Of a stretch of DNA of 64,000 nt, positions 1 through 64,000 are shown in pieces. Made by a program: the position numbers and the translations under genes. Each line of letters begins with the position of its first letter. Positions within the stretch are counted from its first letter, which is position 1. Source of the stretch: Blautia sp. Marseille-P3201T. GTDB lineage: Bacteria > Bacillota > Clostridia > Lachnospirales > Lachnospiraceae. Where the stretch lies: NCBI RefSeq assembly GCF_900120295.1, contig NZ_LT635470.1:930001-994000 (forward strand). The letters are read 5' to 3'. Below the pieces are notes generated by a model. That model was given only the letters and a program-made list of their open reading frames with translations, ran no database searches and was not told the origin of the DNA.

Positions 1-347
1 CCTCTCCTTGCTCTTTGTGAAAACACAAAAAGAAAGCCTCCCAGCAGGAAGTTGCATCCAAGAAATACACACATTTTCAAAATCAAATTTTTCAGTCCTT
101 TGACACTGCACCCAAGACTTACCATAAGTACAGCTGTCACAATATAAAAAATTCCGTTTTGGAGACTGAACAATTCTCTTGAAAATACAAGAATAAAACA
201 GTTTCCCATAGCTCCCGCTGCTGCACCCAAAAGCGCTCTTACAGGATTGGCAGCTCCTGTAAGAAATTGGTTGGTCAGGCACAGCACAAAGAAACCGGGC
301 AGAAGGTTTACTACAAAAAAAACATCCACGTATACTTCGCAGTACAC
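1..347 (-). CDS. spoIIGA: SpoIIGA, sigma-E processing peptidase (N-terminal part, cut by window edge)
   Basis: The reading frame is open to the left edge, so only about 115 N-terminal residues are seen. SpoIIGA is the membrane-embedded aspartic protease that activates pro-sigma-E in the mother cell during sporulation. The visible part begins VYCEVYVDVFFVVNLL, the typical SpoIIGA opening, and continues as several hydrophobic membrane segments (for example VRALLGAAAGAMGNCFILVF and a later run around GCNFLLGGFLF); the catalytic Asp domain lies outside the window. I chose the GTG at 347 because AGGGGGTG sits just upstream and the protein then starts as the family does; an in-frame ATG at 371 is possible. 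sigE would be expected next, beyond the edge. Confidence 0.85.
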   Translation of the reverse strand, partial: MYCEVYVDVFFVVNLLPGFFVLCLTNQFLTGAANPVRALLGAAAGAMGNCFILVFSRELFSLQNGIFYIVTAVLMVSLGCSVKGLKNLILKMCVFLGCNFLLGGFLFVFSQRARR

Positions 348-403
348 AAAACACCCCCTAAACCTCTGCATGACTCTCTTACTTATCTGGAATAAGTAAT
401 CTT

Positions 404-469
404 ATTATAGAGGTTAGGGGGTGCTGATTTTGTCAAAAACACATGGTTATATACAAAATCTTTTCGACA
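404..469 (-). promoter_or_regulatory. spoIIG-type promoter with two Spo0A boxes
   Basis: On the minus strand there is TTGACA (436-431) and TATAAT (409-404) separated by 21 bp, far wider than the usual 17. A perfect 0A box TGTCGAA lies at 469-463, and a second, TTTGTCAAA on the plus strand at 429-437, overlaps the -35. This copies the known B. subtilis spoIIG arrangement, a sigma-A promoter with a 22-bp spacer activated by phosphorylated Spo0A. The hexamers and boxes are seen; the regulation is inferred. Confidence 0.75.
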
Positions 470-514
470 GTATCAACCCTTATTTTTTATTTTATGTTAC
501 CTGCTTTATGTTAA

Positions 515-1276
515 TCATTTTAATATTTCATGAATATCTGTAAGGACTTTTCTCATTTCATCTGCTTTTATCTGTCCCGGCGCTGATGACTGCCTGCCCG
601 CAGCAAAAGTAATACAAGAACCGGTAAACTCTCCGCAAATTCTGCTTAACATTCCCTTCTGTCCCATAGACATAGTAATAATCGGTTTTCGGCTCTTTTG
701 CTTCCTTTCTATTGTAGCTGCTAAAAGCGCACAAACATCTTCTTCCGTCTGCGGCATTACCGCAATTTTTAAAAAATCAGCGCCCCATTCTTCCATGGTA
801 TACAATGCCTCCGAAATTGCCTCCTTTGAAGGAGTTCCTTCAAAGTGATGACTGGATGCAAGTACTGTCACCCCCATATTCTTTAACTCCTCTACTAGTT
901 CTTTGGAATTCATTGGATACCAAAATACCTGTACATCTACAATATCTGTAAGCTTTCTTTTTGAAACTTCTTTTAAAAGCTTTACATAATCTTCAGGCAT
1001 AATGAATTTTTCTCCGCCTTCTTCTTTTGTACGGAAGGTAAATAAAACAGGATTTTGTTTAAAATTGTCGTTTATTGTTTCCAACATTTCACAGACTTTT
1101 TCCAAATTATCACTTTCCTCAAAAAAATCTGCACGCCACTCTATTAAATCCGGTCCATATTCTTTTACAATTTTCATTTCTTCTACAATTTCATCTCTGC
1201 TTCTCCCTGTTAAAGGAATACAAATCTTCGGAATTCCTTCTCCGATTTCTACATTTTTTATTTTTATAATACTCAT
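515..1276 (-). CDS. aroD: 3-dehydroquinate dehydratase, type I
   Basis: This 253-aa protein has the normal length for type I dehydroquinase, which dehydrates 3-dehydroquinate to 3-dehydroshikimate in the shikimate pathway through a Schiff-base lysine. Visible family marks are LIEWRADFFEE near the N-terminus, FTFRTKEEGGE, ASSHHFEGTP with the catalytic His region, the Schiff-base Lys in ADFLKIAVMP, and the C-terminal block FAAGRQSSAPGQI. It is transcribed divergently from aroE (115 bp between them), so the two shikimate genes share a promoter region. The stop lies 167 bp from the start of spoIIGA. Confidence 0.95.
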   Translation of the reverse strand: MSIIKIKNVEIGEGIPKICIPLTGRSRDEIVEEMKIVKEYGPDLIEWRADFFEESDNLEKVCEMLETINDNFKQNPVLFTFRTKEEGGEKFIMPEDYVKLLKEVSKRKLTDIVDVQVFWYPMNSKELVEELKNMGVTVLASSHHFEGTPSKEAISEALYTMEEWGADFLKIAVMPQTEEDVCALLAATIERKQKSRKPIITMSMGQKGMLSRICGEFTGSCITFAAGRQSSAPGQIKADEMRKVLTDIHEILK

Positions 1277-1327
1277 CCTATCACTTCCTCATTTTTTCTT
1301 TATTAGGATTTTATCACACTTTTTCAC

Positions 1328-1356
1328 TTGACACCACCACTGTTTCACTTTAAACT
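1328..1356 (+). promoter_or_regulatory. Sigma-A promoter for aroE
   Basis: TTGACA at 1328-1333, a 17-bp spacer and TAAACT at 1351-1356, followed by a strong ribosome binding site AAGGAGGA just before the aroE start at 1392. Confidence 0.7.
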
Positions 1357-1391
1357 TCTAAATAATAATATATTTTTAAGGAGGATTATCC

Positions 1392-2261
1392 ATGCCAGCT
1401 ATTACAGGAACAACAAAATTAACCGGACTTCTGGGAGAACCGGTAAACCATAGCATTTCTCCTCTTATTCATAATTTCAGTTTTCAGCACCTCAATTTGG
1501 ATTATGTATATTTATGTTTTCAAATTAATGAGAAAACTTTAGAAGATGCAGTAAAAGGACTGCGTATTCTGGATGTAAAGGGCTTTAATCTCACAATGCC
1601 CAATAAAAATAAGATACTCTCTTATTTGGACAGTCTTTCCCCTGCTGCCCGGCTTATTGGTGCAGTTAATACAGTGGAAAATAAAAATGGAAACTTCATT
1701 GGACATAACACAGATGGCATTGGATTTATGCAATCTGTAAAAGAACAGAATATTGATATGAAAAACCAGACCATGACACTTCTGGGAATTGGAGGCGCTG
1801 CAACGGCAATTTGTGCCCAGGCCGCTCTTGATGGTGTAAATACTATACATATTTTTTCACGTCCGAATAGTTCACATTTACCTCGTATAAAAACCTTACA
1901 GGAAAATTTAGAAAAGGAAACCACCTGTAAAATCTTCATTCACAATTTATTTGATAAACAGGACTTAAAATCATCTGTCAAAGACAGCTCCCTTCTGGTA
2001 AATGCCACCTCCGTGGGTATGGCTCCTCATACAGAAGACTGCATTATTGAAGATAACTCCATCTTCCATAAACATCTAGCTGTAGCAGATATTATCTACA
2101 ATCCCTGGGAAACTACCTTGCTGAAAAAAGCAAAAGCAGAAGGATGCAAAGCCTTTAATGGTTACTCCATGCTCTTATATCAGGGAGCTGAAGCCTTCCG
2201 TATCTGGACTGGAAAAGAAATTCCAATAGAACTTGTAAAGGAGCATTTAAAACAAGCCTAA
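1392..2261 (+). CDS. aroE: Shikimate dehydrogenase
   Basis: The 289-aa product reduces 3-dehydroshikimate to shikimate with NADPH in the cytoplasm. The substrate-binding N-terminal domain shows GLLGEPVNHSISPLIHN, NLTMPNK (with the catalytic Lys), GAVNTV and GHNTDGIGF. The Rossmann domain has GIGGAATAICAQAALDG and the C-terminal NGYSMLLYQGAEAF block. The start follows AAGGAGGA with normal spacing. Together with the divergent aroD it provides two consecutive steps. The transcript converges on the symporter gene and ends in a long inverted repeat. Confidence 0.95.
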   Translation: MPAITGTTKLTGLLGEPVNHSISPLIHNFSFQHLNLDYVYLCFQINEKTLEDAVKGLRILDVKGFNLTMPNKNKILSYLDSLSPAARLIGAVNTVENKNGNFIGHNTDGIGFMQSVKEQNIDMKNQTMTLLGIGGAATAICAQAALDGVNTIHIFSRPNSSHLPRIKTLQENLEKETTCKIFIHNLFDKQDLKSSVKDSSLLVNATSVGMAPHTEDCIIEDNSIFHKHLAVADIIYNPWETTLLKKAKAEGCKAFNGYSMLLYQGAEAFRIWTGKEIPIELVKEHLKQA

Positions 2262-2320
2262 TTTTCTTACACAAACAAAAAATAAAAACTACAATATTTG
2301 TCAACAACGTTTAAATATGT

Positions 2321-2510
2321 AAAAGGTACAATCTCAATCTTCCATAACAAACGATAGGAACATTTTTGCAGTTTTTCGAGCATAGTGATACTTTGTGAAC
2401 CTTGTTTGAGTGCCTTAGCACGAGTTTGGTGAGCAAAGTATCCATAAGCGGCGGAGAAAAACCAAAAAATGGACGTGTTTGTTATGGAATGATTGAGCCT
2501 GTACCTATTT
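2321..2510. repeat. Long inverted repeat between convergent aroE and symporter genes
   Basis: Two arms of about 93 nt (2321-2413 and 2418-2510) are imperfectly complementary around a GTGC-CTTA-GCAC tip. Well-matched stretches include CCATAACAAAC against GTTTGTTATGG and GATACTTTG against CAAAGTATC. It fills the 258-bp gap between convergent gene ends. It may act as a bidirectional terminator, but is much longer than an ordinary one and could be a mobile MITE-like hairpin. A spurious 82-codon frame inside it is not considered a gene. Confidence 0.7.
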
Positions 2511-2519
2511 TTCATTTTT

Positions 2520-3893
2520 TTACTTTTTCATTTCTTTATTGAAAAATTTCTTTGTTTCCGCAATTACCACCGGACTTAAAGCCAGTAACGCAATCAGGTT
2601 TGGAAATGCCATTAATGCATTGGTAATATCAGCCAATATCCACACGGTTTCTAATGTAAGATAAGGTGCTACTGCGATACAGAGAATATAGACAATCTTA
2701 AAAATCTTAGAGCAGTGTACGCTTTTTACCAGATAGGAAAGGCACCTTTCACCATAATAGCACCAGCCGATAATGGTGGTAAATGAAAAGAATACCAGTC
2801 CAATGGATACAATATACATACCTATATTTCCGGGAAGTCCCTGATTATAGGCTGCATTGGAAAGTAAACTTCCATCTAAAGCTGTGGTATCTAAAAGTCC
2901 TGATGAAATCACGACAATCCCTGTCATAGTACAAATAATCAAGGTTGTAAAGAATACACTTGTCATAGACAAAAGTCCCTGACGCACGCAGGAATTTGTC
3001 TTTGCCGCTGCAACTACAATCGGAGAACTTCCCAGACCTGCCTCATTCGTATAAACGCCCCGGGCAACGCCTGTCTGTAAAGCAGTCATAACTGAAATAA
3101 TAATTGTTCCGGAAGCACCTCCAATCATAGCCTTAGGATGAAAAGCTGCGTCAAAAACAGATTGAAATACTCCCGGAATGGCATCTGCGTTAATAATCAT
3201 AATTGCCACAGATCCCAGCACATAAAAAATAGCCATAATTGGTACAATAAATTCAGCAGCTTTGGATATGGATTTAATACCACCCAGCACCGCTGCTGCT
3301 ACCGCAATAGTTACTATAATTCCCATCAGCCAGATAGGTATTCCGAAAGCGGAATGTGCGGACTCAGTAATTGCATTTACCTGTGGGAATGTTCCACATC
3401 CCATAAGTGCTGTCATTACACCAAAAACAGCAAAAATCTTCGCCAGCCAAATCCATTTTTTACCCATACCATTTTGAATGTAGTACATAGGACCGCCTGC
3501 AATTTCTCCATTTTCATCGATAGTTCTGTATTTTACTGCAAGTACCCCTTCTGCATACTTCGTGGTCATTCCCACGAAAGCAGATACCCACATCCAAAAA
3601 AGTGCCCCCGGTCCTCCGGTTCTAAGGGCTGTTGCAACGCCTACAATACTTCCGGTTCCTATAGTCGCTGCCAATGTGGTACAAAGAGATGCAAAAGCAG
3701 ATACATCACCGTCATCTCCTTCTACGCCTTCTTCTTTCTCGAAAATATACCGGATAGCTCTAGGCAATCTTGTAATTTGTAAAAACCCCAAACGTATTGT
3801 AAAATATAATCCCGTTCCCACCAATAAAATCAGGGTAATCGGTCCCCATACAACAGACTGGATACCTTTTAAAATGTCTATAAAGCTGTCCAT
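2520..3893 (-). CDS. Sodium:alanine (AGCS family) symporter
   Basis: This 457-aa polytopic membrane protein belongs to the alanine/glycine:cation symporter family (AlsT/DagA type), which imports alanine or glycine with Na+. Family marks are GTGSIVGVATALRTGGPGAL, WVSAFVGMTTKYAEG and GVARGVYTNEAGLGSSPI, with about ten hydrophobic segments over the whole length. The ribosome binding site GGGAGGA precedes the ATG. It lies 119 bp downstream of alanine dehydrogenase on the same strand, so uptake and deamination of alanine are linked; a hairpin lies between the two genes and may reduce read-through. Confidence 0.93.
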   Translation of the reverse strand: MDSFIDILKGIQSVVWGPITLILLVGTGLYFTIRLGFLQITRLPRAIRYIFEKEEGVEGDDGDVSAFASLCTTLAATIGTGSIVGVATALRTGGPGALFWMWVSAFVGMTTKYAEGVLAVKYRTIDENGEIAGGPMYYIQNGMGKKWIWLAKIFAVFGVMTALMGCGTFPQVNAITESAHSAFGIPIWLMGIIVTIAVAAAVLGGIKSISKAAEFIVPIMAIFYVLGSVAIMIINADAIPGVFQSVFDAAFHPKAMIGGASGTIIISVMTALQTGVARGVYTNEAGLGSSPIVVAAAKTNSCVRQGLLSMTSVFFTTLIICTMTGIVVISSGLLDTTALDGSLLSNAAYNQGLPGNIGMYIVSIGLVFFSFTTIIGWCYYGERCLSYLVKSVHCSKIFKIVYILCIAVAPYLTLETVWILADITNALMAFPNLIALLALSPVVIAETKKFFNKEMKK

Positions 3894-3929
3894 ATAAATC
3901 CTCCCGTCATTTCCTTATTAAAACGAAAA

Positions 3930-3977
3930 AAGGAACTGTTACATCTTTTATAAAACTTTTTTATGCAACAGTCCCTT
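3930..3977 (-). terminator. Hairpin terminator after alanine dehydrogenase
   Basis: On the minus strand a stem built from GGGACTGTTGCAT and ATGTAACAGTTCC is followed directly by TTTTTTCG. Because the symporter gene follows on the same strand without an obvious promoter, it may be a partial terminator. Confidence 0.7.
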
Positions 3978-4012
3978 TACTTGTCCTATTTTAACAGAAT
4001 TTTCTACTTTCT

Positions 4013-5125
4013 CTAAAATAGCTCTTTAATTTCCGTATATCCCACCTCAAAGCTGTCTGCCACATTTTTACATGTCAGCTTGCCTCCATAGGTGTTAATA
4101 CCTGAATAAATCACATCATTTTCTTTGCAGGCATTTTCCAGACCTTTATCTGCAATCTGGAGTCCGTATTTTAAAGTTGCATTAGTAAGTGCTATAGTAG
4201 AAGTTCTGGGAACAGCTCCCGGCATATTTCCCACGCAGTAATGAACCACACCATCTACTACGAAAGTCGGATTATCATGGTAAGTCACTTTGGTTGTTTC
4301 ACAGCATCCACCCTGGTCTACTGCCACATCTACAATTACACTTCCCGGTTTCATTTCCTTCAGATAAGCTTTTTTCATAACCTTTGGCGCTGCCTTACCT
4401 GGAATTAATACACAACCAATTACCAAATCAGCATCTTTCACTGCATTTTCTATTGCTGCGTCTGTACTGTACATTGTCTGAATTCTGGCTTCAAAAATAT
4501 CATCCAAATATGCCAATCTTTCCAGGTTAATATCAAAAATTGTAACATCAGCACCCATTCCAACTGCAATTTTGCAGGCATTTGTACCTACATTACCCGC
4601 TCCCAAAATTACAACTTTTGCCTTTGGCGTTCCCGGAACTCCGGAAAGAAGCATACCTTTTCCTCCAAATGGCTTTTCCAAATATTTGGCGCCTTCCTGC
4701 ACACTTAAGCGCCCTGCAATTTGGCTCATAGGTGCCAAAAGAGGAATGGTTCTGTTTCTCTCTATCAATGTTTCATAAGCAACCCCTTTTACCCCAGCTT
4801 CAAGCAATGCATCTGTCAAAGGACGATCCGCAGCAAGATGAAGATAAGTATACAAAATTAAATCTTTATGAAAATACTTATACTCTTCTTTTAAAGGTTC
4901 TTTTACCTTTATCATCATTTCACAAGCATCCCATACCTCTTTTGCTGTATCTGTCATCACTGCCCCTGCTGCTTCATATTCTGCATCTGTAAAACCGGAA
5001 CCTTCTCCTGCACCTTTTTCAATGTAGACAACATGTCCTGCATTGGTATAGCTTTTTACATTGTCCGGTGTCATGCCCACACGATACTCATTGTTTTTAA
5101 TTTCCTTTACGCATCCAACTTTCAT
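4013..5125 (-). CDS. ald: Alanine dehydrogenase
   Basis: The 370-aa enzyme deaminates L-alanine to pyruvate and ammonia with NAD+. The N-terminus MKVGCVKEIKNNEYRVGMTP carries the family substrate-binding Arg and Lys residues; the Rossmann motif is GAGNVGTNACKIAVGMGADV; VDVAVDQGGCCETT and YCVGNMPGAVPRTST are standard C-terminal blocks. The ribosome binding site is GGGGAGG. The neighbouring AGCS symporter suggests a unit for alanine catabolism. Length is normal for the family. Confidence 0.95.
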   Translation of the reverse strand: MKVGCVKEIKNNEYRVGMTPDNVKSYTNAGHVVYIEKGAGEGSGFTDAEYEAAGAVMTDTAKEVWDACEMMIKVKEPLKEEYKYFHKDLILYTYLHLAADRPLTDALLEAGVKGVAYETLIERNRTIPLLAPMSQIAGRLSVQEGAKYLEKPFGGKGMLLSGVPGTPKAKVVILGAGNVGTNACKIAVGMGADVTIFDINLERLAYLDDIFEARIQTMYSTDAAIENAVKDADLVIGCVLIPGKAAPKVMKKAYLKEMKPGSVIVDVAVDQGGCCETTKVTYHDNPTFVVDGVVHYCVGNMPGAVPRTSTIALTNATLKYGLQIADKGLENACKENDVIYSGINTYGGKLTCKNVADSFEVGYTEIKELF

Positions 5126-5222
5126 AGCGAAAAACCTCCCCTTTGAAATTTTATGTTTCTTATGTTCGTATTCTATTCATAGATTTTTCGGATTATGACA
5201 GAACCAAATAACAAAATCGTTA

Positions 5223-5256
5223 CTATTTTTTAAAAGAGCTACCCGGGGGTAGCTCT
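5223..5256 (-). terminator. Terminator of ftsZ
   Basis: AGAGCTACCC and GGGTAGCTCT (5235-5256) form a strong GC-rich stem, followed on the minus strand by TTTTAAAAAA (5223-5234). It lies 10 bp past the ftsZ stop. Confidence 0.9.
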
Positions 5257-5266
5257 AAATCAGGTT

Positions 5267-6433
5267 CTATCTTCTGTTTTTCAGGAAATCCGGAATCTGA
5301 ATGTCTTTTTTAGGAACATTGCTTGTAAAGGTAGTCTGTGGCTGCTGGAATGTCGGCTGTTTAAAAGTCGGCATCTGATATGTTGGCTGTGCCTGTGCCT
5401 GCGGCTGTTCCTGCTGTGTTCTTGCAGTTTTTCCTGTTTTTGCTGCATTTTTATCTCTTGTTACGCTTGCCTTGCGTGTTGTTTCATCATCAAGACCTGT
5501 TGCGATAACTGTAATTCTTACATAATCTGCTTCTTTGTCATCATACAGAGCACCAAAGATAATATTTGTGTCTTCGCCTGTCATGTTCTGTACATATGTT
5601 GCCGCATCGTTTGCATCCATAAGAGAAATATCACCGGATACGTTAATAATAACGTGAGATGCACCTTCAATAGTTGTTTCAAGCAATGGACTGGATACTG
5701 CCTGCTGAACAGCTTCCATAGCTTTGTCATCGCCTTTTCCTTCACCAATACCGATATGTGCAACGCCTTTATCAATCATAACTGTCTGAACGTCTGCAAA
5801 GTCAAGGTTAATCAGTGCAGGTAAGTTAATTAAGTCTGTAATACCCTGAACTGCCTGCTGAAGTACTTCATCTGCTTTCTTCAGTGCTTCCGGCATAGTT
5901 GTACGGCGGTCTACAATTTCTAAAAGGCGGTCATTTGGAATAATAATCAGTGTATCTACACTCTCTTTTAATTTTTCAATACCTGCCAGAGCATTGCTCA
6001 TACGTGTTTTTGCTTCAAAACGGAAAGGTTTTGTAACAACACCAACTGTCAAAATTCCCATTTCCTTTGCAACACCTGCAACAACCGGAGCAGCACCTGT
6101 TCCTGTTCCGCCGCCCATACCACAAGTTACAAATACCATATCTGCACCCTGAATTGCCTGACGGATTTCTTCAATACTTTCTTCTGCTGCTTTTTCACCG
6201 ATTTCCGGTTTTGCTCCTGCACCAAGTCCTTTTGTAAGTTTTTCTCCAATCTGGATGACTGTAGGTGCTTTACATAAAGTTAAAGCCTGTTTATCTGTAT
6301 TTACTCCGATGAATTCAACTCCACCGATTGCTTCCTCTACCATTCTGTTTACTGCATTATTTCCAGCTCCGCCTACACCCACAACAATAATTTTTGCAGA
6401 TGATTCAGCCTCGTTTGTCATGATTTCTAACAC
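5267..6433 (-). CDS. ftsZ: Cell division protein FtsZ
   Basis: FtsZ (388 aa) is the tubulin-like GTPase that forms the cytokinetic ring. Seen are the N-terminal [15 protein letters not shown], the tubulin signature [13 protein letters not shown], the catalytic loop [11 protein letters not shown], a Q/P/T-rich linker from about residue 325, and the C-terminal conserved peptide [11 protein letters not shown] that binds FtsA/SepF. The GTG at 6433 is chosen because AAGGAGG is 7 nt upstream; an ATG four codons later is too far from it. A 187-bp gap separates it from divIB, so it may have its own promoter, and it ends in its own terminator. Confidence 0.97.
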
Positions 6434-6620
6434 TGTATTTCCTCCTTTAGCTCACTTGTATGGATTGAAATGTATATTACATTTGTTCACTTCTTCAATA
6501 TCCGGAAATCCGGTATGTATCAACAATACATATAGATATATAATAAATGCTTTTTTAAAATTTATCAACTGGTAAATTCATATTTCCCTAATTTTTTCTG
6601 TATTTTTTAGAATTTTTTTC

Positions 6621-7550
6621 TTATTCTCTTTTCCCGGAGCGAGTATCCGCTGCATCTGCGCCATCACTATATTCCAGTTGATTTTCATCTGTGTTTTCAT
6701 CTGTATTTTCTTTTACATCTGCTTCCGGGTCTTCTTGTGTGTCTTCTGTTGTGTCTTCCGTTGTCTCTTCCGGATTGGTTTCTTCTGGATCGGTTTCTTC
6801 TCCATCTTCTTCTGAAGTATCTGTTTCACTTTTTTGGGTATCATCAAACACCACTGCCTGGGTATCCTCTGTAATATTTTCTAAATGGAGAATTCCTTCC
6901 ATTCCTTCCAGCTGGGGAAGAATTCCTACCAGGCGGTTCATCTTTTCGTCCATATTTTCATCGCTGCCCAGACGAACTTCAATCTCCCCATAATACAAAA
7001 CCAACTGTTTCATTTCATTAAAAACCAGCTTGTCCGGCTTTTGCTCTGTTTTTTCCAACATTTTTCCCACACTTAAAATAGTGTTCAGCTTTTTCGTATT
7101 CACTCCCTTTAATTTTTCTCCCTGTTTGACGTTCTTTACATCAAGTCCCTCAATATATGGCACATCCTTAATGGGTTCTTCTGTCAAAATCTGGACAACT
7201 CCCTGTCTGTCAAAATTCGCATATTTTCCTTCATAATCAAAATAGCCAATCAGTTTTTTCTCTTTTACCTGAACAACCAACGTATTCATATTTTCTCTTT
7301 TTAATGTGACTTTTTCAATTAACTGGGCATCTTTTGTTTTTTCTTCTGTTTTAATCATCATTGCCAATATAGTATTCTTAGCAATCGGTGCATCTAAAAC
7401 CATCTTTTTGATTTCTTTATCTGTATAGAATTCATTTCCCTTTACTTCTACTTTTGTCACACGAAATCCCACAAAAAAAACAAGTGCAAAAATCAATATT
7501 GCGCATACAATTCCTTCTATGAGAATTCTGTATAATTTTCTCCTGCTCAT
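6621..7550 (-). CDS. divIB: Cell division protein DivIB/FtsQ
   Basis: This 309-aa bitopic membrane protein is part of the divisome FtsQ/DivIB-FtsL-DivIC complex. A short cytoplasmic MSRRK is followed by one membrane segment (about residues 10-28) and a POTRA domain starting VTKVEVKGNEFYTDKEIKK, with VKEKKLIGYFDYEGKYANFD in the beta domain. The last 65 or so residues are very acidic and low in complexity (repeated EETNPEETTEDT-like units), which is unusual but consistent with a disordered extracellular tail. It lies 11 bp after murA and has the ribosome binding site AAAGGGG. Confidence 0.88.
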   Translation of the reverse strand: MSRRKLYRILIEGIVCAILIFALVFFVGFRVTKVEVKGNEFYTDKEIKKMVLDAPIAKNTILAMMIKTEEKTKDAQLIEKVTLKRENMNTLVVQVKEKKLIGYFDYEGKYANFDRQGVVQILTEEPIKDVPYIEGLDVKNVKQGEKLKGVNTKKLNTILSVGKMLEKTEQKPDKLVFNEMKQLVLYYGEIEVRLGSDENMDEKMNRLVGILPQLEGMEGILHLENITEDTQAVVFDDTQKSETDTSEEDGEETDPEETNPEETTEDTTEDTQEDPEADVKENTDENTDENQLEYSDGADAADTRSGKRE

Positions 7551-7561
7551 ATATTTCCCCT

Positions 7562-8809
7562 TTAGTCCCTATAAATCTGTGCGCCCAACATACATAAATC
7601 CCTGCAAATATCTTCGTATCCCCGCTCTATATAGCTGCAGTTTTTTACATAAGTTTCTCCCTTTGCCGCAAGCCCTGCAACCAAAAGCGCAGCTCCACCA
7701 CGAAGTTCTGATGCTATTACTTCTGTTCCTGTTAATTCCCCCGGTAAAATCCTGGCTGTATTTCCTTCCATTTCAATTCTGGCTCCCATTGCCTGTAATT
7801 GGGGAACCGTTTTAAAACGATCTTCAAAAATATTTTCTGTAATTCTGCTTTCTCCTCTTGCCACAGTTAAAGCAGCCATAAAAACAGATTGTAAATCTGT
7901 GGGAAAGCCCGGATATACCTGCGTCTGCAAATTATCCAATGGTTTATCTGCATGAAAACTGCATAGAGTCAGTTTACCACTATTACAGGTGTATTGTCCA
8001 CCCATTTTCTTATAGGCTAGAAGCACTGCCTCCATTTCTTCCACAGGTGCATCTAAAAGAACACACTGTCCTCTTGTAATAGCGCTGGCGCAAAGATAAG
8101 TTCCTGCTGCAATTCTATCCTTGGGAACCTGAAACACTACATCGTGAAGCTTTTCCACTCCGGTAACCATTAATCGAGAGGTTCCAATGCCTTCGATTTT
8201 CGCTCCCGCCTTTTTTAAAAATCTGCATAGCGTACAGACTTCCGGCTCTCTGGAACACCCTTCCAAAATCGTATCGCCTTTTGCCAGTACAGAGGCTAAG
8301 ACTGCATTTTGTGTTGCTCCCACACTGACAAAAGGAAAATGTATTCTACTTCCTCTTAATCCCCTTGTCTTTGCAAAAATTTCTCCTTGTATCTCCGAAA
8401 TTTCTGCTCCCATTTCTCTCAAAGCCTTCAAATGCAAATCAATGGGGCGTTTTCCTATGACGCATCCTCCGGGATGAGGCACTGCTCCTTCTTGAAACCT
8501 TCCTAAAAGACTTCCCAAAAGGATAATAGACGAGCGCATTTTTCGCCCTTGCTCCTCATCTACCTGGGTTTTGTCAATAAATTCTGTATTTATTTCCAAT
8601 GTATGATTATTCCAGACAGTTTTCGCCCCTAAAAGCCGTAAAATTTCCTCCATCACAAAAACGTCTGCAATTTGGGGGCAATCATATAAAATAGTAGTTC
8701 CTTTATTTAAAAGTGCGGCAGCCATAAGTGGCAGTGCCGCATTTTTGGAACCCTGTATTTTTACTTCGCCGTTTAAAGGAACTCCGCCCACAACTTTTAT
8801 TCCCTTCAA
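7562..8809 (-). CDS. murA: UDP-N-acetylglucosamine 1-carboxyvinyltransferase
   Basis: MurA transfers enolpyruvate from PEP to UDP-GlcNAc, the first committed step of peptidoglycan synthesis. GEVKIQGSKNAALPLMAA holds the substrate Lys-Asn pair, and HPGGCVIGKRP contains the catalytic Cys that fosfomycin modifies, so the enzyme should be fosfomycin sensitive. The frame can start at GTG 8818, but GAGGA then abuts the start; a TTG at 8809 has GAGGAG at 8 nt spacing and gives MKGIKVVGGVPLNG, which fits the family, so I prefer it (415 aa). murA occupies the place where many Firmicutes have murG. Confidence 0.93.
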   Translation of the reverse strand: MKGIKVVGGVPLNGEVKIQGSKNAALPLMAAALLNKGTTILYDCPQIADVFVMEEILRLLGAKTVWNNHTLEINTEFIDKTQVDEEQGRKMRSSIILLGSLLGRFQEGAVPHPGGCVIGKRPIDLHLKALREMGAEISEIQGEIFAKTRGLRGSRIHFPFVSVGATQNAVLASVLAKGDTILEGCSREPEVCTLCRFLKKAGAKIEGIGTSRLMVTGVEKLHDVVFQVPKDRIAAGTYLCASAITRGQCVLLDAPVEEMEAVLLAYKKMGGQYTCNSGKLTLCSFHADKPLDNLQTQVYPGFPTDLQSVFMAALTVARGESRITENIFEDRFKTVPQLQAMGARIEMEGNTARILPGELTGTEVIASELRGGAALLVAGLAAKGETYVKNCSYIERGYEDICRDLCMLGAQIYRD

Positions 8810-8881
8810 GCCATACACTCCTCTTTTTCGATTAAAAATTCTCTGATACTATATGCTATGCAAATGTTACATTTCTGTGCT

Positions 8882-9973
8882 TTATCCACTGTAACTATCC
8901 CTGCTTACAGCCAGGGCAAGCCCCATCTCTCCCAGTAAAAACAGCACAGAAGTCCCTCCATAACTTACAAAAGGCAAGGTAATTCCTGTATTTGGTATGG
9001 TATTCGTTACAACAGCAATATTTAAAATCACCTGCATGGCAATATGCCCCATTATTCCCGCTGCCAACAGTTCACCACACAAATCGCGGGCGTGAGTAGC
9101 AATTACCATCAGCCTCCATATTAAAATGGCAAATAAAAAAATCAGGAACCATGAGCCTGCCAGCCCTGTTTCCTCACATATAATTGAAAAAATCATATCA
9201 TTTTGTGCTTCAGGGACAAACCCCAGCTTTTGCAGACTGCTTCCCAGCCCCTTCCCAAAAATCCCCCCACTTCCAATGGCATACAAACCTTGAATCGTCT
9301 GAAAACCCTTTTCATAAGCTTCCGGATTTCGCCAGATTGCCAGCCTTTCCAAACGATAACTTGCCATACTCAAAAAAATACCGATAAATATAATCCCTGC
9401 TGCTCCAATTCCAATAAATGGCAGATACCTTGGATTAGAAACAAAAATTAAAATCACACCAATTCCCAGAATGATAATTGCTGTACTCAAGTTATTAGTT
9501 CCCACCAACCCCACAATAGGCAGGAGAATTGCCATAGTTCTTATCATATACCCAATTCCCTGTTTCTTTTCATCTGTTCTTATTAAAATAAACGTCAAAA
9601 GTAAAATCACTGCCACTTTTGCAAATTCCGAAGGCTGAAAAGAGAGGGGGCCAATAGATAACCAGCGTTTTGAACCGTTATATTCATCTCCGAACAATAA
9701 GACTGCCAGCGATAAAAGCAGAGAAATCACATAAAAAAAAGGTGCAAACCTTACTAACAGATGATAATCCATACAGGACACCAAATACATGCCCATAAGT
9801 CCCAAAGACGTAGCAAATAGCTGCTTCTTAAAATAATACGCAGAGTCATGAAATTTCACCCTTCCATTATACGCACTGGTGCTGTAAAGAAAGACTAAAC
9901 CAACGACTACCAAAATCAAAATCAAACATAAGAGGATTTTATCAAAGTCTTTTTCCTTACTCTTTTCTTCCAT
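8882..9973 (-). CDS. ftsW: Septal peptidoglycan glycosyltransferase FtsW/SpoVE (SEDS family)
   Basis: This polytopic SEDS protein polymerises glycan strands together with a class B PBP. About ten membrane segments are present, with SIGPLSFQPSEFAKVAVILL, NDMIFSIICEETGLAGS and GITLPFVSYGGTSVLFLL, the standard SEDS blocks. The ATG at 9973 gives 363 aa, near the family length; an in-frame GTG at 10033 would add 20 charged residues. FtsW and the sporulation paralogue SpoVE cannot be told apart from sequence; with two PBPs upstream either role is possible. Confidence 0.9.
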   Translation of the reverse strand: MEEKSKEKDFDKILLCLILILVVVGLVFLYSTSAYNGRVKFHDSAYYFKKQLFATSLGLMGMYLVSCMDYHLLVRFAPFFYVISLLLSLAVLLFGDEYNGSKRWLSIGPLSFQPSEFAKVAVILLLTFILIRTDEKKQGIGYMIRTMAILLPIVGLVGTNNLSTAIIILGIGVILIFVSNPRYLPFIGIGAAGIIFIGIFLSMASYRLERLAIWRNPEAYEKGFQTIQGLYAIGSGGIFGKGLGSSLQKLGFVPEAQNDMIFSIICEETGLAGSWFLIFLFAILIWRLMVIATHARDLCGELLAAGIMGHIAMQVILNIAVVTNTIPNTGITLPFVSYGGTSVLFLLGEMGLALAVSRDSYSG

Positions 9974-10173
9974 TGTCACTTGTTCCTCTTTCTTTTCCCG
10001 TTTCTTTAAATCTATGACATAATTACAACACACAGAACTGAAAAAGAAATGAGGTGCCGCAATTTGCTAACACCTCAACATCTTCTAATAATCAATTTAC
10101 GCAGACCGTCTGCACGATTTCCGAAGCAAATGCCTCTGCCTTTTCATGAAATATAACTATGGGCAGGAACTTC

Positions 10174-11547
10174 TTATGCTTTCTTTAAAGCATATACATA
10201 TTCTTTAAATTTATCGCCTCTTTGCTCATAGTTATCAAACTGTCCCCAGCTTGCACAAGCAGGTGATAGCAAAACAGCATCTCCCTCTTCTGCTTTTTGT
10301 GTACAGATTGAAACTGCTTCTTCTAAATTATCTGCTAAAATAGTATTCATAAATCCACATTTATGGGCTGCTTCCTGAATTTTTTCTCTTGTCTGCCCAA
10401 TTAATACCAGATATTTTACTTTTCCGTCAAAGGATTGTATCCATTCTTCATAAGAGGACTCTTTGTCATAACCACCTCCGATTAAAAGCGTTGGACGGTT
10501 CATTGCCTGAATACCTTTGATTGCAGCATCCGGATTTGTCCCTTTTGAGTCGTTATAATATGCAATACCATTTACTTCATCTACAAACTCTATTCTGTGA
10601 GCTACTGCACGAAACTGCATTACCGCTTTATGGATTACTTCCACCGGAACACCTGCATAATATGCCATTGCAGAAGCTGCCATTACATTTTCATAATTGT
10701 GTTTTCCTAAAATTCTCAGCTCTCCTGTTTTTACAATTTCAAGAGTCTCTGTATCTGTTTTCAGACAGATAGCATCCCCATCTAAAAACGCACCTTTCTC
10801 CAGTTTTCTCTCACTGGAAAAAAATACTACCTGGGCAGGACATTTCTCACCAAAATCACGAAGCACTTCATCTTCATAATTTAAAACACAATAATCTTTT
10901 TTAGTCTGATTTGCTGTAATAAGCTCCTTTACACGGATGTATTCTTCCATTGTATGATGTCGGTTTAAGTGGTCTTCCGTAATGTTCAAAATAGCGGAAA
11001 CCTTCGGAGCAAAGGTATCAATGGTCTCCAGCTGAAAACTGCTGATTTCTGCCACTGTGTAACTGTCCTCTGCCATGGAAAGAGCTGCTTCTGTATACGG
11101 ATTTCCAATGTTTCCCACCACAAACACTGAATTCGCATAAGCCTTCATAATCTCTCCTAAAAGAGCAGTTGTGGTTGTTTTTCCATTGGTTCCTGTAATT
11201 GCCAGTACAGTTCCTGCACCCATCTGATATGCCAGTTCTATCTCGCCCCAGATAGGAATTCCTGCTGCTTTTATCTGCTCTACTGCCGGAATGTCCAGAG
11301 GAACGCCCGGACTCATTACTACTAAATCCAGACTTTTTAAAAGTTCTCTTGAAAGTTCTCCCAGCACAATCTCACATTTACTGTCAGCCGGAAGTTTTTT
11401 TCTGATTTCCTCTTTACAGAGCTTTTCATTGCCATCATAGAGAATGACTTCTGCCTGTACTTTTTCCAAAAGCTTTGCAGCGCCAATTCCGCTAATTCCG
11501 GTTCCAAACACTAATACTTTTTTTTCTGTCAAATTCTTTTTCTGCAA
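10174..11547 (-). CDS. murD: UDP-N-acetylmuramoylalanine--D-glutamate ligase
   Basis: MurD (457 aa) adds D-Glu to UDP-MurNAc-L-Ala. The N-terminal VLVFGTGISGIGAAKLLEK binds the uridine nucleotide, AITGTNGKTTTTALLGEI is the ATP P-loop, NITEDHLNRHHTMEEY is the central ligase motif, and YYNDSKGTNPDAAIKGI is the C-terminal one. Start is a TTG with GGGGGT about 7 nt upstream, only 3 bp past the mraY stop, so the two are likely translationally coupled. A 200-bp gap with a small hairpin (GAGGTG/CACCTC, 10051-10077) precedes the preferred ftsW start. Confidence 0.95.
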   Translation of the reverse strand: MQKKNLTEKKVLVFGTGISGIGAAKLLEKVQAEVILYDGNEKLCKEEIRKKLPADSKCEIVLGELSRELLKSLDLVVMSPGVPLDIPAVEQIKAAGIPIWGEIELAYQMGAGTVLAITGTNGKTTTTALLGEIMKAYANSVFVVGNIGNPYTEAALSMAEDSYTVAEISSFQLETIDTFAPKVSAILNITEDHLNRHHTMEEYIRVKELITANQTKKDYCVLNYEDEVLRDFGEKCPAQVVFFSSERKLEKGAFLDGDAICLKTDTETLEIVKTGELRILGKHNYENVMAASAMAYYAGVPVEVIHKAVMQFRAVAHRIEFVDEVNGIAYYNDSKGTNPDAAIKGIQAMNRPTLLIGGGYDKESSYEEWIQSFDGKVKYLVLIGQTREKIQEAAHKCGFMNTILADNLEEAVSICTQKAEEGDAVLLSPACASWGQFDNYEQRGDKFKEYVYALKKA

Positions 11548-11550
11548 TTT

Positions 11551-12510
11551 TTATACCCCCATCAATGCAATCAGACATAAAATCGCTGTAATAATTGAAA
11601 ATACTGCTACAACTCTTGTCTCTGACCATCCACATAATTCAAAATGATGATGAATAGGAGCCATTTTAAAGAAACGCTTTCCATGTGTTGCTTTAAAATA
11701 GGTTACCTGTATCATTACAGAAAGCACTTCCACTACATAAATCAAACCTACAATTAAAAGGAATAACGGCATCTGCAGCATATACGCTGTACCTGCCACA
11801 AAACCTCCAAGCGCCAATGAACCGGTATCTCCCATAAAAATTTTCGCCGGATATACATTAAACAGTAAAAATCCCATTAAAGCACCTACAACTGCACAAG
11901 TGATAGGTTCAATACCACTCTTTGTCCCAATCGCAACTACAGAGAAAAAGGTAGCAACCATAATTGTCACAGAAGATGCAAGTCCGTCCAGCCCATCTGT
12001 AAAGTTTACTCCATTTACTGCACCAATCACTGCTACAAACAAAATAGGAATGGTCAAAATTCCAAAGTCTACTTCATGTCCCGGGAAAAATGGAATTTTC
12101 ATTGCTAAACTTACATCCGTAAATTTCACTAAATAAAAAGCAAAAATTGCAGTTACCACAATCTGACATGCCATTTTCTGTGCCGGCATCAGTCCGTCAG
12201 AACGCTTCAGAACTACTTTTAAATAATCATCCAGAAAACCGATAATTCCAAATCCCAGTGTTAAAAATAAAACGGGGATAATCTTTGGATAATCTTTTAC
12301 ATAAAACAAGGAAGTCACTGTTGTAGAAAGCAGGAAAATAATCCCTCCCATAGTAGGCGTCCCTGCTTTCTTTAAGTGAGACTGCACACCTTCTACGCGC
12401 TCCGTCTGTCCCATTTTTAATTTTCTCAAATATGGGATGACAATAGGACCTAATATTACACTGATGGCAAAAGCCAATAGTACCGGTAAAGCCATTTTAA
12501 AATCTGTCAT
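11551..12510 (-). CDS. mraY: Phospho-N-acetylmuramoyl-pentapeptide transferase
   Basis: MraY (319 aa) is the integral membrane enzyme that makes lipid I from UDP-MurNAc-pentapeptide and undecaprenyl phosphate. The signature KKAGTPTMGGIIFL, FLDDYLKVVLKRSDGL with the Mg-binding Asp pair, NFTDGLDGLASSVT and APIHHHFELCGWSE are all intact, with about ten membrane helices. The ribosome binding site AGAGGTG precedes the ATG. It follows the second PBP gene by 61 bp. Confidence 0.96.
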   Translation of the reverse strand: MTDFKMALPVLLAFAISVILGPIVIPYLRKLKMGQTERVEGVQSHLKKAGTPTMGGIIFLLSTTVTSLFYVKDYPKIIPVLFLTLGFGIIGFLDDYLKVVLKRSDGLMPAQKMACQIVVTAIFAFYLVKFTDVSLAMKIPFFPGHEVDFGILTIPILFVAVIGAVNGVNFTDGLDGLASSVTIMVATFFSVVAIGTKSGIEPITCAVVGALMGFLLFNVYPAKIFMGDTGSLALGGFVAGTAYMLQMPLFLLIVGLIYVVEVLSVMIQVTYFKATHGKRFFKMAPIHHHFELCGWSETRVVAVFSIITAILCLIALMGV

Positions 12511-12571
12511 AGTACACCTCTTTAAATATGTATTTTTGCTCTTTCTAGTATAATGCTTTTTCGTCTATTTA

Positions 12572-14290
12572 TCAACCTTCAATCCCCATATAAGGCAGTA
12601 TATTCTCAAAAACTTCTTTTATAACCGGGGCTGCAATTGTTCCTCCATAATAAACTCCCTGTGGATTATGAATAACACAAATCCCCAAAATCTGCGGATT
12701 TTCTGCAGGCGTAAACCCTAAAAAAGAAGAAATATAACGATTGGCGCTTCTTGGAAGTGTCTGGGATGTTGCTGTTTTTCCCCCAATACTTCTCCCCTCA
12801 ATAGCAGCGTTTTTCCCTGATCCTTCTGACACTACTTTTTCCAGAATGCTGCACACTTCTTTTGAAACTTCTTTTGAAACAATTCCCGGTTCTTCCTTGT
12901 ATTTTAATTCTTTTATCAGATTTCCTTTCTCATCTACCACCTTTACTCCGAAATGGGGGTTAATCCTTCTTCCGCCATTAATAATGGAACTGACAGTTGT
13001 TGCCAGCTGAACAGGTGTAATCTGAAAGGACTGACCAAAAGAAATCGTTGCCAGCTCTACTTCACCAATATTTTCTTTTTTATGCATAATCGTAGCCGCC
13101 TCTCCCGGAAGGTCTATCCCAGTTTTTTTCAGCAATCCAAACTGTTGAAAATACCGATAATAATTATCAACTCCAAGGCGCAATCCTACTTCAATAAATA
13201 CAGGGTTACAGGAATTCATGGCTCCCTGCACAAAATTTTCTGCCCCATGTCCTGTCCTTTTATGACAATGAATTCGCCTGTCCTCTACCACTTTAAAACC
13301 GGGACAGGAAAACTGGTCATCCGGATGCACGACTCCCTGAGAAAGTCCGGCTGCCATAGTTATAATCTTAAAAGTAGAACCCGGCTCGTAAGTATCATTA
13401 ATGGTCAGATTTCTCCACATCTGATTACAGGCATCCTGCTTCTCTTTTTCTGTCATTCCTGTGGTATCTGTATTTAGCTGAAAAGGCTCATTTAAATTAA
13501 ATTCCGGCACATTGGCATTTGCATAAATTTCTCCATTTTGAGGATTTAAAAGTAAAATCGACACAGCATCCGCCTGTTTCTGCTCCATGACTTTTTCTGC
13601 TGCCTGCTGCGCATACATCTGAATGTTTTTGTCCAGACTCAGGCACAAATCGTAGCCCGGCACAGGTTCTACACGGCTCTCCCCCAGCTCTGACAATTCA
13701 ATACCTCTGGCATCAGTAGTAGTGAGAATTTTCCCATTAATCCCTTTTAGAACCTCCTCATACATAACCTCTAATCCAATAATTCCCTGATTATCTCCTC
13801 CTGTAAACCCTAAAACTTTTGAAGCCAGTTCATTATAAGGATAGCTGCGTTTAAAATCTTCATCTACTTTTACCCCTTCTAATCCGTAGCTTCGTATTTT
13901 ATCTCCTGTCTTTTTATTCACATTTGTTTTTACTCTTTCTATAGAAGAAACTGTCTTCACTCGCTTTTGAGCCTCTTCCACAGAAATTCCCAGCTCTTTA
14001 TGAAGCATTTCCACTACCTTTTCCGGTTCCTTTATCTGACTGTGAATAACAGAAATTGTGCAGACCGCTTTATTATCCGCCAGAATTTCTCCTTTACAAT
14101 CTAAAATACGCCCTCTGGCAGCCTTAATGTCTCGTTCTCTTTCATGAAGCTGCTCTGCTTTCTTAGCATAATAATCCGACTGAATAACCATCAAATACAC
14201 CATTCGCCCCATAAGACCTGCTAAAAGAAAAATACATACAGCAAAGACCAATACTGTTTTCTTTTTATGATACGTTCTGTTTTTCCTCAT
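12572..14290 (-). CDS. Class B penicillin-binding protein (SpoVD/FtsI-like transpeptidase)
   Basis: This 572-aa protein crosslinks septal or spore peptidoglycan. It has one N-terminal membrane segment, a PBP dimerisation domain (KAARGRILDCKGEILADN), and a transpeptidase domain with the active-site EPGSTFK, the SCN motif and KTA in GGKTATSQTL in place of the usual KTG. It ends right after the transpeptidase domain, with no PASTA repeats. The ATG at 14290 has AAAAGGGC upstream; an ATG at 14308 adds six residues. By position after another PBP it matches B. subtilis spoVD, but the sporulation role is inferred only. Confidence 0.85.
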   Translation of the reverse strand: MRKNRTYHKKKTVLVFAVCIFLLAGLMGRMVYLMVIQSDYYAKKAEQLHERERDIKAARGRILDCKGEILADNKAVCTISVIHSQIKEPEKVVEMLHKELGISVEEAQKRVKTVSSIERVKTNVNKKTGDKIRSYGLEGVKVDEDFKRSYPYNELASKVLGFTGGDNQGIIGLEVMYEEVLKGINGKILTTTDARGIELSELGESRVEPVPGYDLCLSLDKNIQMYAQQAAEKVMEQKQADAVSILLLNPQNGEIYANANVPEFNLNEPFQLNTDTTGMTEKEKQDACNQMWRNLTINDTYEPGSTFKIITMAAGLSQGVVHPDDQFSCPGFKVVEDRRIHCHKRTGHGAENFVQGAMNSCNPVFIEVGLRLGVDNYYRYFQQFGLLKKTGIDLPGEAATIMHKKENIGEVELATISFGQSFQITPVQLATTVSSIINGGRRINPHFGVKVVDEKGNLIKELKYKEEPGIVSKEVSKEVCSILEKVVSEGSGKNAAIEGRSIGGKTATSQTLPRSANRYISSFLGFTPAENPQILGICVIHNPQGVYYGGTIAAPVIKEVFENILPYMGIEG

Positions 14291-14342
14291 AATTCTGCCC
14301 TTTTCCATTATCCTTACACTATATGTTTTCTCTTTTTTCTAT

Positions 14343-14433
14343 ATGAAAAAATAAAAAAACGTATTTCAGAAATATTGATACATCTCCCAACTGCATGTTA
14401 AGGGAAAATGTATCAATATCCTAAAATACGTTT
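14343..14433 (-). terminator. Hairpin terminator between the two PBP genes
   Basis: Arms AAACGTATTTTAGGATATTG and its imperfect complement (14357-14383 with 14408-14433) form a stem of about 26 bp, followed on the minus strand by TTTTTTTATTTTTTC. It overlaps the stop codon of the upstream PBP gene. It implies that much of the mraZ transcript ends here and the downstream wall genes need another promoter or read-through. Confidence 0.8.
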
Positions 14434-16585
14434 ATCTTCGGATGTCATCCTCCAGTTCTTCCATTCCGTAAGGATCATCCTCATACTCCGGATCATCTTC
14501 TTCTATTCCGGCATCTTCATTTGTAATTCCGTCAGAATATTCGTTATTCTTCTCTACATCCTGAGGATCTCCATCTCCAAATCCCTGATCTAAAATTGTT
14601 CCATAAGGATTAGAAACACCGTCTTTCTCAATATCTGTAAGCTTTGGCACTCCGTAAAAACCTTCCCATAAAACAGTTTCTTCTGTTGTAGGTTCATCCA
14701 TATAAATATTCATGTAAGGAAGAACTTCTGATAAAATTGCCTGAGCCAGAAACTGTGGGTAGGAACTGGATGCCTGGTCCTCTACATTTGGGGTATCCAC
14801 AACTACATAAATCAGCACTTCCGGATTATCCAGCGGGGCAAATCCAATAAAAGAAACAAGGTAATTTCCTTTTTCTTTCTCATTCAGCTTTTCTGCTGTT
14901 CCTGTTTTTCCCCCCATAGAATAACCGTTTACCTTAGACTTTTTACTGGTACCATCTGTTACACTCATCCCCATATATTCTCGGATATCCGCAGAAACTT
15001 CCTCAGATATTGGTTGCTTTAAAACATTAGGCTGAATACTCTTTATCACTTTTCCATCTTCATCTGTAATCTCTTTTACAAGATGAGGCTGATAGTAAAT
15101 TCCTCCGTTAATGGCAGCAGCCATAGCGGAAATCTCCTGTATCATTGTACAGTTAAATCCCTGACCAAAAGCTGAAGTCGATAACTCCATCTCATACATA
15201 TTATCTTCTGTAAATAAAAGACCTGTTTCTTCATTAGGCAAATCAATACCTGTTCTGGTTCCAAAATTAAATCGCTGCTGATACTCTAAAAATCTTGCAG
15301 CCCCCATTTTCCTTCCAATGGCCATCATGCCGTCATTACAGGAATTTTGGATTACTTCTCCAAGGCTTTCCGCACCGTGGCTGTCCGGATAAACAGCACA
15401 GCGCACAAAATCTTCGCCGATTTCTTCGCCTCCATCACACATAAAACGGCTGTTTTCTGTAATTGCTCCTGACTCTAAAGCCCCGGCCACTACAATAGGT
15501 TTTACTGTAGAACCTGGCTCAAAGTTCTGGCTGACACAGTAGTTTTTCCACATATTAAACAAAGCATCTTTGGTCTGTTCATCATCCATAGCTTCAATTT
15601 CTTTGTCTGTATAACTTCCTGTTAAATCTCTGGGATTATTTAAATCATAAGTTCCTGAACTTGCCATAGCCAGAATTTCCCCGTTATTGGGATTTTCTAC
15701 AATAACAGCAATGTTTTCTGCACCTTTTTTCTTTGCATCTTTTTTATTATTCGGTCCTGCTGACAAGGCACGATCAAAGGCTGTAATATACTTTTCTACA
15801 ATACTTTGAATAGTGGCATCCAGTGTGGTTGTAAGATTTTTACCATTTACTGCCTCTACAATGGTCTGCTCCAGAGAAGCATTTTCATCTAAATATCCAA
15901 ATTTTCGTCCGTTACTTCCATTTAAGGTACTGTTATAATATCCCTCAAGCCCCCATGTTGCAGTATTTCCCGCGTCTGTAAAACCGATTACATCGCATGC
16001 CAGGCTATCTAAAGGATATACACGTTTATAGGTGTCTTCAAAATAAATTCCTTTCACATTTTGACGCCTTTTTATTTCATCCTCTCCCAGTGTCTTTCTG
16101 GTTTCTTCATCATCCGGCACTTTATTGGCTTCTTCAAAGCTTTTTTTCTCTTCCATAGTAATTTCTTTTTTCAAAATCTGATACTGGCTATCCTTTGTTT
16201 CTTCATTTTCCAAAAGATTTTCAATTTCACTATTTTCAATTCCAAAAGCCGTTTCCAACGCTTCCTTTACAGGTTCTTTATAAGTTTCATGTCCATTTAC
16301 TTCTTTACAGTCTAAAATAAGATTATAGACTTTTACACTATTTGCCAGCATGGTTCCGTTTCTGTCTGTGATACTGCCTCGTTTAAAGGGTAATGTTTTA
16401 TTGGTATACTGCTGCTGTGACTGAGAAAGTACCTGCTGCGTATACTTATTCCCGAATTTTGCATTGATAACGGTAATTCCTACCAATAAACTGACTAAAG
16501 CCAGCAGAGCTATTCCAAATACCCCCGCCAGCTTTAATTTCATCTTTTTTGTAAGTTTTCTTTTTTGAGACTCTTGTTTATTCAA
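14432..16585 (-). CDS. Class B penicillin-binding protein (FtsI/PBP2-like)
   Basis: The 717-aa divisome transpeptidase has a single membrane segment near residues 15-40, a PBP dimerisation domain (GSITDRNGTMLANSVKVYN), and the catalytic domain with EPGSTVK, SCN and GKTGTAEKL, the canonical triad. The final 90 residues after YMNIYMDEP are acidic and include ENNEYSDG-like and EEDDPEYEDD runs instead of PASTA repeats. Start is a TTG with AGGTGG a few bases upstream, 12 bp after ftsL. Next to mraZ-rsmH-ftsL it most likely serves vegetative division. Confidence 0.88.
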   Translation of the reverse strand: MNKQESQKRKLTKKMKLKLAGVFGIALLALVSLLVGITVINAKFGNKYTQQVLSQSQQQYTNKTLPFKRGSITDRNGTMLANSVKVYNLILDCKEVNGHETYKEPVKEALETAFGIENSEIENLLENEETKDSQYQILKKEITMEEKKSFEEANKVPDDEETRKTLGEDEIKRRQNVKGIYFEDTYKRVYPLDSLACDVIGFTDAGNTATWGLEGYYNSTLNGSNGRKFGYLDENASLEQTIVEAVNGKNLTTTLDATIQSIVEKYITAFDRALSAGPNNKKDAKKKGAENIAVIVENPNNGEILAMASSGTYDLNNPRDLTGSYTDKEIEAMDDEQTKDALFNMWKNYCVSQNFEPGSTVKPIVVAGALESGAITENSRFMCDGGEEIGEDFVRCAVYPDSHGAESLGEVIQNSCNDGMMAIGRKMGAARFLEYQQRFNFGTRTGIDLPNEETGLLFTEDNMYEMELSTSAFGQGFNCTMIQEISAMAAAINGGIYYQPHLVKEITDEDGKVIKSIQPNVLKQPISEEVSADIREYMGMSVTDGTSKKSKVNGYSMGGKTGTAEKLNEKEKGNYLVSFIGFAPLDNPEVLIYVVVDTPNVEDQASSSYPQFLAQAILSEVLPYMNIYMDEPTTEETVLWEGFYGVPKLTDIEKDGVSNPYGTILDQGFGDGDPQDVEKNNEYSDGITNEDAGIEEDDPEYEDDPYGMEELEDDIRR

Positions 16586-16597
16586 TCTTCCACCTGC

Positions 16598-17080
16598 TTA
16601 TTTTTCCGGTACATCTTGATACTGCCGCACATAGTTGTTATTTCCCGGTGTATAATATTTAATCTGTTCTTCTGTTGCATACTGCATACCCAGTTCATTA
16701 ATCGCTCTGTCTTTAATCTCATTTAAGTCTACGTTTGTCATTACATCACTGTAATATGCATCATTTTCAGCTTTCAGTTCATTTAACTGAAGTTCCATTT
16801 CTGCTACTGCACTGCGCTTTGCTGTTAATTCTGCAGTCAGTTTAATATAATGCACACAGGCACCTGTAGCCAAAGCACAAATCAAAGAAAGAAATACCAT
16901 ATATCCCCGTCCCATATTTGTACTTTTCACCCGGTTCTTTTGTGCAGTCCTGCTTAGTTTCTTCTTTGGCTGACTAGGTACCTCATCTAAACGGCGGGCT
17001 GCATTTCCATCTTCAAAATAGACTCCGCGCCTTTGCACTTTTCTGTTGTTATATTCATTTCGGTTCCTTGTACTTGCCAT
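16598..17080 (-). CDS. ftsL: FtsL-like division protein
   Basis: The 160-aa protein has a basic N-terminal region of about 55 residues, one membrane segment (GYMVFLSLICALATGACVHY) and an extracellular coiled coil (ELTAKRSAVAEMELQLNELK), the FtsL/DivIC architecture. It would bridge DivIB and the PBP/FtsW pair in the divisome. Sequence similarity within FtsL is always weak; the call rests on topology and the position between rsmH and ftsI. The ribosome binding site GGGGAGAG precedes the ATG. Confidence 0.82.
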   Translation of the reverse strand: MASTRNRNEYNNRKVQRRGVYFEDGNAARRLDEVPSQPKKKLSRTAQKNRVKSTNMGRGYMVFLSLICALATGACVHYIKLTAELTAKRSAVAEMELQLNELKAENDAYYSDVMTNVDLNEIKDRAINELGMQYATEEQIKYYTPGNNNYVRQYQDVPEK

Positions 17081-17109
17081 GAAACTCTCCCCTTGTCAGG
17101 TCATTTTAC

Positions 17110-18051
17110 TTACTGCTTTACTCTTTCAAACACTCTCAGTTTTGCACTTTTTGAGCGTTTATTCATTTCCAGTTCTTCTTCACTTGGAAGAATGGGTTTC
17201 CTTGTAATCACTTTTCCTTTGGATTTATTCCCACATACACATACAGGAAATCCCGGAGGACATGTACAAGGATTTTCATTTCTTTTAAAAATCGTTTTTA
17301 CAATACGATCTTCTAAAGAGTGGAAGGTAATAATACAAATTCTTCCTTCATCATTTAACAATTCAATCATATCATCCAGAGAATTTCTTAATACGTCCAA
17401 TTCCTGATTTAACTCAATTCGAATTGCCTGAAAAGTTTTCTTCGCCGGATGACCGCCTACTGCTCTCATCTTCATGGGAATTGCACGTTTAATAATCTCA
17501 ATCAATTCACCTGTTGTTTCTATTTCTTTTTCCTGTCTTGCCATGCATATATGTTTCGCAATATTCTTTGCAAACTTGTCCTCGCCATAATCACGGATAA
17601 TGCGGTAAAGTTCATTTTCACTGTACTCATTCACAATATTCTTAGCTGTACGAGGATTTCTCTGATCCATACGCATATCAAGGGGGACATCTTCTCTGTA
17701 AGTAAAGCCGCGCTCACTATTGTCCAACTGATAAGAAGATACCCCTAAATCTAAAACAATTCCATCAACTGATGTAATTCCTATCTTTTGTAATTCTCTT
17801 TTCATGTTGCAATAATTGCTGCGGATAATCGTTACCTGTTCTTTAAACTCCTGTAACCTATTTCCCGCAGCATTTATTGCTGCTTCATCTTGATCTATAC
17901 CTATCAAGCTCCCCTTGGCAGATAACTGCTGACATATCGCATAAGAATGTCCGCCGCCTCCCAGTGTTCCATCAACATAAATTCCGTCAGGTTTTACCTT
18001 CAAGTTCTCTATGGTTTCTTCCAGTAATACGGATTGGTGTTTAAATTCCAT
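17110..18051 (-). CDS. rsmH: 16S rRNA (cytosine(1402)-N(4))-methyltransferase
   Basis: RsmH/MraW (313 aa) methylates C1402 of 16S rRNA with SAM. The N-terminus [13 protein letters not shown], the SAM-binding [45 protein letters not shown] and the C-terminal [10 protein letters not shown] are all family marks. It lies 18 bp after mraZ with AGGAGAG upstream of the ATG, in the conserved mraZ-rsmH-ftsL order. Confidence 0.97.
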
Positions 18052-18069
18052 TTTTCTCTCCTAGCATAC

Positions 18070-18501
18070 TTAGATAACAATACCCATACTCTGCATACCT
18101 TCTGCAATGGCATCCATGTCTTCGTAATTGCTGTTTTCCAACCACTTCTCCTTACTCCAGACTTCGATTCTTGTAAGATTTCCAGTTAATACCACATCTT
18201 TGTTCAGACCAGCAAATTCTCGCAACGTTCCCGGTACAAGTATTCTCCCCTGCTTGTCCAATTCACACATGGTAGCACTGGCTACAAAGAAACGTAAGAA
18301 GGCTCTTGCATTTTTATCATTAAGTGGTAAAGCTTTCAGCTTTTCTTCAAAGGCTTTCCATTCATCATTGGGGTAGATAGACAAACAACCATCTAATCCT
18401 TTGGTAAGTACGAATTCTTCTCCCAGCTCTTCTCTGAACTTAGCCGGAATAATCATTCTTCCTTTTGCATCAATTGTATGACTATACTCTCCCATGAACA
18501 T
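18070..18501 (-). CDS. mraZ: Transcriptional regulator MraZ
   Basis: MraZ (143 aa from this start) is the DNA-binding regulator of the dcw operon, with two SpoVT/AbrB-like repeats: [20 protein letters not shown] near the start and [20 protein letters not shown] in the second half. The frame is open 20 codons further, but AAGGTGA lies 7 nt before the ATG at 18501, and [11 protein letters not shown] fits the family start. It is the first gene of the cluster and its own operator repeats lie in the leader just upstream, consistent with autoregulation. Confidence 0.95.
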
Positions 18502-18588
18502 ATGAACGTCACCTTCTTTCGTGAGAACTGTAAATCTCCCCTTTACAATTCTCCATGGCACCTAACAGGTACTTCTGCCACCAGCCAC

Positions 18589-18622
18589 CCATTTAGCACC
18601 ACTTTTCACCACTTTCTACCAC
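18589..18622 (-). promoter_or_regulatory. MraZ operator: four direct repeats with 10-bp period
   Basis: Read on the minus strand, GTGG or ATGG cores occur at 18622-18619, 18612-18609, 18602-18599 and 18592-18589, exactly 10 bp apart; further CCAC cores at 18585-18588 and 18578-18581 are off this register. MraZ proteins are known to bind closely spaced TGG-type repeats in front of their own gene. They sit immediately downstream of the predicted start site, so binding should block transcription. Confidence 0.85.
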
Positions 18623-18632
18623 TTATACGTCC

Positions 18633-18661
18633 ATTCTATACTAATCCTATAAATTATGCAA
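18633..18661 (-). promoter_or_regulatory. Sigma-A promoter of the mraZ operon
   Basis: TTGCAT (18661-18656), a 17-bp spacer and TAGAAT (18638-18633) on the minus strand, with the MraZ repeats starting about 11 bp downstream. The 319-bp gap 18502-18820 otherwise holds the mraZ leader and the divergent promoter of the lipase gene. Confidence 0.7.
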
Positions 18662-18755
18662 GGGGAAACATATATTCTTTTTCGTTTTTTTCACTTAATT
18701 TTAGAGGATTTTTCGTATAAAATCCTAATTTTTTCCATTTAAGGTTTTAAAACTA

Positions 18756-18784
18756 TTGCTTTACAATTCTTAAAAGTATAAAAT
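18756..18784 (+). promoter_or_regulatory. Promoter of the patatin-like gene
   Basis: TTGCTT at 18756-18761, a 17-bp spacer and TAAAAT at 18779-18784, about 37 bp before the start codon at 18821. AGAAGGAG is the ribosome binding site. Confidence 0.6.
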
Positions 18785-18820
18785 TAGAAATCAAAAGAAG
18801 CAAGAAGGAGCTGAACAACT

Positions 18821-19669
18821 ATGACAACCGGATTACTGCTGGAAGGTGGGGCTATGAGAGGATTGTACACCGCCGGTGTACTGGATGTATTTATGCAAAA
18901 TCACATTTCCATAGACACTATAATCGGCGTTTCTGCCGGAGCTTTATTTGGAATGAATTACAAATCAAAACAAATGGGACGGGTTTTGAGATATAATAAA
19001 AGATTTGCCTCCAGCAAAAATTACATGGGGTTTCACTCACTGATTACCACAGGAAATATTATGAATAAGGATTTCTGTTTTAATAAAATTGTCAACGACT
19101 TAGACCCTGTTGATTTTGAAACCTATCAAAACGGAAAAGAAGATTTTTACGCAGTAGTAACGAATATGACAACCGGCAAAGCAGAATATATAAAAATTGA
19201 TGATTTGAAAAAGGAAGACCAGATAGAATATCTGCGTGCATCCGGTTCTATGCCGTTTTTGTCAAAGCCTGTGATTGTACACGGTAAGAGTTACTTAGAC
19301 GGCGGCATATCTGACAGTATTCCTATTGAGAAGCTTATGGATATGGGATGCAATAAAAATATTGTGGTTCTTACAAGACCGGAGGACTACCGAAAAAAGA
19401 AAAGTAATGCACTCTTTCCAAAAATTTATTATCGGAAATATCCGTATCTGACAGAAGCAATCAATAATCGCTATCGAATATATAATCAGCAGTTGGATAT
19501 GGTAAAGGATTTGGAAGCTGCGGGGAAAATCTTTGTGCTGAAACCCTCCAGATTTGTAGATATCAAACGTATTGAAAGAGATTTGGAGAAAATTCAGGAA
19601 ATGTATGATTTGGGGCAGGAAGATGCTACGAAAAAAATGGATGCGTTGGATGTGTATTTGAAAGTTTGA
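18821..19669 (+). CDS. Patatin-like phospholipase (RssA/YjjU type)
   Basis: The 282-aa protein has the patatin lipase fold: oxyanion loop LEGGAMRGLYTAGVLD, nucleophile elbow GVSAG (Ser about residue 40), and the catalytic Asp in YLDGGISDSIP. These form a Ser-Asp dyad hydrolase acting on acyl lipids; the natural substrate is unknown. The C-terminal 80 residues are charged and match the extra domain of bacterial patatin proteins of this size. It has no signal peptide, so it is cytoplasmic or membrane-peripheral. It is monocistronic and divergent from mraZ. Confidence 0.88.
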   Translation: MTTGLLLEGGAMRGLYTAGVLDVFMQNHISIDTIIGVSAGALFGMNYKSKQMGRVLRYNKRFASSKNYMGFHSLITTGNIMNKDFCFNKIVNDLDPVDFETYQNGKEDFYAVVTNMTTGKAEYIKIDDLKKEDQIEYLRASGSMPFLSKPVIVHGKSYLDGGISDSIPIEKLMDMGCNKNIVVLTRPEDYRKKKSNALFPKIYYRKYPYLTEAINNRYRIYNQQLDMVKDLEAAGKIFVLKPSRFVDIKRIERDLEKIQEMYDLGQEDATKKMDALDVYLKV

Positions 19670-20002
19670 ATTTCTTCTTATTTTTTATTGAATTCTCTTG
19701 TTGTCTATTTAATACGAAAGTTATATTTGCCATTATACTTTACCGTGATAAAGCAAGCATTGTAATAACGCATAATTAAAAAAAGGTATCGCAGAACCGG
19801 CTATGACAACTCTGAAAACTCAAGACACAGAACATCCAAAATATGTCTCTATGCCAGAGGGCCAATAACATTACAGAAGAACTTTCTGTTTCTCCGGTAA
19901 TGTTATGTCCTTTGTGACTACTAGTAAGTTTTTTAATACTTATACCAAAATCTTGTACGCTCCTCTATCAAAATCTATTACAAACAATATATAACTCTAA
20001 AT
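19670..20002. other. 333-bp AT-rich gap between the lipase gene and the Fic/HEPN operon
   Basis: No convincing gene is seen on either strand. It holds an inverted repeat, ATAACATTAC (19865-19874) with GTAATGTTAT (19897-19906), with a partly paired AGAA/TTCT interior but no T-run. It may be the boundary of the accessory operon or part of a decayed gene; I see no attachment site or insertion-sequence ends. Confidence 0.5.
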
Positions 20003-20911
20003 TTAAACATTTATATAATATTGGCGATATATGTTACATTCTTTTCCCATTCCATATTGTCCTTCTATTTCGTATTCTTCTACTTCATCATGATAAGTCA
20101 ATATTTTATATTCAAGCATCATTTCAACATATACCCATAAGTCGTCAAACTTATTTCCCTGATACTCATTAAAAACACAGGCAATGCTATCTGCAATATC
20201 GTATGCAGACTCCTCTTCACTATTCAGGAAAATTTCACATTCTAATTGTTCTTTAAGCTGCTTAACAAATTTCGCATTTCTCACAGCTTCCTTATATATA
20301 AAATCATTCAGTACCTGTCTATCAAATTGTAATTTTGTATACTCCCATCTTTCACCACTTCCCCAAAATGGTAATAGTGAATAAAAATGCAGAATATCAT
20401 AAAATGTTATCATAAAATTATGAAGTTGCTGAAATTCGTTCTCTGTAAGGAATGTATCTTTATCAATAAAAAAGTGCGTCTCATTATTTCTCAACTTATT
20501 CAGTAATGTCAAATCGTCTTTTACAGATATCCCACTATTTTCTTCATAATATTCCCTAAATAACTCTTTTGTGATATCAATCATTTTATTAAATTCTATT
20601 GAAAAAAATTTTTTCATAGTTTCTTTATCCAAACTACTAAAATAATCATTTAAATTTGTAGAATTGTAAAAGTCTCTCGCTGGAAATCCATCTGAATTGC
20701 ATCCATTTTTTAATTGTATCACACGATAATCTACATTATTTAGCATTAACTGTTTCAAAAATAATTCCACAGCATTATGAAGTGCCGATACAAAATGTTT
20801 ACGATATTCCAAGGTTGCCTTTCCCTCTAAAATATAGTCACAATATCTAATTGACATTGCCCATGCCTCAAGAGCATTGTTCTGTAATATTTGATTTTTT
20901 ATATAAGTCAT
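20003..20911 (-). CDS. HEPN-domain-like protein, third gene of the Fic operon
   Basis: The 302-aa product has no clear named family. Its first half looks HEPN-like: an amphipathic helix EYRKHFVSALHNAVELFLKQ (about 35-54) and, near residues 140-148, LRNNETHFF, which fits the HEPN nuclease motif R-X4-6-H (Arg141, Asn142, His146). The C-terminal third is acidic and unassigned. Its ATG overlaps the fic stop (ATGA) and it has GAGGAAATG upstream, so it is translationally coupled to fic. It could be an RNase toxin, a Fic substrate, or a second antitoxin. The HEPN assignment is by motif reading only and is moderately sure. Confidence 0.5.
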   Translation of the reverse strand: MTYIKNQILQNNALEAWAMSIRYCDYILEGKATLEYRKHFVSALHNAVELFLKQLMLNNVDYRVIQLKNGCNSDGFPARDFYNSTNLNDYFSSLDKETMKKFFSIEFNKMIDITKELFREYYEENSGISVKDDLTLLNKLRNNETHFFIDKDTFLTENEFQQLHNFMITFYDILHFYSLLPFWGSGERWEYTKLQFDRQVLNDFIYKEAVRNAKFVKQLKEQLECEIFLNSEEESAYDIADSIACVFNEYQGNKFDDLWVYVEMMLEYKILTYHDEVEEYEIEGQYGMGKECNIYRQYYINV

Positions 20912-21693
20912 TTTTTCATTTCCTCATTTTGCGATAAGTATAATCTAACATCTGCTTTTTTGTGTTCGTATCTCTCTAAACGGTTCCAATATACAATTTT
21001 ACGAATTTGGCTTTCCGTCACTATAAATCCGGCTTCTTTTATTACATCTGAAACTCTTTGTTTCATCTCCTGACCTCTTTCCAAAGCATCCAAAACTATC
21101 TTCTCTAAATACTCAGGCTTTCTCTTATCTCCTAAATCTGAAAATGTTGCACTTGCAGCAACTAAAGCTGTTCTCACATATTGTGCATTATCTTTGAACA
21201 AATCACTATCTATATAAAGTCCTTTGCTCTCTATAAACTGACTGCAAAATGTAATGACTGTACGTGTGTTTCCTTCTCGATATGGGTGTACTTTCCAAAG
21301 TTCAGCCAAGTATCTTGAAAATGTCACTGCCGCCTCCTCAATTGATATTTTATCCCAAATGCAATGCTCCATTCTATCTAAAATAATTTTTGTATCTTTT
21401 TCGATATCAAAGCAATCTGAATATTCTATGGAAATGCCCCCTAACGCCGGTTCCGATTTTTCAATATTAATGACTCTTACCTTTCCTGCCCATTCATAGA
21501 CATCTTGAAAAATATAATAATGAACATCACAAAGCGCTGCAAAATCAAAACGACTTGCAAATTCCTTTGTTACAAGTTCTGCAAGTCGTACACTGGTATA
21601 TTCTGCTTCCATACAAGATAATTCTTTCTCGTCTTGTATATTTGCTAAATTTTTCAAAATATTCGTATGCGGATACACATAAGGATCCTTCAT
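20908..21693 (-). CDS. Fic/DOC family protein (class I, VbhT-like)
   Basis: The 261-aa protein carries the Fic motif HPYREGNTR at residues 136-144, with catalytic His136, acidic Glu140 and the anion-hole Gly-Asn. Fic enzymes transfer AMP or another nucleotide moiety to target hydroxyls. The third Gly of GNGR is Thr143, and the second Arg of the canonical GNGRxxR is Ile147, so ATP handling may differ. The N-terminal YVYPHTNILKNLANI and EWAGKVRVINI (flap region) fit the family. It follows a VbhA-like antitoxin gene by 10 bp and overlaps the next gene by 4 bp. Length is normal for a class I Fic. Confidence 0.88.
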   Translation of the reverse strand: MKDPYVYPHTNILKNLANIQDEKELSCMEAEYTSVRLAELVTKEFASRFDFAALCDVHYYIFQDVYEWAGKVRVINIEKSEPALGGISIEYSDCFDIEKDTKIILDRMEHCIWDKISIEEAAVTFSRYLAELWKVHPYREGNTRTVITFCSQFIESKGLYIDSDLFKDNAQYVRTALVAASATFSDLGDKRKPEYLEKIVLDALERGQEMKQRVSDVIKEAGFIVTESQIRKIVYWNRLERYEHKKADVRLYLSQNEEMKK

Positions 21694-21703
21694 AAGAACA
21701 CCT

Positions 21704-21874
21704 CTATTTCTTCATTTTATATTTTTTATCTAAAACTTTCTTTATATCATCTGTGGTCATTTCTCCACGCTTTTCTTTTGCAATTAAATTTTTGAACTCC
21801 GGAGACGGTTCTAAGCCATCTACTTTAATCATTCCGAGAGCATACTCCCATTTTTTATCTGCACTTACTAACAT
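21704..21874 (-). CDS. VbhA-like Fic antitoxin (56 aa)
   Basis: This short gene has GGAAAGGAG upstream of an ATG at 21874 and ends 10 bp before fic. Its centre, ALGMIKVDGLEPSPE, lines up without gaps with the inhibitory helix of Bartonella VbhA (recalled as ALASQRLEGLEPDPQ), and the rest, RGEMTTDDIKKVL, fits the C-terminal helices of that family. In the inhibitory motif (S/T)xxxE(G/N), Ser is Met15 and Glu is Asp19 here. The role as inhibitor of the Fic protein is inferred from context and similarity. Confidence 0.8.
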   Translation of the reverse strand: MLVSADKKWEYALGMIKVDGLEPSPEFKNLIAKEKRGEMTTDDIKKVLDKKYKMKK

Positions 21875-21912
21875 AATACCGCACTCCTTTCCATACTATC
21901 TTTATTTTCATC

Positions 21913-21921
21913 ATTATATCA
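21913..21921 (-). promoter_or_regulatory. Extended -10 promoter of the antitoxin-fic operon
   Basis: TGATATAAT (21921-21913 on the minus strand) is a perfect extended -10, about 39 bp before the antitoxin start. No good -35 is present. Confidence 0.55.
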
Positions 21922-22004
21922 TATTTTATTGGTAAAATCCATACGATTGCTATACCTAATTATTACTGAATTTTTTGCACTTTTCTTCTAGTGTCATTTT
22001 ATGC

Positions 22005-22039
22005 AAAAACCCCTTGTAAATGTATTATTTACAAGGGGT
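22005..22039 (-). terminator. Terminator of rpsB-tsf
   Basis: ACCCCTTGTAAAT and ATTTACAAGGGGT form a perfect 13-bp stem with a 5-nt loop (22009-22039), followed by TTTT on the minus strand. Confidence 0.9.
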
Positions 22040-22069
22040 GGTTCTTAAATATTTGACATGAAGTTCAGA

Positions 22070-23008
22070 TTAGTTTCCCATCTGTGCAGCAACTTCAGCA
22101 GCGAAATCTTCCTGTTTCTTTTCAATTCCTTCGCCTGTCTCAAAACGAACAAATCCTTTTACAGTAATTTTAGCACCGTTAGCTTTTGCAACTTCTTCTA
22201 CATATTTAGCTACGTTCTGTTTTCCGTCTTCAGCTTTTACATAAACCTGATCTAACAGACAGATTTCTTTTAATTCTTTGTTGATACGTCCGCTAATCAT
22301 TCCCTGAATAACTTTTTCCGGTTTCTGGGACTCTTTTGGGTCGTTCATAATCTGAGCAAGAAGAATTTCTTTTTCATGTGCAATATATTCTTCACTTACT
22401 TCAGAGCTGTTTGTATACTGTGGTTTTAAAGCAGCAATCTGCATTGCTACGTTTCTAGCCATTTCTCTTACTGCATCATTTACAACGTCTGTTTCAACAT
22501 CAACTAAAACGCCGATTTTACCGCCCATGTGTGTATAGGAAGCGATAAATCCGTTTTCTTCAGATGCTTTCGCAAATCTTCTGATGTTCATGTTTTCACC
22601 GATAACAGCGATCTGTGCTGCTAAAGCTTCATTTACAGTTTTTGTTGTATCAAATTTCCATGGAGAAGCAAGGAATTCTTCTGTTGTAGCTGCTTCTGTT
22701 TCCATAGCTGCTTCTGCAACCTGAGCCACATATCCCTGGAATACATCGTTCTTAGCAACGAAGTCTGTTTCTGCATTTACTTCAACAACAACTGCGTGTT
22801 TTTCATCTGCGGAAACTAAAGTCTGGCAAAGACCTTCTGCTGCAATACGTCCAGCTTTTTTCTGAGCTGTTGCAAGACCTTTTTCTCTTAAAAATTCAAC
22901 TGCTTTATCCATATCGCCTTCTGTTGCTGTAAGAGCTTTCTTACAGTCCATCATACCAGCGCCTGTCATTTCTCTTAATTCTTTTACCATTCCTGCTGTA
23001 ATAGCCAT
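22070..23008 (-). CDS. tsf: Translation elongation factor Ts
   Basis: EF-Ts (312 aa) exchanges GDP for GTP on EF-Tu. The N-terminal UBA-like domain MAITAGMVKELREMTGAGMM and DCKKAL, the core VVVEVNAETDFVAKNDVFQ with the conserved TDF, and the C-terminal dimerisation region are intact. The frame extends 26 codons upstream, but AGGAGG 8 nt before the ATG at 23008 and the canonical N-terminus decide this start. It follows rpsB as in most bacteria, with a hairpin between. Confidence 0.97.
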   Translation of the reverse strand: MAITAGMVKELREMTGAGMMDCKKALTATEGDMDKAVEFLREKGLATAQKKAGRIAAEGLCQTLVSADEKHAVVVEVNAETDFVAKNDVFQGYVAQVAEAAMETEAATTEEFLASPWKFDTTKTVNEALAAQIAVIGENMNIRRFAKASEENGFIASYTHMGGKIGVLVDVETDVVNDAVREMARNVAMQIAALKPQYTNSSEVSEEYIAHEKEILLAQIMNDPKESQKPEKVIQGMISGRINKELKEICLLDQVYVKAEDGKQNVAKYVEEVAKANGAKITVKGFVRFETGEGIEKKQEDFAAEVAAQMGN

Positions 23009-23041
23009 TTTAAATTCCTCCTGTATAATACCTTTTATACG

Positions 23042-23088
23042 GAATGAGGCTGTCATATAAAACCAGATTTTATACGACAGCTTCATTT
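23042..23088 (-). repeat. Inverted repeat between rpsB and tsf
   Basis: GAGGCTGTCATATAAAA and its imperfect complement TTTTATACGACAGCTTC form a stem of about 20 bp around CCAG. No T-run follows on the minus strand, so it is more likely an attenuator, processing site or stabilising stem than a full terminator. Its core resembles hairpins at 3930-3977 and 36661-36688. Confidence 0.65.
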
Positions 23089-23107
23089 ATTCCTTTTTGA
23101 ATAAAGA

Positions 23108-23848
23108 TTACTCTTCTACAACTTCTTCTGTTTCTTCTACGAAGATTTCTTCAGCATCAGTAGCTTCGCCCTGGTTTGCTTCGATAACAGCGTCAGCCAT
23201 TTTAGAAACGATTAATTTAACAGCTCTGATAGCATCATCGTTTCCTGGGATTACATAATCTAATTCTTCTGGATCACAGTTTGTATCAGCGATACCAATT
23301 AACGGAATACCTAATGTATGAGCTTCCTGTACACAGATTCTTTCTTTCTTAGGATCTACGATAAAGATAGCATCTGGAAGTTTTTTCATTTCTTTAATTC
23401 CGCCAAGGTTTTTCTGTAATTTTTCCAGTTCTTTTTTCAGGTTGATTACTTCTTTCTTAGGCAGAACATCAAATGTTCCATCAGCTTCCATAGCTTCGAT
23501 TTCTTTTAATCTTGCAATTCTGCTCTGGATTGTCTTGAAGTTAGTAAGCATACCGCCTAACCATCTTTCATTTACATAGAACATTCCACATCTTTCAGCT
23601 TCTGTTTTGATAGCATCCTGAGCCTGTTTCTTTGTTCCTACGAACAGGATTGTGCCGCCTTCTGCAGCGATGTCAGCGATTGCTTTGTATGCATCGTCAA
23701 CCATTCCTACAGATTTCTGTAAGTCGATGATGTAGATACCATTTCTTTCTGTGTAGATGTATGGTGCCATTTTAGGGTTCCATCTTCTTGTCTGATGTCC
23801 GAAATGAACACCTGCTTCAAGTAACTGTTTCATTGAAATAACGCTCAT
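23108..23848 (-). CDS. rpsB: 30S ribosomal protein S2
   Basis: S2 (246 aa) binds the 30S head-body junction. [55 protein letters not shown] and [20 protein letters not shown] are family blocks; the tail is Glu-rich. The start at 23848 has AAGGAGAG upstream; ten extra codons open further upstream are not needed. It heads the rpsB-tsf operon. Confidence 0.97.
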
Positions 23849-23966
23849 TTTTTTCTCTCCTTTGGTTTTGTCTTCCACCTGCTTCTGCTCCTCCGGGACT
23901 TTTTAAGCACCCCCCGTTGAATTCACAGGCGTGGTTATTTTCTACATTGCATTTAGCAACGCGGAT

Positions 23967-23996
23967 ATTATATCACAAATTTTTCTATAATTGCAA
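23967..23996 (-). promoter_or_regulatory. Promoter of rpsB-tsf
   Basis: TTGCAA (23996-23991), an 18-bp spacer and an extended -10 TGATATAAT ending at 23967. It gives a leader of about 110 nt before rpsB, long enough for S2 autoregulation, though I do not recognise a defined leader structure. Confidence 0.75.
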
Positions 23997-24003
23997 GGCT
24001 TTT

Positions 24004-24834
24004 TTACGAATAAAGTCCAAAATTGCGAAGAAGCCAGGACTGCAGAAGAGAAAACCAGCTCTGGCATCCCTCTTCTACTCCTTTTCCTTCTATATTAGCT
24101 GTCTGTTCTTTTGCTAAAGATAAACCATGTCCCCCTTCTGGATATAAATGATATTCCATCGGAACGCCTGCTCTTCCCAATGCTTCTGCAAAACGGAAAG
24201 AATTCCAAAAAGGAACTACATTGTCTGTAAAAGTATGCCACAGAAAAGTTTTTGGGACCTGATTTCCAGCCCAATCTTCCAAAGACATCTTCTCTTTTAA
24301 TTCTTCGTAAAAATCACCTAACAGATTTTTTATACTGTCTTTATGTGCAATTTCTTCTTTTGAACTGATTACAGGATAACACAAAATCAACCCATTAGGC
24401 CTTAATAATTCCTTATCGCAATGCATTTTCTCTGCAAGCCATGGCTCATTCCAGAATACACCATAACTTGCTGCCAGATGTCCGCCTGCTGAAAATCCCA
24501 TAATAATAATTCTGTCCGTATCTACATTCCACTCTTCTGCGTTCTCTTTAATCAGTTTTACACTTTCAGCAACTTCCCAAAGAGCAGTCGGATAAATTGC
24601 CGGAGCACAGGAATACCGTAAAACTGCCGCCTGATATCCCATACTGTTAAACTGCAGTGCAATAGGCTCTGCTTCTCTGTTAGATGTCATGGCATAGCCG
24701 CCTCCCGGGCAAATAAGCACAAGCGGTGACTTCCGATTTCTTGCTCCATCCATCACATCTCCTAAAATATAAGTTTCTAAATGTGTATCTTTAGCGGAAC
24801 CCGCTACTTGAATTTTAATATTTTTGCAAATCAT
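24004..24834 (-). CDS. Alpha/beta-hydrolase, acetyl-esterase type
   Basis: The 276-aa hydrolase has the oxyanion motif CPGGGYAM, the nucleophile elbow GFSAGGH, an Asp region near TFTDNVVPFW and the catalytic His in PEGGHGLSL. This resembles bacterial carbohydrate acetyl-esterases (Axe/BD-FAE group) that remove acetyl groups from xylo-oligosaccharides. No signal peptide is present, so it acts in the cytoplasm. Its start overlaps the stop of the FBPase gene by 4 bp (ATGA), so it is translated with that gene; no sugar-specific neighbour narrows the substrate. Confidence 0.8.
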   Translation of the reverse strand: MICKNIKIQVAGSAKDTHLETYILGDVMDGARNRKSPLVLICPGGGYAMTSNREAEPIALQFNSMGYQAAVLRYSCAPAIYPTALWEVAESVKLIKENAEEWNVDTDRIIIMGFSAGGHLAASYGVFWNEPWLAEKMHCDKELLRPNGLILCYPVISSKEEIAHKDSIKNLLGDFYEELKEKMSLEDWAGNQVPKTFLWHTFTDNVVPFWNSFRFAEALGRAGVPMEYHLYPEGGHGLSLAKEQTANIEGKGVEEGCQSWFSLLQSWLLRNFGLYS

Positions 24835-26783
24835 AATTTTTCTACCAACAGTCCATTTCTATATGCTTCTAAGAGCTCTGTAAGTTCTGCTATCCTTTCT
24901 CTTAATTTTATACCTGTATCGGTTGCTCCCACGTTTTTTCTCTCTGACACCCTTTTTACCAGAATACTATCGGAAAGAATATCACTTTCTTTCGTAATAG
25001 CATCCTCTGTAGAGGTAAAAGGTTCATGAGCTGCCAAAATCATCCCCCACGAATTATAAATTAAAGTATATCCTGCTATGCCGGTTTCTTTTTGATATGC
25101 TCTGGAAAAACCTCCGTCAATTACAAGAATTTTCCCATTACACTTAATCGGACTTTCCCCTGATGTATGATGCACCGGAACATGTCCGTTTACAATATGT
25201 CTTTCTTCTCCCTGTACCTGAAATTCTGCAAAAATTTTCTCTGCTGCCTCATTGCTTTCCAAAAAATTATAGTAAGGATTTTTTATCTCTTTATGAGTCT
25301 CTTTTTCTTCTAAAAAATAACGTTCAAAAGTTGCCATCTTGCTTTTCCCAAACAGAGGAGAATTAGGGCTGATCCAGATATACCAAAGCATATCTTTTCC
25401 TCTTTCTTTTTCCCTTCCGTTTCTTGACATAAAAGCTTTGCGAACATAGCTTTCCAATACCTCATAAAGGCCTTTTCCTTTATAAGTTTTCTCATAAATC
25501 TGCACTTCTTTGAAACTGCCATCTTCGTTCATGGGAATACATCCATGATACAGCAGGTTTCCATTGAAGATCTTGTACATACTTCCCTTTTTCAGCAAAA
25601 ATTGCATATGTCTTTGCAGCTTTTCACAGCTCACAAATGCTGCGGTCAATCTTTCCACTACTTCCTTCTCTTCTCTTGATAATTCGTAGGGATTTTCCCC
25701 GTCGATTGTTGGGAAATAACTATCCAAAAGTTTATATTCTTTTCCATTTAGACGAATTGTTCCTTCAGAATAATCAATATCGTCTAAAAGCGCCCTGTCT
25801 GCCATGCCAAACTCTTTTCTTCGCATGAGAAGCTGACCTTCTAATTTAAACTGAATGATAGAAATTGCTTTATGCATTTTCATATTTAAATCCTGTTCTA
25901 CGGGATTTAAACGATGATTTCCTTTTATTTTAAAACATTGACATGGATCTTCTTTATAATATGTCAGGGCAAATGTTGCCAGCGGCAACAGATTTATCCC
26001 ATATCCATCTTCTAAAATATCCAGGTTTCCATAACGGGCACAAATTCGAATTACTGTTGCTATACAACACTCCTGTCCGGCAGCCGCTCCCATCCACAAA
26101 ATATCATGATTTCCCCACTGAATATCTAAAGAATGATAGGTTTCCAGTTTATCCATAATTCGATGAGGTGCAGGTCCTCGGTCGTAAATATCTCCCAGAA
26201 TATGAAGATGATCTACTACCAGTCTCTGGATAAGTTCTGATAAAGCAATAATAAACTCTTCTGCACGACCAATCTCAATAATCGTACATATAATCTGTTC
26301 ATAATAAGACTCTTTGTCAGTAACATCCCACCGCTCTGTAATCAGTTCATCAATAACATAGGCAAAATCTTTTGGAAGTGCTTTTCTCACCTTGGAACGT
26401 GTATATTTTGACGCAGCCTTTTTACACACTTCAATCAAACGATAAAGCGTTATTTTATACCACTCTTCCATATCGGTTTCCTGCTTTTTAATTAATTCTA
26501 TCTTCTCTTTTGGATAATAAATTAACGTAGCAAGACTTTTCTTTTCCTGTCTGTTCATAGTGTGTCCAAAAACTGTATCAATTTTTCTTCTTATGGAGCC
26601 GGAACCATTTTTTAATACATGAGAAAAAGCTTCATATTCTCCATGTATATCTGTAATAAAATGTTCCGTTCCTTTCGGAAGATTTAAAATGGCCTGTAAA
26701 TTAATAATTTCTGTAGATGCTTCTGCTATTGTCGGATACAGCTCTGCCATTTTTTCCAGATACTTTAATTTCATTTTTTCCAT
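24831..26783 (-). CDS. fbp: Fructose-1,6-bisphosphatase, class III
   Basis: Class III FBPases (Firmicutes type, about 640-670 aa) carry out the last committed gluconeogenic step. This 650-aa protein has the metallophosphatase motifs ITDIHGEYEAF, LGDIYDRGP and GNHDILWMGAAAG, and the C-terminal NGHVPVHHTSGESP. GGGGGAAAG precedes the ATG. It is upstream of and coupled to the esterase gene. Confidence 0.95.
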   Translation of the reverse strand: MEKMKLKYLEKMAELYPTIAEASTEIINLQAILNLPKGTEHFITDIHGEYEAFSHVLKNGSGSIRRKIDTVFGHTMNRQEKKSLATLIYYPKEKIELIKKQETDMEEWYKITLYRLIEVCKKAASKYTRSKVRKALPKDFAYVIDELITERWDVTDKESYYEQIICTIIEIGRAEEFIIALSELIQRLVVDHLHILGDIYDRGPAPHRIMDKLETYHSLDIQWGNHDILWMGAAAGQECCIATVIRICARYGNLDILEDGYGINLLPLATFALTYYKEDPCQCFKIKGNHRLNPVEQDLNMKMHKAISIIQFKLEGQLLMRRKEFGMADRALLDDIDYSEGTIRLNGKEYKLLDSYFPTIDGENPYELSREEKEVVERLTAAFVSCEKLQRHMQFLLKKGSMYKIFNGNLLYHGCIPMNEDGSFKEVQIYEKTYKGKGLYEVLESYVRKAFMSRNGREKERGKDMLWYIWISPNSPLFGKSKMATFERYFLEEKETHKEIKNPYYNFLESNEAAEKIFAEFQVQGEERHIVNGHVPVHHTSGESPIKCNGKILVIDGGFSRAYQKETGIAGYTLIYNSWGMILAAHEPFTSTEDAITKESDILSDSILVKRVSERKNVGATDTGIKLRERIAELTELLEAYRNGLLVEKL

Positions 26784-26853
26784 TTTCTTTCCCCCAATAT
26801 ATTTGGAATTTTCCCCATTTTGTTTCTGCTGCTTTCATTCTAACATAAAACCC

Positions 26854-26887
26854 AAAAAAAGGGAGCGAGATTTTAAAATCTCACTCC
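26854..26887 (-). terminator. Terminator of the GH101 gene
   Basis: GGAGTGAGATTTTAAAATCT and its complement (26861-26887) followed by TTTTTTT (26860-26854) on the minus strand, 14 bp past the stop codon. Confidence 0.9.
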
Positions 26888-26901
26888 ACATTTTGCAGGA
26901 A

Positions 26902-29900
26902 TTATTTATCTTCTTTTCTTCTTCTGCGAAGCATTGCAAAAATTCCCAAACCTGCCATTGCTGTTCCTGCCATTGGAAGAATTGGAGCTGTATCTGCTGT
27001 CTTCGTAGGCTTACTTGTGCTTGGTTTACTTGGCTTGCTTGGTTTTGTTTTATCAACTTTTACAAGTTTACCCTGTGCTTCTGCCAAAGTTTTTGCTGCT
27101 GCATTGATTTCTTCCTGTGTTGCCTCTTCCTTGTTGAGTACTGCCTGTGCCTGTTTCATAGCTTCTGCAAACACATTCCAGCTTTCTGCTGTATAGTCTT
27201 CTTTTTTCAGTGCAGATGCTTTATCCAGCATCTGCTGCAGTTCTTCTTTTGTTACATTTTCAGGAACTGGCGGCTGTACTTCTACCAAATTTTTCTGTGC
27301 ATTTTTCAATTCTGTCACAGCAACTGCAATTTCCTCTGCTGTTGCTTTTGCATTAGCATCTACCGCCCGTGCTTTCAGAAGTGCATCCGTAAATGCTCTC
27401 CAGCTTTCTGCTGTATACTTATCTTTATCTCCCAGTATCTTCTCTGCTTCTGCAATTGTAGCTTTTAACTCATCTTTTGATGGTTTTTCTGGGTTTTCTC
27501 CAACAGGTTTTAAATTTTCTGAAGCATTTAACAGTGCATTTAAAGCATCCTGCAGCTGCTGTTCTGTTACCTCTGGATTATCATAAGCTTCATTTGCATT
27601 TGCTAATGCCTCTGCAAATACAGCCCAGCTATCCGCTGTATAATCTTCTTTGTTCTTATCGTTTGCTGCATCAATTGCTGCTTTTAACTTATCTCTTGTC
27701 GGAATTTTTACTAAGCCGTTCATAGCCTGTGTTAATTTTGCTTCTGCATCATTTACCTGATTAAAGGTTGCAGTGTTATCTGCTGCAACTGCTTTGGCTT
27801 CTTCCAATGCAGTTTTAAATACAGTCCAACTGTCTGCTGTATAATCTGCTTCACCTGTTAATTTCAATTCTGCCTCTGCAATCGCCGCATTTAAGTTACT
27901 CTTATCAACCTGTGGATTTTTTTCTGTTCCCAGATGAATTTCCGGAGCTACAATATAATCATTGGTAGCTGTAACTACAACAGGTACAGACTTTGTTTCT
28001 TCGCCCTGTGTCACCGTCAAAGTATAATTTCCTAATGGAATATTTTTAAACTTATAGTTTCCAAGAGCGTCTGTCTTTGTAGTTTTGTCAATAGCTGCCT
28101 CTTCTGCTTTTTCTGCACTCTTAATATTTACAGAAGCACCTTCTACTGGATTTCCGTCTTTATCAGCTACATGACCGGAAACAGTTTCCACATCACCTTC
28201 CGGCATATCATAGGAAGTTACTTTTACATTATCTACAGTTACATTGTTAGAATTTCTGGTATTCAGACCTACAGCACCTGCTGCCGTTGGCATTCCATCC
28301 ATTTTCAATCCTTTAATAACTTCTTCATCATTTACCCATAAAGAAATTGTATTATCAATAATTTCTGCTTTCAGATGTAAGGTTTTACCTGCTGATGCTT
28401 TTGGACCGGAATACATGTCAGACCATGAATTTCCACCATTACCCCAGTATTCTGCAAACCACTTGTCTTCTGCATCACCCACACCAATATATACACGATT
28501 ATTCATATCGTTTGCACGAAGAAGAACTCCTAAGCGAACGCCGCTCTTTTCCGGTGTAATATCCATTTCAACCATACCATTTTTGAAGGTTGGCGCTGCT
28601 GTTTCATAAACGTTAGCATGACCACCGCCCGGGAATTTAATCTTTGTTGCTTCTTCAGCTACGCTAATCGTTGTACTTGAGGTATTTCCTGCAAGGTTAT
28701 CCCATGTTTTTTTGCCATCGCTATAATCATTTTCATAGTCTGCAGTAGATACCGGCTGCAACATAATGTTCTGAACAAATCCTTTTTCTTTTGTCACAGT
28801 AATTTCTGTTGTATATACATCATATCCTTCTTTTTCTACCTTTAAGGTATAAGTTCCTGCTAAAAGTTTGTCAAAATGATATGCGCCATTTGCATCTGTT
28901 TGGATTGCTTCCGGCTGGCTCTTTCCTGTAAGAGATACGACTGCACCTTCTACTTTCTTACCTGCTGCTGTTACATGACCTTCTACAGAAGACTGTGTAT
29001 CTTTTAACTGGAAGTCCTGTGCAAATTCAAGCTTATCTTTTGTAACCTTAATATCTGCTGTTGCTTTTGCATAAACAGGACTGTCCGCTGTTACTGTCCA
29101 TTCGCCGAATAAAACACCTGGAAGGACATACTGACCACGGCTGTTTGTAACAGTCTTAATTGTTTTATCCTTCATCTTCACGCTTACAGTAATGTTTTCA
29201 ATTGGTCGTTTTTCTGCATCTGTAATAGTACCGGACATTGTTGCACCGATTACTTCCAGACCTTTAATCGCCTTATCTAAGTTTTCGTATGCTTTATCTA
29301 CAATTGCCTGCTCAGCATCAAAATTATCTAATGCTTCATTGGCTGCTTTCATAGCTTCTGTAAATGTTTTCCATGTTTCAGCGCTGTAATTCGCTTCATA
29401 ACGTCCTTCATTTTCAGATACTAAAGTTTCCAGTTTTGCTTTCTGAGCTTTTGATTTCTCAATTACAAGATTATCTAAAACGAAATCTTTATATCCACCA
29501 AAGTCTGCATCACCACCTGAAGTCTTTTGAAGATCAGGAGCTGTACTTGTAGACTGGATACCAAACCAGCTCTGTCCCCCTTTTGCACCTGTAATACGGA
29601 ATTTACAGTGTTTTGTTTCTGCTTTCTGTCCATCTGGAATAGAGGACTCTAATGGTGTGTATTCTACATCTTTATTTTCCACATCTCCGTTACCTACTGC
29701 CAATGCATAAGTTCCCTCAGAACCACACTGATAATCAAAACTTACATTATATGTAACGCCTTCTTCGAAACGGAAGTTCTGTGGAATTGTCTGATAAATC
29801 AGCTTTTCTCTCTGAGTCAAGCCGTTTGTTTTTAAGGACCAGTCACCTTCTAATACATCATCCAGTTTCTTTGTATACCAGCCTGCAGATGTATATTTTG

Positions 29901-32900
29901 GATCCTTTTTATTCTTTTCAGATAAGTGAGTACGGTTATCTGTAACGCCTTCTGCTCCTCCTACTACGAATGGCCATAATCCCTGCGGAACTGTTTCAAA
30001 GTTCTGTACGAATTTATCTTCAGATGGGAAGTTTTCAGAGTCATTCTGAACAATTCTCAAGTCATCAAAATAAACTTCTCCTTCTCCTTTGTCACGTTTC
30101 AATCGGATTGTTGCTTCTCCGTTTTCATCTGCTGTGAAGAATACATACATGTTCTGGAAGTAACTTCCCTGACCTTCAATTGTGGCATTACTTTCATTTG
30201 TATTATGAGCATCTGCCTGGCTGTAGTTCTTCGCAATAGATTTTGTTGTATAGTTCGATGCTGTTTTATCTCCAGATGTAACTTCCAGATAAGCTTTTGC
30301 ATCACTTCTGTTATCAACTCCTACCATTGCTACATACTGTTTTCCTGCTTCAAGACCTTTGGCTTTCTGCTCCAGAACCACTTCATCAGACTGATTGTTC
30401 AGACGCAGCATTGGGTTAAAGCCTGCACTGTGAATAATCTGTGCAGCATCTTTTTCACCTGTAATCTTCCACTGTTCTAAAGAAGCGCTGTTAAATCCTG
30501 TATCTACAAGATGAGTTCCCTCACTCCATTTCAACTCTGCATTTGTCGGATTTTTTGCTTCTGTTTTATAAAGAACATAAGGTGTTTTTGCTTCTGCATT
30601 AATCGTAATTTTACCGCCGGATACAGTTGCATTTGTAACTTCTTTCTTACCATTTTCTGTAAGTTCATATACTTTTGCATTAGACCATCCTGCCGGAAGT
30701 GTCCATGTAGAAGTTCCGCCTGCCTGGTTCCAATGATACAGCTTATAATTGTCTCCTAAAGATTTACCATTTGCATCCCAGTACCATGGAATTAAGTATT
30801 TTTCGCCGTCCATAATGACTCTTTCGCCATTTCCATCATCAAACTTCATAGTTCTCAGGCTGTATCCTACATCGCTTCCATTATTAGACTGTCTTTCAAC
30901 TGTAACAGTCTGTTTTCTTTCCTTGTCTTGAAGAACAACCTTCATTTCAGGTGTCCACTGTGCTCCTCCTACAGTTGTAGGCTGTCCCTCTACCCACTGC
31001 ATAACTTCATAATGCTGAAGGAACTTTGTAGATACATCATCATCAAAGAGATTTTCAATATATCCTTTGTAGTCGTTTCTTCCCTGCCATCCTTCAAAGT
31101 CTTTCATGTCATATCCGCCGAGTAGTGGATTTACAGCTGCTCCGCCATAGCTTGGATAATCACCAACCCAGGAGTCTTTCTGATGGTTACGGATAAATCT
31201 TGTAATCGCACTGTTAATACCTTTGTTTGTCGCTCCACCATAGGTAAGGTCTGCTGCCCAATGCTGAAAAGTAGAATCATACTCATTTGCATGTCCCCAT
31301 TCACCTGCTAATCTCCAGTCGCAAGTTTCTGTGATTTCTTTTGCCAGCTGACGGCTTGCCCATGTTCCATTGTCACCGGACTGACCATTCCCCCATACAT
31401 CTACATAGATAAAGTCAAGATCATTCTTTCCATCTGGATCTGCCGCATCCAATTTCTTCTTCAAGTCTAAGAAACGTTGTTCACGACCGTTTCTTAAGTC
31501 ATAATCCGCATTAATGTTAATTCCCTGATCCAGCCAGTTCCAACCATAGGAATATTTTCCACTGTCATCTTTTTTCAGTCTGTTTTCTTCAAAGTAAATA
31601 GACTCTGGATAAGTTTCACTGGCATTTACATGGATACCGAAAGTAGCTCCGTATTTTGCACCCTCTTTCATAAGAGTTGTCATGTCTTCTGCGCCGCCAA
31701 TTCGAGTACCAATATCTGCATAATTTAAGTGTCCGGAGTCATGTCCTTCACTTCCATAGCCTTTTAACAGAACGCTCTGTCCCAGACCATCTGTATTTAA
31801 GTATACTTTCTTAACATTATCCAATGTCATCAGGAATGGGTTCTGTGCCTGACTGGAAAAGTTCATTGCAATACGGATGGCAGTTCTGTCAGGTACTAAT
31901 TCACTTCCTTTGGGGTTATTCATAATATCACGATATGCAATGGCTCCATCCTGCCAGTCTACTTTTTTATCACTGTTTTCATCTGCTGTAATAGCAACTT
32001 TTGTGGAAGGAAGCTCATAATCTTTGCTTTCTTCTCTATACCCTTTCCCTTTTTGCCATGTCCAATAATTACTGCTTAAACCTGTTTCATGATATCCATC
32101 TTTTTCTGCCGCGTTGGCAACAACTCTCTGCCAGTCAGCATTTACATTATTTTCAGAATTACTCCAAAGACCTGCGCTTAAATCAGAAGATGATACAAAA
32201 GCATACATATATCCTGTTTTGCCTGCTTTCATATCTGCAACATTCTGATGTGTATCTCCGCTCTTCTTTGTATCATTAGACATATTTGCGCCATCAAATT
32301 TTGCACCTGCCTGTGTGGTTCTTACGGATACCAGATTGTGGTTTGGAATATTGATGGTTTTTACTAATTCTGAGTCCTTTTCTCTTTCTACAGATTTAAT
32401 GTTAAAGGCAAGTGTATTTTTTTCTACTACCAGTTCTGCCTTAATAGTTGCATGAATGTTGTTTTTATCATCATTCACCTTCATAGTGTAAACCATTTTG
32501 TTTTCCCCGTCTTTTTGGGAAGTAACTTCTGGTTTTACTGCAATACCGGTTTTATCGTCAGCCTTTGTCTGATTAAGCACAATGGTATCCAGCTTTTCTG
32601 TCTGACCATACATTTTCTTGCCTTTTCCATTGCCTTTTAAGATTTCATACCCTGCAACTCTCGGAAACTTACTGTCTATGGATACTTTCATCTCATCAGA
32701 AGAAATGGTTTCATCTGCTGTTTCTTCAAAATCTACCGCTTCTCCTGTAGATAAAATAATATCCTCAATTACTAAATCTTCTTTTGCTACTGTAACTGTT
32801 GTTGTTGAATTTTTATATCCCTCTTTACTTACTGCAATTTCAACTTCTCCGGCTTCAACACCCTCTATTGTCCAAGTACCGCCTTCACCGGTTGTTGTAC

Positions 32901-33708
32901 TCTTGTCCCCAACAGTAACTGTGGCTCCTGTAACCGGATTTTTATCTTTGTCTACAACTTTACCTGTTAAAGATACTGTTGTAACTTCTTTACCTTCTTC
33001 GAAAGTTTCACCATTTTCTTCAGAAGCCAATACCCATGTGTCAGCTCCTTTTTCTACAACTACTTCTCCGGCACTGTTTTTAATCTGCACATCTTTAAAA
33101 TAAATATCTGTTACCTGTTCACCAAAAGTACCTGCCTTAATTGCAAAACTTCCACCTTTTAATGCTTCCAGTGTCTCTGTCGGAACAGTCTGTTCTGCAC
33201 ATTTCTGTCCGTTAATTGTAATGGTATATACATTTTCTTTCCAGGAAATTACAATGGGAACTTCTTCATTTGCTTTCCATTCAGAAACACCAAGTTCCGG
33301 ATAATTACCTGGCAAATCCGTTGCTTTATACTCGAAGAACCATTTGCTGCTTGCATCAAACCCTGCTGCACTTAAAAAGTTATTTCCATCTACCCAGTAT
33401 GGGCAAATCTGTAATCTGTTTAATGCAGCGTCCTGTGAAGTTTTTAATACAAGACTGATTTCTCCTCCTTTAGGATCAATTGCATTTTCGTTGGTATTTT
33501 TCAACACAGCAGGTTTTTGTCCATTATCATTTGTTGCCCCCGCTTTAAAGTGATGCCATGTTTCAGTTACTGCCTTTTGAGAAGCCTCATCGTTAACTGC
33601 CGCATGTACTACGGTAAGTCCGGAAAGCTGTGAATAATCTGCTAACTGCGGAACTGTCATGCTGGCTGCCAAAAGTAAACTGAATACCTTCATATTTCTT
33701 TTCTTCAT
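26902..33708 (-). CDS. Wall-anchored endo-alpha-N-acetylgalactosaminidase (GH101), multidomain
   Basis: A 2268-aa secreted enzyme expected to release the core-1 disaccharide Gal-beta-1,3-GalNAc from Ser/Thr of mucin-type glycoproteins. Order: signal peptide (1-36), concanavalin-like domain (40-230), a carboxypeptidase-regulatory-like beta domain (about 240-310), GH101 core (about 330-1080), galactose-binding-like domains to about 1420, one FIVAR module (1425-1490), two more beta domains, a laminin-like domain (1655-1830), another beta domain, four FIVAR modules (1935-2215), then a Pro/Ser/Lys spacer and anchor. The nucleophile is Asp770 in FIYVDVWGN and the acid/base Glu803 in AGEWGHANEYD, spaced much as in the pneumococcal enzyme. 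The C-terminus is TADTAP, a membrane helix and RRRRKEDK, a variant sortase signal without LPXTG. AAGGAGA fixes the ATG at 33708. Confidence 0.92.
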   Translation of the reverse strand: MKKRNMKVFSLLLAASMTVPQLADYSQLSGLTVVHAAVNDEASQKAVTETWHHFKAGATNDNGQKPAVLKNTNENAIDPKGGEISLVLKTSQDAALNRLQICPYWVDGNNFLSAAGFDASSKWFFEYKATDLPGNYPELGVSEWKANEEVPIVISWKENVYTITINGQKCAEQTVPTETLEALKGGSFAIKAGTFGEQVTDIYFKDVQIKNSAGEVVVEKGADTWVLASEENGETFEEGKEVTTVSLTGKVVDKDKNPVTGATVTVGDKSTTTGEGGTWTIEGVEAGEVEIAVSKEGYKNSTTTVTVAKEDLVIEDIILSTGEAVDFEETADETISSDEMKVSIDSKFPRVAGYEILKGNGKGKKMYGQTEKLDTIVLNQTKADDKTGIAVKPEVTSQKDGENKMVYTMKVNDDKNNIHATIKAELVVEKNTLAFNIKSVEREKDSELVKTINIPNHNLVSVRTTQAGAKFDGANMSNDTKKSGDTHQNVADMKAGKTGYMYAFVSSSDLSAGLWSNSENNVNADWQRVVANAAEKDGYHETGLSSNYWTWQKGKGYREESKDYELPSTKVAITADENSDKKVDWQDGAIAYRDIMNNPKGSELVPDRTAIRIAMNFSSQAQNPFLMTLDNVKKVYLNTDGLGQSVLLKGYGSEGHDSGHLNYADIGTRIGGAEDMTTLMKEGAKYGATFGIHVNASETYPESIYFEENRLKKDDSGKYSYGWNWLDQGININADYDLRNGREQRFLDLKKKLDAADPDGKNDLDFIYVDVWGNGQSGDNGTWASRQLAKEITETCDWRLAGEWGHANEYDSTFQHWAADLTYGGATNKGINSAITRFIRNHQKDSWVGDYPSYGGAAVNPLLGGYDMKDFEGWQGRNDYKGYIENLFDDDVSTKFLQHYEVMQWVEGQPTTVGGAQWTPEMKVVLQDKERKQTVTVERQSNNGSDVGYSLRTMKFDDGNGERVIMDGEKYLIPWYWDANGKSLGDNYKLYHWNQAGGTSTWTLPAGWSNAKVYELTENGKKEVTNATVSGGKITINAEAKTPYVLYKTEAKNPTNAELKWSEGTHLVDTGFNSASLEQWKITGEKDAAQIIHSAGFNPMLRLNNQSDEVVLEQKAKGLEAGKQYVAMVGVDNRSDAKAYLEVTSGDKTASNYTTKSIAKNYSQADAHNTNESNATIEGQGSYFQNMYVFFTADENGEATIRLKRDKGEGEVYFDDLRIVQNDSENFPSEDKFVQNFETVPQGLWPFVVGGAEGVTDNRTHLSEKNKKDPKYTSAGWYTKKLDDVLEGDWSLKTNGLTQREKLIYQTIPQNFRFEEGVTYNVSFDYQCGSEGTYALAVGNGDVENKDVEYTPLESSIPDGQKAETKHCKFRITGAKGGQSWFGIQSTSTAPDLQKTSGGDADFGGYKDFVLDNLVIEKSKAQKAKLETLVSENEGRYEANYSAETWKTFTEAMKAANEALDNFDAEQAIVDKAYENLDKAIKGLEVIGATMSGTITDAEKRPIENITVSVKMKDKTIKTVTNSRGQYVLPGVLFGEWTVTADSPVYAKATADIKVTKDKLEFAQDFQLKDTQSSVEGHVTAAGKKVEGAVVSLTGKSQPEAIQTDANGAYHFDKLLAGTYTLKVEKEGYDVYTTEITVTKEKGFVQNIMLQPVSTADYENDYSDGKKTWDNLAGNTSSTTISVAEEATKIKFPGGGHANVYETAAPTFKNGMVEMDITPEKSGVRLGVLLRANDMNNRVYIGVGDAEDKWFAEYWGNGGNSWSDMYSGPKASAGKTLHLKAEIIDNTISLWVNDEEVIKGLKMDGMPTAAGAVGLNTRNSNNVTVDNVKVTSYDMPEGDVETVSGHVADKDGNPVEGASVNIKSAEKAEEAAIDKTTKTDALGNYKFKNIPLGNYTLTVTQGEETKSVPVVVTATNDYIVAPEIHLGTEKNPQVDKSNLNAAIAEAELKLTGEADYTADSWTVFKTALEEAKAVAADNTATFNQVNDAEAKLTQAMNGLVKIPTRDKLKAAIDAANDKNKEDYTADSWAVFAEALANANEAYDNPEVTEQQLQDALNALLNASENLKPVGENPEKPSKDELKATIAEAEKILGDKDKYTAESWRAFTDALLKARAVDANAKATAEEIAVAVTELKNAQKNLVEVQPPVPENVTKEELQQMLDKASALKKEDYTAESWNVFAEAMKQAQAVLNKEEATQEEINAAAKTLAEAQGKLVKVDKTKPSKPSKPSTSKPTKTADTAPILPMAGTAMAGLGIFAMLRRRRKEDK

Positions 33709-33763
33709 GATTTTCTCCTTTCTAGAGCAAACATTCATGCACTCTGCACAAATATTTTGTGTA

Positions 33764-33792
33764 ATCATACTATAATATTTGACATTTCGCAA
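33764..33792 (-). promoter_or_regulatory. Promoter of the GH101 gene
   Basis: TTGCGA (33792-33787), a 17-bp spacer and TATGAT (33769-33764) on the minus strand, 56 bp before the start codon. The palindrome-like ACAAAATATTTGT lies in the leader. Confidence 0.55.
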
Positions 33793-33874
33793 TTATTTAT
33801 TTTTATTTTTTTCTATTTGTACACATTTTTCGAACAATTATACAAACTAAACAAATCCTATTGTTCAAAATAAC

Positions 33875-33911
33875 AAAAAAACCCGCAAAGGTCTATATAT
33901 TCCTTTGCGGG
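33875..33911 (-). terminator. Terminator of argS
   Basis: CCCGCAAAGG and CCTTTGCGGG (33882-33911) form a perfect 10-bp stem followed by seven T on the minus strand. Confidence 0.92.
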
Positions 33912-33917
33912 AGTTCC

Positions 33918-35684
33918 TTACATTCTGTCTGGTGCGTCAAATCCTAATAAATCAATACATGTTTCCAGCACTTTTTCCGTTAAAGTCAACAAAGAAATCC
34001 AAGATGCTTTCTTTTCTTCGTCTTCTTCTGATAAAATCTTTGTTTCATGATAAAAACTGTTAAAAGCATTTGCCAGGTCATAAATATAAGAGCAAATTCT
34101 ATGAGGTGCTTTTTCCTCAAATGCAGGTGCAATAATTGAATTAAAGCGGGATAATTCTAACATCAATGCCTTTTCGCTGTCATTGGCTGCCGCTTTCATC
34201 ATTTTCGTATCTATGCTTTTTCCGCTTTCTGCATAACGGCTTAAAATAGATTTAATACGAACAATCGTATACAAGATATACGGACCTGTATTTCCTTCAA
34301 AGGAAGTAAATCGCTCAATATCAAATACATAATCCTTAGATGCCTGATTGGACAAATCTCCGTATTTAATCGCAGATAAGCCAACCATCTGCGCTGTTTT
34401 TTCTGCATTTTCATCTTTTACACTGCGGTTTTCTGTGATTTTCTTGAACATTTCCTCGTTAATTTCTGCAATCAGGCGTTCTAATCGCATAACACCGCCT
34501 TCTCTTGTCTTAAACGGCTTTCCGTCTTTTCCATTCATTGTACCAAAACCAACAAAGGATAACTGTGTATTTTCATCTACCAGTTTTGCTTTCTTTGCAC
34601 AGCGGAATACCTGAACAAAATGCAGCTCCTGACGTTTATCTACTACATAAATAATTTCATCCGGCTTATAATCCTCCATACGCTGTACAATAGTAGCTAA
34701 ATCTGTTGTATTATACAGAGAAGCACCATCTGATTTTAAAATCATACAAGGTGGAATTTCCTTTGTGTCTGTTTCTTCTTTTACATCTACTACAAGAGCG
34801 CCCTGATCTAAATATGCATAGCCATTTTCTTTTAAATAATCTACCATAGCAGGAATATAGGCATCTGCATCGGCTTCACCTTTCCACAAATCAAAATCGA
34901 CTTTTAATTTTGCATAATTTTTCTTTAAATCTGTTACGGAAACTTCCATAATGTGCTGCCACAAAGCACGATAGCCTCTTCTTCCCTTCTGAAGCTGAAG
35001 AGTTGCTTCCAGTGCTTCATTTTTATATGCTTCATCTTCTTTGGATTTTCCGCTGGCTGTAGGATAAATTTCCTCCAGCTCACTTACTGTAAAGGGAGCC
35101 TCCTTTGGATATTCTCCTTCATAATTTTCATCAAAATACACTAAATCCGGCTGTCTTTTGGAAAGTTCTGTAATAATTAAGCCCATCTGCAGTCCCCAGT
35201 CACCTAAATGAACATCCCCAATAACTTTATGGCCTAAAAAGCGTCCCATTCTCTTAATACTTTCGCCAATAATTGCAGAGCGCAAATGACCAACATGAAG
35301 CGGCTTTGCCACATTCGGACCGCCATAATCAATAACAATTGTCTTTGGATTTTTTGCTTCCTCCACAGAAAGTTTTTCATCTGCCAGCATATCATTTAAG
35401 TAATCTGCTAAAAACTGTTTATTCAATTTAATATTAATAAATCCCGGATTAACCGCTTCTACGCTTTCGAACATTTCGTTGTTCTTTAAACTTTCTACTA
35501 CACTATTGGCAATCATAATCGGTGCTTTTTTATATGTCTTTGCTGCTGCCATAGCGCCATTACACTGATATTCGCATAAGTCAGGACGATTAGACACTGT
35601 CACTTTTGCAAATTTTTCGTCATATTCTGAAGCTGTAAATGCTTCTTTTACTACTTCTTCAATTTTTTCTATAATTTTCTTCAT
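33918..35684 (-). CDS. argS: Arginyl-tRNA synthetase
   Basis: This class I synthetase (588 aa) charges tRNA-Arg. It has the N-terminal Add1 domain, PNVAKPLHVGHLRSAIIGE with the HIGH-type HVGH, GFGTMNGKDGKPFKTREGGV, where KPFKTR takes the place of the KMSKS loop, and the DALR anticodon domain near NAFNSFYHETKIL. It follows the degV gene by 7 bp, with GTGGAG overlapping the end of that gene, so the two form one transcript closed by a strong terminator. Confidence 0.96.
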   Translation of the reverse strand: MKKIIEKIEEVVKEAFTASEYDEKFAKVTVSNRPDLCEYQCNGAMAAAKTYKKAPIMIANSVVESLKNNEMFESVEAVNPGFINIKLNKQFLADYLNDMLADEKLSVEEAKNPKTIVIDYGGPNVAKPLHVGHLRSAIIGESIKRMGRFLGHKVIGDVHLGDWGLQMGLIITELSKRQPDLVYFDENYEGEYPKEAPFTVSELEEIYPTASGKSKEDEAYKNEALEATLQLQKGRRGYRALWQHIMEVSVTDLKKNYAKLKVDFDLWKGEADADAYIPAMVDYLKENGYAYLDQGALVVDVKEETDTKEIPPCMILKSDGASLYNTTDLATIVQRMEDYKPDEIIYVVDKRQELHFVQVFRCAKKAKLVDENTQLSFVGFGTMNGKDGKPFKTREGGVMRLERLIAEINEEMFKKITENRSVKDENAEKTAQMVGLSAIKYGDLSNQASKDYVFDIERFTSFEGNTGPYILYTIVRIKSILSRYAESGKSIDTKMMKAAANDSEKALMLELSRFNSIIAPAFEEKAPHRICSYIYDLANAFNSFYHETKILSEEDEEKKASWISLLTLTEKVLETCIDLLGFDAPDRM

Positions 35685-35691
35685 CTGTCTA

Positions 35692-36573
35692 TTACTCCAC
35701 TTCCACTTTTTTTGATGCTGCTATTGCCAAAGCTCCCTGACCGATATGGCATGCCACGCTTAAAGACAACGGAGCCATATACACCGGCATTCCCGGAAAT
35801 TGACTTTCTAATTCCTTTTTCCACTCCATAGCTTCCTCTTCATTTCCCGCATATGCTGCCTGAAGACAAAGTAAATCTTTATCCACGTATTCTTTAAATC
35901 TGCCTTCCAAATCTGCTTTCATAGCCTGGAGCATGGTACGTTTTGCCTGTTTCTTCCCTCTTGCCTTAGAAAAGGCATCTAACTTGTCCCCCTGAATTTG
36001 AAGCACCGGTTTTAAGTTTAATACCGTACCAAGAGCTGCTGCTGCCGGTGTAATTCTTCCTCCTTTTTTCAGGTATTTTAAAGTTTCCAGGGTAATATAA
36101 ATACTGGACTCTCCTGCCTCTTTTTCCAAAATTTCTTTTATTTGTTTTGCATCTTTTCCCGCCTTTACCAGTTCCATAGCATCCAATACTGACTGGCGCT
36201 GGGTAACGGATATACGTTGATTATCTACTACCTGTACTCTATCATGAAACTCCTTAGCCAGTACAAAAGCTGTCTGGCAAGAATTACTTAATCCACTTGA
36301 CATAGGAATATGTACAATCTCGTCATATTCTCCTAAAAGATTTTCCCATGTTTCCATAACATCTGCAGGTGAGGGCTGAGAAGTTGAAATACTTGCATCT
36401 TCTGCCAACCGTTTATAAAATTCTTCCTGCGTTAAGGTAATATCCTCTAAAAACAACTGTTCATCAATATAAAATGGCATTGCCAGAACTGTAATTCCAA
36501 GCTGCTGTGCTTCTTTCTGAGTAATACCGCTATTGCTGTCTGTAATAATTGCAATTTTCTTTTTCCCCATCAT
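35692..36573 (-). CDS. DegV family fatty-acid-binding protein
   Basis: The 293-aa protein begins with the EDD-fold IAIITDSNSGITQKEAQQLG and has ISTSQPSPADV, VHIPMSSGLSNSCQTA and GGRITPAAAALGTVLNLKPV, the standard DegV blocks. DegV/FakB proteins present fatty acids to the FakA kinase for phospholipid synthesis; whether this copy works with FakA cannot be seen because no fakA is nearby. AAAGGAG precedes the ATG. Confidence 0.92.
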   Translation of the reverse strand: MMGKKKIAIITDSNSGITQKEAQQLGITVLAMPFYIDEQLFLEDITLTQEEFYKRLAEDASISTSQPSPADVMETWENLLGEYDEIVHIPMSSGLSNSCQTAFVLAKEFHDRVQVVDNQRISVTQRQSVLDAMELVKAGKDAKQIKEILEKEAGESSIYITLETLKYLKKGGRITPAAAALGTVLNLKPVLQIQGDKLDAFSKARGKKQAKRTMLQAMKADLEGRFKEYVDKDLLCLQAAYAGNEEEAMEWKKELESQFPGMPVYMAPLSLSVACHIGQGALAIAASKKVEVE

Positions 36574-36654
36574 TCTCAGCTCCTTTTCCTAAATTTAGGT
36601 CATTGTTTTTAATGATACCATACAGCCCATTCAAATACAATCATTTTTTCTCCA

Positions 36655-36688
36655 AAAATAGAGCTGTCGTTTTATAAAACAACAGCTC
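36655..36688 (-). terminator. Terminator of the adaptor/permease operon
   Basis: GAGCTGTTGTTTTATAAAAC with its complement ACAGCTC (36661-36688) followed by TATTTTTGG on the minus strand. The core matches hairpins near rpsB-tsf and ald. Confidence 0.75.
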
Positions 36689-36698
36689 CATTCTTACT

Positions 36699-37952
36699 TT
36701 ACATTCTTCTTAAAGCTTCAATTGGGCTTAAATTTGCAGCTTTTACAGATGGCAATAAACCAAAAATCAATCCAATAATCGTTGAGAAAATAACTGCCAG
36801 TGCTGCAGCCGGCACACTGATGACCATAGGAGCTCCTGACATTTTAGCAATAACCGCTGCCAAAACAATTCCTGCAAAAACACCTAGAATTCCACCTATA
36901 CTGGTAAGTACCGCTGCTTCTGTAAGAAATTGTCCTAAAATTCTTCGCTTATTCGCACCTATGGCTTTTTTCAAACCAATTTCCCCGGTTCTTTCTGTTA
37001 CAGATACCAGCATAATATTCATAACACCAATACCCCCTACCAAGAGAGAAATACTGGCAATCCACAGCAACTGACGATTTGTACTTTCGCTAATCTGTTG
37101 CAATCCCTTTGCTTTCTCCATCATGTCACGGGCTTTATATTGAATATCCCCACTTGAAGAAACAATACTTTCATTTAAAATTTCTGCTGTTTTCTTACCT
37201 GCCGAACTCATACTTTCCGGAGAAGTTGCTTTCACTGATACAAGCTGTGGTTCATCATACTGATACACAACAGGCCATACACTGTCCGGCATCAATATCA
37301 TTCCGCTGCTTTCATTATAGTAAGTATAGTATTCTTCCCTGTTATTAATCACAGGTTCAAATTCTTCTGTTTTTTTAATAACACCTACTACAGTAAATGG
37401 TTCACCTTTGATTTCTATTACTTTACCTACTTCCTGACCTTTTTCAAAGAAATTACTGGAAGTGATTTCATCAATAAGAACTACCTTCTGAAATTTTCCA
37501 TAGTCGCTTTCAGAAAAACCTCGTCCTCGTATAATCTGATATCCGCAAGTATCCAGATAATCTTCGTCAATCCCAAAAACACTTCCGCCATTCATGGTTT
37601 TATCCTGATAATAAACACTATCAGCATATTTTCGAGATTGATAGCAAGTTACTTTTGTCACTTCATCTAATTCTGTAATTTTTTCTTTCTGTTCTTTTGT
37701 AATCACAGGTACCCCTTCAGGTACCCCCTGATATTCCATTTCGTATTCATTCCCTCCCTGGCTAAGATAAACGTCTACCACATTATCACCTTCACCAATG
37801 AGGTTTTTCTTAATCTGTTCATTTGTTCCTTTAATTGTAGACACAATGGATATTAAAGATGCAATACCAATAATAATTCCCAACATAGTCAAAAAGGAAC
37901 GCATTTTATGAGCCCAAATTCCCTGAAAAGACAATCTAATATTTTCAATCAT
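36699..37952 (-). CDS. MacB/FtsX-type ABC transporter permease
   Basis: The 417-aa protein has one N-terminal membrane helix (MRSFLTMLGIIIGIASLISI), a large extracellular MacB periplasmic-core domain (about 45-270), and three C-terminal helices with NIMLVSVTERTGEIGLKKAIGA and SPIEALRRM, the MacB/FtsX signature. Such permeases drive export or signalling in tripartite systems with an ATPase and an adaptor. Two adaptor genes precede it on the same strand, 17 bp away, but no ATP-binding subunit is encoded in the operon or beside it. Confidence 0.9.
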   Translation of the reverse strand: MIENIRLSFQGIWAHKMRSFLTMLGIIIGIASLISIVSTIKGTNEQIKKNLIGEGDNVVDVYLSQGGNEYEMEYQGVPEGVPVITKEQKEKITELDEVTKVTCYQSRKYADSVYYQDKTMNGGSVFGIDEDYLDTCGYQIIRGRGFSESDYGKFQKVVLIDEITSSNFFEKGQEVGKVIEIKGEPFTVVGVIKKTEEFEPVINNREEYYTYYNESSGMILMPDSVWPVVYQYDEPQLVSVKATSPESMSSAGKKTAEILNESIVSSSGDIQYKARDMMEKAKGLQQISESTNRQLLWIASISLLVGGIGVMNIMLVSVTERTGEIGLKKAIGANKRRILGQFLTEAAVLTSIGGILGVFAGIVLAAVIAKMSGAPMVISVPAAALAVIFSTIIGLIFGLLPSVKAANLSPIEALRRM

Positions 37953-37969
37953 TATGCTGCTTTCCTTTC

Positions 37970-39700
37970 CTAAAACATATTTTCTTCTGCCAAAGAAGCT
38001 CTTTTTACTTTTGCTCCTTCTTTTACCTTTTTGCCATAAGGGAATGCGATATGATCCTCCATGGTCAAACCATCTTTAATTTCTACTACAGAACCATAAA
38101 AAGTCTGCCCTGTACGCACCGGCTGTTTTTCCAGTTTTCCGTTCTTCCCTTCTTTATAAACAAAGTCTTCTCCATCTTTACTTCGAATGTACTCTTTGCC
38201 AATAAACATTCCTGACATACTTCCTTCTTCTGCAGGCAGCTCCATATTAACCATTTCATTATCTTTTAACCCTGTACTATCTGCTATAAATGCAGTAAAA
38301 GGATAATACGTCAACTCTCTTCCCCCATAATTTTGATATCCACTGGCCGGATAAGGAGAAACTTCTTTTACTTCTGCCTCAAAAAAAGTACCTGACTCAT
38401 AAGCCATGCCTGTCACAAGCTGACCTGGCTGCACCTTCTCCAGCAGTGCTTCACTCACCACGCCTTTAATATAAACACCCTCGTTACTTTCTACTACAAT
38501 AAAAGGCTCTCCGTCTACTTCTCCCTTGGCAGGATCTCCTACTTTTTTCACAATACCATTTACCGTGCTAGATACTGTTTCTCCCTGTAATTCCTGCTCT
38601 ACTTTCTTTATTTTTAAATCTGCCTCTTTGATATCCAGCTCTATGGATTTAATTTCTTTTTCTTTATCTTTAATTGCTTTTTCTAATTCTTCCTTGGAAT
38701 ATCCTCCAATAATTTCATCATTTGGAACTTCATCTCCTGTTCCATCCGGAAGTTCAGGCAGCAATTCTCCCTGTGGAACATCCTCTTCCGGAAGCATTTC
38801 CTCCCACTCATTTTTACCCAGTCGGGTACGAAACCAGGTGCTTGGTTCTACAGCTGCTTCTATGGCACTTCCATCTAATATCATGGCTGCTTGCAAAGTA
38901 CCGTCAAAACTATTTTCACTGCGGACTTCCAGCTTACAATAGTAAGGATCTCTCACTCTTGCTCCAGAGGCATCAAAACCTGCCAGCTGATTTAAAAATT
39001 CTCCTTGTATAAGAACACCTTTCTGACACACATATACATAAGGATCCTCTTTGGTTCCTTTCCCGGAATAAGGAATTGCATTTTCTATAATGGCATCATC
39101 ATTGGGAAATTCAGTCTTGTCAATCGTTATATCTCGATACAATCTTTTATATACCCCTGACGGCCGTGCCTGTTCTGGAGGTGTTTCCGGCTCTTCCGGC
39201 TTTGGTTCCTCCGGCTTTGGTTCCTCCGGCTTTGGCTCTTCCTCCTCAATATTAGTAAGGAATTCAATTTTGTATTGTTTATTTCCAAAAGCCATATTTT
39301 TCTTATCATCCTTCAGGTTTTTCAGTTCATTTTCCAGACCTGTTTTCTTTACCTTCATCTGCTCTTTATTTAATTTTTCCATCTCTAAGTCAATACTTAC
39401 CAATGTCATATCATAAGTCAGTAAAGGATCCCCTTCCTTGACTTCCTGCCCTTCCTGTACATGAACTTGAGAAACTAATTGTTTATCCATCAGGCGTACT
39501 TCCTGCGATACGTTAGAAGAGACTGCTCCTTCCAAACTGTTACTTTCGCCCCACATCTGCTGAGATAACTCTTCCATAGAATAAACTTTTATCTCTGCTT
39601 TTTTCAATTTCCCTGCTGCAAACCAGATACCGCCTCCCATAAGAAGAACGCCTGCTGTGCTGATTGCGGCAATCTTTGCTGTTTTTTTATTTATTCGCAT
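37970..39700 (-). CDS. HlyD/RND-type membrane-fusion adaptor with PKPEE repeats
   Basis: A 576-aa adaptor with one N-terminal membrane segment, a biotinyl-lipoyl half (VSQVHVQEGQEVKEGDPLL), coiled-coil helices, and the second lipoyl half near SSTVNGIVKKVGDPAKGEV followed by beta domains. Between the coiled-coil arms is an insert containing three tandem PKPEE units and a domain of about 130 residues, unlike a plain adaptor. The frame opens upstream of the previous stop, but AAAGGAGG before the ATG at 39700 fixes the start. It would link the permease to the outside in efflux or peptide export. Confidence 0.85.
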   Translation of the reverse strand: MRINKKTAKIAAISTAGVLLMGGGIWFAAGKLKKAEIKVYSMEELSQQMWGESNSLEGAVSSNVSQEVRLMDKQLVSQVHVQEGQEVKEGDPLLTYDMTLVSIDLEMEKLNKEQMKVKKTGLENELKNLKDDKKNMAFGNKQYKIEFLTNIEEEEPKPEEPKPEEPKPEEPETPPEQARPSGVYKRLYRDITIDKTEFPNDDAIIENAIPYSGKGTKEDPYVYVCQKGVLIQGEFLNQLAGFDASGARVRDPYYCKLEVRSENSFDGTLQAAMILDGSAIEAAVEPSTWFRTRLGKNEWEEMLPEEDVPQGELLPELPDGTGDEVPNDEIIGGYSKEELEKAIKDKEKEIKSIELDIKEADLKIKKVEQELQGETVSSTVNGIVKKVGDPAKGEVDGEPFIVVESNEGVYIKGVVSEALLEKVQPGQLVTGMAYESGTFFEAEVKEVSPYPASGYQNYGGRELTYYPFTAFIADSTGLKDNEMVNMELPAEEGSMSGMFIGKEYIRSKDGEDFVYKEGKNGKLEKQPVRTGQTFYGSVVEIKDGLTMEDHIAFPYGKKVKEGAKVKRASLAEENMF

Positions 39701-39713
39701 TTTTCCGCCTCCT

Positions 39714-41027
39714 TTACTCCACAGCTGCTTCACCTTCGGACACAGAAGCTTCCGGCTCCTGACCTTCTTCTGGTATCATCTCTCCTTCCGGCATTTCCAT
39801 ATCGCCTTCCGGTATTGCGCCATCTCCCTCAGGCATTCCCATCATATTTTCCGGCATTTCATGAGTAGTCTTTACTCCTTCTTTAAAGAAATCCTGGGGA
39901 TAAGCCACATAATCAGAAGATTTCAATCCACTCTCAATTTTATACTGCATCATATTCTCATCATAAGTACCCAGCACCACTGTCTTTTTCTCCAGTGTGC
40001 CTTTCCTGGACTCTACCCATACATAAGGTTTTTTGTCCACATCTGCAATAAATGCCTCGTCCAGCCAAATTCCTGCTTCTCTTTCCTCTAATCCCATATC
40101 CTGTTCAATATATACGTGTTGACCTAAAAGCAGCCCTTCTGAAGACTCTAAATCCACATAAAAAGGATAAGAAGTGGAAGTCATCTGCTGGTCCTGACCA
40201 CTGCCAAACATCATGCCTTCGTTGCTGTTATTATTAGGATTTTTCGTATCAACTGCTGTATAGGTTCCTCTCCAAACAGCGTCTTTATCAACTCTGGAAC
40301 GAATAATTGCAGGTGCACCCTCTACAATTTGAGTAATATTCTGTTCATTTACTTTTCCTTTAATCCGATACTCTCCCGTAGCTAAAATTGTCATAAATGC
40401 CTGTTGAGAGCCATCGTAAGGGTTCATACTCTCACCATTTGCAGAATTATTAACAGATTTCACTACACCTTTCATTTCACTTGTAACTGTGGAATTTTCA
40501 ATCTGATTTTTTAATCGGTTAATTTCCACTTCTTTTGCTTTTTTCTCATATTCGCTTTTCTTTAAATCCATCTGCGCCGACTGTATCTGTGTAGTATAAG
40601 AAAGCTTATCTTTCTCAGATGCATTTTTCTTTTCTTTCTCCAACTGAGCAACCTGCGCCTTTTGGTTTTCAATATCATTACCGGCTCTTTCCAGATCCAG
40701 ATTTGCCTGCTGCAGCTCTGTATCCAGTTTCTCAGTATCATAAGTAAACAAAGGAGTACCTACATCAACTTCATCTCCTGTTTTTACCAGAACTTCTTTT
40801 ACTTCTCTTTCTGTATCCTTTTGAATATCTAAAGTCTTCTGAGACTCCACAACTCCTGCCAGTTTCTGTGTTCCTGCCATATTGTTCATAGAAGAAACAC
40901 TCATAACATAAGCAATCTCCTCTTTATTCCCTTTCTCCTTATTACGAGCAAAAAAAACTCCTGCCCCAATTATTCCTACACATAATACGGTACAAACTCC
41001 AATTATAATTTTTTGTTTTTTCTGCAT
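39714..41027 (-). CDS. HlyD/RND-type membrane-fusion adaptor
   Basis: This 437-aa adaptor is the first gene of a three-gene operon. It has an N-terminal membrane helix (IIIGVCTVLCVGIIGAGVFF), lipoyl halves around VKEVLVKTGDEVDVGTPLFTYD and TSEMKGVVKSVNNSANGESM, a coiled coil between them, and a low-complexity tail rich in MPEGE units. Its role is to couple the downstream permease to substrate release. A 232-bp region shared with the divergent lipoprotein gene holds its promoter. Confidence 0.86.
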   Translation of the reverse strand: MQKKQKIIIGVCTVLCVGIIGAGVFFARNKEKGNKEEIAYVMSVSSMNNMAGTQKLAGVVESQKTLDIQKDTEREVKEVLVKTGDEVDVGTPLFTYDTEKLDTELQQANLDLERAGNDIENQKAQVAQLEKEKKNASEKDKLSYTTQIQSAQMDLKKSEYEKKAKEVEINRLKNQIENSTVTSEMKGVVKSVNNSANGESMNPYDGSQQAFMTILATGEYRIKGKVNEQNITQIVEGAPAIIRSRVDKDAVWRGTYTAVDTKNPNNNSNEGMMFGSGQDQQMTSTSYPFYVDLESSEGLLLGQHVYIEQDMGLEEREAGIWLDEAFIADVDKKPYVWVESRKGTLEKKTVVLGTYDENMMQYKIESGLKSSDYVAYPQDFFKEGVKTTHEMPENMMGMPEGDGAIPEGDMEMPEGEMIPEEGQEPEASVSEGEAAVE

Positions 41028-41162
41028 ACTTTACACTTTCCCTTCTTCAACTTTTATTTTACAGCCACCCTCTTAGTATATTGTATGACATCAGTATATC
41101 AGAAAACTTATCGTCTGTCCCAGAATTTTTTCTTAATTTTTACAGTGTTCTTTACATTTTTC

Positions 41163-41202
41163 TTGCAACTTTGTTGCAATGTATTACAGAATATATTGCA
41201 AC
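41163..41202. promoter_or_regulatory. Candidate operator: three TTGCAAC sites
   Basis: TTGCAACTTTGTTGCAA (41163-41179) is a 17-bp perfect palindrome, and a further TTGCAAC lies at 41196-41202. It sits between the divergent adaptor and lipoprotein genes, just upstream of the lipoprotein -35. No regulator gene is adjacent, so the binding protein is unknown. Confidence 0.5.
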
Positions 41203-41214
41203 TTCTCCCTGTCT

Positions 41215-41242
41215 TTGTTAAACTACTCTCTGTATATAAAAT
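41215..41242 (+). promoter_or_regulatory. Promoter of the lipoprotein gene
   Basis: TTGTTA at 41215-41220, a 16-bp spacer and TAAAAT at 41237-41242, close to the start codon at 41260. Confidence 0.5.
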
Positions 41243-41259
41243 GAAAATCGGAGAAAATT

Positions 41260-42345
41260 ATGAATAAGCAAACACAAAAACTATTTCTGGCTCTTTCCTT
41301 TTGCTTTTTTGTTTTTCTTTTATCCGGCTGTCTAAGCAAAGAAGAAAAAGCAGTACAGCATGCTGTTGAAAAAGAACTCAATCAATTAAAAAGCACAGAT
41401 ATAAAAACCATTCAAAATTGTATCACTGCCAAAGATCTTCTTCCTTATGATGGTGATACAGAGGAACTGGAAGAAGATATTGCGTCTATCTTTACTTTAT
41501 TTTATAAAAATTTCCAGTACAAGACTGAAAAAATTACGGTAACAAAAAACAATGCTTCCGCAAAAGTCAAACTTTCTATCCTCGATACAAAAAAACTGGC
41601 AAAAGATTTTAGCAAAGCTTCCCTGAAAAAACATATTGAACAAGATGCTGCTCCTACTGCGGTGGAGTTTTCCATTCATGACTCTTATCTGCTGTTAGAA
41701 AAACTTTTGCAGAAGAACAATTATAAGACGAAAGAAGTGACTGCCATTCTTTCTCTGGCAAAAGAAAAAGAAACTTGGACAGTGCTTCACACTCCAGAAC
41801 TTCAAGAACTTTTAACCGGAAATTTTTTATCTTATATAACAGACTGTAACTTATTAAGTCCAAAAGAGATTGTAAAGACACATTTTAGCACCATCCAACA
41901 ATTTGATGCAGAACAGCTGAAAATTTATCTTTCCTTAGATACCCTTCTGGACACAGAAGATACATACAATAATTCCATTGCCCATGCCATTGCGCAGCAA
42001 ATCAACACCTGCTTTGACTTTAAAATATTAGATGAAAAGAAAGAAGATACTACGGCTGTAGTCACAGTATCAATTGTAAGTGCAAATTTTCACAGTATTA
42101 TGGAAACTTATAAAGAAGAATTATCAAAATGGGTAAAAACTTCAGACGCTCTCTCTGCCGGTTCTGAAGGCAGAAGGCAAAAAGAGCAGGAATTGCTCTT
42201 ATTCTGTATTGAAAATAATCACAACACCGTCTCCCATGATGTGGAAATTCCTTTAATAAATGACGGCGTCAACTGGAAAATAGAAATGAATGAAGAAATT
42301 GCCGAAGCTATATTCGGAAACGTACAAAAGGAGTTATTGGATTAA
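41260..42345 (+). CDS. Lipoprotein of unknown function
   Basis: The 361-aa protein has a lipoprotein signal peptide ending in the lipobox LSGC (Cys about residue 24), so it should be lipid-anchored outside the membrane. The rest is Lys/Glu-rich and looks like two similar halves built of alpha-beta units with EEDIASIFTLFYKNFQYK and later IAHAIAQQINTCFDFK regions; I do not recognise the family for certain. It is transcribed away from the adaptor/permease operon and may be co-regulated through the shared TTGCAAC sites. Its last codons lie inside the arm of a long inverted repeat. Confidence 0.8.
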   Translation: MNKQTQKLFLALSFCFFVFLLSGCLSKEEKAVQHAVEKELNQLKSTDIKTIQNCITAKDLLPYDGDTEELEEDIASIFTLFYKNFQYKTEKITVTKNNASAKVKLSILDTKKLAKDFSKASLKKHIEQDAAPTAVEFSIHDSYLLLEKLLQKNNYKTKEVTAILSLAKEKETWTVLHTPELQELLTGNFLSYITDCNLLSPKEIVKTHFSTIQQFDAEQLKIYLSLDTLLDTEDTYNNSIAHAIAQQINTCFDFKILDEKKEDTTAVVTVSIVSANFHSIMETYKEELSKWVKTSDALSAGSEGRRQKEQELLLFCIENNHNTVSHDVEIPLINDGVNWKIEMNEEIAEAIFGNVQKELLD

Positions 42346-42480
42346 ACACATCTCCAGAATATTTATACCTTTTGCACTCAGTCTGCGCTCACTTTGAGCT
42401 TGTAATCTCAAAGCGTGCTCGACAAATTCGCTGAAAGGTATAAATATTTTGAATGATTTCTTATCCAATAACTCCTCTTA
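42328..42480. repeat. Long inverted repeat between convergent lipoprotein and aspS genes
   Basis: Arms of about 71-74 nt pair imperfectly around the tip CTTTGAG (42392-42398) and CTCAAAG (42407-42413). Outer ends are GGAGTTATTGGAT and ATCCAATAACTCC; AATATTTATACCTTT matches AAAGGTATAAATATT. It probably ends both transcripts, and its left arm overlaps the last codons and stop of the lipoprotein gene. Confidence 0.75.
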
Positions 42481-42495
42481 ATTTTTATAGCTTTT

Positions 42496-44301
42496 CTATT
42501 CTTCTGTTGTTTCTTCTTTTTGTGCCACAATGGCAATTCCCAGTTCTTCTAACTGTTTTTCATCTACGATGTCCGGTGCTTCTGACATGAGACAGGAAGC
42601 ATCTTTTACTTTTGGAAAAGCAATAACGTCACGAATAGAGTCTACCTTTGCCATAAGCATAACCAAACGATCCAATCCGTAAGCCAGACCTGCATGAGGC
42701 GGTACTCCATATTTGAAAGCATCCAGAAGGAAGCCAAACTGTTTCTGTGCTTCTTCTTTTGTAAATCCTAAAGCTTCAAACATTTTTTCCTGAACATCGT
42801 CCTGGAAAATTCGTACAGAACCTCCGCCGATTTCATTTCCGTTTAATACAATATCATAAGCTTTTGCACGAACTCTGCCCGGATCTGTATCAATGTACTG
42901 TAAGTCTTCTTCCATTGGCATTGTAAACGGGTGATGCATAGCTGTAAATCTCTGGTCTTCCTCAGACCACTCTAAAAGTGGGAACTCTGTAATCCACACA
43001 AAACGATATTCATTTTTGTCTAATAAATCCATCTGTTTTGCTAATTCCAGACGAAGCGCTCCAAGCACATCCCATACCAGTTTTGTCTTATCTGCTGCGA
43101 AAAGTAATAAATCCCCATTTTCACCCTTCATGGCAGCAATTAAGTTCTGCATTTCTTCCTCTTTCATAAATTTCGCAAAGGAAGATTTCACTGTTCCGTC
43201 TTCACCAATGGCAATATACGCAAGGCCTTTTGCGCCATAACCTTTTGCAAATTCTACCAATTTGTCAATTTTCTTACGAGGCATAGCTCCCTGACCTTTT
43301 GCATTGATACCGCGAACACTTCCTCCATTTTCCAAAGCGCCTTTAAATACCGCAAATTCACAGTCTTTCACTACTTCAGATACATCTGTAAGTTCCATTC
43401 CAAAACGTAAATCCGGTTTGTCAGAGCCAAAGCGGTTCATGGCATCAATCCATGTCATTCTTTCAATTGGAAGCTGTACTTCTACACCTAATACTTCTTT
43501 AAATAAGAACGCTAACATTCTTTCATTGACATCTAAAACATCTTCCACATCTACAAAGGATAATTCCATATCAATCTGTGTAAATTCCGGCTGACGGTCT
43601 GCACGTAAGTCTTCATCCCTGTAGCATCTTGCAATCTGGAAATAACGATCATATCCAGAACACATTAAAAGCTGTTTAAAAATCTGTGGTGACTGAGGAA
43701 GCGCATAAAAGCTTCCCGGATGTACACGGCTTGGTACAAGATAATCTCTTGCTCCTTCCGGTGTACTCTTAATCAAAGTTGGTGTTTCAATTTCAAGAAA
43801 TCCTTCTTTTGCAAGGAACTGGCGCACCAATGTAGAAACTTGTGAGCGAAGCATCATATTTCTCTGTAAATCCGGTCTTCTCAAATCCAGATAACGATAT
43901 TTTAAGCGAACTTCATCTCTTGTCTTGCTGTTTTCTTCAATTGGGAATGGAGGTGTTTCTGCTTCAGATAAAATACGCAGTTCTGTTGCTCTTACCTCAA
44001 TTTCTCCTGTTGGAAGGTTTGGGTTCACTGCACCGGAACGTGCTTCCACATGACCTTTTACAGCAATTACAAATTCACTTCTTAAACGTCCTGCTTTTTC
44101 AAATCCCTGTTCGTCAATATCTCCATTTTCAAAGATAATCTGCATGATACCGGAACGGTCACGTAAATCTACAAATACAATTCCACCTTTGTTACGGCTT
44201 TTCTGTACCCATCCCATTAAAGTTACAGTACTTCCAATCTCTGCCTTTGTCACTTCTGTACATCTGTGGCTTCTCTTAAGCCCCTTCATTGATTCTGCCA
44301 T
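42496..44301 (-). CDS. aspS: Aspartyl-tRNA synthetase
   Basis: This 601-aa class II synthetase is of the bacterial type with the N-terminal OB anticodon domain (LMGWVQKSRNKGGIVFVDLRD), motif 2 FQIARCYRDEDLRADRQPEF, the bacterial GAD insertion domain (about 300-415), and motif 3 GLAYGLDRLVML. It lies 17 bp after hisS, a common pair in Firmicutes. Asp- versus Asx-specificity cannot be judged from the sequence alone. Confidence 0.96.
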   Translation of the reverse strand: MAESMKGLKRSHRCTEVTKAEIGSTVTLMGWVQKSRNKGGIVFVDLRDRSGIMQIIFENGDIDEQGFEKAGRLRSEFVIAVKGHVEARSGAVNPNLPTGEIEVRATELRILSEAETPPFPIEENSKTRDEVRLKYRYLDLRRPDLQRNMMLRSQVSTLVRQFLAKEGFLEIETPTLIKSTPEGARDYLVPSRVHPGSFYALPQSPQIFKQLLMCSGYDRYFQIARCYRDEDLRADRQPEFTQIDMELSFVDVEDVLDVNERMLAFLFKEVLGVEVQLPIERMTWIDAMNRFGSDKPDLRFGMELTDVSEVVKDCEFAVFKGALENGGSVRGINAKGQGAMPRKKIDKLVEFAKGYGAKGLAYIAIGEDGTVKSSFAKFMKEEEMQNLIAAMKGENGDLLLFAADKTKLVWDVLGALRLELAKQMDLLDKNEYRFVWITEFPLLEWSEEDQRFTAMHHPFTMPMEEDLQYIDTDPGRVRAKAYDIVLNGNEIGGGSVRIFQDDVQEKMFEALGFTKEEAQKQFGFLLDAFKYGVPPHAGLAYGLDRLVMLMAKVDSIRDVIAFPKVKDASCLMSEAPDIVDEKQLEELGIAIVAQKEETTEE

Positions 44302-44318
44302 GATATAAATTCTCCTTC

Positions 44319-45578
44319 TTATAATACGGTGTCATTATAAACTTCTGTAATGACAGCATATCCTTCTTTTTCCAACTGTTCTTTTTGGAATTTTTTATTT
44401 TTCTTTGCATAAGCAATATTAACACTCTGACCGGCGCTGCGTTCCTCAGCTGCTTTTTTCATTACTTCAAGAAGTTTTTCATTGGAAAGCTTCTTATCAA
44501 GCATATAGACTTTCTTTTCTTTTGCTCCTGGAACCTGAAATCCTCTTTCCATAAGCAACATAACAATACGTTCAAATCCAATAGAAAATCCTGTTGCCGG
44601 TGTAGGTGTTCCTGTAAATTTGCCAATCATTTCATCGTAACGTCCGCCGCCGCCAACGCTTCCTGCAAAACCGTCAATAGAAATTTCAAAAATTGGTCCT
44701 GTATAATAAGACATTCCACGCACTAAAGTAGGATCAAACTCTAAAGTAAAGTTAGCTGTTTTTGCCTGCATAACACTCTCAATAATCGTTGTTAAATCGT
44801 CTGCTACTTTTGCATCTAGAAAGCCTTCCAGTTTCTCTTTACAGTAAGCAACACCATCAATGCCATTTCCCATTGCTTTAAATAAGTCCATGTATTTTTC
44901 TACACTTTCTTTTGCAAAACCGGACTCTTCTAATTCTTGTGCCACACCATCCATGCCGATTTTATCCATTTTATCCAGAATAATAAACACCTGAGTAAAG
45001 GACTCTTCCGGAAATCCGCTGTATGCTGCCATTGCTTTTAAAATTCTTCTGTCATTAATACGGATTGTAAAACTGTCAAAATCAAGTTTTCCTACTAAAG
45101 TAGATGTAGCCAGAATAACATCAATCTCTGCTAAAAATGTAGGATCACCTAAAATATCAATATCACATTGCATAAACTGACGAAAACGACCTCTCTGAGG
45201 GCGATCTGCGCGGAATACATTTCCAATATGAAGAGCTTTGAATGGCTGAGGCAGTTCATTTGCATTGTTAGAATAAAAACGACAAAGAGGAACGGTCAAA
45301 TCATAGCGTAATCCACTGTCTACTAAATCATTTTCTTCCTTTGCTTCGTCAATTTTCAGTTTTTCACCTCTTTTTAAAATACGGAAAATCAGTTTTTCGT
45401 TATCTCCGCCCTGTTTGCTTGTAAGGTTTTCAATATGTTCTACACAAGGAGCCTCCATAGATGTAAAACCAAACTGCTTATAAGTATCTTTAATCAACCC
45501 AATAACATAATCACGAATTTCCATTTCCTGAGGTAAAATATCTTTCATACCGGTTACCGGTTTTTTCTTTAACTTCAT
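44319..45578 (-). CDS. hisS: Histidyl-tRNA synthetase
   Basis: The class II HisRS (419 aa) has the N-terminal GMKDILPQEMEIRDYV, motif 2 FRADRPQRGRFRQFMQCD, the HisA block LVRGMSYYTGPIFEI and GGGGRYDEMIGKF with motif 3 GFSIGFERIVML. The C-terminal anticodon-binding domain is present but ends soon after YAVITEVYNDTVL. AGGAGA 8 nt before the ATG at 45578 favours that start over the ATG two codons upstream. Confidence 0.95.
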   Translation of the reverse strand: MKLKKKPVTGMKDILPQEMEIRDYVIGLIKDTYKQFGFTSMEAPCVEHIENLTSKQGGDNEKLIFRILKRGEKLKIDEAKEENDLVDSGLRYDLTVPLCRFYSNNANELPQPFKALHIGNVFRADRPQRGRFRQFMQCDIDILGDPTFLAEIDVILATSTLVGKLDFDSFTIRINDRRILKAMAAYSGFPEESFTQVFIILDKMDKIGMDGVAQELEESGFAKESVEKYMDLFKAMGNGIDGVAYCKEKLEGFLDAKVADDLTTIIESVMQAKTANFTLEFDPTLVRGMSYYTGPIFEISIDGFAGSVGGGGRYDEMIGKFTGTPTPATGFSIGFERIVMLLMERGFQVPGAKEKKVYMLDKKLSNEKLLEVMKKAAEERSAGQSVNIAYAKKNKKFQKEQLEKEGYAVITEVYNDTVL

Positions 45579-45597
45579 ACACATCTTCTCCTATCTT

Positions 45598-47049
45598 TTA
45601 TATTACAATTCCATCTCTTTTTCTTGCGATCATTTCATCAATACGATTAATATAATTGGTAACGTCTTTCACGTTTTCTATACGTTCAATACGCTGTCCT
45701 TTTTCGGAAACAAGCTTTGTAGATGCCCCTGCTCCGGCAGCTATAATGGTCTGTTTCTCTTCCATTATAAGTATATTGTAAATTCCTGCTTTGTCAACTT
45801 TTGCATAGCCTACATTTTCCAGATTTCCACACATATTTTTCTGCCGATACAAATAATATGGTCCCATCTGGCAGCTTCTGGCATATTCCATCGCCATTTC
45901 CATGATTTCCTGATTGTTTTCAAATCCCATTTCTTCATATTGATCCTTAAACATACGAAGCCTTGCTGCTCGTTTCACAGCCAGCGAATGTATGGTAAGA
46001 CTGTCAGGATCAAGTTTCTCAATTTCTTTTAACGTATTCTCTACGTCTTCCTTATGTTCTCCCGGAAGACCTACAATTAAATCCATATTAATATTATCAA
46101 ATCCACATTCCCTCGCCAGCGCGAAGGCGTGTCGTGTATCCTCCACAGTATGATTTCTTCCGATAATCTTTAAGGTTTCTGCATTCATAGTCTGAGGATT
46201 TACAGAAATTCTGGTAACAGGGTATTCTCTGATTGCTTCCAGCTTTTCTCTGGTAATACTGTCCGGTCTTCCTGCCTCAATGGTATATTCTTTCACCTGT
46301 TCAACAGGGAATTTCTCCTGAATATGTCCCAATAATCTTCGAAGCTGCTCCGGTTCAAGAGTTGTAGGTGTTCCTCCGCCTATATATATGGTATCTAAAG
46401 TCTTATCTTTCATGATTTCCGAAATAAAATCAAGTTCTTTTAGCAGTGCATCTAAATAATCATCAACTTTATCACGCCACCTCTCTAAAGGCGAAGAACT
46501 AAAAGAACAATACAGGCATATACTTGGACAAAACGGAATTCCCACATATAAGCTGTATCCATTCTCATAATCTATGTTTTTTAAAATTTCTCTTTCTCTG
46601 TTAGCTATCGCAATCGAAAGTGCTGTCTTTTCATCACTGGTATAGTATGTTTTTCTCATATAATCTGCGGCTTCTGCATTACTCATACCTGACTCAATAA
46701 GTCCCATGGCAATCTTGGTCGGACGAATACCTGTCAAATTCCCCCACGGAAGGGTATGACCGGTTTCTTCTACAAGAAGCTGATACAACACCTGTTTTAA
46801 TTTATTTTTTCTGATTTTTCTGTCTTCGTTTTCATCAAATACCTGCTCTCCTTCCCGCACTTTATCACCAAAGCACAGTCGAATAAGTATCTTTTCTCCG
46901 TAAAGAATAGAAATCAGTTTCTCATAACTTTTTTCCTCTTCTACTTCCTCTGTATAATACATTTCGATATCCTCTTTCGGATAAAAGGCCTTTACCAGAG
47001 TGTAGGCATCATATTCAAATTCTCTTTTATTAAAGGAAATTCCAATCAT
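45598..47049 (-). CDS. hemZ: HemZ-type coproporphyrinogen dehydrogenase (radical SAM)
   Basis: The 483-aa protein has an N-terminal domain of about 150 residues typical of HemZ and a radical SAM core with CPSICLYC (the CX3CX2C cluster) in GIPFCPSICLYCSFS, then YIGGGTPTTLEPEQL and FDNINMDLIVGLPGE. HemZ-like proteins are named for oxygen-independent coproporphyrinogen oxidation, but many in anaerobes lack a heme pathway, so the true substrate is open. It sits between the MBL hydrolase and hisS in a conserved Lachnospiraceae cluster. Confidence 0.9.
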   Translation of the reverse strand: MIGISFNKREFEYDAYTLVKAFYPKEDIEMYYTEEVEEEKSYEKLISILYGEKILIRLCFGDKVREGEQVFDENEDRKIRKNKLKQVLYQLLVEETGHTLPWGNLTGIRPTKIAMGLIESGMSNAEAADYMRKTYYTSDEKTALSIAIANREREILKNIDYENGYSLYVGIPFCPSICLYCSFSSSPLERWRDKVDDYLDALLKELDFISEIMKDKTLDTIYIGGGTPTTLEPEQLRRLLGHIQEKFPVEQVKEYTIEAGRPDSITREKLEAIREYPVTRISVNPQTMNAETLKIIGRNHTVEDTRHAFALARECGFDNINMDLIVGLPGEHKEDVENTLKEIEKLDPDSLTIHSLAVKRAARLRMFKDQYEEMGFENNQEIMEMAMEYARSCQMGPYYLYRQKNMCGNLENVGYAKVDKAGIYNILIMEEKQTIIAAGAGASTKLVSEKGQRIERIENVKDVTNYINRIDEMIARKRDGIVI

Positions 47050-47075
47050 AAGGTTCTTCCTCTTTCTATATTTTC

Positions 47076-47708
47076 TTATAAGTAAGGATTATTTTTCTTT
47101 TCAAACTCTGCATCCGTAGCTTCCCCATGCCCCGGATAAATAACTGTTTTTTCCGGCAGTATGTTGAAAATTTTGTTCAAACTTTTACGCATTTGGCTCA
47201 TACTTCCTGTAGGAAGGTCACATCTGCCGCAGTTTCCGTAAAATACAGTATCTCCACTGAAACAAGTTTCTTCTTCTTTAATCCAATAACAGCAGGAACC
47301 AATTGTATGCCCCGGTGTGAGAATTGTTGTAATTTCAAATCCGGCAGCCTGAATTTCTTCTCCGTCTTCCAGCCAGAAATCGGCTTTTACTTTATACGGA
47401 ACCCCTGACCATGCTGCAGATAAATTTTGATTGGCATCAGCTAAAAGCATCTCTTCCTCTCTGGCCGCATACACCGGAATATGATAATGCTTTTTCAATT
47501 CATTTACCGCACACACATGGTCGTAATGACCATGTGTCAGTAAAATACCAACAGGTTTCCCCTGTAACTTTTCCAAAGCATAAATAATCCTTTCCTGCTC
47601 TGCACCTGGATCTACGATTAAGACTTCCTGTGTTTGTTCATTTTTTAAAAAGTAACAATTTGTCTGTACAGGACCTACTACAATCCCTCTCAGCATCATT
47701 TTTTTCAT
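47076..47708 (-). CDS. MBL-fold metallohydrolase (glyoxalase II-like)
   Basis: The 210-aa enzyme has the metallo-beta-lactamase metal ligands in LLTHGHYDHVCAV, the next His in TPGHTIGS, the Asp in CFSGDTVFYGNCGR and the final His in YPGHGEAT. This is the hydroxyacylglutathione-hydrolase-like subgroup common in Firmicutes, perhaps acting on small thioesters; the substrate is not known. AAGGAG precedes the ATG. It lies 9 bp past the relA stop. Confidence 0.9.
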   Translation of the reverse strand: MKKMMLRGIVVGPVQTNCYFLKNEQTQEVLIVDPGAEQERIIYALEKLQGKPVGILLTHGHYDHVCAVNELKKHYHIPVYAAREEEMLLADANQNLSAAWSGVPYKVKADFWLEDGEEIQAAGFEITTILTPGHTIGSCCYWIKEEETCFSGDTVFYGNCGRCDLPTGSMSQMRKSLNKIFNILPEKTVIYPGHGEATDAEFEKKNNPYL

Positions 47709-47717
47709 AAATTCTCC

Positions 47718-50027
47718 TTAACCGGCTGTACGCTCAATGTCTTTCACGCTCTCTACCTGTCTGATTTTTTCAATTAAACTGTTTAATTCTTCTTTACTTC
47801 TTACATCAAAGCAGATATTAATCGTTGCCATTCCCTGTTTATTAGTCCTTGTATTTAAAGCGAGAATGTCAATTTTTCTCTCCGTAAATATCTTAGAAAT
47901 ATCTACAATTAACCCCGTACGATTGTAAGCGAATACATTGATATCTGCCATATATCGCTCTGCGCTTTCATGAGCAGGTACCTGCCATTCTGCATCAATC
48001 AGACGATTTCTGTCCTCTGCCGACATGTTCATTACATTGATGCAGTCTGTACGATGAATGGTTACCCCTCGTCCTCTGGTAACATATCCTACAATTTCAT
48101 CTCCGGGAATAGGATTACAGCATTTTGAGAAACGTACTGCCACATCGTGAATTCCCTTAACGACAATACCGCCTTTCGATTTGCCGATGTGCAGTTTGTC
48201 CTTATGCTCTGCTGTTGCTTCCAATACCTTTTCATCTGTAAGCTCTGCTTTATGATCTTTATTATAAACCTCCAGAAGCTTATTGATAATCTGTCCTTCT
48301 TTCAGACCGCCATGTCCTAATGCAGCCAGAACAGATTCCCAGTCACGGAAACCATATTTCTTCATCACAGCTTCCTGATATTTAGGTTTCTGAATTTCTC
48401 CAAGAGAAATTGCCTTTACTTTCGCATACTGGATAAGCATTTCCTTACCCTTTAAAATATTATCTTCTTTTAATTCCTGCTTAAACCACTGATTAATTTT
48501 ATTTTTCGCCTGTGTACTCTTCACTACTTTTAACCAGTCACGGCTGGGGCCTTTGGAATTCTGAGAAGTAATAATTTCTACACGGTCACCATTTTTAATC
48601 ACATATTCAATTGGAACCAGCTTTCCGTTTACTCTGGCGCCTACCATTTTATTTCCTACTGCACTGTGAACATTATAAGCAAAATCAATTGGTGTAGAGC
48701 CATTTGGCAAAGTTTTTACATCTCCTGCCGGTGTAAAACAATATACACTTTCAGAAAACAAATCCAAATCACTTTTTAAAAGACTTAAAAACTCTTTATT
48801 ATCAGACATGTCGCGCTGCCATTCCAAAATCTGGCGCAGCCAGCTCATCTTCTCTTCTTCTGATTGTGTAACACTGACTTTTCCGTTATTAGAAACCTCT
48901 TTATACTTCCAGTGGGCGGCAATACCATACTCTGCTGTTCTGTGCATTTCAAAAGTTCTTATCTGAATTTCAAAGGGCTGTCCGCTTGGTCCGATTAAAG
49001 TTGTATGCAAAGACTGATACATATTCGGTTTAGGCATAGCAATATAATCTTTAAACCGTCCCGGAATTGGTTTATACATTTCATGGATAATACCAAGCGC
49101 CGCATAACAGTCGCGCACCGTATCCACAATAATTCGTACAGCAAATAAATCGTAAATCTGATCCAGTGTTTTGTCCTGATTTACCATTTTCTTATAAATA
49201 CTGAAGAAATGCTTAATTCTTCCGTCTATCTGAGCATTGATAGATGCCTTTTCAATATGACTTCGCACATCCCCTACAATCTGGTCAATAAATGCCTGAC
49301 GCTCACTCTTTTTCAGATTTATCTTTTCTACCAAATCATAATATACTTCCGGTTTCAGATATTTAAGAGATAAATCATCCAGTTCAATCTTCACCTTAGA
49401 AATACCAAGACGTTGGGCAATGGGAGCATAAATGTCCATAGTTTCTCTGGCTTTTTCTTTCTGCTTATGAGGCGGCATATACTTTAGAGTTCGCATATTA
49501 TGCAAACGGTCTGCCAGCTTAATCAAAATAACACGGATATCCTTGGCCATTGCCAGAAACATTTTTCTTAAATTTTCAGCCTGAACTTCCACTTTATCAG
49601 CAGAATAGCTCAGCTGTCCTAACTTTGTTACACCATCTACTAAAAGTTCTACCTCTGCACTGAATTCCTCACGGATTTCCTCTGATGTCATAACGGTATC
49701 CTCTACCACATCATGGAGCAGTCCCGCTACAATAGTCTCTTTATCAAGCTCTAAGTCTGCCAGAATAATTGCTACGCACAAAGGATGAATAATATAAGGT
49801 TCACCGGATTTTCTGACCTGTCCTTTATGTGCATTGTTGGCAATTTGGAATGCCTTGTCAATCATGGAAATATCAGCAGATGGATGGTATTTCCGAACAC
49901 TGCTTATAAGCTCTTTATAGAGCACTTCCGGACTGGTGAAATCCTCCATGGTTTTCACGCTGGCATCTGCCTTTTTAATTTTTTCAATTTCTTCTGCTTT
50001 TAAGGCAGCTTCTTTTTTTTCTTCCAT
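47718..50027 (-). CDS. relA: Bifunctional (p)ppGpp synthetase/hydrolase
   Basis: This 769-aa Rel protein makes and degrades (p)ppGpp. The HD hydrolase domain is intact with AGLLHDVVEDT, the synthetase domain has YQSLHTTLIGPSGQPFEIQI and HRTAEYGIAAHWKYK, followed by TGS (FTPAGDVKTLPNGSTPIDFA), a zinc-finger region with CCNPIPGDEI, and a C-terminal ACT domain. The ATG at 50027 has AGGTGA at 8 nt; a GTG at 50039 overlaps that ribosome binding site and is less likely. It follows apt by 32 bp. Confidence 0.96.
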   Translation of the reverse strand: MEEKKEAALKAEEIEKIKKADASVKTMEDFTSPEVLYKELISSVRKYHPSADISMIDKAFQIANNAHKGQVRKSGEPYIIHPLCVAIILADLELDKETIVAGLLHDVVEDTVMTSEEIREEFSAEVELLVDGVTKLGQLSYSADKVEVQAENLRKMFLAMAKDIRVILIKLADRLHNMRTLKYMPPHKQKEKARETMDIYAPIAQRLGISKVKIELDDLSLKYLKPEVYYDLVEKINLKKSERQAFIDQIVGDVRSHIEKASINAQIDGRIKHFFSIYKKMVNQDKTLDQIYDLFAVRIIVDTVRDCYAALGIIHEMYKPIPGRFKDYIAMPKPNMYQSLHTTLIGPSGQPFEIQIRTFEMHRTAEYGIAAHWKYKEVSNNGKVSVTQSEEEKMSWLRQILEWQRDMSDNKEFLSLLKSDLDLFSESVYCFTPAGDVKTLPNGSTPIDFAYNVHSAVGNKMVGARVNGKLVPIEYVIKNGDRVEIITSQNSKGPSRDWLKVVKSTQAKNKINQWFKQELKEDNILKGKEMLIQYAKVKAISLGEIQKPKYQEAVMKKYGFRDWESVLAALGHGGLKEGQIINKLLEVYNKDHKAELTDEKVLEATAEHKDKLHIGKSKGGIVVKGIHDVAVRFSKCCNPIPGDEIVGYVTRGRGVTIHRTDCINVMNMSAEDRNRLIDAEWQVPAHESAERYMADINVFAYNRTGLIVDISKIFTERKIDILALNTRTNKQGMATINICFDVRSKEELNSLIEKIRQVESVKDIERTAG

Positions 50028-50059
50028 AAAAAACGTCACCTCTTATCCATCACCTGATT

Positions 50060-50602
50060 TTATTTTCCTTCATAACAAATTACAGATTGAACGTCATATT
50101 TCTTTAATCTTTCTCTGCCTTTTAATCCTGCAAGTTCCATAAGGAAGACTAATTTTACAACTTCTCCCCCAAGACTTTCAATGAGTTTAGCCGCTGCCTC
50201 TACGGTCCCTCCTGTAGCAATTAAATCATCAATAATTACTACTTTTTGTCCCGGTTTAATCGAGTCCTTATGCATTTCAATTACAGCGCTTCCATATTCT
50301 AAATCATAACTCTGCTCTACGGTTTCACATGGAAGTTTTCCCTTTTTTCTCACTAACACAAGAGGTTTATGTAAATTATACGCGATAGGAGCTCCAAAAA
50401 TAAATCCTCTTGATTCTGTTCCTACAATAACATCAACATCCACGTCTTCTAATAACTTCTGCATAGAATTAATTGCAAGCGCAAATCCATCTGCATCTTC
50501 CAAAATACTGGTCACATCTCGAAAAATAATTCCTTCCTGCGGAAAGTCAGGAATACTTCTGATATATTCTTCAATTTTTTTCTTTTTACAACTTTCCATC
50601 AT
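50060..50602 (-). CDS. apt: Adenine phosphoribosyltransferase
   Basis: Apt (180 aa) salvages adenine with PRPP to AMP. The N-terminal SIPDFPQEGIIFRDVTSIL, GTESRGFIFGAPIAYNL and the PRPP-binding VVIIDDLIATGGTVEAA are all standard. It lies between recJ and relA, an order conserved in many Firmicutes. Start at the first of two adjacent ATGs follows AGGGGAAA. Confidence 0.96.
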   Translation of the reverse strand: MMESCKKKKIEEYIRSIPDFPQEGIIFRDVTSILEDADGFALAINSMQKLLEDVDVDVIVGTESRGFIFGAPIAYNLHKPLVLVRKKGKLPCETVEQSYDLEYGSAVIEMHKDSIKPGQKVVIIDDLIATGGTVEAAAKLIESLGGEVVKLVFLMELAGLKGRERLKKYDVQSVICYEGK

Positions 50603-50697
50603 TTTCCCCTGCCCTTTATATCAAATTGTGTCGTTTTTGTGATTTTTATGTGGTTTAGTATATCATCTTTTTTCTGCTGACGCAAATTTTATTTTTC

Positions 50698-52413
50698 TTA
50701 TCGGATATTTTGAATAATCATTTCAATATTCTCTCTGCCTTGAAAAGAATTAACAGATGGATAATAAATTACATCCCACAATTCCTTTTCTTTCAATCTT
50801 TCTGCAAACTCATCTCCGTCCCCAAACCAAACGCATTCTACTGAAAAGCCAAATCCATCCTGAGCCGTCATTTTTACCACATTTCTATTCTTTCCCAAAA
50901 CTCTGCATTTAGAAAACCGAATATCTTTTTGTGCAAAAACAGGCTTTGTATTTCCTTTTCCAAAGGGTTCTAACTGTCCCAGCTGGCGGATAAGAGGAAT
51001 CGTTACATAGGACATTGGCATAGGAACATCAATCACCACTTTTTCTATCATATCTTCATCCGTTAGTGTGCAGTTTTCATTTAACTTTCTGCGAAACTTT
51101 TCAATATTTTCTTCTTTCATAGAAAGCCCCGCTGCCATGGGATGTCCTCCAAACTTTGTAAGAAGTTCCTTACATTTTACCATTTCCTGAAACATGTGAT
51201 ATGCCTCAATAGAACGTCCTGAACCTTTTACACCTTCTTCTCCTTTTGTAAGCACAAAAACCGGTTTTGTATACCTTTCCCGAATACGCCCTGCAATAAT
51301 TCCCGCCAGACTTTCGTGACACTCAGGAAGATAAACCACCAATACTCTGTCCTCTTTCAGCTCTGTGTTTTCAATTATCTCCACAGCTTTCTCTACACCT
51401 TTTACTGTCATATCCTTACGGCTGTCGTTTAACTCTTTCAGGTCTTCTGCTAATACAGATGCTTCTTTTGTATCTTTTGAAAGCAGCAGCTCCAAAGCTC
51501 TTTTTGCCGTACTTAATCTTCCGCTGGCATTAATACATGGTCCTAATACAAATCCAATATGATATGCTGTAATTTCTCTGTTCTCTAAATTGTTGACACG
51601 AATAAGCGCTTTTAAACCTTCATTATCCGTGTTCTGGATGCGCCTTAATCCTTCTTTCACCAAAATCCTGTTTTCATCTACCAGATCCATAACATCTCCT
51701 ACAGTAGCAATTGTTGCAAAAGGAATAAGCTTCTCTATTTCAGAAAAAGAAATCTGCATTTTTTCAAACAATCCCCATACCACCTTAAATGCAACCATTG
51801 CTCCACAAATTTCTTTAAAAGGATAAGGACAGCCTTCCTGCTTTGGATTTACAATAGCATCTGCATTCGGCAAAAATCTTTGAATACTTCCATCTTCTTT
51901 TTCTTCATACGGAATTTCATGATGATCTGTTACCAAAACTGTCATATTCTTCTCTTTTGCAAATGCAATTTGTTCTATGGCGCTAATCCCATTGTCGCAG
52001 GTAATAATCGTGTCAATTCCTTTTTCGTATGCCCGCTCAATAAGTTCTTTACTAATGCCGTATCCATCTTTCATTCTGTCCGGTATATCTACATCCACCA
52101 ACGCATTTGCTGTTTTCAATCCTTGAAGAAGAATGTATGTAGAGCAAACGCCATCAATGTCATAATCTCCGATAATTCTGATTTTTTTCTTCTGCTTTAT
52201 CTTTTGAATTAAAATATTTAATAAGTCTTCAATTCCCTTCAATTGTTTCCATGAATGTAAATTTCTGATTTTCCCATGAAGGTACCGATCAATTTCTTCA
52301 TCTGTAATATATTCTCTGTTCCTGATTAATCTTGCAATCACAGGGTCTACCCCAAAACGATTACTAATCCCTTGAAAATCTGCTTTTTTTGCAGAAACTA
52401 CCCATTTTTCCAT
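50698..52413 (-). CDS. recJ: Single-stranded-DNA-specific exonuclease RecJ
   Basis: The 571-aa 5'-3' exonuclease for recombination and repair shows the DHH-family motifs RIIGDYDIDGVCST, LVTDHHEIPYEE and the GGHPMAAGLSM block of DHHA1, followed by an OB domain to the C-terminus. All catalytic Asp/His motifs are intact and the length is normal. It starts 107 bp after secDF, behind an inverted repeat, and may have its own promoter. Confidence 0.94.
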   Translation of the reverse strand: MEKWVVSAKKADFQGISNRFGVDPVIARLIRNREYITDEEIDRYLHGKIRNLHSWKQLKGIEDLLNILIQKIKQKKKIRIIGDYDIDGVCSTYILLQGLKTANALVDVDIPDRMKDGYGISKELIERAYEKGIDTIITCDNGISAIEQIAFAKEKNMTVLVTDHHEIPYEEKEDGSIQRFLPNADAIVNPKQEGCPYPFKEICGAMVAFKVVWGLFEKMQISFSEIEKLIPFATIATVGDVMDLVDENRILVKEGLRRIQNTDNEGLKALIRVNNLENREITAYHIGFVLGPCINASGRLSTAKRALELLLSKDTKEASVLAEDLKELNDSRKDMTVKGVEKAVEIIENTELKEDRVLVVYLPECHESLAGIIAGRIRERYTKPVFVLTKGEEGVKGSGRSIEAYHMFQEMVKCKELLTKFGGHPMAAGLSMKEENIEKFRRKLNENCTLTDEDMIEKVVIDVPMPMSYVTIPLIRQLGQLEPFGKGNTKPVFAQKDIRFSKCRVLGKNRNVVKMTAQDGFGFSVECVWFGDGDEFAERLKEKELWDVIYYPSVNSFQGRENIEMIIQNIR

Positions 52414-52432
52414 TTTATCACCTTATAATTCC

Positions 52433-52514
52433 AAAAAAGGAGTTGTCACTTTAAGTGCATATACAGAATATTTTAAATACCCTGATTGCTATTTAATGTA
52501 ACAACTCCTTTTTT
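52433..52514 (-). terminator. Inverted repeat/terminator after secDF
   Basis: AAAAAAGGAGTTGTTAC and the complementary GTCACAACTCC-type arm frame an 82-bp hairpin with an imperfect interior; on the minus strand the stem ends in TTTTTTGG. Outer bases resemble those of the repeat at 42328-42480. Confidence 0.65.
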
Positions 52515-52520
52515 CTAAGT

Positions 52521-54758
52521 TTAATTCTGTTTTTTAAATTTTTTCTTCATAACATACCAAAGAGCACCTGTAATACATACAGAAGAATATCCACCGCATA
52601 CAATACCTACCATAAGAGGCAATGCAAATTCACGGATAGAAGAAACTCCCATAATAAATAACAGGAATACCATAATGAAGGTTGTCAGGGAAGTATAAAC
52701 ACTTCTTGTAAGTGTCTGTGTGATACTGGCATTTACTAATGTTTCCAAATCAAATTTCTTACCTGCACCTGCAAGGTTTTCTCTGATACGGTCAAAGATA
52801 ACAATCGTTGCATTGATAGAGTAACCTACAATAGTCAGCATACATGCAATAAAAGTATTTCCTACAGAAACCCTTGCCACTGCATAGAATGCAAGAACTA
52901 CTAATACGTCATGAAGCAAAGCAATAACCGCACTGCTTGCAAAACGAATATCCTTAAATCTGAACCAGATGTATAAAAGCATCAGTACAGTAGCTACAAT
53001 AACGGCTTTTACTGCATCTGCACGCATTTCACTGCTGACAGTAGAAGAAATGCTCTCTGATGTAATATCTTCCTGTGCTACACCAAAGTTATCTATTAAA
53101 GCTGTCTCTAATTTTTCTCTCTGTTCTACATTTAAAGTTCTTGTTTTAATAATAACCTGATTATTTCCTACTACTTTTGTCGCCTGAACATTTTTATCAC
53201 CTGTAACTTCTTCTACTAAAGGTGTAAGCTTTTCATCGATTTCTGCAATACTCATATCCTTGTCAAATTCTACATTTGTAGAAGTACCGCCCTTAAATTC
53301 CAGACTATATTTCAGGGACTCACCTGTTGTACCTTTGAAAATCAACATAGAAACAGGCGCACATAAAATTAGGATAAGAGATACAGCAAAAAATACTTTT
53401 CTCTTCTGCAGGAAAGGAATTGGTGTTCTTTCTTTTCTCTTTCCGTAAAATTTCTCATCTCTTACACCTACTGCATATACTGCATACATCAGATATTTAG
53501 ATACTACTAATGCTGTAAACATAGACAGTACAATACCAAGCGCCAGAGTCTGTGCAAATCCTTTTACCGTTCCGGAACCCAGCCAGTTCAATACAAAGGC
53601 AGCAATTAAAGTAGTAATGTTACCATCGAAGATTGCAGAAAACGCTTTCTTAAATCCATTCTGAAGCGCAGTTCTGACACTCTTTCCGGCTGCAATTTCT
53701 TCCTGAATACGAGCGTAAATAATAACGTTGGCATCTACCGCCATACCGATTGACAGAATAATACCTGCAATACCCTGCAAAGTTAATGTCAAATCAAAAG
53801 CATTTAAAGCAATCAAATCAAGACATACATAAATAATCAAAGCAATACCGGATACAAGTCCCGGAATACGATATACAAAAATCATAAATAAAATGATTAA
53901 TGCAAGACCAATAGCTGCTGCTGTTAAACTGGTGGAAATTGCTTTTTCACCAAGCTGTGCCGCAACCACGCTGGAACGAAGTTCACTTAATTCTAACTTC
54001 AATCCGCCAATACGGATAGTAGATGCCAGATTTTCTGCTTCTGCTGCATCTTTCATACCATCAATCTGTGCCTGACCATCTTTGATTTCCTGTTTTACAC
54101 TTGGAACGCTGACAAAAGTTCCGTCATAATAAATACCAATGGTATCATTTCCCGCTTCCACTGCTTCTTTTGTAGCAGCAGCAAATTTATCTGTTCCTTC
54201 TTTTGTGAAAGATAAACTAACTACATTGACATTATTTTTTAAGTCATCCTGAGCTACTGCAGCTTTTGCATCTTTGATATCTGTTCCTGTAAGAACAATA
54301 CCGCCATCCGCTTCGATTTCTTCAATCGTTTTTGTCAGTTCATACTCATTTGTTTCTGCATTATATGTATAGTTCTCTTCACCGGCAGAGTCTTTGTGCT
54401 CAATAAAATACAGGGAACCAGGTTTTCCCAGTTCTTCTAAAATTTTATTAGCATCTTTTGCTCCGGGAATTTCTACGATAATACGGTTTTCTCCTTCTTT
54501 GTAAACCTGCGCTTCTGTACTATAGTTTTCCACACGTTTCTGAAGTTTGTAAATGGTATCTGCCATTTCATCTTCTGTAGGTGACTCTTTTGATGCTTCA
54601 TATGTAATACTTACACCGCCGGATAAATCCAGACCTGTCTTAATATTCTTTGCAGCACCTGTACCGGTAGGTCCAAATCCCACTGCTGAGGTAAAAATCA
54701 GAAATCCTGTAATGATTGCTGTTAAAACCAGTACAAGTATCCCTCTGTTTTTCTTCAT
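52521..54758 (-). CDS. secDF: Fused protein translocase subunits SecD-SecF
   Basis: The 745-aa fusion has twelve expected membrane segments and uses the proton motive force to help Sec export. The SecD half has GLDLSGGVSITYEA, the P1 periplasmic domain, and GIAGIILSIGMAVDANVIIY; the SecF half has LEFKGGTSTNVEFD, FIACMLTIVGYSINATIVIFDRIRE in two parts and ends KKKFKKQN. The fusion is common in Firmicutes. It follows the SCIFF maturase by 18 bp, the usual SCIFF neighbourhood. Confidence 0.96.
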   Translation of the reverse strand: MKKNRGILVLVLTAIITGFLIFTSAVGFGPTGTGAAKNIKTGLDLSGGVSITYEASKESPTEDEMADTIYKLQKRVENYSTEAQVYKEGENRIIVEIPGAKDANKILEELGKPGSLYFIEHKDSAGEENYTYNAETNEYELTKTIEEIEADGGIVLTGTDIKDAKAAVAQDDLKNNVNVVSLSFTKEGTDKFAAATKEAVEAGNDTIGIYYDGTFVSVPSVKQEIKDGQAQIDGMKDAAEAENLASTIRIGGLKLELSELRSSVVAAQLGEKAISTSLTAAAIGLALIILFMIFVYRIPGLVSGIALIIYVCLDLIALNAFDLTLTLQGIAGIILSIGMAVDANVIIYARIQEEIAAGKSVRTALQNGFKKAFSAIFDGNITTLIAAFVLNWLGSGTVKGFAQTLALGIVLSMFTALVVSKYLMYAVYAVGVRDEKFYGKRKERTPIPFLQKRKVFFAVSLILILCAPVSMLIFKGTTGESLKYSLEFKGGTSTNVEFDKDMSIAEIDEKLTPLVEEVTGDKNVQATKVVGNNQVIIKTRTLNVEQREKLETALIDNFGVAQEDITSESISSTVSSEMRADAVKAVIVATVLMLLYIWFRFKDIRFASSAVIALLHDVLVVLAFYAVARVSVGNTFIACMLTIVGYSINATIVIFDRIRENLAGAGKKFDLETLVNASITQTLTRSVYTSLTTFIMVFLLFIMGVSSIREFALPLMVGIVCGGYSSVCITGALWYVMKKKFKKQN

Positions 54759-54776
54759 TGTCTTTCCCTTCTTTGC

Positions 54777-56147
54777 TTAATTTTCTTGTTCTTCTGCCGC
54801 CTCTGCTGCCTTTAACATAATGGCACACTCCACACGCTTCCTCTGAAGCTCACATCCCAGTTCATAAACATCATTGATAGATCCATGAAAATTATAGGAA
54901 TTTGCCGCACAACCACCGCTGCAGTAAAATTTTGCAAAGCAGTTCTGACATTTTTCTTTTGCATATACGTTGCAATTTTTAAATTCTTCACATAAATCTG
55001 TACGTTTTACACCGTCCCATACATTTCCCATGAGGTACTTTTCTTCACCTACAAACTGATGACAAGGATATAAATCTCCCCATGGAGTTACTGCCAGATA
55101 CTCTGTACCTGAACCACAGCCGGACAAACGTTTATATACACAAGGACCGCCTGTTAAATCAATCATGAAATGGAAGAAATTAAATCCTCTTCCTTCTTTT
55201 TTACGCTTTATCATTTCCTTGGCAAGTTTGTCATATTCTTCGCAGATTTTCGGAACATCTTCCCATTTCAGTGCATATTCCTCTTTTTCATCAGCCACTA
55301 CAGGCTCTACAGAAATCTGATCAAAACCTAAATCAGCCAAATGCAGCACATCTTCGGAAAAATCTAAATTGTGACGTGTAAAAGTACCTCTTGCGTAGTA
55401 GCTCTTCTCTCCCCTGCTCTTTGCAAACTTCTGGAATTTAGGCACTACTAAATCATAACTTCCTGCTCCTTTTCTAAAAGGACGCATAAAATCATGTACT
55501 TCTTTTCTTCCGTCAATACTCAATACCACATTTGCCATTTCTTTATTGGCAAACTCCATGATTTCATCATCTAAAAGCACACCATTTGTAGTTAAAGTAA
55601 AACGGAAATTTTTATTATGAATTTTTTCCTGCTCTCTTCCGTAAGCAACTAAGTCTTTAATAACCTGCCAGTTCATCAAAGGCTCTCCGCCAAAGAAGTC
55701 TACCTCTAAATTTTTTCTATTGCCGGAATTTGCAATCAAAAAGTCTAAAGCCTGCTTTCCTACTTCATAAGTCATCAAAGCTCGTCTTCCGTGATATTCC
55801 CCTTCTTCAGCAAAACAATATCTACATGCTAAATTGCAATCATGGGCAATATGCAGACACAACGCTTTTACCACTGTTTCTCTTTCTTTAAAATGCTCAA
55901 TGGCATTTCTGTAAATATCTTCTGTAAACAGCATTTCAGCATCCTTTAACTCCTGAATTTCTTCCAATGCTGTTTGAATATCTTCTTTTTTATATGTATC
56001 TTTTAACTTCTCATAAACAACAGTTTCTTCCTGTCCTTCATCCAGAAGTCCGATTACATCATAAACCAGCTCATCTACTACATGTACAGAACCACTATTT
56101 ACATCCAGTACAATATTGTAGCCATTATTCTTATAACGATGTATCAC
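54777..56147 (-). CDS. scfB: SCIFF peptide maturase, radical SAM/SPASM enzyme
   Basis: This 456-aa enzyme forms Cys thioether crosslinks in the SCIFF peptide encoded just upstream. After a peptide-binding (RRE-like) N-terminal domain of about 90 residues comes HDCNLACRYCFAEEGEYHG with the CX3CX2C radical SAM cluster, then VDFFGGEPLMNW. The SPASM region contains GCGSGTEYLAVTPWGDLYPC, the Cys run CNVYAKEKCQNCFAKFYCSG and later Cys, ligating two auxiliary [4Fe-4S] clusters. Neighbours scfA, secDF and the TIGR04086 gene match the known SCIFF locus. Confidence 0.94.
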   Translation of the reverse strand: MIHRYKNNGYNIVLDVNSGSVHVVDELVYDVIGLLDEGQEETVVYEKLKDTYKKEDIQTALEEIQELKDAEMLFTEDIYRNAIEHFKERETVVKALCLHIAHDCNLACRYCFAEEGEYHGRRALMTYEVGKQALDFLIANSGNRKNLEVDFFGGEPLMNWQVIKDLVAYGREQEKIHNKNFRFTLTTNGVLLDDEIMEFANKEMANVVLSIDGRKEVHDFMRPFRKGAGSYDLVVPKFQKFAKSRGEKSYYARGTFTRHNLDFSEDVLHLADLGFDQISVEPVVADEKEEYALKWEDVPKICEEYDKLAKEMIKRKKEGRGFNFFHFMIDLTGGPCVYKRLSGCGSGTEYLAVTPWGDLYPCHQFVGEEKYLMGNVWDGVKRTDLCEEFKNCNVYAKEKCQNCFAKFYCSGGCAANSYNFHGSINDVYELGCELQRKRVECAIMLKAAEAAEEQEN

Positions 56148-56240
56148 CGTGTTTCTCCTTTCTTATGCAATTTCTCCGCCTGCAGCCGGTTGCTCCCGCA
56201 ACAGAATTCTTTTCTGCCGCAGTGCGATCCTCGCGGAGCG

Positions 56241-56303
56241 TTAATTATTGCATAGGATGCAATTTCCTATGCAATAATTAAGCAGCGGCTTTTACACCGC
56301 TGC
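56241..56303 (-). repeat. Perfect palindrome and second hairpin between scfA and scfB
   Basis: TTAATTATTGCATAGGA (56241-56257) and TCCTATGCAATAATTAA (56265-56281) form a perfect 17-bp stem with a 7-nt loop; directly beside it GCAGCGG (56282-56288) and CCGCTGC (56297-56303) form a second stem. No T-run follows on the minus strand. They lie in the 196-bp gap between peptide and maturase genes and may set their expression ratio. Confidence 0.75.
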
Positions 56304-56343
56304 CATTCAGCCATGTGCCCAGAAAAAAACGCACTGTGTTATT

Positions 56344-56484
56344 TTATTTATGTTCGCAGCTCTGGTTTCCTACTGTGCAGGATGTTTTACATGCAGACTG
56401 ACAAGATGTCTGGCATTCACCGCATCCACCTTTTTTTACTGTATTCTGTAAGCTTTTTGTATTTAATGTTTTGATATGTTCCAT
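56344..56484 (-). CDS. scfA: SCIFF precursor peptide (46 aa)
   Basis: SCIFF means six cysteines in about forty-five residues. The 46-aa product MEHIKTLNTKSLQNTVKKGG, followed by a C-terminal half with six Cys (CGECQTSCQSACKTSC then TVGNQSC), matches the family exactly. The ATG at 56484 has GGGAGGA at 7 nt; an upstream ATG adding 14 residues is not needed. The peptide is the ribosomally made substrate of ScfB; its biological role is not established. Confidence 0.95.
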   Translation of the reverse strand: MEHIKTLNTKSLQNTVKKGGCGECQTSCQSACKTSCTVGNQSCEHK

Positions 56485-56534
56485 AACATAATCCTCCCAT
56501 GTATGATATAATTTAAGATATAGCATCTAGCGGT

Positions 56535-56563
56535 ATTATAGCATAGCTGCAACCGCCTAGCAA
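56535..56563 (-). promoter_or_regulatory. Promoter of the scfA operon
   Basis: TTGCTA (56563-56558), a 17-bp spacer and a perfect TATAAT (56540-56535) on the minus strand, about 50 bp before scfA. Confidence 0.8.
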
Positions 56564-56582
56564 GTAGAAATTGTCTGCTGTA

Positions 56583-56957
56583 TTAAGATAAAATCCCCCC
56601 TAGCGTTCCTCCGAAAAAGCACAGGAAAAACATCATGAGCATTTCCTTAAAATCTCCACTTATCTGATGCTCGGTAAGAAAGGTAACAGCCATAAGAAGA
56701 AGGGCATATCCTGTCCCCACTCCCATCCCCCATGCAAATCGCCTGAATTTCATCTTTTTCCCCAAATAAAACCCTCCCAGAAGGCAGGATATAATGTATG
56801 TAGCCATAATCCCTATGTTTATCTGACCTTCCCCTAGTCCTATCTTATACAACAAAAGGGCCAGAACAAGCAGTAAAACTCCGGTTGCTACATAAGCAAG
56901 CAAAAGCGCTTTTATCATTAGCATAGGTTTTACATTTTTTGAAATTCTTTCTTCCAT
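56583..56957 (-). CDS. TIGR04086 family membrane protein
   Basis: The 124-aa protein has four predicted membrane helices (about 12-37, 45-63, 71-92 and 105-124) with CLLGGFYLGKKMKFRRFAWG between the second and third. Size, topology and position beside the SCIFF/secDF genes fit the TIGR04086 family, whose function is unknown. The scfA promoter lies just after its stop, so it is probably expressed separately. Confidence 0.8.
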   Translation of the reverse strand: MEERISKNVKPMLMIKALLLAYVATGVLLLVLALLLYKIGLGEGQINIGIMATYIISCLLGGFYLGKKMKFRRFAWGMGVGTGYALLLMAVTFLTEHQISGDFKEMLMMFFLCFFGGTLGGILS

Positions 56958-56997
56958 AGAAAAATCCCTCCCATATATCAGTATATGGGAAGGATTT
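56957..56997 (-). terminator. Terminator of the surface-protein gene
   Basis: AAATCCTTCCCATATA and TATATGGGAGGGATTT (56962-56997) form a stem of about 16 bp, followed by TTCT on the minus strand. It lies 18 bp past the stop and immediately before the TIGR04086 gene. Confidence 0.75.
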
Positions 56998-57015
56998 ATT
57001 GCTCATAACCTTTTT

Positions 57016-58998
57016 CTATTTTTTCTTCTTTCCAAAAAAGACAGCAAGCCCTGCAATAATCAAAGCTCCTAAACCAATCAGTACATAAACTACGGTTTTT
57101 GACTCATCTCCTGTTTTCACAATCTGAACAACCGATGTTGTATTCTTTTGTGCAGGTTTTTTCTGTGTATTTGGTTTTACTGTACTCTGCGTAGAAGAAT
57201 TCGATGCAGAAGTATTCGTCTGTGTCGTTGACTGAGACGTTCCTGTTGAAGGTTTATGATTATCACTGTTTACACCAGGACCTACAATCTGATGGCCGCC
57301 TACATTAAACGGGCTGAAAGAAGCTGTTTCAAAAGCCAGATATTCTACTCCGTCCTTTTCTTCTACTGTCATATTCCCTGTTTTTCCGTCTTTGGAAAAC
57401 ACAAAATATTCGTACTGGTTATTTCCCAGATAATGTGCAATGGATAAATCAGAAAAACAGTTTGCATTTTCCGGCAGAGGAATAAGGACTTTTACTTTCC
57501 TTCCTTCCGGAACCTGATATTCTTTATCCTCTTTTAAGTCCCAAAGTTTTAACTCATAGGCTGAAAGGATTTCTCCAATTCCTGCATCCGGCAATTCATT
57601 TACTGCCTCATTATAAGTAACCTGTAAATCTACATAATAAGGAATAAAATCACCGGATACCTGCACACCTGTTTCATCAATCAGGCTTCCTACAGGAAGC
57701 GCTTCCGGAACCTCTTGTGCAATTTCTCCTGTTTGTCCTTCTTCTGCCTGATAGACAACTTCTTCCTTTTCTTCTTCCACTTCCGGTTCTGCCGGTTGTT
57801 CTAAATCTATATATTCAATCTGTACGTCATCTTTTTCCGGCATTTCTGTTTCCGGTACTTCTGGTGCTTCCGGAGTTTCTGTTTCCGGCTCTGTTGGAAG
57901 AGATGTTTCCGGTCCGTTCGGAATTTCCGGCACTTCTGTTTCCGGTATCTCAGGAGTTCCCAAATCCTCCTTCAACTCCTCAACAAGCACTTTCACCTCT
58001 CTGACAACCGTCTTATTCTCGGCATTCCATCCTGCATTCTGTGTATAGTCGTACTTCTCTGTATCAGAAGGAGTAAATACTACATTCAGCTTTGTCTCAT
58101 AAGAAGAGGGCTCTGTCTGTGTTTCCCATGCAAAAACGCCTTCCCCTGTAAATCCGGCATTTATAAAATCCAGATTTTTAAATTCTTCCTTTGTAGCAAA
58201 TTTTAATTCAGCAGGAATTTGAACCTCTGCCATTGGTTTTGCCGGCTTTTCTTCCTGAGGCTTTAATGCCTCGATGAAAACTTTTATGCTTCTGGTTACT
58301 GTTTTACTCTGACTGTCCCAGCCGGAAACCAGAGAGTAATCGTAATTTTCTGTATCTTTTGGTGTAAACACCACCTTCATCTCTGTTTCATAAGAAGACG
58401 GAGGTGTCTGTGTTCCCCATGCAAAAGTTCCCTCTCCTGCAAATCCCAACAGAGCAAAACTGCAAGTATTCCATTCTGCTAAATTATTCAATGTAATCTG
58501 TTCCGGCATAACTACCTGCGGCACTTTCGCTATTACAAATGCGTCTTTTCCGCTTTCTGCTGTTGAAACATCTACATCCTGAGCTGTAATTCCATTTCCG
58601 GTTACTGTAAGTTTTCCTTTTCCTGTGACCTTTACCAAAGCTCCGGTAAATCCATTATCTTTTTTTATTTTAACGCCTGCCGGAATGTGTAACTTCTTTT
58701 CCGTGCTGACATTTACTGTACCGCAAACCAGAACAGTTCCCTGCCCTCCTGCCAGACTAAACGCCTTTTCAAAAGAGTCCACTGCCTGTGCCTGACTGGT
58801 TCCGTCAGCCTTTTCTCCCGCCTGAATACTTCCATTCAAATAAACAACTTTTTCCTGTGTCTGTGTTTCCTGTTGTGCGGCAAATACAGGGATTGGAGCC
58901 GCTGTCTCTGCTACTGCTCCTGTTACCAGTGCAGAAGCAAGGGTAACTCCCAGCACATTGGCTGCCACTTTATGTAAATTTTTTTTATTTCTATTCAT
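57016..58998 (-). CDS. Wall-anchored surface protein with duplicated domain
   Basis: The 660-aa protein has a long signal peptide (to about residue 40, VFAAQQ), an all-beta region, then two tandem copies of a domain of about 60 residues: copy one starts GFAGEGTFAWGTQT and copy two GFTGEGVFAWETQT, both with PSSYET and VVFTP. A Pro/Glu-rich spacer (about 345-420) separates them from a further beta domain (SGDFIPYYVDLQVTYNEAV). The end is a Ser/Thr/Asn-rich stalk, VKTGDESK, a membrane helix and KKKK, a sortase-type signal without LPXTG. I recognise no catalytic motif; an adhesin or sugar-binding role is possible but unproven. Confidence 0.85.
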   Translation of the reverse strand: MNRNKKNLHKVAANVLGVTLASALVTGAVAETAAPIPVFAAQQETQTQEKVVYLNGSIQAGEKADGTSQAQAVDSFEKAFSLAGGQGTVLVCGTVNVSTEKKLHIPAGVKIKKDNGFTGALVKVTGKGKLTVTGNGITAQDVDVSTAESGKDAFVIAKVPQVVMPEQITLNNLAEWNTCSFALLGFAGEGTFAWGTQTPPSSYETEMKVVFTPKDTENYDYSLVSGWDSQSKTVTRSIKVFIEALKPQEEKPAKPMAEVQIPAELKFATKEEFKNLDFINAGFTGEGVFAWETQTEPSSYETKLNVVFTPSDTEKYDYTQNAGWNAENKTVVREVKVLVEELKEDLGTPEIPETEVPEIPNGPETSLPTEPETETPEAPEVPETEMPEKDDVQIEYIDLEQPAEPEVEEEKEEVVYQAEEGQTGEIAQEVPEALPVGSLIDETGVQVSGDFIPYYVDLQVTYNEAVNELPDAGIGEILSAYELKLWDLKEDKEYQVPEGRKVKVLIPLPENANCFSDLSIAHYLGNNQYEYFVFSKDGKTGNMTVEEKDGVEYLAFETASFSPFNVGGHQIVGPGVNSDNHKPSTGTSQSTTQTNTSASNSSTQSTVKPNTQKKPAQKNTTSVVQIVKTGDESKTVVYVLIGLGALIIAGLAVFFGKKKK

Positions 58999-59206
58999 TT
59001 CCCTTATTCCCTTTCTAAGTTAAATGTGAACAAGTTCTGCTTTTCCATTCTGATTTAGTATAACACAATTTTCTTGTTTCCGACACCCCAAAAATCAACT
59101 TTTTTCACAGGGATTTCATACAGATTTCTTGCAATCCAAACAAAAATCATGTATATTAGATTTTAATAGCCACAGCTATAATTTATTATCAAAGGAGTTG
59201 AACATA

Positions 59207-60481
59207 TTGGATTCCAGTGACGCCATACAGTTTCTGATTTTGATAATTCTCATTTGCCTTTCGGCTTTCTTTTCATCAGCAGAAACTTCTATGACAACAG
59301 TGAACAAAATTCGTATTCAGGCATTAGCCGATCAGGGTGATAAAAAAGCCCAGACACTTTTAAAAGTAATTGAAGATTCCGGCAAACTCCTGAGTACCAT
59401 TCTTATCGGTAACAACATTGTAAACATCAGTGCATCTTCCCTTGCCACTACGCTTACTATGCGTCTGTTCGGAAATGCTGCCGTAAGTATCAGTACAGGT
59501 ATTATTACTCTTCTGGTATTAATCTTTGGAGAAATCACCCCCAAAACTCTGGCAACTGTACATGCTGAAAAAATGGCACTGTCCTATGCAAAGATCATTC
59601 ATATTTTAATGTTTATCCTGACTCCGGTTATCTTTATTGTTAATAAGCTAGCCCAGGGTGTACTGACACTTATGCGAATTGATGCCAGCGCAAAAGGAAA
59701 TACCATTACCGAACATGAACTTCGAACTTTAGTAAATGTAGGACACGAAGAGGGAGTCATTGAAAGTGAAGAACGCCAAATGATTTACAATGTATTTGAT
59801 TTCGGCGATTCTCAGGCAGAAGATGTTATGATTCCGCGTATTGATGTAACCTTCGCTGATGTAAACAGTTCATACGAAGATTTAGTAGCTCTGTTTCGTA
59901 ACGAAAAGCATACTCGTTTTCCTGTTTTTGAAGATACCACCGACAATATTATCGGTATTGTCAATGTAAAAGACCTTCTTCTTACAGGTAAAGAAGATTT
60001 TTCTGTACGAAAAATTTTAAGAGAGGCTTATTTCACTTACGAGTACAAAAAAACTTCTGAGCTTCTGATGGAAATGAAAGAAAATTCAGTAACTTTTGCC
60101 GTTGTATTGGATGAATACGGAGCAACCTCCGGTATTGTAACTCTGGAAGATTTAATTGAGGAAATTGTCGGGGATATTCATGACGAATATGACTCAGAGG
60201 AAGAAGAGCTTCGTGAAATCATCCCAGATCGGGAATATATAGCTCTCGGCTCTGCCCGCCTTGATGATTTAGATGAAATACTTCATTTGAATATTGCTTC
60301 TGATGATTACGACTCCATTGGAGGCTATATTATTGAACAGCTCGACAGGTTTCCTACTGCCGGCGAGTCCGTCACCACAGATGGCGGCATAAGACTTGTT
60401 GTGGATAAAGCAGAACGAAATCGTATCGAAACCGTTCATATTTATCTTCCTGAAAAAACCGAAGAAAATTTTGACGAATAA
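59207..60481 (+). CDS. CNNM/CorC (hemolysin C) family membrane protein
   Basis: The 424-aa protein has the DUF21/CNNM membrane domain (about 10-190) with SAFFSSAETSMTTVNKIRI and NNIVNISASSLATTL, two CBS domains (DVMIPRIDVTFADVN and VLDEYGATSGIVTLEDLIEE), and the C-terminal CorC_HlyC domain. These proteins handle Mg2+/Co2+ export or homeostasis; the older name hemolysin is misleading. The frame opens at an ATG 26 codons upstream, but AAAGGAG at 59191-59197 is spaced 9 nt before the TTG at 59207, which gives a normal DUF21 start, so I prefer it. Confidence 0.92.
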   Translation: MDSSDAIQFLILIILICLSAFFSSAETSMTTVNKIRIQALADQGDKKAQTLLKVIEDSGKLLSTILIGNNIVNISASSLATTLTMRLFGNAAVSISTGIITLLVLIFGEITPKTLATVHAEKMALSYAKIIHILMFILTPVIFIVNKLAQGVLTLMRIDASAKGNTITEHELRTLVNVGHEEGVIESEERQMIYNVFDFGDSQAEDVMIPRIDVTFADVNSSYEDLVALFRNEKHTRFPVFEDTTDNIIGIVNVKDLLLTGKEDFSVRKILREAYFTYEYKKTSELLMEMKENSVTFAVVLDEYGATSGIVTLEDLIEEIVGDIHDEYDSEEEELREIIPDREYIALGSARLDDLDEILHLNIASDDYDSIGGYIIEQLDRFPTAGESVTTDGGIRLVVDKAERNRIETVHIYLPEKTEENFDE

Positions 60482-60507
60482 ATTTAAAGCAGGAAAGGAT
60501 TTTTATT

Positions 60508-61176
60508 ATGAGCAGCTTATTTAATATGGACAGTCCGGTTATGCGTTTTCTGTCCCGTGTATGTGACATTATGATTTTAAATATTTTATGTATTGTATTT
60601 TGTATTCCTATTATTACTGCCGGCGCTTCTGTCACCGCAATGTATACTGTTACTCTGAAAATGGTACGCGGAGAAGAGTCTTATATTTTCAAAGGCTTCT
60701 TAAAAGCTTTTAAAGAAAACTTCAAACAGTCTACCATTATTTGGCTGATTATGGCAGCTATCGGAATTTTTATTTATGTTGATTATCGTGCCACTGCCTT
60801 CCTTCCGGGGAATATGAGCACAATTTTCCAGATTTTAATCGGTGCATTAGGTATTCTTTATTTTATGATACTGGTATATGTTTTCCCATATACGGCACGT
60901 TTCATAAATAATATTAAAAATATTTTTAAGAATTCCCTGTTAATTGCAATTTTAAATCTCCCTTGGACCATTCTTTTAATGCTTATTCCTCTGGGACTGG
61001 GATTTCTTACCTGCTTAACAGCTTCAACACTGGTATACGGCAGTATGCTGTGGCTACTTTTGGGCTTTGCCAGTGTGGCTTACGTATGCTCCATTATTTT
61101 AAGAAAAGTCTTCGAAAAATATGAGCCCCATGAGGAAGAAGAAGAAAATGAACTTCCTGAAATCTCCGAAAAATAA
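60508..61176 (+). CDS. YesL/DUF624 family membrane protein
   Basis: The 222-aa protein begins MSSLFNMDSPVMRFLSRVCD, followed by about five membrane helices, and has CIPIITAGASVTAMYTVTLKMVRGEE, written here as the two blocks CIPIITAGASVTAMY and TLKMVRGEE, the hallmark of DUF624/YesL. The function is unknown, though relatives sit near sugar-uptake systems. It follows the CNNM gene by 26 bp with AGGAAAGG upstream, so the two are likely cotranscribed, ending in a terminator at 61191-61224. Confidence 0.88.
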   Translation: MSSLFNMDSPVMRFLSRVCDIMILNILCIVFCIPIITAGASVTAMYTVTLKMVRGEESYIFKGFLKAFKENFKQSTIIWLIMAAIGIFIYVDYRATAFLPGNMSTIFQILIGALGILYFMILVYVFPYTARFINNIKNIFKNSLLIAILNLPWTILLMLIPLGLGFLTCLTASTLVYGSMLWLLLGFASVAYVCSIILRKVFEKYEPHEEEEENELPEISEK

Positions 61177-61190
61177 GAGTTTTTCTATGA

Positions 61191-61224
61191 AAAGAGTTTC
61201 TTTTAATTAAGAAGCTCTTTTTTT
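61191..61224 (+). terminator. Terminator after the YesL-like gene
   Basis: AAAGAGTTTCTT and AAGAAGCTCTTT form a 12-bp stem with one wobble and a 6-nt loop (61191-61220), followed by a T-run to 61224. Confidence 0.9.
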
Positions 61225-61251
61225 GTATTGAATTATAAACACAATACCACC

Positions 61252-61280
61252 TTGACTTTCTTAGTCCAATATTATAAAAT
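61252..61280 (+). promoter_or_regulatory. Promoter of the pyruvate formate-lyase operon
   Basis: TTGACT at 61252-61257, a 17-bp spacer and TAAAAT at 61275-61280. Downstream, AGTTATGTATAACT (61297-61310) is a palindrome near the predicted start site that could be an operator. AGGAGGA is the ribosome binding site. Confidence 0.65.
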
Positions 61281-61339
61281 CCACCTATACAAGAAAAGTT
61301 ATGTATAACTAACCACAAGATATAGGAGGACACAGACTT

Positions 61340-63415
61340 ATGAGAGAAGAATGGATTTCCTTTAACAAAGGAAATTGGACAAAAGAGATAGATGTAAGGG
61401 ACTTTATTCAGAAGAATTACACTCCTTACGACGGTGACGATGCCTTCCTTACAGGTCCTACAAAAGCTACACAGACACTTTGGGATCAGGTTATGGAACT
61501 TACAAAGCAGGAACAGGAAAAGGGCGGTGTACTGGATATGGACACAAAAATCATTTCCACCATCACTTCCCATGGACCGGGATATTTAGATAAAGATTTA
61601 GAAACAATCGTAGGTTTTCAGACAGACAAACCTTTCAAACGCTCCTTACAGCCTTACGGCGGTATCCGTATGGCAATGAAAGCCTGTGAGGACAACGGTT
61701 ATCACGTAGACCCTGAGGTTGTAGAATTTTTTACCAAGCATCGCAAAACACATAATGACGGTGTATTTGACGCTTACACACCGGAAATGCGTGCATGCCG
61801 CTCCAGCCATATTATTACAGGACTTCCGGATGCTTACGGCAGAGGACGTATTATCGGTGACTACCGCCGTGTGGCTCTTTACGGTGTAGACCGTCTGATT
61901 GAAGATAAAGAAAATGAAAAAAATACCACACGTACTACCATGTACTCTGATGTAACAAGAGAACGTGAAGAATTATCCGAGCAAATCCGTGCTTTAAAAG
62001 AATTAAAAGAGCTGGGTAAAATTTACGGATTTGATATTTCCCGCCCTGCTGCCAACGTCCAGGAAGCTATCCAGTGGTTATATCTGGGCTATCTTGCTGC
62101 TATTAAAGAGCAGAACGGTGCTGCTATGTCACTTGGACGTACTTCTACCTTCCTTGACATTTATGCAGAACGTGACTTAAAGAACAATACCTTCACAGAA
62201 GAACAAATTCAGGAATTTATCGACCATTTTATCATGAAGCTGCGTCTTGTGAAATTTGCAAGAACCCCTGAATACAATGCGCTGTTTTCCGGTGACCCTA
62301 CTTGGGTAACAGAGTCCATCGCCGGTATGGGAATTGACGGACGCCACCTTGTGACAAAGATGTCCTTCCGTTACCTTCATACACTGGAAAATCTGGGTAC
62401 TTCTCCGGAGCCAAACTTAACGGTTTTATGGTCTACAAAGCTGCCTGTAAACTTTAAGCGCTTCTGCGCCAAAACTTCTATCGCATCCTCTTCCATTCAG
62501 TACGAGAATGACGATTTAATGCGTGTAACTCACGGCGATGACTATGCCATTGCTTGCTGCGTATCTTCTATGCGCATCGGAAAAGAAATGCAGTTCTTCG
62601 GCGCTCGTGCAAACCTTGCAAAATGTTTGTTATACGCAATCAACGGCGGTGTTGACGAAGTATCCAAAAAACAGGTGGGTCCAAAATTCCGTCCTATTAC
62701 TTCCGAATATTTAGATTACGATGAGGTTATGGGCAGATTTCAGGATATGATGAAATGGCTTGCCGGTGTCTATGTAAATACTTTAAATGTCATTCACTAT
62801 ATGCACGACAAATATTCTTACGAAAGATTGCAGATGGCGCTTCATGATAAAAAAGTCACACGCTGGTTTGCAACAGGTATTGCAGGGCTTTCTGTTGTTG
62901 CCGACTCTCTGTCCGCAATTAAATATGCCAAAGTTAAAGCCATTCGTGATGAAAACGGCATTGCCGTAGATTATGAAATCGAAGGAGATTTTCCAAAATA
63001 CGGAAATGATGATGACCGAGTTGACGATATTGCTTATGATATTGTTCACACCTTTATGGAATATATTAAAGGAAATCATACCTACCGTGGAGGAATTCCT
63101 ACAACTTCTATCCTTACCATTACTTCTAACGTAGTGTATGGAAAAGCAACAGGTTCTACACCGGATGGAAGAAAAGCAGGACAGGCATTTGCTCCGGGCG
63201 CTAACCCAATGCACCACAGAGACAGCCACGGCGCTGTTGCATCCTTAAATTCTGTTTCCAAGCTTCCGTTTAAGGACGCACAGGACGGTATTTCCAATAC
63301 CTTTTCCATTATTCCGGGCGCTCTGGGAAAAGATGATGCAGTTTTCTTTAATGATATTGCTTTTGAATTAGAACCGGACTGCGCTTGCTGCGAACCAAAC
63401 ATTGACTTACAATAA
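61340..63415 (+). CDS. pflB: Pyruvate formate-lyase, catalytic subunit lacking the glycyl-radical loop
   Basis: The 691-aa protein converts pyruvate and CoA to acetyl-CoA and formate. The barrel is complete, from [20 protein letters not shown] through [20 protein letters not shown] to the catalytic [10 protein letters not shown] with Cys406-Cys407 and [14 protein letters not shown] near residue 665. Ordinary PFL is about 740-760 aa and ends with the glycyl-radical domain. Here the chain instead leaves after ALGKDD into 25 residues ([18 protein letters not shown] and EPNIDLQ) and stops. The missing part is encoded by the next gene in the same frame, 24 nt further, with its own ribosome binding site. 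The two proteins should act as one enzyme. Confidence 0.93.
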
Positions 63416-63439
63416 TACTTTTTACAGGAGGAATTTTCA

Positions 63440-63682
63440 ATGAATATCAGTAATGCTCAAATCGATAACTTAGTAAATTTATTAGACGGATATGCAGAAA
63501 AAGGCGGACATCACTTAAATGTCAACGTATTTACAAAGGAAACCCTTTTAGATGCACAGAAACATCCTGAAAAATATCCGCAGCTTACTGTTCGTGTGTC
63601 CGGATATGCAGTAAACTTCCACAAGCTGACAAAAGAACAGCAGGATGAGGTTATCTCAAGAACCTTCCATGACGGAATGTAA
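63440..63682 (+). CDS. grcA: Glycyl-radical domain of a split pyruvate formate-lyase (GrcA-like)
   Basis: The 80-aa protein is the C-terminal radical domain of PFL on its own: [37 protein letters not shown] with the radical Gly55 in RVSGYAV, and RTFHDGM at the end. It resembles the autonomous spare-part protein YfiD/GrcA, but here it follows a PFL that lacks this domain, so it is probably an obligate subunit rather than a repair part. CAGGAGGA lies 7-8 nt before its ATG. Its last 14 nt overlap pflA. The activase must make the radical on this separate chain. Confidence 0.92.
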
Positions 63683-64000
63683 AACAGGCTTTGTACACTC
63701 CATTGAAACCTTTGGCACAGTAGACGGCCCCGGCATCAGACTTGTAGTCTTTTTGCAGGGCTGTCCTATGCGCTGCCTGTACTGTCATAATCCGGACACT
63801 TGGGCTCCCAAAAAAGGACAATCTATGACCGTAGAGGAAATTCTGGAAATCTATGAAAAAAACAAAGGATTTTATCAGAATGGAGGAATTACCGTTACCG
63901 GAGGCGAGCCTTTGATGCAGTTGGAATTTGTCACAGACTTGTTTCAGGCTGCAAAGACAAAAAATATCCATACCTGCCTTGACACTTCCGGTATTCTTTA
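63669..64000 (+). CDS. pflA: Pyruvate formate-lyase activating enzyme (N-terminal part, cut by window edge)
   Basis: The frame starts [20 protein letters not shown], and contains [15 protein letters not shown] with the CX3CX2C radical SAM cluster, then [13 protein letters not shown], and runs off the right edge after about 110 codons. PflA abstracts a hydrogen from the PFL glycine to make the radical. It overlaps grcA by 14 bp in another frame, so the genes are translationally coupled. No strong ribosome binding site is seen. Confidence 0.93.

Follow-up and report, generated by a model that had tools for sequence, protein, structure and literature searches.

Gut anaerobes convert pyruvate to acetyl-CoA largely through pyruvate formate-lyase (PFL), a main route that is vulnerable to cleavage by oxygen at the radical glycine. 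In the stretch of Blautia sp. Marseille-P3201T DNA analysed here (64,000 nucleotides of contig NZ_LT635470.1, positions 930,001 to 994,000; hereafter the window), the catalytic core of a PFL and its radical loop are encoded by two adjacent genes. This raises the question of whether the two products are the parts of one working enzyme, or whether they are remnants of, or accessories to, a full-length PFL.

The first gene (61340..63415, + strand) is pflB-like and encodes a catalytic subunit of 691 amino acids, a PFL core without the radical loop; its stop codon is the TAA at 63413-63415. The protein scored 1114 bits against the PFL profile TIGR01255 (cut-off 994.2), the match covering profile positions 2-670 of 744 and the radical loop being absent from that chain, and in Pfam it matched PF02901 and, of PF01228, the first half alone. 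An earlier note on this DNA had placed the catalytic cysteine pair on the large protein and the radical loop on a small one, and the open reading frames and their sequences bear this out. Cys406-Cys407 (ACCVSS, 62555..62560, +; equivalent to C418/C419 of E. coli) is invariant across 56 aligned catalytic subunits, and RVSGYAV, with Gly55 as the expected glycyl radical site (codon 63602..63604, +; Gly734 in E. coli), belongs to an 80-amino-acid protein, the radical subunit, encoded by grcA3 (63440..63682, +). The small protein is a member of the GrcA3 family (NF038360; 171.6 bits, cut-off 158) and aligns to residues 683-758 of E. coli PFL; against the GrcA profile (TIGR04365) it reached 94 bits, below the cut-off of 170, over profile positions 66-125 of 126 only. 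The two genes are separate and intact, and the second has its own ribosome binding site, a Shine-Dalgarno AGGAGG ahead of its ATG in the 24-nt spacer (63416..63439, +). The gene order in the window is pflB, grcA3, pflA, where pflA (63669..64000, +, extending beyond the window) encodes a radical-SAM PFL activase. Its start overlaps the end of grcA3 by 14 nt, and the whole product of 249 amino acids scored 287.2 bits against TIGR02493 (cut-off 231.75), a PFL activase by NCBIfam.

The split had been thought to fall exactly at the hinge. Indeed, the PFL-homologous part stops at the hinge motif ALGKDD (residues 661-666), but the large protein runs on for 25 residues (667-691). This tail (63338..63412, +) contains a cysteine motif, DCACCEPN (63377-63400), hereafter the Cys module.

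The source genome is 2.94 Mb long and 99.7% complete, and its nearest named relatives are Blautia. A check for a full-length pflB elsewhere in it, proposed in the earlier note, found none in Pfam and NCBIfam profile searches. PF02901 had a single match, the window's pflB, and TIGR01255 matched the two parts of the window pair only; the split enzyme is thus the only PFL known for this genome. GrcA3 is the sole PFL radical domain found in the assembly. A weak Gly_radical match on contig 5, considered as a hidden PFL, turned out to be NrdD (575 bits, cut-off 326.35).

How widespread this arrangement is was assessed in 299 genomes from 298 genera of the same family as the window's genome. PFL was above the cut-off in 212 of them and GrcA3 in 101; among the matches listed, a standalone radical gene was present in at least 114. 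At least six of these 114, again among the matches listed, also keep a full-length PFL, so the split enzyme could have another role in some lineages. When 50 of the 114 genomes with GrcA3 were examined directly, the split form was seen in all 50; five had an additional full-length PFL, and in the other 45 none was found over the cut-off. In a survey of the phylum (348 genomes), 104 genomes had a PFL over the cut-off, and two of these were split among the matches listed, both from the same family as the window's genome. When 84,980 named species were scanned, 557 proteins were confirmed as related to the small protein. The best 80 of the 557 comprised, in a first pass, 78 split and two small-only cases, and belonged, by record title, to Bacillota (74), Spirochaetota (3) and Actinomycetota (2), with one unplaced.

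In nineteen loci of the family set a radical-domain gene stands alone, with no large subunit, and each of the genomes concerned also has a split pair. Sixteen of the 19 encode NVLNR where the window has NVFTK, and the neighbours, inspected for 10 of the 19, were mostly unrelated genes; these second copies could be true spares. Might GrcA3 as a whole be a spare part only, which repairs oxygen-cleaved full-length PFL, the short PflB being damaged or auxiliary? We consider this very unlikely, because no full-length PFL to repair was found in this genome, nor over the cut-off in 45 of the 50 genomes examined, and because grcA3 lies directly between pflB and pflA; this is in spite of the NCBIfam name of NF038360 (autonomous glycyl radical cofactor), the relationship of GrcA3 to E. 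coli GrcA/YfiD and the 19 relatives whose second copy may be a spare. The result suggests that annotating these genes as a 'spare cofactor' is misleading; the genomic evidence points instead to an obligate subunit of a split PFL.

A search of relatives for the same arrangement yielded 172 split loci and, once identical pairs had been merged, 161 non-identical pairs (these exclude L001-L005, which are stretches of the window itself and nrdD; locus class counts rest on a phmmer pass, with L150 counted as split). The small protein carries RVSGYAV or RISGYAV in all 161 pairs. The cysteine pair is kept in 160, the exception being L205, in which a break divides the large frame. Flanking sequence was long enough to look for pflA in 155 pairs; its motif follows within 1.5 kb downstream in 133 of these and was not found over that distance in 22. 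All 161 have a Shine-Dalgarno-like motif of at least four bases, a count that is biased upward, start codons having been picked with a preference for such motifs. Comparison of the window pair with seven relatives, in which synonymous differences were near saturation and non-synonymous ones few in both genes, indicates that both parts are under purifying selection. Together with the active-site motifs kept across the 161 pairs and the sole-PFL status of the pair, this agrees with the earlier view that the locus is not decaying. In two split pairs, L190 and L205, the large-subunit frame is interrupted, and in two others, L042 and L062, pflA lies between the large and the small gene.

The two window genes share one frame, separated by the TAA and 24 nt, and their joined chain is predicted to fold like a PFL, as would be expected if the TAA were read through or recoded to give one 780-amino-acid PFL, the split being only apparent. 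However, the spacing of the two genes across the 161 pairs ranges from 0 to 1286 nt (the largest values, in L205 and L190, stem from broken large frames), spacing modulo 3 is 0, 1 and 2 in 51, 56 and 54 pairs, and 73 pairs have another small gene in between, so that we give read-through a negligible probability. The shared frame, to which the earlier note had given weight, is thus real in the window and without meaning.

We reconstructed the origin of the split on trees of the catalytic part. In a large tree (200 of 234 rows kept; 125 split, 75 full-length), the state changed three times. All split rows fell into one clade of 132 rows (support 99), which also includes seven full-length rows; the starred clade around the window comprises 52 rows, all of them split. 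A more careful tree of 84 rows (LG+G4 without mixture; L261 left out for its long branch) likewise gave three changes over the entire 5-95% range of bootstrap trees. Topologies grouping the split rows without the seven full-length ones (AU p 0.015), or placing L070 alone outside the split clade (AU p 0.007), were rejected. To our knowledge, full length is the state in all other glycyl radical enzyme families. With full length taken as ancestral, the trees give one split and two re-fusions, and on this evidence the split arose once. A single ancestral gene that was split, as the earlier note had proposed, thus fits the trees; the idea that the in-frame TAA is a trace of that event finds no support, because both spacing and frame differ among the pairs and a tail extends the large subunit. 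One re-fused protein, L070 (934-3231), still has a Cys tail (VTCGCEEVTCAVDAN) inside the hinge. The other re-fusion is a six-genome clade (L065, L080, L122-L125) of full-length PFLs inside the split clade, without a Cys module. The single stop between the two frames in the window might suggest a sequencing error, or a full-length pflB that has recently become a pseudogene. Both can be dismissed, since the same break occurs in 161 non-identical pairs, including cultured strains, and in single-contig genomes (for example G265 and G296), both parts appear to be under purifying selection and the 52-row clade is split throughout.

We thus consider it very probable that the window encodes an obligate two-polypeptide PFL. 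PflB (691 amino acids) would contribute the barrel and substrate site together with Cys406-Cys407, and the 80-amino-acid GrcA3 would dock as the missing radical domain. We infer that PflA would install the radical on Gly55 of GrcA3, that the radical would cross the protein-protein interface to the cysteine pair, and that the pair would cleave pyruvate with CoA to give acetyl-CoA and formate. Since the oxygen-sensitive glycine is on a small separate chain, cleavage by oxygen should cost only the 80-amino-acid part and spare the whole enzyme. E. coli PflB (PDB 2pfl/1mzo/1h16) has the same fold, Cys-Cys pair, radical glycine loop and activation by PflA, and the catalytic part is 59% identical to it over 657 aligned residues (2pfl). 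However, E. coli PflB is one polypeptide without a Cys module, whereas the Blautia radical domain is a separate gene product.

Structure prediction was consistent with a divided PFL. When both chains were read as one by AlphaFold, the mean pLDDT was 86, the Cys stretch was ordered and 731 residues of the model superposed on E. coli PFL at 1.5 Å; the predicted fold of the joined chains, thus, matches that of the E. coli enzyme. In the catalytic subunit alone, the Cys-pair stretch, the neighbouring loops and the tail were modelled at low confidence. The contrast between the two models is suggestive only and is partly an input effect, because the alignments differed between the two runs. The tail was predicted to be disordered in both (block pLDDT 26-30 alone and 33-38 joined), as were residues 666-700, the tail and linker, in the joined model; the break lies in a stretch that is predicted to be flexible. 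We left out structural rows that paired residues near 670 with the radical strand of E. coli PFL, as they fall in this low-confidence stretch. The possibility that the tail serves as a plug in the empty barrel found no support, given the low pLDDT of the tail block in the catalytic-subunit model.

Experiments with the E. coli enzyme bear on the proposed mechanism. A truncated form of E. coli PFL shows activity when the radical is present on YfiD (PMC8683613, in excerpt), and an E. coli PflB G734A strain shows intermediate formate when GrcA is present (PMC12338860, in excerpt). A radical on a separate chain can, therefore, drive PFL, and the split enzyme most likely works permanently in the way that E. 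coli PFL does with the radical on a separate chain. E. coli GrcA/YfiD (TIGR04365; PDB 6owr) is, like GrcA3, a small free-standing radical domain for a PFL lacking its own; it is longer by some 60 residues at the N-terminus and serves as back-up to a full-length PFL, whereas the GrcA3 of the window is the only PFL radical domain found in its genome. Replacement of the radical subunit after oxygen damage is plausible and fits both E. coli GrcA/YfiD and the second radical genes in the 19 relatives. We, however, note that binding between truncated E. coli PFL and YfiD was too weak to measure, and activation poor (PMC8683613, in excerpt); the split alone is, thus, not obviously favourable.

The earlier note had left open whether this arrangement has been described. 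Database entries suggest that it is partly known: there is an NCBI model, NF038360, for the small protein, and the catalytic subunit has its best sequence matches in two PDB formate acetyltransferases, 38la (1155 bits) and 38lb (1163 bits). 38la stops at the same hinge as the catalytic subunit, whereas 38lb continues past it. For each of them the 12 nearest fetched loci shown are split PFLs (including L150), and both appear to be split catalytic subunits, although 38la could be an engineered truncation. Both were absent from the rows of the fold search, whose library extends to 2026-04-08, and present in a 2026 sequence copy; they are probably later. For GrcA3, the search turned up no PDB chain that is closer than E. 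coli PFL. The model and the structures imply that those who curate databases and solve structures are already aware of the split in part, but we found no description of split PFL, GrcA3 or 38la/38lb in the open-access literature searched.

What is new here is the Cys module, which occurs in two states, as a PflB tail or as a separate protein, and whose function we infer below; we found no description of the module or of the third protein in open-access literature on split PFL and GrcA3. The module was present in 157 of the 161 split pairs and absent from 74 of 75 full-length PFLs. The one full-length protein with at least two cysteines after the hinge was L070; five others had two in the 45 residues scored, at most one of them after the hinge by eye. 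In 84 of the 161 pairs (class A, the window's type; L205 was placed here) the large-subunit tail contains at least two cysteines. In 73 (class B) the tail lacks such cysteines, and a third protein, 54-97 amino acids long (lengths from 72), is encoded in the intergenic gap, which usually measures 200-450 nt. Examples are the gaps of L022 (offset 82), L044, L078 and L162. No pair had both a Cys tail and a third ORF, and four of the 161 had neither nearby. Two of these four have the third ORF elsewhere in the genome (L042, genome G130, at G130:C51:24253-24474; L062, genome G282, at G282:C1:1298915-1299094), and the other two, L034 and L161, are exceptions. In the family set, the third protein was found anywhere in the genome in 0 of 34 class A genomes versus 58 of 58 class B genomes. 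A regulatory RNA in the long gaps was also considered; folds of 24 gaps gave nothing usable, and translation showed the third ORF.

The start of the third protein resembles GrcA3 (IDDIVAMLD-FM--GGGHMNV) and is followed by C-x(4-8)-C-x-[VI]P[NT]; the glycine loop is absent, with SGYA in none of the 73 listed third ORFs. Comparison of its first ~31 residues with GrcA3 by hhalign gave a probability of 96.7% (E 3.5e-10). For four third proteins, NCBIfam returned only weak GrcA3 matches (E 4e-5 to 0.036) and Pfam no match over the cut-off, with one weak Gly_radical match (E 0.033); the one third protein searched against PDB sequences had no match. H24, C48, A54, C55 and P58 are invariant in 24 aligned rows of the third protein, and the paired cysteines are invariant in 15 chosen class A tails. 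Among all 84 class A tails, 15 deviate from C..C..P, and the endings CCEGT, CAEC and CADC occur in some of them.

The third protein occurs in at least 77 of the 299 family genomes among the matches listed, 76 of them with GrcA3; the lone genome without it is 67% complete. The module state changed 7-9 times in bootstrap trees, at least three times on starred branches. On the FastTree tree, a sign test for mutual exclusion of tail and third protein gave p 0.016-0.031 (eight starred pairs, 6-7 opposite and none the same); the careful tree offered only two starred pairs for it.

What the module does can be addressed by comparison. A tentative reading is that it is a radical-less placeholder that imitates the radical domain's helix and strand, occupying or marking the site on PflB while GrcA3 is away, and helping to recruit GrcA3 or shielding the active-site cysteines. 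This would account for the GrcA3-like beginning of the third protein and its ending without a glycine loop, for its occurrence in 76 of 114 GrcA3 genomes versus 0 of the 101 genomes listed with only a full-length PFL (both among the matches listed), and for its mutual exclusion with the Cys tail. It also has a parallel in E. coli, where residues 696-733 of cleaved PFL are the proposed recognition element for YfiD (PMC8683613, in excerpt). The window-type tail, however, has no helix-strand part, AlphaFold places the tail without confidence, and the binding itself is putative.

A binding site for a metal or Fe-S cluster, through which the module would regulate the radical domain, seems to us unlikely. 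The model for such a role is benzylsuccinate synthase, another glycyl radical enzyme, in which a small Fe-S subunit controls the radical chemistry: its [4Fe-4S] accessory subunits are HiPIP-like and the accessory subunit promotes thiyl radical formation (PMC12590467, in excerpt). The invariance of C48 and C55 in the third protein and of the paired cysteines in the 15 chosen tails would suit a cluster, yet only two cysteines are constant, few for a [4Fe-4S] site, and 15 of the 84 class A tails depart from the pattern. Further, the four third proteins had no family match of a HiPIP-like kind. The fold comparison, which covered the catalytic and joined models, listed no HiPIP-like protein either, a result that does not count against such a fold in the third protein.

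Returning to the placeholder, our best guess is that the Cys module stands in for the stub proposed to recruit the spare radical domain in E. coli. The third protein looks like that stub supplied in trans, and the tail in the window may play that role using only the Cys part. The third protein apparently goes back to a radical domain that was duplicated and then lost the glycine loop, a derivation that we put forward with reserve as part of a wider reading. Split PFL might, then, be a system of three functions and more than a PFL in pieces. Each enzyme would need the Cys module, fused or separate, as a dummy in place of the radical domain, keeping or marking the site for docking so that the oxygen-sensitive radical subunit can be exchanged; we hold this proposal to be possible rather than probable.

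At least 114 of the 299 family genomes, thus, appear to carry the weak spot of PFL as a separate part, a natural counterpart of the PFL-YfiD repair complex of E. coli. Split PFL makes the swap of the radical subunit after oxygen exposure directly testable, and the Cys-bearing third component offers a concrete new protein family for such tests.

Two of the 19 standalone radical genes, L046 and L098, are next to, and follow, a gene for a Crp/Fnr-like regulator, as judged by eye from the sequence; further examples of such standalone genes are L066 and L099. Elsewhere in the window, 54777-56147 (-) and 56344-56526 (-) form a known pair: a radical SAM maturase (818.8 bits against TIGR03974, cut-off 425) together with its SCIFF ranthipeptide precursor (85.5 bits against TIGR03973, cut-off 50).
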